32,335 bases of DNA. Source: Lachnospiraceae bacterium (GTDB lineage: Bacteria > Bacillota > Clostridia > Lachnospirales > Lachnospiraceae). This document shows positions 1-32,335 of this stretch, piece after piece. How positions within the stretch are numbered: position 1 is the stretch's first letter; every line of letters starts with the position of its first letter. The notes beneath the pieces were generated by a model, which had not been told where the DNA came from, searched no databases, and saw only the letters and a list, made by a program, of their open reading frames with translations. The translations under genes were made by a program, and so were the position numbers. The stretch is taken from the NCBI GenBank assembly GCA_016288495.1, contig JAEEZH010000033.1:1-32335 (forward strand). The letters run 5' to 3'.

Positions 1-1728
1 ACTGCCTGGGACTGTACTTCTCCCGCTTTTGTAAGACATGATGCGGCAGGAGCGACGCTCTGCATACCCACGGCTTTTTGTTCTTATACCGGGGAATCCC
101 TGGATAAAAAGACTCCTCTGCTTCGTTCCATGGAGGCTATCAATACACAGTCACTGAGGCTTTTGAGACTCTTCGGAAATACTACTTCAAAGAAGGTGAC
201 ACCTTCTGCAGGACCTGAGCAGGAGTATTTTCTGGTGGACCGTGAAAAATATCTTCAGAGGAAGGATCTGATATATACAGGCCGTACCTTGTTCGGTGCC
301 ATGCCCCCCAAGGGCCAGGAACTGGATGACCACTATTACGGTGCGATCAGGGCCAGGGTGGCAAAATTTATGAGAGAGGTAAACCGTGAGCTTTGGCGGC
401 TGGGGGTTGCGGCAAAGACACAGCATAATGAGGTGGCTCCCGCTCAGCATGAGATAGCCCCCATTTATGCCACGGTAAATGTGGCCGTGGATAATAACCA
501 GCTGGTGATGGAGACGTTGAAAAAAGTGGCTGAGCGTCAGGGCCTGACCTGTCTGCTCCACGAAAAACCTTTTGCGGGAGTGAACGGTTCCGGTAAGCAC
601 AATAACTGGTCACTGGTCACAGATGACGGTATCAACCTGGTGGATCCCGGAAAAACTCCCCATGAAAACGTACAGTTTTTGCTGGTGCTTTCATGTATAA
701 TAAAAGCGATAGATGTACATGCGGACCTGTTGAGAGAGTCCGCAGCGGATGTGGGTAATGATCACAGACTGGGAGCGAATGAAGCGCCTCCTGCCATCAT
801 ATCCATTTATCTGGGCGACCAGCTTCAGGATGTGATGGATCAGCTCATATATACAGGAGCAGCCACCAGCTCTCTCAAGGGAGAGGTGATGGATACGGGA
901 GTAAAGACCATTCCGGACTTTATGAAGGATGCGACGGACAGAAACCGCACGTCTCCCTTTGCCTTTACGGGAAATAAATTTGAATTCCGTATGGTGGGAT
1001 CATCGGATTCCATAGCGGCTCCCAATACCGTTCTTAATACCATTGTGGCGGAAGCTTTTGCCGAGGCCTGTGACGAGCTGGAAAAGTCGGAAAATCTGGA
1101 AGCCTGTGTTCATGACATGATAAAAAGGTATCTGACGAAGCATCAGAGGGTTGTGTTCAACGGAAACGGCTATTCCGATGAATGGGTGAAGGAGGCCGAA
1201 ATGCGCGGCCTGCCCAATCTGCCTTCCATGGTGGATGCCATTCCGTCCCTGGTAACGGATAAATCCATCAAGCTGTTCGGAAAATTCGGGATCTATACGG
1301 AGGCCGAGCTGCGTTCCAGAGCGGAGATCCAGTATGAGGCTTATGCAAAGGCCATAAATATCGAGGCCCGTACCATGATAGATATAGCAGGCAAGACGCT
1401 TATACCTTCGGTGGTCAGGTATTCGGGAGTTCTGGCCGATACGGTTAATTCCATAAAGCTGGCAGGAGGAGATGCTGACGTGGCAAAGGAAATGCTGGAT
1501 GAAGTGATCAGGCTTTCCGCTGAGGCTAAAGCAGCGCTCACAAAGCTGGTACAGGTGACGGATAAGGGCGTGGCCATGGAGCATGGTCATGATCAGGCCG
1601 TATATTATAAGGATGAGGTCAACAGGGCAATGGAGGATTTGAGAAAACCCGTGGATGAGCTGGAGACTATAATGGATAAGGACTTCTGGCCCATGCCTTC
1701 CTACGGGGATCTGTTGTTTGAGGTCTGA
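1..1728 (+). CDS. glnN: Glutamine synthetase type III, 3' portion (5' truncated by window edge)
   Basis: Frame is open from base 1 ([59 protein letters not shown]...), so the ORF-track start at 130 is internal. Contains GSIII-like [38 protein letters not shown] and [16 protein letters not shown]. Confidence 0.95.
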
Positions 1729-1802
1729 CGGATCCTGACAAAGTTCTCAGAAGGTTATGCTTTTGTCTTTCGAAGGCGTGTGTCTGAGCAAGGAGACGAA
1801 TC

Positions 1803-3626
1803 ATGAAGATAAACAAAATAAAAAAGATCATGGCACTTATTTTGATCTGCAGTCTGATGCTGGATATCAATTCTTTGATATATGCCGGGACTGCTGCCAC
1901 AGGGCAGACGCTGAACGTGGCGTCTGTTTCTCTGGATATTGCTTTTCCCTCGGGGAAAAGTGTTGTTTATAATGGGAAAAAGCATATGTCCGGCTTTGTC
2001 TGGAAGGGAAAGGATAATATCCCTTCCGTGAAGAAAAATACGGTGTGCGATCTGGTTTTCCGTATCAATTCTCCGGCTTTGGATTTTGCCGAGCCTAAGA
2101 TAAAAGTGAAGAACAATAAGAACGTGGCCACATCCGAAAAAAAGCTCCCCTGCATCATTCTTGGTTTTAAGGCGTCCGGTGATGCCACACCCGAGCAGAA
2201 GGCACTGGTAAAAGACGTCAATAAGGAACTTAAAAAATCTCCGGTATATTTTAATATAGAACCGGCGGATCTCAATGACCTGAAGCCTGTGGTCACTTTG
2301 AATAAAAATGCTTCGAAGGTTAAGAAGGTGGTGGTCACCCTGGGAGATAAGCAGGTTAAGCTGTCAAAGAAGGATTATCAGTCTACCATCAGCGGCAATA
2401 CGTATACCATAACCGGGATCAGGAATTACAAGGGAACTTTTACCAATGATCCCAATAAGAAAAAGGACGATGATCCCGAACCGCAGGTAGATGCCAAGGA
2501 TACAGGCATCAGGAAAAACCTTAACGCGGTAAATCTGGATCTTCTCAAAACAGCTAAGATCAGCGCTGACATCAAGGCCGGCAAGAACCTGGCAATTTCT
2601 TCATATTCCATTGAGAACGCCATGGGAATGGCCGCCAACGGAGCAAAGGGAGAGACCCTTTCCGAGATTGAAAAGGCTCTTTTTGACGGAGCTTCGATCG
2701 GTAAATTCAATGAGGATATAGGCGCCTGCTCCGATCATTTAAGGAGTCTGTCCGGAAACGGATTTACCACTAATCTGGCAAACGGTATCTGGGTCAACGG
2801 CTTAGAGGTGGAGGATGATTTCAGAAAGAATGTGGAGACCTATTACAGCGCCAGCATCAACTGTGCACGCTTCACCGAAAAATCCGGGGATGAGATCAAC
2901 AGCTTTGTGGCCGAGAATACCCATGACATGATAAAGAAGATCGTGGACGACCTGGATCAGGATGTGAGGGCCGTGCTGGTAAACGCTCTTTACATGGAAG
3001 GCAAATGGGATGTTCCTTTTGATGATGAACATATTAAGGAAAATGCCGATTTTACCAATTCAAAGGGAGGGACAGAAAAGGTCACCAGGCTTATCGATCA
3101 TGAGAATTCCACTTATTTCAGATATAAAAAGGGTGACGGTATCATCCGTGATCTGACCGAGGGCAAAGGTAAGTTCATAGCTATCCTTCCCGATAAAGGG
3201 GTGAGCCTTACGGATTATCTCGCTGAATGTGATGCGGATATGATGGCGGGTATAGAGGCAAATATCAGTCATAAATATGAGCTGACCACGGAATTCCCGG
3301 AATTTGAGTATGAATATGAGGCCCATCTCAATGAGCCGCTGTCACAGATGGGTATAAAGCATGCATTCAGAAACGCTGATTTTACAAATATGCTCAAGGA
3401 TAAAAAAGAATTACTGTATATAGATTCCGTTATCCACAAGACTCATGTAAAGGTGGACCGCACCGGAGCAAAGGCAGCTGCGGCTACGGCTATCTTTGAA
3501 AAAGCCACTTCCGTGGGAAATACGCCTCCCAGGAAATATGTGATCTTTGACAGACCTTTTATCTATATGCTTACAGATGATAATTACATGCCGCTGTTCA
3601 TAGGAGTGGTCAATACATGTAAGTGA
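1803..3626 (+). CDS. Secreted serpin-family protein with N-terminal signal peptide and an extra ~200-aa N-terminal region
   Basis: Signal peptide-like MKINKIKKIMALILICSLMLDINSLIYA. Serpin core (SSYSIENAMGMAANGAKGETLSEIEKAL; LVNALYMEGKWDVPFD) and hinge/RCL GAKAAAATAIFEKATS... followed by FDRPFIYMLTDDNYMPLFIGVV. RBS aaggaga upstream. Confidence 0.93.
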   Translation: MKINKIKKIMALILICSLMLDINSLIYAGTAATGQTLNVASVSLDIAFPSGKSVVYNGKKHMSGFVWKGKDNIPSVKKNTVCDLVFRINSPALDFAEPKIKVKNNKNVATSEKKLPCIILGFKASGDATPEQKALVKDVNKELKKSPVYFNIEPADLNDLKPVVTLNKNASKVKKVVVTLGDKQVKLSKKDYQSTISGNTYTITGIRNYKGTFTNDPNKKKDDDPEPQVDAKDTGIRKNLNAVNLDLLKTAKISADIKAGKNLAISSYSIENAMGMAANGAKGETLSEIEKALFDGASIGKFNEDIGACSDHLRSLSGNGFTTNLANGIWVNGLEVEDDFRKNVETYYSASINCARFTEKSGDEINSFVAENTHDMIKKIVDDLDQDVRAVLVNALYMEGKWDVPFDDEHIKENADFTNSKGGTEKVTRLIDHENSTYFRYKKGDGIIRDLTEGKGKFIAILPDKGVSLTDYLAECDADMMAGIEANISHKYELTTEFPEFEYEYEAHLNEPLSQMGIKHAFRNADFTNMLKDKKELLYIDSVIHKTHVKVDRTGAKAAAATAIFEKATSVGNTPPRKYVIFDRPFIYMLTDDNYMPLFIGVVNTCK

Positions 3627-4963
3627 TCTGTTATCCAAAGCAGCAGGGCGATGGATCATCGCCCGGGATGACGGCGGCCGTATATGGTATTAACATGGAT
3701 AATGAAAAAATAGATCCCTTCGCAAAAAAACTCTGGCGTCTGGCATCTGATACCATAATCATTAATATGAGGTTCATGGATGCAGCGCTTTTGAAGCTTC
3801 CCGTCCGGGGCAGGCGAGGTCAGAGGACCGTAGCCTGCAACGGGAAGGAGATCTTTTATGAGCCTGTTTATATCATAGAACAGTATTCAAAGGATCCTGC
3901 TTCAACAGCCAGGATATATCTGCATATCATTCTGCATTTCATTTTTAATCACAGCTTTAATTCTGATAAATTAAACGCCGAGCTCTGGGATCTGGCCTGT
4001 GATATCGCCGTGGAAAATATGATAATGGAAATGGAAGTTCCTGCCCTGGCCCTTTTGGGAGATGATGAGCGTAAAATGCGTCTGAAGGGTCTTAAAAAAG
4101 GCGTGGAATATATGAGTGCCGAGAGAATATATAAGTATTTCCTGTTAAATCCGCCATCTTCCGTATCCGAATTTAAGAGACTTTTTGCCAGGGACGATCA
4201 TGTGTACTGGAGGGAGCAGGAAAAGCTGGAGATCTCCGAGCAGGAATGGAAGAAGATAAACGAAAGGATAAAGGCTGAGCTGAAATCTTTTTCCAGGGGA
4301 CGTGTCGGTGTGGAGAGCCTCATCAAAAATCTGGAAGAAGCCGTTAAGGACAGGCAGGATTACGGTGCGCTGCTGGAGCGTTTCTGTGCCAGAGGGGAAG
4401 AGATGAAGGTCAGCGAGGATGAGTTTGATTACATATATTATACCTACGGCCTGGAGCACTATGATAAAATGCCTCTGATCGAGCCGTTGGAATTCCGGGA
4501 TACCAAAAAGATCAGGGATTTTGTGATAGTGCTGGACACTTCAGCCTCCTGCCGCGGGGATATCATCAGGAGCTTTCTGGCAAAAACCTACGCCATAATC
4601 CACAACAGTGAGAGCTTTTTCCAGAAGGTGAATGTACATATCCTTCAGTGTGACAATGAAGTCCAGTCGGATACAAGGATCGCCATTCAGTCGGATTTTG
4701 ATGAGTTCATAAAAAACGGAAGTTTTGTGGGCTTTGGAGGTACGGATTTCAGGCCTGCTTTTTCATACATAGACGATCTGATCGAAAAAGAGGAATTCAC
4801 GGATCTTAAGGGAGTGATCTATTTTACCGATGGATATGGGATCTACCCTGAAAAGGCTCCGGAGTACGATTGTATCTTTGCATTTCTGAACGAAGATGAG
4901 CACCGTATGGAGGCTCCCTGGTGGGCGATACCGGTGGTGCTGGATGAGGAGCAGCTGGCGTAG
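3623..4963 (+). CDS. vWA-like domain protein with N-terminal DUF2201-type (putative metallopeptidase) region; start uncertain (GTG 3623, ATG 3668 or ATG 3695)
   Basis: Intact MIDAS-like DTSAS in DFVIVLDTSASCRG. N-terminal region resembles DUF2201. Paired with the downstream MoxR ATPase. Confidence 0.82.
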   Translation: MICYPKQQGDGSSPGMTAAVYGINMDNEKIDPFAKKLWRLASDTIIINMRFMDAALLKLPVRGRRGQRTVACNGKEIFYEPVYIIEQYSKDPASTARIYLHIILHFIFNHSFNSDKLNAELWDLACDIAVENMIMEMEVPALALLGDDERKMRLKGLKKGVEYMSAERIYKYFLLNPPSSVSEFKRLFARDDHVYWREQEKLEISEQEWKKINERIKAELKSFSRGRVGVESLIKNLEEAVKDRQDYGALLERFCARGEEMKVSEDEFDYIYYTYGLEHYDKMPLIEPLEFRDTKKIRDFVIVLDTSASCRGDIIRSFLAKTYAIIHNSESFFQKVNVHILQCDNEVQSDTRIAIQSDFDEFIKNGSFVGFGGTDFRPAFSYIDDLIEKEEFTDLKGVIYFTDGYGIYPEKAPEYDCIFAFLNEDEHRMEAPWWAIPVVLDEEQLA

Positions 4964-4988
4964 CGAAGAATCTTAAAAGGGAGAAAAT

Positions 4989-6482
4989 ATGAACATAAAA
5001 CAGGCGAAGGATTCAATAAAGCAGACTGTATCGATGTATCTCAAAAAGAATAAACTGGGCGATTACTGTATCCCTGTGGTGAGACAGCGCCCTGTATTCA
5101 TGTTGGGAGCGCCCGGAGTGGGCAAGACCGCCATCATGGAGCAGATAGCCCAGGAACTGGGTATAGCGCTGGTCTCATATTCCATGACCCATCATACCAG
5201 ACAGTCAGCCATAGGACTGCCCTTTATAAGGGAGAGGGAGTATGAAGGGGAACATTTCGACGTGACTGAATATACCATGAGTGAGATCATCGCTTCCGTG
5301 TACGAGATCATGGCGGACAGTGGGATCCGGGAAGGTATCCTGTTTCTCGATGAGATAAACTGTGTGTCCGAAACCCTGTATCCCTCCATGCTCCAGTTTC
5401 TTCAGTATAAAGTCTTCGGAAGGCATAAGGTTCCTGAGGGCTGGGTGATAGTAACTGCGGGGAATCCTCCGGAGTTCAACAAGTCGGTCAGGGAGTTTGA
5501 CGTGGCGGTACTGGACCGCCTTAAGGTGATAGAAGTGGAACCGGATTATTCGGTATTCAGGGAATATGCAACTGTCAGCCGTCTGCATCCCGCGATCACG
5601 GATTTTCTGGATATGAAGAGGGAGTATTTTTACAAGATCGAAAACAGTGCCAGGGGCAGATCCTACGTCACCGCCAGAGGCTGGGAGGATCTGTCCGAGA
5701 TCATCTGTCTCATCGAGGAAGAGGGCGGACTGGCTGATGATGAACTCATAGGGCAGTATCTGAAAAATGAGAAAGTGGTCAGGGAATTCGGAGCATACTA
5801 TGAACTTTATAACAAATATAAACAGGAGTATCAGGTGGCGAAGATCCTCAAGGGAGAAGCGGGGGAAGATGTGGTGAAACGGGCTCTGGCCGCTGCTTTT
5901 GACGAGAGGCTGTCACTTTTGTCCATGCTCATGGATAAGGTCATAACCGATATGAGGGATAATATAAGGACAGCGGATATGTATGCGGCTGCGGCGCCTG
6001 TCCTCAAATCCTGTGATGCGTTGGACGCAAAGGAACTCATGGATAAGCTGGATAAAGCGCAGGCTTCATTCAGAGCCAGGCTGACGGGACTGGGAAAGGC
6101 AAATTCACTTTCCGGCGAGGAGGAAGCAAAGCTAAAAGGTCTGCTGATCCTGCTGGATGAGCTGGGCAAAAAAGGCGTGACACAGGAAAATCCTTATGAG
6201 TATATAAAATCGGATTTCAACGGCAGGGTGAAGGAGCTTAAGGCTCAAAGTCAGGAGATCTCGGATTCCCTTCATAATCTGTTTGATTTCTGTGAAAAAG
6301 CCTTCGAGGGGGACAATGAAATGCTGATACTGGTGACTGAACTTACGGTAAATCCCCACAGTTCAAAATTTATCGCCCGCTTCGGCAGCCCGGACTATGA
6401 AAAACATCAGGATGAACTGATGGTTGCAGACCGTACGCTGGATCTGCAGCAGGAGGCCAAAGAGCTTCTTGGAACACTGTAA
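4989..6482 (+). CDS. MoxR-family AAA+ ATPase
   Basis: Walker A GAPGVGKT, Walker B ILFLDEIN, sensor-1-like VTAGNPPE. RBS aaaaggga before ATG. Directly downstream of the vWA gene. Confidence 0.92.
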   Translation: MNIKQAKDSIKQTVSMYLKKNKLGDYCIPVVRQRPVFMLGAPGVGKTAIMEQIAQELGIALVSYSMTHHTRQSAIGLPFIREREYEGEHFDVTEYTMSEIIASVYEIMADSGIREGILFLDEINCVSETLYPSMLQFLQYKVFGRHKVPEGWVIVTAGNPPEFNKSVREFDVAVLDRLKVIEVEPDYSVFREYATVSRLHPAITDFLDMKREYFYKIENSARGRSYVTARGWEDLSEIICLIEEEGGLADDELIGQYLKNEKVVREFGAYYELYNKYKQEYQVAKILKGEAGEDVVKRALAAAFDERLSLLSMLMDKVITDMRDNIRTADMYAAAAPVLKSCDALDAKELMDKLDKAQASFRARLTGLGKANSLSGEEEAKLKGLLILLDELGKKGVTQENPYEYIKSDFNGRVKELKAQSQEISDSLHNLFDFCEKAFEGDNEMLILVTELTVNPHSSKFIARFGSPDYEKHQDELMVADRTLDLQQEAKELLGTL

Positions 6483-6658
6483 AATGTATAATCTGCCTGT
6501 AAGACACGACATCTTGTGGTAAAAATTAACATAAACACAAGAGCGCAAAAATGGTTTTTTGTAAAATTTCACTATATGTTTACTTGCTGTTCATACTTTG
6601 TTCATATTTTTTTGTTATAGTTTTATCAAGTTGAACGAAGAGAGAAGAGAAGGTATAG

Positions 6659-6740
6659 TAGATAGATTTTTTCATAATAGCCGCGGACTCTGAGAGGGGT
6701 TCGCGGCACTCCTCATTTTGTGGGGAGTTTTTTATTTTTC
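6659..6740 (+). terminator. Two consecutive stem-loops followed by a T-rich tract; terminator and possibly the 3' end of a small RNA
   Basis: GCCGCG gactctgagaggggtt CGCGGC, then ACTCCTC attttgt GGGGAGT TTTTTATTTTT. Confidence 0.55.
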
Positions 6741-6747
6741 ATGTTTT

Positions 6748-6772
6748 TTGACAGGACGGACTGTGGTATAAT
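6748..6772 (+). promoter_or_regulatory. Candidate promoter for the alarmone synthetase (TTGACA, short 13-nt spacer, extended -10 TGGTATAAT)
   Basis: ttgaca at 6748-6753, tataat at 6767-6772 preceded by TGG. The short spacing makes the -35 assignment uncertain. Confidence 0.5.
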
Positions 6773-6813
6773 TAAATTTGTTGCTTATGTTTTTTTGCAA
6801 GGGGTACGGTACA

Positions 6814-7473
6814 ATGAACGCAAATAATGAAGCGCATATAAATACAATGGAAAATGCGATCCATATCTTTGAAGATGCTGACAGCTGGAGCACGGTGATG
6901 CTGCTGTACAATTCCGCATTAAAGAAGATCAATATCAAGCTGGAGATCCTGAACGATGAATTCCAGCATGCACATCAGTATAATCCCATAGAACACGTAA
7001 AAACCAGACTTAAGAGTGCCGAGAGCATAGTGAGGAAGCTGAAGCGGCGGGGGTATGAATCCACCACGGAAAATATGGTCAAATATGTGAATGACATAGC
7101 CGGGGTCCGGGTTATCTGTTCCTTCACCTCCGATATATACAGGATAGCGGATATGCTCTCTTCCCAGTCGGATATACATGTCCTGTTTATAAAGGATTAT
7201 ATCAAGAATCCCAAGGAAAGCGGCTATAAGAGCTATCACATGATAGTGACGGTTCCCATCTATCTGTCCAACGGTGCCGTGGAGACGAAAGTTGAGATCC
7301 AGATACGTACCGTGGCCATGGATTTCTGGGCTACTCTGGAACACAAGATCAATTACAAATTCTTTGATAATGTTCCGGAGCATATAAAGCGTGACCTGCG
7401 TTCCTGTGCCGAAATGGTGTCAGATCTGGACGCCAAAATGATGGATCTGAATGAACAGGTAAGGTCATTGTAA
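6814..7473 (+). CDS. relQ: Small alarmone synthetase (GTP pyrophosphokinase, RelQ/YjbM-like)
   Basis: RelA/SpoT synthetase motifs: SIVRKLKRRGYE, DIAGVRVICSF, IKNPKESGYKSYHMIV, VEIQIRTVAMDFWATLEHKINYK. No hydrolase domain. ATG at 6814 (MNANNEAH) with upstream caagggg is preferred to the ORF-track start 6778. Confidence 0.9.
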   Translation: MNANNEAHINTMENAIHIFEDADSWSTVMLLYNSALKKINIKLEILNDEFQHAHQYNPIEHVKTRLKSAESIVRKLKRRGYESTTENMVKYVNDIAGVRVICSFTSDIYRIADMLSSQSDIHVLFIKDYIKNPKESGYKSYHMIVTVPIYLSNGAVETKVEIQIRTVAMDFWATLEHKINYKFFDNVPEHIKRDLRSCAEMVSDLDAKMMDLNEQVRSL

Positions 7474-7496
7474 ATATACTGAAAATATGGTATCAT
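7469..7496 (+). promoter_or_regulatory. Candidate promoter for the repeat-rich protein (TTGTAA-16-TATCAT with TGG extended -10)
   Basis: ttgtaa 7469-7474, tggtatcat ending 7496, upstream of the 7601 gene. Confidence 0.35.
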
Positions 7497-7600
7497 CTAA
7501 TCTGATTGTGCGTTATTATACCGGATAACGAAAACAGCTATTTAATTTGTTCGTGAGTTTAGTTGATTAACTAAGCAGGCAGTTTTGCAAAGGGGTAAGT

Positions 7601-9838
7601 ATGGACTATTTTTTTGACAAACTATCCGACAGGATCAATGCATCCCAGGACCGGGGAGCAGGAAGAGATTATGAGCAGAGTTCACAGTCACAGACTGCTG
7701 CACCTGCTGTGGATAATTCCGAGCTGGAAAAGATCATAGACGAGAGGCTTGCGCTGTTTCGGGATCAGATCGTCGAGGATTTAAAGACGAGCGTAGTCAA
7801 GAGTGTCAATGATTCAAATTCCATGTATGTGGAGATGATCACCCACAGCAATGATGAGGGAAATACAGCCCGGCTTTCCGCTACCGAGGAGATCATGTCT
7901 GCCCTGGCATCCACCAAGAACGATCTTTCGGATGCCATAAGCATGAACGGCCATGCGACCAAGGAAGAACTGACGGAGATCATTACCCGCCTTCAGGACG
8001 AATATCTTACCAGAGAGGATCTTATTGATTCCGTAGCGGAGAGGATGTCTGCTTCGGAAGAGATCATGTCTGCCCTTGCATCTACCAAGAACGATCTTTC
8101 GGATGCCATCAATTCCGGTAATTACGCAGTTCAGGAGAGCCTGACAGAGATAATAGCAAAGCAGTCTCAGCAGTCACGTCTGCCCGAGGAAGTGGTTTCC
8201 GAGATAGCAGAAGAAGTGGCTTACAGGGTGAGACAGGACCAGGGCGCGCCGATATCCGAGGAGGGTATAGCGGAGGCTGTGGCGGCGGCTTTGGCAGTAT
8301 CGCTGAGAGCCCCTGCATCAAAGGAGGAAATAGCAGGAGAAGTAGCGGATACTCTGGCAGAGACGCTTGATTCCCATAAGCTGGAGATATCGGAGATCGC
8401 GGAAGCGGTAGCTGAAAAGGTCCGTGAAGACAGGACAGAGCCTGTGTCAAAGGAAGAGATAGCACAGGTTGTAGAGGAAATAGTCCGTGAAAACAGGACA
8501 GAGCCTGTATCCAGAGAAGAGATAGCCCGGGTCGTAGAAGAGATAGTCCGTGAGAACAGGACAGAGCCTGTTTCCAAGGAGGATATAGCAGCTGCGGTAG
8601 CTGCGGATATGGCAGTTACACTGGCAGCCCAGAGGCTGGAGATATCGGAGATCGCGGAAGCGGTAGCGGGGAAGGTCCGTGAGAACCAGATCATTCCCGT
8701 GTCCGAGGAGGAGATCGCCCGCATCCTGTCCGAGAAGATCCGTGAGAACAGGGTAGAGCCTGTATCAAAGGAAGAGATCGCTCAGATCGTTGAGGAAAAG
8801 GTACAGGAAAACAAGGTCATCCCGGTATCCAAAGAAGAGATCGCAGGGGTTGTAGAGGAAATAGTCCGTGAAAACAGGACAGAGCCCGTATCGAAGGAAG
8901 AGATAGCCCGGGTCGTAGAGGAGATAGTCCGTGAGAACAGGACGGAGCCTGTTTCCAAGGAGGATATAGCAGCTGCGGTAGCTGCGGATATGGCAGTTAC
9001 ACTGGCAGCTCAGAAGCTGGAGATATCGGATATTGCGGAAGCGGTAGCAGGTAAGGTCCGTGAGAACCAGATCGTTCCCGTGTCCGAGGAGGAGATCGCC
9101 CGCATCCTGTCCGAGAAGATCCGTGAGAACAGGATAGAGCCTGTATCAAAGGAAGAGATTGCTCAGATCGTTGAGGAAAAGGTACAGGAAAACAAGGTCA
9201 TTCCGGTATCGAAAGAAGAGATAGCAGGGGTTGTAGAGGAAAAGATCCAGGCGAACAAGGTCGTTCCGGTATCGAAAGATGAGATAGCCCGGGTCGTAGA
9301 CGAAAAGATACGGGAATACAAGTCTGATATCCTGGCTGCCCTGAGTGTGGCAAAGAATGAGCTTTCCGACAATATAATCGCAGGCTTCGAGAAAGAGGAT
9401 GCCGGCGTGGCAGGGGCGGTCAATGCTTCCGGTTCAGCGGTGAAGCAGGAACTGACCGAAACCATCAACAGATCCACGGAAGAACTTTCCGATCATATGC
9501 ATAAGGAAAGCGTAAAGGTATATAAAAATGTCCAGGCGGTGCTGGAAGAGAGCTTCCGTACCCAGAATGAAAAAATGGATGCCGATGCGGCCAGCCGTGA
9601 CCAGAACCTGCGCAATGTCCTGGATGTCAGCATTAATTCCGCTCTTAAGGATAATCTTCGGGATGAGAGTGAAAATACGAAAAAGATCGTCAATGACACG
9701 GTGTCATCCCTGCTCAACACAAATACGGGAGAGAAGCTTTCTTCCATTAAGGGTATGCTTCTGGCGCTCATCTGTATGCTGGGCATCAATCTTCTCGGGA
9801 TCATAGTTATCCTGCTGTGGATCTTCCAGGTGATCTGA
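7601..9838 (+). CDS. Repeat-rich, highly charged coiled-coil-like protein with C-terminal transmembrane tail anchor
   Basis: RBS aaaggggtaagt-ATG. Many copies of a ~21-aa unit (PVSKEEIARVVEEIVRENRTE). C-terminal hydrophobic segment MLLALICMLGINLLGIIVILLWIFQVI. No N-terminal signal peptide. Confidence 0.85.
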   Translation: MDYFFDKLSDRINASQDRGAGRDYEQSSQSQTAAPAVDNSELEKIIDERLALFRDQIVEDLKTSVVKSVNDSNSMYVEMITHSNDEGNTARLSATEEIMSALASTKNDLSDAISMNGHATKEELTEIITRLQDEYLTREDLIDSVAERMSASEEIMSALASTKNDLSDAINSGNYAVQESLTEIIAKQSQQSRLPEEVVSEIAEEVAYRVRQDQGAPISEEGIAEAVAAALAVSLRAPASKEEIAGEVADTLAETLDSHKLEISEIAEAVAEKVREDRTEPVSKEEIAQVVEEIVRENRTEPVSREEIARVVEEIVRENRTEPVSKEDIAAAVAADMAVTLAAQRLEISEIAEAVAGKVRENQIIPVSEEEIARILSEKIRENRVEPVSKEEIAQIVEEKVQENKVIPVSKEEIAGVVEEIVRENRTEPVSKEEIARVVEEIVRENRTEPVSKEDIAAAVAADMAVTLAAQKLEISDIAEAVAGKVRENQIVPVSEEEIARILSEKIRENRIEPVSKEEIAQIVEEKVQENKVIPVSKEEIAGVVEEKIQANKVVPVSKDEIARVVDEKIREYKSDILAALSVAKNELSDNIIAGFEKEDAGVAGAVNASGSAVKQELTETINRSTEELSDHMHKESVKVYKNVQAVLEESFRTQNEKMDADAASRDQNLRNVLDVSINSALKDNLRDESENTKKIVNDTVSSLLNTNTGEKLSSIKGMLLALICMLGINLLGIIVILLWIFQVI
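8462..9223 (+). repeat. In-frame higher-order tandem duplication, 2 x 381 bp (127 aa), inside the repeat-rich CDS; a partial third copy begins at 9224
   Basis: gca(c/g)aggttgtagaggaaatagtccgtgaaaacaggacagagcc... at 8462 recurs near-identically at 8843; the same boundary recurs at 9224 (gcaggggttgtagaggaa) before diverging. tttccaaggaggatatagcagctgcggtagctgcgg at 8571 recurs at 8952 (offset 381). Confidence 0.88.
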
Positions 9839-9852
9839 GAGAGTTTTTCTTG

Positions 9853-9880
9853 TTTACAAAAACAAACTCTGTGGTATAAT
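9853..9880 (+). promoter_or_regulatory. Promoter for murA (TTTACA-16-TATAAT, TGTGGTATAAT extended -10)
   Basis: tttaca 9853-9858, tataat 9875-9880. Confidence 0.65.
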
Positions 9881-9929
9881 GGTGGTTGTGTGTTTTTTAG
9901 ACAAACCACAGATTTTGGAGATTTTACGG

Positions 9930-11222
9930 ATGGAACAGTATGTGATAAAGGGCGGTAAGCCCCTTGTCGGTGAGGTGGAGATAGCCGGTGCCAAAAACGC
10001 CGCCCTCGCCATAGTCGCTGCGGCGATCATGACCGACGAGACAGTCACAATAGAAAATCTGCCGGATGTCCGGGATATAAATGTGCTGCTGCAGGCCATG
10101 GCGGAGATAGGTGTCATTATTGACAGGACCGACCGCCATACCGTGAGGATAAATGCTTCACAGATCACGGATCTTGTAGTCGACAATGATTATATTAAGA
10201 GGATCAGGGGCTCCTACTATCTGGTAGGCGCACTTTTGGGCAAATATAAGAAGGTGGAAGTGGCTCTTCCCGGCGGCTGTAATATAGGAAGCCGTCCGGT
10301 GGACCAGCATCTGAAGGGCTTCAGGGCTCTGGGTGCAAAGGCGGATATCCACAGAGGCCGTATCAGGGCAGTAGCGGAAAAGCTCACCGCCAGCCATATT
10401 TATATGGATGTAGTTACGGTGGGCGCTACCATAAATGTAATGATGGCTGCGGCCATGGCTTCCGGAAAGACTATCATAGAAAATGCAGCCAAAGAGCCTC
10501 ACGTGGTAGACGTGGCGAACTTTCTCAACAGCATGGGAGCCAATATCAGAGGTGCAGGTACGGATGTCATACGTATCAGAGGAGTGGACAAATTCCACGG
10601 CACCGAGTATTCAGTGATCCCCGATCAGATCGAAGCCGGTACTTTTATGATGGCTGCGGCAGTGACAGGCGGGGATATTACAGTCAGAAATGTGATCCCC
10701 AAGCATCTGGAATCCATATCGGCAAAGCTTACGGAAATAGGCTGCCGCGTAGAGGAAAGAGGAGACAGGGTCAGAGTCATTTCAAACGGAGAACTGACCG
10801 GTACACATATCAAAACCCTTCCCTATCCGGGTTTTCCCACGGATATGCAGCCTCAGATGGGAGTTACCTTATCTCTGGCAAAGGGAATATCCGTTATCAC
10901 GGAAAGCATATTTGAAAACAGATTTAAATACATGGATGAGCTCATCCGTATGGGAGCAAATCTTAAAGTCGAAGGAAATGTGGCCATAATCGAGGGTGTG
11001 AAGGAGCTGACAGGAGCCCGGATCAATGCACCTGATCTGAGAGCGGGTGCCGCACTCGTGCTGGCTGCTTTGGCTGCAGACGGATTTTCCGTTATCAGTG
11101 ATATACATTTTATTCAAAGAGGATATGAAGACTTTCATATCAAGCTTCAGTCTCTGGGCGGTCAGATAGAGTTGGTCGACAGCGAGAAGGAAGTGACGAA
11201 GTTTAAGTTAAAGGTTGGTTGA
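9930..11222 (+). CDS. murA: UDP-N-acetylglucosamine 1-carboxyvinyltransferase
   Basis: MEQYVIKGGKPLVGEVEIAGAKNAALAIVAAAI; PGGCNIGSRPVDQHLKG with the active-site-loop Cys; GYEDFHIKLQSLGGQI C-terminus. ATG 9930 is preferred to the ORF-track 9879. Confidence 0.95.
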   Translation: MEQYVIKGGKPLVGEVEIAGAKNAALAIVAAAIMTDETVTIENLPDVRDINVLLQAMAEIGVIIDRTDRHTVRINASQITDLVVDNDYIKRIRGSYYLVGALLGKYKKVEVALPGGCNIGSRPVDQHLKGFRALGAKADIHRGRIRAVAEKLTASHIYMDVVTVGATINVMMAAAMASGKTIIENAAKEPHVVDVANFLNSMGANIRGAGTDVIRIRGVDKFHGTEYSVIPDQIEAGTFMMAAAVTGGDITVRNVIPKHLESISAKLTEIGCRVEERGDRVRVISNGELTGTHIKTLPYPGFPTDMQPQMGVTLSLAKGISVITESIFENRFKYMDELIRMGANLKVEGNVAIIEGVKELTGARINAPDLRAGAALVLAALAADGFSVISDIHFIQRGYEDFHIKLQSLGGQIELVDSEKEVTKFKLKVG

Positions 11223-11266
11223 GTTGATTCAGACGAGGTTGTTCTGAGCGTGGGAATACTTTTAAA

Positions 11267-11301
11267 AAGATCCTTCGTCGCAAGGCTCCTCAGGATGACA
11301 G
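11267..11301 (-). repeat. Palindromic intergenic element, reverse orientation (TGTCATCCTGAGGAGCCTTGCGACGAAGGATCTT on minus)
   Basis: Plus strand aagatccttcgtcgcaaggctcctcaggatgaca matches the element family at 16303, 17343, 19136 and 30881. Confidence 0.7.
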
Positions 11302-11346
11302 TAGTTTTGGCAGATGTTTAGCCAGTAGTTTTGACAGGAGGTAAAG

Positions 11347-12537
11347 ATGAGCGAAAAGAAGCTTTTTACATCAGAGTCCGTTACTGAGGGACATCCTGAT
11401 AAAGTGTGTGATATGGTATCCGATGCCATACTTGATGCCTGCTATGAGCAGGATCCGCAGAGCAGAGTGGCCTGTGAGACAGTGAGCTGTACCGGTTTTG
11501 TACTGGTGACCGGTGAGATCACCACAAAGGCTGTGCTGGATATCCCCACTATCGTCAGACAGACCGTTATAGATATAGGATATGATGATGGCAAAAAGGG
11601 TCTGGACGGTAATTCCTGTGCGGTCATGGTGGCTCTTGACCAGCAGTCTCCCGATATTGCCATGGGAGTGGATAAGGCGCTGGAAGCCAGGTCGGGATCC
11701 CTTGCGGATGATCTGGACACGGGTGCCGGTGACCAGGGTATGATGTTCGGATATGCTACCAATGAGACCGAGGATTATATGCCTTATTCCATATATCTGG
11801 CACACAAGCTTTCCAGACAGCTTACAAAGGTCCGTAAGGACGGTACTCTCAAGTATCTGAGACCCGACGGAAAGACCCAGGTATCCGTAGAATATGATGA
11901 GAATGACAAGCCGGTCCGTCTGGAGGCAGTGGTTCTTTCCACCCAGCACGATGAGGATGTGACCCAGGAGCAGATCCATGAGGATATAAAGAAATATGTG
12001 TTTGAGCCCATCCTGCCCAAGGAGCTGCTGGATGATAAGACCAAATATTTCATCAACCCTACGGGAAGATTTGTGATCGGCGGACCTCACGGAGATGCCG
12101 GACTCACCGGCCGTAAGATAATAGTAGACACCTACGGCGGATATGCCCGTCACGGCGGCGGAGCTTTCTCCGGCAAGGATTGTACAAAGGTGGACAGATC
12201 GGCAGCTTATGCAGCCAGATATGTGGCTAAAAATATAGTGGCAGCAGGCCTTGCAGCCAAGTGTGAGATCCAGCTTTCATATGCCATAGGCGTGGCAGAG
12301 CCCACTTCAGTCAGAGTAGATACCTTTGGTACAGGCACCGTTTCCGATGAAAAGCTGATCAATATAGTCAGAGAGAATTTTGACCTTCGTCCCGCAGGGA
12401 TCATAAAGATGCTGGATCTGAGGAGACCTATTTACAAACAGACGGCTGCTTACGGACATTTCGGAAGAAATGATCTGGATCTCCCCTGGGAGAAGCTGGA
12501 CAAGGTAGATATCCTTAAGAGTGCAGCAGCGAAATAA
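11347..12537 (+). CDS. metK: S-adenosylmethionine synthetase
   Basis: [89 protein letters not shown] aggaggt. Confidence 0.97.
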
Positions 12538-12553
12538 GATCTTGTCTGAAGTC

Positions 12554-12584
12554 AAACGGGAGGCCATGTCCTCCCGTTTTTTTG
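12554..12584 (+). terminator. Rho-independent terminator after metK
   Basis: aaACGGGAGGccatgtCCTCCCGTttttttg: perfect stem plus U-tract. Confidence 0.92.
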
Positions 12585-12604
12585 TAACATAAGAAGGGGG
12601 AAAT

Positions 12605-15600
12605 ATGTCGTTTGTACATCTTCACACGCATACGGAATATTCGCTTCTCGATGGATCGAATAAGATAACCGAATATGTGAAACGTGTCAAAGAGCTGGGG
12701 ATGAACGCCGCAGCCATAACGGATCACGGTGTGATGTACGGCGTCATAGATTTTTACAAGGCTGCCAGGGCGGCAGGGATCCATCCTGTCCTTGGCTGTG
12801 AGATATATGTGGCTCCGGGTTCCCGCTTTGACAAAAGCGGGGCGGCTTCCGAAGATAAATATCATCATCTGGTGCTTTTGGCTGAAAACAATACCGGCTA
12901 TGCAAATCTGATGAAAATAGTATCCAACGGTTTTACGGAAGGATACTATTACAGACCCAGGGTGGATATGGAGATCCTGGAAAAATATCATGAGGGCATA
13001 ATCGCCCTGTCCGCCTGTCTGGCGGGAGAGATTCCCAGAAATATAATGCGGAATATGATAAATGAAGCCAAGGAGGCGGCGCTTAAATACCAGCGCTGCT
13101 TTGGCAAGGGCAATTTTTACCTGGAGCTGCAGGATCACGGGATCCCCGACCAGCGCCGGGTAAACAGCGTGCTCCTGAATTTTGCAAATGAGCTGGACAT
13201 ACCCTTGGTGGCGACTAATGATATTCATTACACTTACGCGGATGATGTGAGGCCCCATGATATACTGCTGTGCCTGCAGACCGGGAAAAAGCTTTCGGAT
13301 GAAGACCGTATGCGCTATGAGGGCGGTCAGTATTACGTAAAGAGCGAGGAAGAGATGCGTTCTCTTTTTGCTTATGCGCCCCAGGCCATAGACAATACGC
13401 AGCTCATCGCCGACAGGTGTCAGGTGGAGATAGAATTCGGCGTCACCAAGCTTCCGAGATTCGAGGTACCTCAGGGCTTTGATGCAAAGAGTTATCTGAC
13501 TAAGCTTTGTTACGACGGGCTTAAGGAACGATATCCGGAAGGTGATGAGTCGCTTAAGGAAAGACTGGATTATGAGCTTAAGACCATTGAAAAGATGGGT
13601 TATATCGAGTATTTTCTCATAGTCTGGGATTTCATCAATTATGCCCGTTCAAAGGGCATACCGGTAGGACCCGGACGAGGCTCTGCGGCGGGCAGCATAG
13701 TTTCCTACTGTCTGCATATCACAAACATAGATCCCATAAAGTACAGCCTGCTGTTTGAGAGATTCCTGAATCCTGAGCGTGTATCCATGCCCGATATAGA
13801 TATCGACTTCTGTTATGAACGAAGGAGCGAGGTCATAGATTATGTGGTGGAAAAATACGGTCATGACAAGGTAGTCCAGATAGTCACCTTCGGTACTCTG
13901 GGGGCAAAAAATGTGATCAGGGATGTGGCCAGGGTTATGGAGCTTCCTTATTCGGAGGCTGATACCATAGCCAAGATGATCCCCAATGAACTGAATATGA
14001 CCCTGACCCACGCCATGGAGGTAAATCCCGAACTGAAAAATCTCTATGACAGTGATATGAGGATCAAAGATCTGATAGATATGTCTCTTCGTCTGGAGGG
14101 TCTTCCCAGACATACGTCCATGCATGCTGCGGGAGTGGTGATCTGCCGTGAGAGCGCGGATGAATATGTGCCCTTGTCAAGGGCCTCTGACGGAACCATC
14201 ACCACTCAGTTCACCATGACAACTGTGGAAGAACTGGGACTTTTGAAGATGGACTTCCTGGGCCTGCGCACTCTGACGGTGATAAAAGATGCCATCGAAA
14301 TGATAAAGAGGGACAAGGGCGTGGATATAGACTGGGATAAGATGGAATACAATGATCCCGAGGTGTTCAATCTGATATCCACAGGCAAGTGTGCCGGTAT
14401 CTTTCAGTTGGAATCCAGGGGTATGGCTTCCTTCATGAAGGAGCTGCGTCCCAGATCCCTTGAGGATGTGATCGCGGGTATATCTCTTTACAGACCCGGC
14501 CCCATGGATTTTATTCCAAAATACATAAAGGGAAAAAACAATCAGAATGAGATCACCTATGCCTGCGAGCAGCTGCGCCCTATATTGGAGCCTACCTACG
14601 GCTGTATAGTTTATCAGGAGCAGGTAATGCAGATAGTCCGGGATCTGGGCGGATATTCCCTGGGCCGCTCCGATCTGGTGCGCCGTGCCATGAGTAAGAA
14701 AAAGCAGAGCGTCATGGAGCAGGAGCGCAATAATTTTATATACGGAAACGAAGAAGAAAATGTGCCGGGCTGTGTCAGCAAAGGCATAGATCCGAAGGTG
14801 GCGGATGATATCTATAATTCCATGATGGATTTTGCAAAGTATGCGTTCAATAAATCCCATGCTGCCTGCTATGCTGTGGTGGCTTATCAGACGGCATATC
14901 TGAAAAGATATTATCCCAGCCGTTTTATGGCTGCCCTTATGACTTCGGTGGAGGGTAATTCCGACAAGATATATGATTATATCTATGAATGCCGCCAGCG
15001 TAATATAGAGATATTGCCACCTGACATAAACGAAGGCTTTGCGGGGTTCTCGGTATCCGCAGGCGATTCCCGGAATGAAGCAGATGGTAAGACGACTGTT
15101 TATGATGGGATAAGATACGGGCTTTGCGCCATAAAGGGCGTGGGAGAGAACGTGGTGAGCAGTGTGATCGCCGAGAGGACCCAGGGCGGAGAATTCAGGA
15201 ATCTTGAGGATTTTGTACAGAGGACCACGGGTATCGTAAACAAAAAATGTGTGGAAAGCTTTATAAAAGCCGGAGCCTTTGACTGCTTTCCCCATAACCG
15301 CCGGCAGATGCTGGGGGTATATGAGGACATGATGAGCAATACTTCATCGAAAAAGAAAAATGTCATAGCCGGTCAGATGAGTCTTTTTGATCTGGCGGGA
15401 GAAGAGGATAAAAAGAAATTTGAATTTCAGATCGATGATGTACCGGAATTCCCCAAGGCCACCCTTCTGTCTTTTGAAAAGGAGGTCATGGGAATATATG
15501 TAAGCGGACATCCACTGGAGTCCGACATGGATCTATGGAAAAGGGTAGTGACAGCAAAGGCAAAGGACTTCAGGATAGATGAGGAGACCGGTGAGGCGGC

Positions 15601-16096
15601 TGTAAAGGATGGCGAAAAAGTCACTGTGGGAGGACTGATCAGTTCGGTCACTGTCAGAAGTACGAAAAAGGGCGATCTGATGGCAAATGTGTCCGTAGAG
15701 GATATTTACGGAAATATCCAGATGCTGGTATGGCCAAAGATATATATCCAGTACGGCCGGCTGCTGGAGGAGGACCGCAAGGTCTTTGTGAGGGGGCGTG
15801 TCCAGGCAAAGGATGAGCAGGATGCAGAGCTCATCGTTGATGAATTTATTCCCTTTGAGGAAGTGCCGAAGGAGATATGGATACAGTTCAATGACAGGGC
15901 GGATTATGAGAAACACAGCGCGCTTGTGGAAGAAAAAGCGGCAGCGGGCGCGGCTTCGACGGCCCATGATGTGATCTGCATCTATTTAAAGACGGAAAAA
16001 CAGATTAAAAAATTAAAAACGAGAGTGACCGCCGATAATGTTACGGTGTCCGCTCTCGCTGAGTGTTTCGGAATTGAAAATGTGAAGCTGAGGTGA
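12605..16096 (+). CDS. dnaE: DNA polymerase III subunit alpha
   Basis: PHP-domain start FVHLHTHTEYSLLDG; GPGRGSAAGSIVSYCLHITNIDPI; MPDIDIDFCYERR; YQEQVMQIVRDLGGYSLGRSDLVRRAMSKKK; C-terminal OB-like region. Confidence 0.96.
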   Translation: MSFVHLHTHTEYSLLDGSNKITEYVKRVKELGMNAAAITDHGVMYGVIDFYKAARAAGIHPVLGCEIYVAPGSRFDKSGAASEDKYHHLVLLAENNTGYANLMKIVSNGFTEGYYYRPRVDMEILEKYHEGIIALSACLAGEIPRNIMRNMINEAKEAALKYQRCFGKGNFYLELQDHGIPDQRRVNSVLLNFANELDIPLVATNDIHYTYADDVRPHDILLCLQTGKKLSDEDRMRYEGGQYYVKSEEEMRSLFAYAPQAIDNTQLIADRCQVEIEFGVTKLPRFEVPQGFDAKSYLTKLCYDGLKERYPEGDESLKERLDYELKTIEKMGYIEYFLIVWDFINYARSKGIPVGPGRGSAAGSIVSYCLHITNIDPIKYSLLFERFLNPERVSMPDIDIDFCYERRSEVIDYVVEKYGHDKVVQIVTFGTLGAKNVIRDVARVMELPYSEADTIAKMIPNELNMTLTHAMEVNPELKNLYDSDMRIKDLIDMSLRLEGLPRHTSMHAAGVVICRESADEYVPLSRASDGTITTQFTMTTVEELGLLKMDFLGLRTLTVIKDAIEMIKRDKGVDIDWDKMEYNDPEVFNLISTGKCAGIFQLESRGMASFMKELRPRSLEDVIAGISLYRPGPMDFIPKYIKGKNNQNEITYACEQLRPILEPTYGCIVYQEQVMQIVRDLGGYSLGRSDLVRRAMSKKKQSVMEQERNNFIYGNEEENVPGCVSKGIDPKVADDIYNSMMDFAKYAFNKSHAACYAVVAYQTAYLKRYYPSRFMAALMTSVEGNSDKIYDYIYECRQRNIEILPPDINEGFAGFSVSAGDSRNEADGKTTVYDGIRYGLCAIKGVGENVVSSVIAERTQGGEFRNLEDFVQRTTGIVNKKCVESFIKAGAFDCFPHNRRQMLGVYEDMMSNTSSKKKNVIAGQMSLFDLAGEEDKKKFEFQIDDVPEFPKATLLSFEKEVMGIYVSGHPLESDMDLWKRVVTAKAKDFRIDEETGEAAVKDGEKVTVGGLISSVTVRSTKKGDLMANVSVEDIYGNIQMLVWPKIYIQYGRLLEEDRKVFVRGRVQAKDEQDAELIVDEFIPFEEVPKEIWIQFNDRADYEKHSALVEEKAAAGAASTAHDVICIYLKTEKQIKKLKTRVTADNVTVSALAECFGIENVKLR

Positions 16097-16140
16097 CTCC
16101 TCCGGCTGTCATCTTAATGATGTCATTCTGAAAAGCCCCC

Positions 16141-16321
16141 GGCTGTTATTCTGAGGAGCACTATCCCAGCTGTCATTCTGAGGAACACTATCCCGGCTGT
16201 CATTCTGAGGAGCACTATCCCAGCTGTCATTCTGAGGAGCACTATCCCAGCTGTCATTCTGAGGAGCACTATCCCGGCTGTCATTCTGAGGAGCACTATC
16301 CCAGCTGTCATTCTGAGGAGC
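16141..16321. repeat. 27-bp tandem repeat array (6 full units plus a partial), consensus RGCTGTCATTCTGAGGAGCACTATCCC
   Basis: Units start at 16141, 16168, 16195, 16222, 16249, 16276 and 16303 (partial), with few substitutions. The array ends in a full-length palindromic element. Confidence 0.95.
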
Positions 16322-16349
16322 AAAGCGACGAAGAATCTTACAATGACAG
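16303..16349 (+). repeat. Palindromic intergenic element terminating the 27-bp array; overlaps the pfkA stop region
   Basis: agctgTCATTCTGAGGAGCAAAGCGACGAAGAATCTTACAATGACAg. Confidence 0.7.
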
Positions 16350-17312
16350 GATCCTGGCCACATTATATTCATACTCGGGGATCTCTTTCTGCATCTCAAG
16401 GGCTTCATCGATGTCAAAATCCACAAATTCCCCGTGCTGATAACCTACTACCCTGTTTGATTTACCCTTTGCCAGAAGGTCGGCTGCCATGGCGCCCATG
16501 ATGGAAGCGTAATAGCGGTCCTTACAGGAGGGTGATCCGCCTCTTTGCATGTAACCGAGGATGGTGGCTCTGGTCTCCATGCCGGTAGCGGCTTCTATAC
16601 GTCTGGCCATGGAAGTGGAGTGACCTATGCCCTCTGCATTTATTATGAGATGGTGGGTTTTACCCTTCTTTCTGTTTCTGATGATATTGTTGATTATCTC
16701 CTGCTCATTGTATTCATATTTTTCCGGTAATAGGATATCTTCCTCACCATTGGCCACGCCGCACCAAAGGGCTATGTAGCCGGCGTTTCTGCCCATTACC
16801 TCTATAATGGAGCAGCGCTCATGGGATGAAGATGTATCCCTGACCTTATCGATGGCCTGCATGGCGGTATTTACTGCAGTATCAAAACCGATGGTATAAT
16901 CGGTGCAGGCTATGTCCAGATCTATGGTTCCGGGTATCCCCACTGTATTTACGCCGTTTCGGGCGAGCGCCTGGGCTCCCCTGTAGGAACCGTCTCCGCC
17001 GATGACCACTATTCCGTCTATACCGAACTTTTTACACATATCGGCACCCTGCTTCTGTCCCTCCGGGGTGTGGAAAGCCGAACAGCGTGCAGTACCCAGA
17101 ATGGTACCACCCCTTTGAATGGTATCGGACACATCATAGGAGTGCATTTCGATGATGTCCCCTGCCAGCAGGCCTTTGTAACCGCGCTTAATACCCATTA
17201 CCTTCATGCCGTTGTTAAGGGATTTTCTGACTACCGATCTGACTGCCGCATTCATGCCGGGGGCATCGCCGCCACTGGTCAGAACACCGATTGTTTTCAC
17301 TTGTTTTGACAT
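16338..17312 (-). CDS. pfkA: 6-phosphofructokinase, ATP-type
   Basis: IGVLTSGGDAPGMNAAVRSVVRKSL; GGDGSYRGAQALA; PGTIDLDIACTDYTIGFDTAVNTAMQAIDKVRDT; EVMGRNAGYIAL. GGDG and PGTID favour the ATP rather than the PPi type. Confidence 0.95.
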   Translation of the reverse strand: MSKQVKTIGVLTSGGDAPGMNAAVRSVVRKSLNNGMKVMGIKRGYKGLLAGDIIEMHSYDVSDTIQRGGTILGTARCSAFHTPEGQKQGADMCKKFGIDGIVVIGGDGSYRGAQALARNGVNTVGIPGTIDLDIACTDYTIGFDTAVNTAMQAIDKVRDTSSSHERCSIIEVMGRNAGYIALWCGVANGEEDILLPEKYEYNEQEIINNIIRNRKKGKTHHLIINAEGIGHSTSMARRIEAATGMETRATILGYMQRGGSPSCKDRYYASIMGAMAADLLAKGKSNRVVGYQHGEFVDFDIDEALEMQKEIPEYEYNVARILSL

Positions 17313-17340
17313 AGATCAATCCTTTCTAATCAAGATGCTT

Positions 17341-17379
17341 TCGTCATTCTGAGGCCTTTAGGCCGAAGAATCTTTTCAT
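17341..17379 (+). repeat. Palindromic intergenic element, GGCC-stem variant
   Basis: cgtcATTCTGAGGCCtttaGGCCGAAGAATctttt. Confidence 0.75.
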
Positions 17380-17479
17380 TACTCTTGACATTATCTTCAA
17401 TATCCGGTTTAAATGAAAAACACACACCTGTATTCTACCATATCCAACAATCTTTTTCAGCCTTTTTTTGTTTTAAGAA

Positions 17480-17508
17480 TTGACCATTTATGTTTTTTCG
17501 ACTATAGT
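17480..17508 (+). promoter_or_regulatory. Candidate promoter for rubrerythrin (TTGACC-17-TATAGT)
   Basis: ttgacc 17480-17485, tatagt 17503-17508. Confidence 0.55.
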
Positions 17509-17569
17509 TCTATTTGTAGCAAGATGATTGCGAAGCAACAGGAAGCATTCTGAAAGAGGAGGTATTGAT

Positions 17570-18109
17570 ATGAGCAGCAAATATGCGGGAACACAGACAG
17601 AAAAGAATCTTGAAGCGGCTTTTGCAGGTGAATCCCAGGCCAGAAATAAGTACACCTATTTTGCATCAAAGGCAAAAAAAGAGGGCTTTGAGCAGATAGC
17701 GGCCCTGTTCCTTAAGACAGCAGATAACGAGAAGGAGCATGCAAAGCTGTGGTTTAAGGAATTAAACGGGATCGGTGATACTGCTGCCAATCTGGAGGCT
17801 GCGGCAGACGGCGAGAATTATGAGTGGACGGATATGTATGAGGGCTTTGCGAAGACTGCCGAGGAGGAAGGTTTTCCGGAGCTGGCAGAAAAGTTCCGTC
17901 TCGTGGCAGCCATAGAAAAGCATCATGAGGAAAGATATCGCGCCCTTCTTAAGAATGTACAGATGGCAGAGGTTTTTGCAAAGAGTGAAGTGAAGGTCTG
18001 GGAATGCCGTAACTGCGGACATATCGTAGTCGGCGAAAAGGCCCCCGACATATGTCCCACCTGTGCACATCCCCAGGCGTACTTTGAGGTGAACGCCGAG
18101 AACTATTGA
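17570..18109 (+). CDS. Rubrerythrin
   Basis: [39 protein letters not shown] (ferritin-like diiron domain) and C-terminal rubredoxin-type [33 protein letters not shown] gaggagg. ATG 17570 is preferred to 17528. Confidence 0.96.
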
Positions 18110-18257
18110 GAGACAGGCTGTGAAGCAGGTGCATGACTGTGCAGATATCTTCTTTACGATCATATCGATATTTCAAGGCGGGATATTTAAGGGATGGTTT
18201 TCCAGGAAGAAGCCTACAGCATGATAGAAATTGTATATAGACCCCGGCAAATATACA

Positions 18258-18710
18258 ATGAAGAAAGAAAGACAGTGCTTTTGGCTAAGGTGGAGGGGGA
18301 ATATCAGGTTGAAGGGTAAGATTGGTAAAATAATAAAGATCCTGCTAGTTTTGTTGATAGTAGTTGCGGCCCTCATAGCCTTTTTATACGGTGAGGTATT
18401 AAAATATACCGATACCCATACCTGGGCGACTATATATATGACAGGGACGATGGATTCAGATACGGCAGATACATTTTCCGAGGAGCATGAATATTTAAAG
18501 GGTGAGGATATAGTTATCGGGACTACGATACTCAGGATAACGAAGATCACGCACGCCGGAGATGTGACCTTTGAGGTGAAGCAGGGTGAGATAAAAAACG
18601 ATTCCGGCGTAATAGTCTTAGTTGATACCATATCTTTGAACGAGTCGAAATGGTACCGGATGAGCAATGGGAATTTTAACCTTCGGGTGACTAATAATAG
18701 GTATCAGTAA
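18258..18710 (+). CDS. Hypothetical single-pass membrane protein
   Basis: Open frame with TM segment IIKILLVLLIVVAALIAFLYGEVL. Start uncertain (18231 or 18258). Confidence 0.5.
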   Translation: MKKERQCFWLRWRGNIRLKGKIGKIIKILLVLLIVVAALIAFLYGEVLKYTDTHTWATIYMTGTMDSDTADTFSEEHEYLKGEDIVIGTTILRITKITHAGDVTFEVKQGEIKNDSGVIVLVDTISLNESKWYRMSNGNFNLRVTNNRYQ

Positions 18711-18717
18711 GATACAG

Positions 18718-18915
18718 TTATGTTTGCCGTCCGACGATGTAGTCGATGGAAACCTTATAATGATCAGCAAGTATAATGGCATAAGAGAGCGGCAGCTCCC
18801 TTGTGCCATTTTCATATCTGCGATACACTTCCCGCTGGCAGTTCAGGATCTCTGCGACCTGCTTCTGTGTCATATCATGATCTGTTCTTAAGTCTTTTAA
18901 TCTGCTGAAATACAT
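18718..18915 (-). CDS. Small XRE-family helix-turn-helix regulator (65 aa)
   Basis: MYFSRLKDLRTDHDMTQKQVAEILNCQREVYRRYENGTRELPLSYAIILADHYKVSIDYIVGRQT, a canonical HTH_3. The longer ORF-track version to 19449 runs through repeat DNA and is not credible. RBS aaaaggga upstream of this ATG on minus. Confidence 0.88.
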   Translation of the reverse strand: MYFSRLKDLRTDHDMTQKQVAEILNCQREVYRRYENGTRELPLSYAIILADHYKVSIDYIVGRQT

Positions 18916-18991
18916 GGTAGTCTCCCTTTTGACAATACTACCAAACGGTGGCATAATTGAGTTGTAAATGCTACTATTTGGTTGCAAAAAT

Positions 18992-19010
18992 TCCCACCTG
19001 AGGGGTGGGA
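18992..19010 (-). terminator. Hairpin TCCCACC...GGTGGGA followed by T-run on the minus strand
   Basis: tCCCACCtgaggGGTGGGa flanked by aaaaatt on the left, which reads as a T-tract on minus. Confidence 0.4.
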
Positions 19011-19133
19011 GTAAAAATAGGGGCGGGGTGGTAAGATTAAAACAGTAAAAGCCGGCATTGTTCCGTACTTTGTAGTTGTTGTTGGGTACCATGTAGTTTC
19101 GTGAGTTTATTCTGAGTAAATAATCGCACCGTG

Positions 19134-19163
19134 ATGTCATTCTGAGCGAAGCGAAGAATCTCT
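19134..19163 (+). repeat. Palindromic intergenic element (canonical form) at the left edge of the inverted-arm array
   Basis: gatgtcATTCTGAGCGAAGCGAAGAATctct. Confidence 0.8.
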
Positions 19164-19169
19164 TGTGCG

Positions 19170-19604
19170 TACGGACGAAATGAGAAAAAGGCAGAATCGT
19201 CTGTATAGATTCTGAGAATGCATACGGACGAAATCGGAAAAAGTAGAAATCGTCCGTACGGCGTCGGACTGGGATACGGACGAAACGAGTAAAAATGCAG
19301 AAATGTCTGTATTGATTTTGAGTTTGCATACGGACGAAACCATAAAATGATGAAATGGTCTGTATAGCGTCAGACAAGGATACGGACGAAACGAGCAAAA
19401 ACGCAGAATTGTCTGTATTGATTTTGAGTTTGCATACGGACGAAACCATGAAATGGTTAAATAGTCCGTATAGCGTCAGACAAGCATACGTACGAAATCA
19501 TAAAAATGCAGAATCGTCCGTATAGATTTTGAGAATGCATACGGACGAAATCGGAAAAAGTAGAAATCGTCCGTACAGCGTCGGACTGGGTTACGGGCAG
19601 AATA
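19170..19604. repeat. Array of 8 hairpin-forming units (plus a degenerate 9th) with alternating TACGGACGA / TCGTCCGTA arms and two alternating spacer classes
   Basis: Left arms start at 19170, 19223, 19275, 19329, 19381, 19435, 19487 (TACGTACGA), 19540 and 19592 (degenerate); spacings 53,52,54,52,54,52,53,52. Each is followed ~26-28 bp later by the inverted arm TCGTCCGTA or a variant. Confidence 0.93.
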
Positions 19605-19740
19605 AAATTAGCAGGATTGTTTGAATATTTGAATGCCTCATCTCTAGGAAATGTGTTTTTTACAATTGCAGAAATCATGACTGGGATCATGAGATAAATA
19701 AACAAGAGAAGAGGTAAGTGAACTATTAGGGAGGTATTTT

Positions 19741-20649
19741 ATGAAGGCGGTTTCATTTAGATGTGATGGTTGTGGAGCGGATCTTAAATTAAAATCGGGA
19801 ACAAAAAAGTGTGTTTGTGAATATTGTGGAACAGAACACATAATTGATGATGGACAAGTATATGGACAGGAATGTGTTGCTGATCCGGAATTGATTAAAA
19901 CCATTCGGATGTTGATTGAACCTGTTAGTGAATTGGAAAACTTATGTAAGAATAATGATCGAATAAAAAAGAAGCTTCAGGAATCGATAAAACGTGAGAA
20001 AACATTGAGGGAGGCACCATACACAACTGCGAGCATTGCAGGCGGTATAACCGCTGTTGTTGTTATGATTTTATTATTTTTCGTTTTGATTATTTTTTCT
20101 ATTCCTGTTGGCATAATAATTGGACTGATAGTGTTTGCATGTGTTTATTATTCTCAGAAATCTGAACAGGAAAGATTGGCTGCTAGTATTCCAAAGCTTA
20201 TTTCACAAATTGAATCAAATGAAAAAGAAATACAGTATTACAGAGAAATCTTGGAAAAATATGATGTAAGTATTTTACCTGTGCAGTATAGAAACAGAGA
20301 TGCAATGACTTTTTTCTGTGGGGTTATGGAAACAAATCGCGCAACTACACTGCAACAGGCAATGAATTTATATGAAGATGAGCTTCATCGTCGTGAACAA
20401 AAAGCTATGGCTCAAAAGCAAATTGATCTTCAGGAAGAGCAGATACGCTTGCAGAAAAAACAGATTGAGCAAATGAAAAATATGCATGATGATTATGACG
20501 ATGATGATGCCATGACAAAAGCTGTTACGGCAGGTGCGCTTGCTGTAGGAGGGGCATTGTTGGCAAATAAATCATTGAATAGAGCTGCAAAGAAAACTGC
20601 TAAAAAAGCGGCAGGTGCCGCGGTTAAAGAAATAATAAAGCGAATGTAA
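19741..20649 (+). CDS. Membrane protein with N-terminal zinc ribbon, TM hairpin and C-terminal coiled coil
   Basis: CDGCGADLKLKSGTKKCVCEYCGTEH (two CxxC pairs); hydrophobic ITAVVVMILLFFVLIIFSIPVGIIIGLIVFACVYY. RBS gggaggt. Confidence 0.8.
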   Translation: MKAVSFRCDGCGADLKLKSGTKKCVCEYCGTEHIIDDGQVYGQECVADPELIKTIRMLIEPVSELENLCKNNDRIKKKLQESIKREKTLREAPYTTASIAGGITAVVVMILLFFVLIIFSIPVGIIIGLIVFACVYYSQKSEQERLAASIPKLISQIESNEKEIQYYREILEKYDVSILPVQYRNRDAMTFFCGVMETNRATTLQQAMNLYEDELHRREQKAMAQKQIDLQEEQIRLQKKQIEQMKNMHDDYDDDDAMTKAVTAGALAVGGALLANKSLNRAAKKTAKKAAGAAVKEIIKRM

Positions 20650-20688
20650 GCACATGTGATTATTTAGTGTTTTGATGGAGGTATGGTT

Positions 20689-22308
20689 ATGGGGATGATA
20701 AAATGTCCGGTATGCGGAAAAGAAATATCTGATAGGGTTGAAAGATGTTTGTATTGTGATAGTGAGGTTGATATTAGGGCTTTTGACAGTCAGCCGGGGC
20801 AAAGAGGAGCTCATAGTGATTCTTATCATTATGATAAAAGACAAGCTGAGAATAATGCATTTAGTGGAAATACTTATATAGAGAATGCTCGGAATATGCA
20901 GAAGAATAATCACCAGCGTCATACGGGAGAAAGAAACTCTGCTCCAAAGAAAAAGTCGTCCGGTGGGGCAAAGGTAGCTATAATTGTATTGGTGATTGTG
21001 CTGATCTGTGCATTTGGTTTGGGTGCATGTTCAGTAATACTTGTCGCTATTGGGAGTATGAATAAAAATGACCCTTCGAAAAAAAGTGAAAAAATTAATA
21101 AAATGGTTTCTGATGCATCTGGAGATGAAATGCCTGATGAGCTTGTAGGTTTTTATCTGGGTGATGATGGAAGTGGTTTGTGTATTTTTGGGAATGGGAA
21201 ATGTATTTTCTATTATACATATATGGGTGTAACAGAAAAATACAATGATTTAAATAGCGGATATTTAAATGATCGGATTACAATCGGCATTCCGGAATAT
21301 GGATATTGTATTTATGCTGATTATAATGATAAGGAGTTTAACGGAGTTTTAGATTTTAAATCACAGACGACTGGATGGAATGAAGAAAAATTTTATAAGA
21401 CTGGACCACCGAAGGATTTTTCGGAGGCAGAATTTTTAACACAATATAACAGCTTTGACCCGAACCGATATAAGTTTGAGGATGAGATAGGAGCAGCCCC
21501 AAATGATAAAACAAATGCTATTACTGAAAAAAAAGAAAGCAGAGAGATTAAAGTAGGAGGTATATTATTACAGGTTCCTGGTTATGTGAGTGAGGGGAAG
21601 ATTAGTAATGGTGGAGCGAGTTATGAGTATAAGAATGACAATGTAGGTATTACAATTGATTCGGAAAAATGGGATAAGGATGTTACGGATGAAATGTTTG
21701 TTCAATATGGTAAAAATGGGATAGAATCCTATTTAAATACGTTATCAGAAGATGAACGTGACATTATTTCGAGTGATTCATTTGAACTGCTTCACTCAAA
21801 AAGCAAGATACCGTATTATTATGTGGAAATAGGTAAGGAAAATTATTCTGGGGCAGTTGTAATAATGAATAATTATAAGGAAAACTGTGCGTTAACCATT
21901 ATCTTCGTTTGCGATGATGTGAACAAGTTAACAGATTTCAGAAAAATGATATATGAGGTAAAGCGTATATCGGATCAAGCAGACATAAAAGATGATATTG
22001 ATGAAGAAAATAAAGATGAAGATGATATTAAAGAAATTGATCCAAATGGAGTGGATCCGGAACTAAAAGCATTTTTGGATAGTTATGAAGCTTTTATGGA
22101 TGAATATGTGGAATTTATGCAGAAGTATAAATCGGGAGGTTCATCTTTAGATATGATGTCAGACTATTTAGATATGTTAAGTCGATATCAAGATTTTGCT
22201 GAAAAAGCAGAAAAATATGATACAGATAAAATGTCTGATGCGGATTCAAAATACTACCTTGAGGTTATGACAAGAATAAATGCTAAGATACTTCAAGTTG
22301 CGTATTAA
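20689..22308 (+). CDS. Zinc-ribbon membrane protein with large extracytoplasmic region; C-terminal part resembles DUF6591
   Basis: CPVCGKEISDRVERCLYCDSEVD; TM VAIIVLVIVLICAFGLGACSVILVAIG; C-terminal DPELKAFLDSYEAFMDEYVEFMQKYKSGG. RBS ggagg at ~20676 fits ATG 20689 (20683 also possible). DUF6591 is from memory. Confidence 0.72.
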   Translation: MGMIKCPVCGKEISDRVERCLYCDSEVDIRAFDSQPGQRGAHSDSYHYDKRQAENNAFSGNTYIENARNMQKNNHQRHTGERNSAPKKKSSGGAKVAIIVLVIVLICAFGLGACSVILVAIGSMNKNDPSKKSEKINKMVSDASGDEMPDELVGFYLGDDGSGLCIFGNGKCIFYYTYMGVTEKYNDLNSGYLNDRITIGIPEYGYCIYADYNDKEFNGVLDFKSQTTGWNEEKFYKTGPPKDFSEAEFLTQYNSFDPNRYKFEDEIGAAPNDKTNAITEKKESREIKVGGILLQVPGYVSEGKISNGGASYEYKNDNVGITIDSEKWDKDVTDEMFVQYGKNGIESYLNTLSEDERDIISSDSFELLHSKSKIPYYYVEIGKENYSGAVVIMNNYKENCALTIIFVCDDVNKLTDFRKMIYEVKRISDQADIKDDIDEENKDEDDIKEIDPNGVDPELKAFLDSYEAFMDEYVEFMQKYKSGGSSLDMMSDYLDMLSRYQDFAEKAEKYDTDKMSDADSKYYLEVMTRINAKILQVAY

Positions 22309-22474
22309 AATATTAGATAATAAAAATTATTCCGATGATTGGAAATATATTAGCTTTTGTCTCAGTAAAGAACTTGTTTATCAGGAATTCGGAAGCGGAC
22401 GTGTTTAGTTATGGTGCAGGCGATTTTTTGAAACCTTCGTGCCGAGAGGATGCGAGTGACGGTGAGAAATAAAA

Positions 22475-22740
22475 TCAGTTTAGTGCCCTTTCCGTTTCTT
22501 CAAATGCCGCTTTCATTTGATCCTGCTCCGTTTTATTGATGAGCAGACGGGAGGCTTCTTTGCGCCAGTTGGATGAACTCCCAGGATATAATGGCTTTCC
22601 ATAAGCGTATGAACCGTTCGATTCTCTTCTGCAGCATCAAATCTTTCTCTGCGCTGCATCAGTGTTCTGCCCCATCTGTCGGGTGAGGCATCTGAAGGAA
22701 TATTTACATTATCCCCCTGTAGTGGTATAATTATCTTGAA
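22475..22740 (-). pseudogene. HipA-family (type II toxin-antitoxin kinase-like) remnant with apparent internal deletion/frameshift
   Basis: Minus strand reads ...GDNVNIPSDASPDRWGRTLMQRRERFDAAEENRTVHTLMESHYILGVH, then shifts frame into ...SSNWRKEASRLLINKTEQDQMKAAFEETERALN*. The first part resembles the HipA D(A/S)xPDRWGRxLMxRRE motif and the second a HipA C-terminal tail. Confidence 0.72.
22703..22731 (+). promoter_or_regulatory. Promoter for the DUF3990-like gene (TTTACA-17-TATAAT, GTGGTATAAT)
   Basis: tttaca 22703-22708, tataat 22726-22731. Lies inside the hipA remnant. Confidence 0.65.
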
Positions 22741-22757
22741 GTTAGGAGGGATGGCTG

Positions 22758-23429
22758 ATGACGCTTTATCATGGCTCGGAATTTGTTATAAAATCACCCG
22801 GATTCGGTGCGGGCAGGAAAGACAATGATTATGGCCAGGGCTTTTACTGTACGGAAGATAAGGCGCTTGCAAGTGAATGGGCTGTTGATCTTAACAGGGA
22901 TGGTTACGTTAATTGTTATGAGATAGATCTGGCTTCGATGAATGTGTTGAATCTGAATTCGTCGGATTACTGCGTATTGCATTGGATTACTATTTTGCTT
23001 AATAATCGAAGATTTGAATTGGATACTCCACTATCCAGAGAGGCATATTTTTATCTTAACAGATATTTTATGCCGGATCTTGGTGGTGTGGATGTGATAA
23101 AGGGTTATAGGGCGGATGACAGTTATTTTTCTTATGCGCAGGATTTTGTTAATGGTGTCATCTCGGTATCCCGGCTTGTCAGGGCTATGAGGTTGGGTGA
23201 GTTGGGTGAGCAGGTATTTATCCGAAGTAAAAAAGCATTTCAGGCGCTTTCTTTTTTAGGGGAAGAGTATGTATCTGCGAGTGAATGGTATGAACGGAAA
23301 AAGAAAAGAGACGATCTGGCGAGACATGAATATCATAGGATGAATAAAGAGTCATACGTCAAAGGAGATCTGTATATGATCCGGATCCTGGACGAGGAGG
23401 TGAGGCCTGATGATCCGCGCTTACAATGA
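22758..23429 (+). CDS. DUF3990-like protein (ADP-ribosyltransferase-like fold; putative toxin)
   Basis: LYHGSEFVIKSPGFGAGRKDNDYGQGFYCTEDKALASEWA matches the DUF3990 pattern YHGS...I..P......DYG.GFY.T....A..WA. RBS taggaggg. Confidence 0.78.
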   Translation: MTLYHGSEFVIKSPGFGAGRKDNDYGQGFYCTEDKALASEWAVDLNRDGYVNCYEIDLASMNVLNLNSSDYCVLHWITILLNNRRFELDTPLSREAYFYLNRYFMPDLGGVDVIKGYRADDSYFSYAQDFVNGVISVSRLVRAMRLGELGEQVFIRSKKAFQALSFLGEEYVSASEWYERKKKRDDLARHEYHRMNKESYVKGDLYMIRILDEEVRPDDPRLQ

Positions 23430-24048
23430 GTTATACCTGTCGGATGCCAGAAGATGCCTGGCAAACAGTCTTGATTATGCGGTGTATACTCTGGGACTTG
23501 AATTATCCGAATATTATGATATGTTTGTCAAAAATGATATATGTACGCGTTTCGAAAGGGGTGATCCATTCATCGTTTCCGGGAAGTCGGGAGTGGAAAT
23601 AGCGCTTATGGTCATTTCGCAGTGCAGAAGATCTCAGGAATATTTGGAGCGGGTGTATTATGATGGTAAGAGCCCCGAGTATTGGCTCGGATGGGCAATT
23701 GCCTTTTATCAGTGGTATACTTCCTGTTCTCTTAAGCTGTTAAATGAGGAAATACCTATCCTGTCTATGAGGTGTATGTATGATAAATATCATGAGATGG
23801 ATATAATGCATTTCGTGGAAAGGATCAATGAGATCAGACGTGAACAAAGACTCACGACTTATCTGAAAAAATACAGAGAGATGAAGGGATACAGTCAAAG
23901 CGAACTGGCAGCGCTTACAAGAATCCCGTTAAAGACGCTCCAGCATTATGAGCAGGGCGATAAGCCGCTTGACAAAGCCAATGCCGTGTATGTGCTGTCG
24001 TTGGCCAGAGCACTTGACTGCAGGCCGGAATTACTGATCGGTGTATGA
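23410..24048 (+). CDS. HTH (XRE) protein with conserved N-terminal domain; putative partner/antitoxin of the DUF3990-like protein
   Basis: C-terminal HTH LKKYREMKGYSQSELAALTRIPLKTLQHYEQGDKPLDKANAVYVLSLARALDCRPELLIG. Overlaps the upstream CDS by 20 bp; RBS gaggaggtgagg. Confidence 0.8.
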   Translation: MIRAYNELYLSDARRCLANSLDYAVYTLGLELSEYYDMFVKNDICTRFERGDPFIVSGKSGVEIALMVISQCRRSQEYLERVYYDGKSPEYWLGWAIAFYQWYTSCSLKLLNEEIPILSMRCMYDKYHEMDIMHFVERINEIRREQRLTTYLKKYREMKGYSQSELAALTRIPLKTLQHYEQGDKPLDKANAVYVLSLARALDCRPELLIGV

Positions 24049-24065
24049 TCTGATCCGGCGCTTCC

Positions 24066-24149
24066 TTATTTTGTCATTTTTTTATAAATCGAAAACAGAA
24101 AGCTCCATTTGATATATGATGTCAGAAAGGTTTTGATAATATCTATCAT
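24066..24149 (-). CDS. Unannotated 27-aa small hydrophobic/basic peptide ORF
   Basis: Minus strand ATG at 24149: MIDIIKTFLTSYIKWSFLFSIYKKMTK*. Strong Shine-Dalgarno AAGGAGG 6 nt upstream (aaggaggcgatcATG). Co-directional with and 33 bp downstream of the 24183-24668 CDS. Confidence 0.6.
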   Translation of the reverse strand: MIDIIKTFLTSYIKWSFLFSIYKKMTK

Positions 24150-24182
24150 GATCGCCTCCTTATGTGTATGGCAGGGTAATGA

Positions 24183-24668
24183 TTAATCCAGCGTCCCGCA
24201 GGAGCACAGGGGTTCAAAGTTATTTTTGAGGAGGAGTTCGTTGATCTCGATCACGTCGCCGGGGCGGTTGTGGATGCAGCTCATGATCAGGGCGTCCCGT
24301 GCATTCCTTGCATATAAAAGGGGCATGGGGTAAAGCCTGAGGGCGTGCTGAACTTCGTCCAGTGTAAAATGAGCGGCGTATAAAAGCCGCAGGATCACGT
24401 CGCGGCGGCGGGTCACTTTTTCCATGGTCACCAGTTTTGAACCGTAGCCGCTGCCTATATCCGCCCACAGGAACACATCTCTTTTCTTAAGATGCTTTTC
24501 CTTCAATTTTTCATTGAAATATCTGGTGAATTCCCTTTCCCGGTCCAGGAGCTCGTCTTCCATGTCGGCGATGTATTTGTCCATGTCGCCGGGATGCGTC
24601 TGCTCCAGCAGTTTCTCCAGCTCGTCTGTTTTCAACTTGTGGTTTTTGTGTTCGTTTGATACACTCAT
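24183..24668 (-). CDS. HTH-like regulator-type protein (family often found with Lachnospiraceae Ser/Thr kinases)
   Basis: MSVSNEHKNHKLKTDELEKLLEQ...FTRYFNEKLKEKHLKKRDVFLWADIGSGYGSKLVTMEKVTRRRDVILRLLYAAHFTLDEVQHALRLYPMPLLYARNARDALIMSCIHN. ATG 24668 is preceded by GGAGGTAACTAAC on minus, so the 24683 start is less likely. Confidence 0.72.
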   Translation of the reverse strand: MSVSNEHKNHKLKTDELEKLLEQTHPGDMDKYIADMEDELLDREREFTRYFNEKLKEKHLKKRDVFLWADIGSGYGSKLVTMEKVTRRRDVILRLLYAAHFTLDEVQHALRLYPMPLLYARNARDALIMSCIHNRPGDVIEINELLLKNNFEPLCSCGTLD

Positions 24669-24704
24669 GTTAGTTACCTCCAAAGCCTGATCAAGGGATG
24701 GAAA

Positions 24705-26423
24705 ATGTATTTTGAAGAACTGTATCCGTTAAATGAAGAGCATCATGTCTATGTGGTAAGGGATGCTGATGACGGCAGGATCTATGTAAAAAAGGTTCTG
24801 ACGGTGTATGATGCTGACATTTATTCGTCTCTTTACGATGCTCCTGTCAACGGCCTGCCGCGTATAGTCTCGATCAGTGAGGACAGGGCGGCCGGTACTT
24901 TGACGGTGATCGAGGAATATATTTCCGGGAGGACCATAGAGGAAATGATCGAAAAGGGCCATCTTTTTGATGAAAAGGAGACCATCGGTCATATCCTGGC
25001 TCTGTGTGAGATCCTAAAACAGCTTCATTCAAAAAAAATACCCATCATCCACAGAGATATAAAACCCTCAAATGTAATGCTCACCGATGATGGCAGGCTG
25101 ATCCTGCTGGATATGAATGCAGGCCGTTTTGATCATGGTGAGGCTTCGCGTGATACCAGACTTATCGGAACCGGTGGATACGCGGCGCCGGAACAGTATG
25201 GTTTCGGTACCTCGGGGCCCTACACGGACATATACGGCACCGGTATGCTGATGAAGGCCATGCTCACAGGTGACGCGGCGCTTTCGACGGAATATGAAGG
25301 TGATCTTAAAAATGTGATCCAAAAGTGCTGTGCCGTGGATAAGGAAGACCGTTATCCCGATATTCCCCACCTGATGCAGGCGTTGAATACTGTTCAAAAG
25401 GATAATATTCCCAAAAAGCAGTCAAACGGCATCGGAAAAGCTGTATTGTTTGCGTCGGCTGCAGCAATTATTGCGATCATCATCTTTGTCATCTCTTTTT
25501 TCATATTATCACAAAAGTTTGCAGGAAACACCCACCCTGAAGGTGGTTATTTCCCCGCACATGAAAATGAGATAAATACCCCTTCCCTTTCTTCCGAATT
25601 GTTGGATGAGATATGTACTTCATATAAGGGAAGCAGCGGCAGCGCGCTGACCATAAAGCGTGACGGCAGTGCGGTGTATTACTGCGACGCCAACGAGTAC
25701 AGTGAGATCCTGTGTCCCTGGAAATATGAAGACGGAGTGCTCACGGTCAGTTTATCAAAGCTGCATTGTGATATCAGTGCCGTGGTGAAGGACGATGATC
25801 TTTCATCCCTCAGATTTTGTTCTCAGAGCAAAAACTGGGATGATGAAGATTTTGTCCGGCTGGATAAGACAGATGAGACCTATGAAAAAAAGGCACTGAG
25901 ACCATATGATAAAAAATTTACCGTAAACAAAAACGGATGCCTGGAAATAAGGATATCGGATATGGTCTTTGAATTTCCCAAGTATTATTGCGAATATCCG
26001 CGTGAAAAGTATTCGGATCAGTATGCCATGGTCATCAGCGCGGATCCCGATAAAAAAGAAGTTAAGAGCATCGCTTTTTCCTGTGAAAAGTATGATGATT
26101 TTGGCACTTTGGGGGAGTTCATGCCCGGGGCGGCCAGACTTTTCGGAGCCGGTTTTCTGGAGAATGCGGAGCCGGTCGGCGAAGTGAAAACAGGCAGCAT
26201 ACAGGGGCACAAGACCTACGATGTGGAGCTTAAGGGTATTTTGGACAGGGAATTCGGTTATCTTTACGGAAGGGATACGAAGGCGAGGGTTTTGTTTATC
26301 TGCGATGAGGATAAGGAGCAGCTTATAAAGATGATCATGTCCGATTCCTGTGAGGATGAGGCAGACATAGATCTGTCGGAGTTTTATACCATAACCGACA
26401 ATGTGATGGGGATCGATCAGTGA
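24705..26423 (+). CDS. Transmembrane Ser/Thr protein kinase with extracytoplasmic sensor region
   Basis: IIHRDIKPSNVMLTDDGRLILLDMNAGR, GTGGYAAPEQYGFGTSGPYTDIYGTGMLM; TM AVLFASAAAIIAIIIFVISFFIL; ~300-aa ectodomain. Confidence 0.9.
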   Translation: MYFEELYPLNEEHHVYVVRDADDGRIYVKKVLTVYDADIYSSLYDAPVNGLPRIVSISEDRAAGTLTVIEEYISGRTIEEMIEKGHLFDEKETIGHILALCEILKQLHSKKIPIIHRDIKPSNVMLTDDGRLILLDMNAGRFDHGEASRDTRLIGTGGYAAPEQYGFGTSGPYTDIYGTGMLMKAMLTGDAALSTEYEGDLKNVIQKCCAVDKEDRYPDIPHLMQALNTVQKDNIPKKQSNGIGKAVLFASAAAIIAIIIFVISFFILSQKFAGNTHPEGGYFPAHENEINTPSLSSELLDEICTSYKGSSGSALTIKRDGSAVYYCDANEYSEILCPWKYEDGVLTVSLSKLHCDISAVVKDDDLSSLRFCSQSKNWDDEDFVRLDKTDETYEKKALRPYDKKFTVNKNGCLEIRISDMVFEFPKYYCEYPREKYSDQYAMVISADPDKKEVKSIAFSCEKYDDFGTLGEFMPGAARLFGAGFLENAEPVGEVKTGSIQGHKTYDVELKGILDREFGYLYGRDTKARVLFICDEDKEQLIKMIMSDSCEDEADIDLSEFYTITDNVMGIDQ

Positions 26424-26454
26424 GAGAGTCTCTTTTTTCCGTTATCCGGTACAC

Positions 26455-26484
26455 TTGAACAGAGGATGAGGATTGTGGTAAAAT
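26455..26484 (+). promoter_or_regulatory. Candidate promoter for the proC operon (TTGAAC-18-TAAAAT, TTGTGGTAAAAT)
   Basis: ttgaac 26455-26460, taaaat 26479-26484. Confidence 0.5.
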
Positions 26485-26517
26485 AGGCTTTGGTTTTTCT
26501 TTAAGAGGAGGGCGATC

Positions 26518-27312
26518 ATGAAAATAGGATTCATAGGCTGCGGCAATATGGCGAGAGCCATGATAAACGGTATCATAAAAGGAAAGGTGACAGCACCCGG
26601 GGATATATTCGTGAGTGCGCGTTCCATAGAGTCGGTGGACAAGGCGGTAAGTGATTTCAAAGTCACGGGCTGCAAGACCAACAGTGAAGTGGTGACTGCA
26701 TCGGATGTGGTGATCTATGCGGTAAAGCCTCAGGTATATGAGACCGTGATAAAGGAGACCGCAGGATGTTTTGACCAGGACAAGATCGCGGTTTCCATAG
26801 CACCGGGCAAGAGCCTTGAGTGGATGGGAAAGCTTTTCCCCGCAGGGACCAAGATAATCCGTGCAAATCCCAATACGCCTGCCATGGTGGGGGAGGGCAT
26901 CACGGCATATTGCACTAACGCGGCTGTTGATACATATGACAAGGCTATAGTGACTGAGATACTGGGAAGTTTTGGCAGCAGCGTCGAGATGAGTGAAAAT
27001 CAGATGGCCGGATTTATTTCCATCTGCGGCAGCTCTCCCGCATATGTTTATATGATGATAGATGCCATGGCAGACGGAGGCGTGCTGGCGGGCATTCCCA
27101 AGGCCACAGCCATCAGGCTGGCGGCACAGGCGGTCCTGGGATCCGCAAAAATGGTGCTGGAGACCGGAGAGCATCCGGACCTTTTGAAGGATCAGGTCTG
27201 CTCCCCCGCAGGGACTACCATAGAGGCTGTGAGAGTTCTGGAGGGAATGGGCTTCAGGGCAGCTGTCATAGAGGCGGAAAAGGCATGCGCAGATAAAGCT
27301 GCATCCATGTAG
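26518..27312 (+). CDS. proC: Pyrroline-5-carboxylate reductase
   Basis: MKIGFIGCGNMARAMINGII; AVKPQVYETVIKE; IIRANPNTPAMVGEGITAYC; GSSPAYVYMMIDAMADGGVLAGIPKATA; DQVCSPAGTTIEAVRVLE. Confidence 0.96.
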   Translation: MKIGFIGCGNMARAMINGIIKGKVTAPGDIFVSARSIESVDKAVSDFKVTGCKTNSEVVTASDVVIYAVKPQVYETVIKETAGCFDQDKIAVSIAPGKSLEWMGKLFPAGTKIIRANPNTPAMVGEGITAYCTNAAVDTYDKAIVTEILGSFGSSVEMSENQMAGFISICGSSPAYVYMMIDAMADGGVLAGIPKATAIRLAAQAVLGSAKMVLETGEHPDLLKDQVCSPAGTTIEAVRVLEGMGFRAAVIEAEKACADKAASM

Positions 27313-27320
27313 TTTGTCAT

Positions 27321-28094
27321 ATGATAACCAGCATAGAGAATAAACAGCTCAAAAATATACGTCAGCTTCTGGACCGGACTTCGGCCAGGAAAAAACAGGG
27401 CCTCTTTGTGGCAGAGGGTGTCAGGATGTTTGAGGAGACTCCCGATAAGCTGATCGACAGGATATATGTGTCGGAAAGCTTTACAGTCAGGAACCGGGAG
27501 CTTTACGAAACGAAGGTTAAGGCTCACCCTTATGAGGTGGTGGAAGACGGCATATTCAGGCGTCTTTCCGATACCAATAATCCGCAGGGAGTGCTGGTGA
27601 CGGTACATATACCCGAATATGATGAGGACAGATTCATAGATGATATCCCCGCGGGAGACTGTCTGGTACTGAACAGGATCCAGGATCCCGGTAACCTGGG
27701 CACCATGATCAGGACTGCAGAGGCAGCGGGCATGAGTGCCGTGATCATGGATGAGGGCTGTGCGGATATTTTTAATCCAAAGGTGATACGATCCACCATG
27801 GGTTCTGTGTACAGGGTTCCTTTTCTGGTAACCGGGGATCTTGGGCTGCTTATGTCAAAGATGAAGGACAAGGGCTTTTGTTTTGTGGCGGGAGATCTGA
27901 AGGGTACTGATTTTTTTGAGGCCAAAAGGCCGGAAGGATATGCCGGCATCCTTATAGGTAATGAGGGTAACGGCCTGGACGAGGAGATTTTGGAAGCATC
28001 GGATATCAGGCTTCGCATACCGATGGAGGGAGAGGTTTCATCCCTTAACGCAGCGGTCAGCGCGGCTTTGTTTATGTTTTTTTTAAGGAGGTAG
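27321..28094 (+). CDS. TrmH/SpoU-family rRNA/tRNA 2'-O-methyltransferase
   Basis: LDRTSARKKQGLFVAEGVRMFEE; LVLNRIQDPGNLGTMIRTAEAAG; STMGSVYRVPF; ILIGNEGNGLDEEI; IPMEGEVSSLNAAVSAALFMF. Confidence 0.94.
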   Translation: MITSIENKQLKNIRQLLDRTSARKKQGLFVAEGVRMFEETPDKLIDRIYVSESFTVRNRELYETKVKAHPYEVVEDGIFRRLSDTNNPQGVLVTVHIPEYDEDRFIDDIPAGDCLVLNRIQDPGNLGTMIRTAEAAGMSAVIMDEGCADIFNPKVIRSTMGSVYRVPFLVTGDLGLLMSKMKDKGFCFVAGDLKGTDFFEAKRPEGYAGILIGNEGNGLDEEILEASDIRLRIPMEGEVSSLNAAVSAALFMFFLRR

Positions 28095-28097
28095 ATT

Positions 28098-29012
28098 ATG
28101 CCCGGATTAGTTTTGTTTCTGTTGATGGTGATCATCTTTATCGTGCTTGCATGTGTAAAGATCGTGCCTCAGGCTCATGCTTATGTCATAGAGCGCTTCG
28201 GGATGTATGTGGCTACACTGAATGCGGGGATCAATTTTATCATTCCCGTTATCGACAGGGTGGCAAGGCGTGTGTCTCTTAAGGAGCAGGTTGTGGACTT
28301 TGCTCCCCAGCCCGTTATCACAAAGGATAACGTTACCATGCGGATAGATACCATAGTATTTTTCCAGATCATCGATCCCAAGCTTTATACTTATGGTGTG
28401 GAGAATCCGCTGATGGCTATCGAGAATCTGACCGCTACCACTTTGAGAAATATCATAGGTGATATGGAGCTGGATCAGACCCTCACTTCCAGAGAGACCA
28501 TCAACTCACAGATGAGAGCCCAGCTGGATACGGCTACCGATCCCTGGGGTATCAGGATAAACAGAGTGGAGCTTAAGAACATCATTCCCCCCGCTCCCAT
28601 TCAGGAAGCCATGGAGAAGCAGATGAAGGCAGAGCGTGAGAGACGTGAGGCCATCCTTCGCGCAGAGGGTGAGAAGAAATCCACCATTCTGGTGGCAGAG
28701 GGTAAAAAGGAATCGGCTATCCTTGATGCACAGGCAGAAAAAGAGGCAGCCATCCTTCATGCAGAGGCTCAGAAGGAGCGTATGATCAGGGAGGCAGAAG
28801 GTAAGGCAGAGGCTATCCTGAGAGTACAGCAGGCGACTGCAGACGGTATCAAGATGATAAAAGAGGCAGGCGCTGATGAGTCTGTTCTCAAACTCAAGAG
28901 CCTGGAAGCATTTGAAAAAGCAGCTGACGGTCAGGCTACAAAGATCATTATACCTTCGGAGATCCAGGGTATCGCAGGTCTGGCCACATCAGTTAAAGAG
29001 GTACTGAAATAA
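28098..29012 (+). CDS. SPFH/Band 7 (stomatin-like) membrane protein
   Basis: N-terminal [76 protein letters not shown]; Ala/Glu-rich C-terminal coil. Confidence 0.95.
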
Positions 29013-30022
29013 TGGATTTAAAGGGCAGACATTTTTTGACATTAAAGGATTTTACGGCTGAGGAGATAATCTATTTCCTCGATCTGGCCGCGGCGCTCAA
29101 GAAGGCCAAAAAAGCAGGGAAGAACCTGACTTCTCTTCTGGCAGGGAAAAACGTGGCTCTCATTTTTGAAAAGACCAGTACCAGGACCCGCTGTTCCTTT
29201 GAGGTGGCGGCTCACGATCTGGGGATGGGCACCACATATCTGGATCCGAAGGGGTCTCAGATAGGAAAAAAGGAGAGCATAGCGGATACTGCAAATGTGC
29301 TGGGCCGGATGTTTGACGGTATTGAGTACAGGGGGTTCGGCCAGGAGATCGTGGAAGAGCTGGCGGCAAACGCGGGAGTTCCCGTATGGAACGGTCTGAC
29401 GAATGAATATCATCCCACGCAGATGCTGGCGGACATGCTCACGGCCAGAGAATATTTTGGCGGGCTGAAGGGACTCAAGCTTGCGTATATGGGAGACGCC
29501 CGTTATAACATGGGGAATTCCCTTATGATCGTGTGCGCCAAGCTGGGCCTTCATTTTGTGGCCTGTGCTCCGAAGAAGTATTTCCCCAATGCTGCGCTGG
29601 TAAAGCAGTGTGAGGAGTGGGCAAAGGAGAGCGGCGGTTCCATCACTCTTACTGAGGATGCAAAAGAGGGCACAAAGGGAGCCCATATAGTATATACGGA
29701 TGTCTGGGTTTCCATGGGTGAGCCCGATGAGGTGTGGACTGAGAGGATAAATGATCTGACGCCTTATAAGGTGACTATGGACATCATGAACGGCGCTGCC
29801 GACAATGCCATTTTTATGCACTGTCTTCCCGCTTTTCATGACAAAAAGACCGAGATCGGAAAAGAGATGGGCGATAAGTTCGGCTTCGAGGATATGGAGG
29901 TCACGGACGAAGTGTTCCAAAAGTATGCGGATCCCGTATTTGATGAGGCGGAGAACCGTATGCATACCATAAAGGCTGTGATGGCCGCTACTCTGGGCGT
30001 CACAATGGATGACGTAGGGTGA
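29012..30022 (+). CDS. argF: Ornithine carbamoyltransferase
   Basis: [67 protein letters not shown] overlaps the preceding TAA by one base. Confidence 0.96.
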
Positions 30023-30024
30023 CT

Positions 30025-30840
30025 ATGGAAACCGGTATTTTTAATGAACGGTCGATGAAAAGTCTGCTGCATACAAAGCGTATTGGCAGCAGGCTTTTTT
30101 GTCTGTCTCAGGTGGATTCCACAAATGAAGAACTGAAACGGCGTTTTATGGCTGATGAAGGTCTGCCGGATGGTGCTGTGGCGGTCACGTCCGATCAGAC
30201 TGCGGGTAAAGGCAGACGGGGACGTGGCTGGGAGACGCCACCCGGCGTAAATATAGCCATGAGCGTTTTTTTGCGCCCGAAGCTTATGGTTGATGAGGCG
30301 TCCATGCTGACGCTGCTCATGGCTCTGGCTGTCAGCAGGGCATGCAGTGAAGTGACGGGCCAAAAATGTCTGATCAAATGGCCCAACGACGTGATCGTAG
30401 ATGGGAAAAAGATCTGCGGGATCCTTACCGAGATGTCGGTCAGGGATGGTGGGATCGAATATGTGATAGTGGGAGTAGGCGTGAATGTAAATACTCCGGC
30501 GTTTGACGGTGAGCTTTTTGATAAGGCGACATCCCTGATGCTCATGACAGGCAGGAGCTTTGATCTGTGTGAGCTCGCGGCTTTGATAATGGATCATTTT
30601 GAGACTCTGTATGAGACTTTTTTGAACAGAAGGGATCTGGGATTTATAAGGGATGAATACGATTCCCTTCTGGTGAGCCGGGGAAAAAAGGTCAGGATCC
30701 TGGACCCGAAGGGTGATCTTGAGGGCGTATCCCTGGGGATCAATGACCGGGGTGAGCTGCTGGTGGAGCTTTCGGACGGCTCAGTCAGAAATATCTATGC
30801 CGGTGAAGTTTCCGTGAGGGGCGTGTACGGGTATGTATGA
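30025..30840 (+). CDS. birA: Biotin-[acetyl-CoA-carboxylase] ligase, short form without N-terminal HTH
   Basis: SQVDSTNEELKR; VAVTSDQTAGKGRRGRGWETPPGVNIAMSVFLRP; IKWPNDVIVDGKKICGILTEM; VIVGVGVNVN. Start could be GTG 30019. Confidence 0.93.
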   Translation: METGIFNERSMKSLLHTKRIGSRLFCLSQVDSTNEELKRRFMADEGLPDGAVAVTSDQTAGKGRRGRGWETPPGVNIAMSVFLRPKLMVDEASMLTLLMALAVSRACSEVTGQKCLIKWPNDVIVDGKKICGILTEMSVRDGGIEYVIVGVGVNVNTPAFDGELFDKATSLMLMTGRSFDLCELAALIMDHFETLYETFLNRRDLGFIRDEYDSLLVSRGKKVRILDPKGDLEGVSLGINDRGELLVELSDGSVRNIYAGEVSVRGVYGYV

Positions 30841-30878
30841 GAGGTAAGTCGCCATTTTATTTGCCATGCTTTATACTA

Positions 30879-30914
30879 TTTGTCATTCTGAGCGAAGCAA
30901 CAGGAAGAATCTTT
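30879..30914 (+). repeat. Palindromic intergenic element (variant with AACAGG insertion)
   Basis: ttgtcATTCTGAGCGAAGCaacaggaAGAATcttt. Confidence 0.7.
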
Positions 30915-30936
30915 ATAAAAAGGAATTAAGCATATT

Positions 30937-31290
30937 ATGAAAAATAACGACGACCGCACGCTGTGCGCTGCAAATTCATACGAACAGAAATACTATTTTA
31001 ATCCGCGTTTTGCCAACATTCCGGAGGATATACAAAAGGAGCTTCACGTACTCTGTGTTCTTTTTACCGAGGACGTGGGCGGAGTTATCCGTTTTGTATA
31101 CGGCGAGGACGGCACACTTTTGATAGAGACTGCAGCAGATGAGAATGACTATCTGTATGATGAGATCGATGCGGATGTGATGGTGGGTGAGATCCAGAAG
31201 AAACGAAGGGAACTGCTGGAACAGTTGGAAAAATATTATAAGGTGATGTTTTTATCCTCCCCTTCAGGACAGCAGAGTGATCATTTATGA
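30937..31290 (+). CDS. Conserved small protein, DUF6145-like
   Basis: ANSYEQKYYFNPRFANIPEDIQKELHVLCVLFTEDVGGVIRFVYGEDGTLLIETAADENDYLYDEIDADV. Stop overlaps the dus start. Family name from memory. Confidence 0.7.
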   Translation: MKNNDDRTLCAANSYEQKYYFNPRFANIPEDIQKELHVLCVLFTEDVGGVIRFVYGEDGTLLIETAADENDYLYDEIDADVMVGEIQKKRRELLEQLEKYYKVMFLSSPSGQQSDHL

Positions 31291-32252
31291 CCAGGATCGG
31301 AAATGTTGAATTAAAGAATCCGTTCATCCTCGCCCCCATGGCGGGGGTGTGCGATATGCCGTACCGTCTGATATGTTCAGAGATGGGTGCGGCTCTTTGT
31401 TGTATGGAAATGGTGAGTGCCAAGGCGGTGCTTTATAAGAATAAGAATTCCGACAAACTGATGGAGATCCATCCCGATGAAGGACCTGTATCCCTGCAGT
31501 TATTCGGCAAAGAACCGGAAATCCTTGCCGAGATAGCAAAGAAGATCGAGGAGCGTCCCTTTGCGATCCTTGATATAAATATGGGCTGTCCCGTGCCCAA
31601 GGTGGTGAATAACGGTGAGGGCAGTGCACTGATGAAGGATCCTCTGCTTGCCGGGCGTATCATTGAAGCGGTGGTCAAAGCCATAGATAAACCGGTGACC
31701 GTAAAGATCAGAAAGGGCTTTGATCCTGAACATATAAATGCTGTGGAAATAGCCCGGATCGCGCAGGAATCCGGGGCTTCGGCCGTGACCGTCCACGGGC
31801 GTACCAGGGAACAGTATTATGAGGGTGAGGCTGACTGGGATATCATAGCTGCGGTCAAGGCTGCAGTGAATATACCGGTGATCGGTAACGGGGATATCTT
31901 TAAGCCTGAGGATGCGGAGAAAATGATGAAGCTCACGGGCTGTGATGCGGTGGCTGTGGGGCGGGGAGCCAGGGGTAATCCTTTTATCTTTAAGGATCTG
32001 ATCGATCATTTTGAAAAAGGGAGTTATGAGGGGAAGCCTCCTATATCCGAGCTGGTATCCGTGATCCGACGTCATGTGTTGATGGAGGTGGATCATAAGG
32101 GCGAGTATACCGCCATCCGTGAGATGCGAAAGCATATCGCCTGGTATACCGCGGGTTATCATGGCAGTGCCGCCATCAGACGGCGTGTGAATGAGATAGG
32201 AACTCTTGAGGAGATGGAAGAGTTTCTGTCAAATAAAATTCTTGACAGGTGA
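31287..32252 (+). CDS. dusB: tRNA-dihydrouridine synthase (DusB-like)
   Basis: LKNPFILAPMAGVCDMPYRLICSEMGAALCCMEMVSAKAV; DINMGCPVPKVVNNGEGSALMKDP; TVHGRTREQYYEGEADW; VIGNGDIFKPEDA; AVGRGARGNPFIF. Confidence 0.95.
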   Translation: MTRIGNVELKNPFILAPMAGVCDMPYRLICSEMGAALCCMEMVSAKAVLYKNKNSDKLMEIHPDEGPVSLQLFGKEPEILAEIAKKIEERPFAILDINMGCPVPKVVNNGEGSALMKDPLLAGRIIEAVVKAIDKPVTVKIRKGFDPEHINAVEIARIAQESGASAVTVHGRTREQYYEGEADWDIIAAVKAAVNIPVIGNGDIFKPEDAEKMMKLTGCDAVAVGRGARGNPFIFKDLIDHFEKGSYEGKPPISELVSVIRRHVLMEVDHKGEYTAIREMRKHIAWYTAGYHGSAAIRRRVNEIGTLEEMEEFLSNKILDR

Positions 32253-32335
32253 GGTGTTCTTTCTTATACTATTACTTTGTGTAGCTATAGGGATTTTCTG
32301 TTGTGACGGGTTTTTTCAGGGTTGTGCAACAGATG

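Follow-up and report, generated by a model that had tools for sequence, protein, structure and literature searches.

The question raised by this locus is what a regular block of inverted DNA arms represents, and what might read it. The block lies in a 32,335-nucleotide stretch of DNA (the window) from a Lachnospiraceae MAG that is 82% complete (G000). It consists of eight imperfect palindromes of 36 or 37 bp at a step of 52.5 bp, each laid out as TACGGACGA, an A-rich middle and TCGTCYGTA (Table 1), so that the left arms and inverted right arms, eight of each, described by an earlier sequence-only reading are present where it had placed them. The exact pattern TACGGACGA-N14-20-GTCYGTA matches seven times in the window against 0.00 expected from 100 shuffles. 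Spacers of 17 and 16 bp alternate strictly and produce dimers of 105-106 bp. The same reading had seen a dimer of about 106 bp repeated four times in I-II-II-I order, and both the TRF result (period 106 bp, 4.0 copies) and the similarities among four 113-bp copies (spaced 106, 106, and 105 bp) agree with it: 92% between copies 1 and 4, and about 70% between copy 1 and each of copies 2 and 3. The even arm spacing of 26-27 bp that it reported was wrong: the distance between TACGG and CCGTA centres is about 31.5 bp within units and about 21 bp over the spacers.

Table 1. Features of the array and the gene downstream of it, in window coordinates.
Feature	Position	Strand	Remarks
Whole array	19170-19591		eight units at 19170-19575; TRF repeat at 19170-19586
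Unit 1	19170-19205	+	36 bp; TACGGACGA...TCGTCTGTA
Unit 2	19223-19258	+	36 bp; TACGGACGA...TCGTCCGTA
Unit 3	19275-19311	+	37 bp
Unit 4	19329-19364	+	36 bp
Unit 5	19381-19417	+	37 bp
Unit 6	19435-19470	+	36 bp
Unit 7	19487-19522	+	36 bp; left arm TACGTACGA
Unit 8	19540-19575	+	identical to unit 2
Decayed ninth left arm	19592-19599	+	TACGGGCA; direct reading of the sequence
Long spacers	19206-19222, 19312-19328, 19418-19434, 19523-19539	+	17 bp
Short spacers	19259-19274, 19365-19380, 19471-19486, 19576-19591	+	16 bp
Zinc-ribbon/membrane protein gene	19741-20649	+	302 aa; same strand, downstream

The zinc-ribbon gene starts 165 nt past the array, which is best read as a dispersed copy without a gene of its own, lying 5' of a zinc-ribbon gene pair. 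A coding explanation was rejected because units of 52/53/54 bp would not stay in frame and because relatives have the array between genes, and the idea of a promoter within the unit, suggested by a -10-like TATAAT after some units, was rejected because that motif is not conserved between units. The window array gave no match to Rfam at the gathering threshold. As had been argued from the letters, it is not a CRISPR, since its spacers repeat within the 105-bp dimer and the gene linked to such arrays is not cas. The window holds other repeats as well: a different palindromic repeat, GTCATTCTGAGCGAAGCGAAGAATCT, immediately 5' of the array (19136-19165), a 27-bp tandem repeat of another family, CCCAGCTGTCATTCTGAGGAGCACTAT, in 6.9 copies by TRF (16138-16322), and an ORF for a long repetitive protein with internal repeats of 63/126/381 bp (7601-9838).

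The suggestion of a dispersed family was borne out in the genome and its relatives. The genome of the window carries eight array loci and the sister species Lachnospiraceae RGIG2871 (G002), from goat omasum, carries 81 units at about 16 loci, counts that are lower bounds because all genomes used from the genus are incomplete assemblies whose contigs often end in arrays. Two further members of the genus, G001 and G003, have no unit by the arm model. Contigs L026, L108, L140, and L179 (from G012, G024, G106, and G362, respectively) also end in or beside arrays, which makes the array counts of those assemblies minimum values. Of 81 spacer transitions across 20 arrays, 79 keep to the alternation of long and short, with spacer sequences that are largely unrelated. 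Arrays are gained and lost at orthologous sites, and unit counts differ between species: the ftsH-uvrC junction holds eight units in G000, two in G002, and none in G003, where the two genes nearly touch; the site upstream of a sugar kinase holds one unit in G000 and six in G002, with a private mutation common to the last unit; era is preceded by no units in G000 and many in G002; and fhs is preceded by three units in G000 and none in G001 or G003. Matches of the array to IMG/VR were rejected as chance matches inside phage coding sequence.

Exact triple-arm matches, sought in 85,000 genomes, occurred only in RGIG2871. A family confined to one genus was nonetheless rejected, as a weak model match in another genus (L028) has the same architecture with different arms, TACGGTTG...CAACCGTA. 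About 20 of the 397 Lachnospiraceae genomes yielded repeated tandem matches to a generic pattern, TACGG-N24-28-CCGTA-N14-18-TACGG (up to 41 per genome on one strand), while the reversed pattern, used as a control, gave almost none in the same genomes. Among the related arrays, which are spread over about 18 Lachnospiraceae genera, only the outer TACGG/CCGTA is constant, and the inner arm letters vary by genus (ACGA, TTG, CTG, TGT, ATGA, TGG, and others). The step of these TACGG-type arrays is always 52-53 bp, composed of unit and spacer as 35+17, 36+16, 37+16, or 38+15, and the two lengths are anticorrelated both among 19 lineages (r -0.755, permutation p 0.0004) and with one lineage per genus (r -0.789, p 0.0003). 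Mean distances between TACGG centres are 31.65 bp within the unit and 20.91 bp across the spacer, or 3.02 and 1.99 turns at 10.5 bp per turn. Unit and spacer lengths thus compensate to keep the centres 3.0 and 2.0 turns apart on one face of the DNA. This replaces the half-period of about 2.5 helical turns put forward earlier with a phasing of 3 + 2 turns, and it lends support from about 18 genera to the accompanying proposal that a dimeric DNA-binding protein would meet its sites at a regular helical phase.

Inverted arms could equally be the stems of an RNA. From genus to genus, the inner arms change in concert (positions 6, 7, and 9, p<0.0005; position 8, p 0.0035), and pairing between left and right letters exceeds that in global shuffles. 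Within a genus, the letters of the left arm at positions 6-9 vary independently of those of the right arm, the observed pairs matching within-genus shuffles (p 0.33-0.94), and a test for a structured RNA family found no compensatory base changes. In the genus of the window, arms have R at position 4, K at position 8, and an occasional T at position 5, each half independent of its partner. Joint change between genera without compensation within them makes the arms look like protein half-sites and not stems; independent letters are what would be expected of a protein reading two half-sites, as opposed to a base-paired stem. By the covariation of arms, which the earlier reading had itself named as decisive, the hairpin interpretation fails and that of protein sites stays, and its two mutually exclusive hairpin registers lose their standing as a functional feature, the unit arms showing no mutual compensation within genomes. 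RNA from the window array folds well on both strands (z -6.6 and -7.3), so that this much of the expectation stood, although any inverted repeat must do so and the foldability is a by-product of the inverted repeats.

It is accordingly improbable, if the best placed of the alternatives, that the array is transcribed as a leader and, through its hairpins, governs the translation or stability of the gene behind it. In G000 and G002, each of the 22 arrays followed by a called gene lies upstream of that gene and co-oriented with it, a few of the gene calls being weak, and many end no more than 60 nt before the start codon (often 0-60 nt). G:U pairs at arm position 4 are strand-biased, and there is a mild inner-stem excess (mean z -0.81 +/- 0.21). 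Against these observations stand the missing compensation at positions 6-9, the G:A mismatch that 39 of 102 units have at pair 8, periods of whole helical turns that make no sense in RNA, and the situation in other genera, where the co-orientation bias is weaker (17 to 11) and some arrays sit between convergent genes.

A candidate for the protein that reads the arrays emerged from their neighbours. An unnamed protein family of about 265 aa has a gene immediately next to an array in eight genera, recurring among array neighbours in G024, G391, G383, G106, G103, G341, and G269; in the genome of the window, array C222 adjoins a member. The family is present in 37 of 391 sampled Clostridia genomes, often in six or more copies each. 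It has no match among Pfam or NCBIfam models, no relative among PDB sequences or in IMG/VR, and no full-length relative in plasmids; three low-identity matches were found in phage-labelled faecal contigs. The last 120 residues of the protein match the C-terminal end of two PADLOC candidates, PDC-S68 (14 of 14 members, to 5e-28) and HEAT_CxxC_PDDEXK (12 of 14), and the C-terminal part also matches part of plasmid ATPase/helicase genes. Invariant residues are RSKSE, YE, PDF, and Y-EH, and the usual PD-(D/E)XK lysine is not evident. Because of these C-terminal matches and invariant residues, we describe the domain as PD-(D/E)XK-like, that is, a putative nuclease. The PADLOC proteins share the homologous C-terminal domain and differ in being larger fusions, whereas the proteins described here stand alone and are accompanied by arrays.

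The strongest evidence for the pairing comes from starting at the gene. Counting as an upstream array any TRF repeat of score >=100 that ends <=500 nt before the gene start, we found one at 49 of the 98 family genes with upstream sequence and at none of 61 control genes, which establishes the linkage of gene and array. Three genes (L201, L202, and L207) are flanked on either side by arrays that share one period. Many upstream arrays lack TACGG, and their arms vary by locus, including TACGTGTCAAAA, GACACGCAAA, GGGGCAAA, GGCAACG, and TTTTGTTCGC. Four period ranges are seen among the upstream arrays, 51-54, 62-64, 71-75, and 83-85 bp, clustering near 52.5, 63, 73.5, and 84 bp; two values, 43 and 46, are low outliers. 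Measured against 10.5 bp, the periods have a phase of 0.08 bp and a Rayleigh R of 0.825 (p ~3e-15), and R is 0.78 (p ~4e-7) without the five-turn class, both p values being inflated by shared descent; a free scan of the modulus was best at 10.4 bp. Period classes that carry different arms in different families are hard to derive from a single ancestor. A diverged branch of the protein family (L209, L210, and L211) is without any upstream array, and in G001 a 62-bp periodic array with a 21-bp sub-unit lies downstream of a family gene (L330:2823-3088).

Tandem repeats directly upstream of a nuclease-like gene, on its strand, recall type III toxin-antitoxin modules such as ToxIN, TenpIN, and CptIN, the last known from Eubacterium rectale (PMC4627078). 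Such modules make a pseudoknot-forming repeat RNA that neutralises the toxin; here, RNA from the array would inhibit the nuclease encoded behind it. We consider such a module doubtful here, as the units are palindromic DNA sites phased to helical turns, arrays are also scattered at sites remote from the gene, and some genes carry one on either side; moreover, family searches point away from a ToxN/Kid fold or a ToxN/CptN/TenpN-type toxin, giving no Pfam match and returning PDC-S68/PDDEXK matches instead. No better placed is an ordinary operator array, the regulon of a host transcription factor with the nuclease-like genes as mere members. Phasing, half-site degeneracy, and the orientation and pre-gene placement in the genus of the window would suit it. 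A likeness to iterons and multi-operator arrays of DNA-binding proteins lies in the repeated half-sites at whole helical turns, which serve cooperative binding there and presumably here too. Yet paralogous modules of one genome differ in arms and periods (G106 has six modules with six arms in three period classes), so one host regulator cannot read them all, and the genes behind arrays are unrelated to one another and not conserved between sister species. Unlike iterons, the arrays form modules that recur in multiple copies across the chromosome, differ in their arms from locus to locus, and are partnered by a nuclease-like protein. Neutral growth of a tandem repeat by slippage, with its higher-order dimers and copy-number change typical of unequal exchange, is very improbable in view of arms preserved while unit interiors and spacers diverge, compensating lengths, and periods quantised by turns.

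We therefore return to the protein-site reading, and give roughly 60% to the proposal that the window array is a dispersed, gene-free copy from a family of helically phased arrays, whose cognate protein would most likely be the ~265-aa family with the PD-(D/E)XK-like domain and genes beside arrays. Each unit would present two facing half-sites (TACRGACKA in the window) three helical turns apart, with half-sites of adjacent units two turns apart; all would then lie on one side of the DNA, where an oligomeric protein could bind and occupy them cooperatively. Gene and array together may constitute the autonomous form and the array alone a non-autonomous copy, which we infer to be mobile, entering intergenic gaps and then growing or shrinking by duplications of two units (105 bp). 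Slightly better than even, in our estimation, are the odds of the wider proposal: a two-part element that combines a protein bearing a PD-(D/E)XK domain with arrayed facing half-sites at 5, 6, 7, or 8 whole turns per repeat, a genome having several such modules that differ in their arms and that seed array-only copies around the chromosome, some able to sit in gene leaders.

Several observations are weak points of this explanation. No array could be detected at half of the family genes. Two array carriers (G159 and G362) have no family gene that we found, and G002 and G096 have it only as a fragment or remnant; the only family gene found in the genome of the window has an in-frame deletion of RSKSE. 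Protein similarity and array-consensus similarity are weakly correlated (Mantel rho 0.07, p 0.07). The 22/22 orientation bias is not predicted by simple selfish spread, and in the genus of the window it leaves room for a leader function, through which arrays may affect neighbouring genes.

Among known systems, the best reading by analogy is a logic like that of REP/BIME/REPIN sequences and their RAYT (TnpA-REP) proteins, carried out by an unrelated enzyme. In those systems, dispersed intergenic palindromes flank a linked nuclease-type gene and occur as non-autonomous copies (PMC3116915, PMC3733652, PMC8266576), much as arrays occur here as dispersed non-autonomous intergenic copies and, at three loci, flank the gene. 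The linked protein is PD-(D/E)XK-like instead of a Y1 HUH (IS200/IS605-type) transposase, and the units follow one another head to tail, in tandem arrays that keep to whole turns of the DNA. In addition, REP palindromes are tagged by an unpaired GTAG or CGTC foot (PMC3733652), whereas the present units have no such foot, starting with TACGG, ending with CCGTA, and being fully paired. In the open-access literature searched, we found no prior description of the array and ~265-aa gene pairing.

If this reading is true, a common, unnamed protein family of gut Clostridia would have its own readable DNA targets, making its specificity directly testable, and a nuclease-like class of enzyme would join those already credited with spreading palindromic repeats in bacteria. 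The quantisation of periods by whole turns would, in turn, amount to a natural experiment on cooperative protein assembly along one face of DNA.
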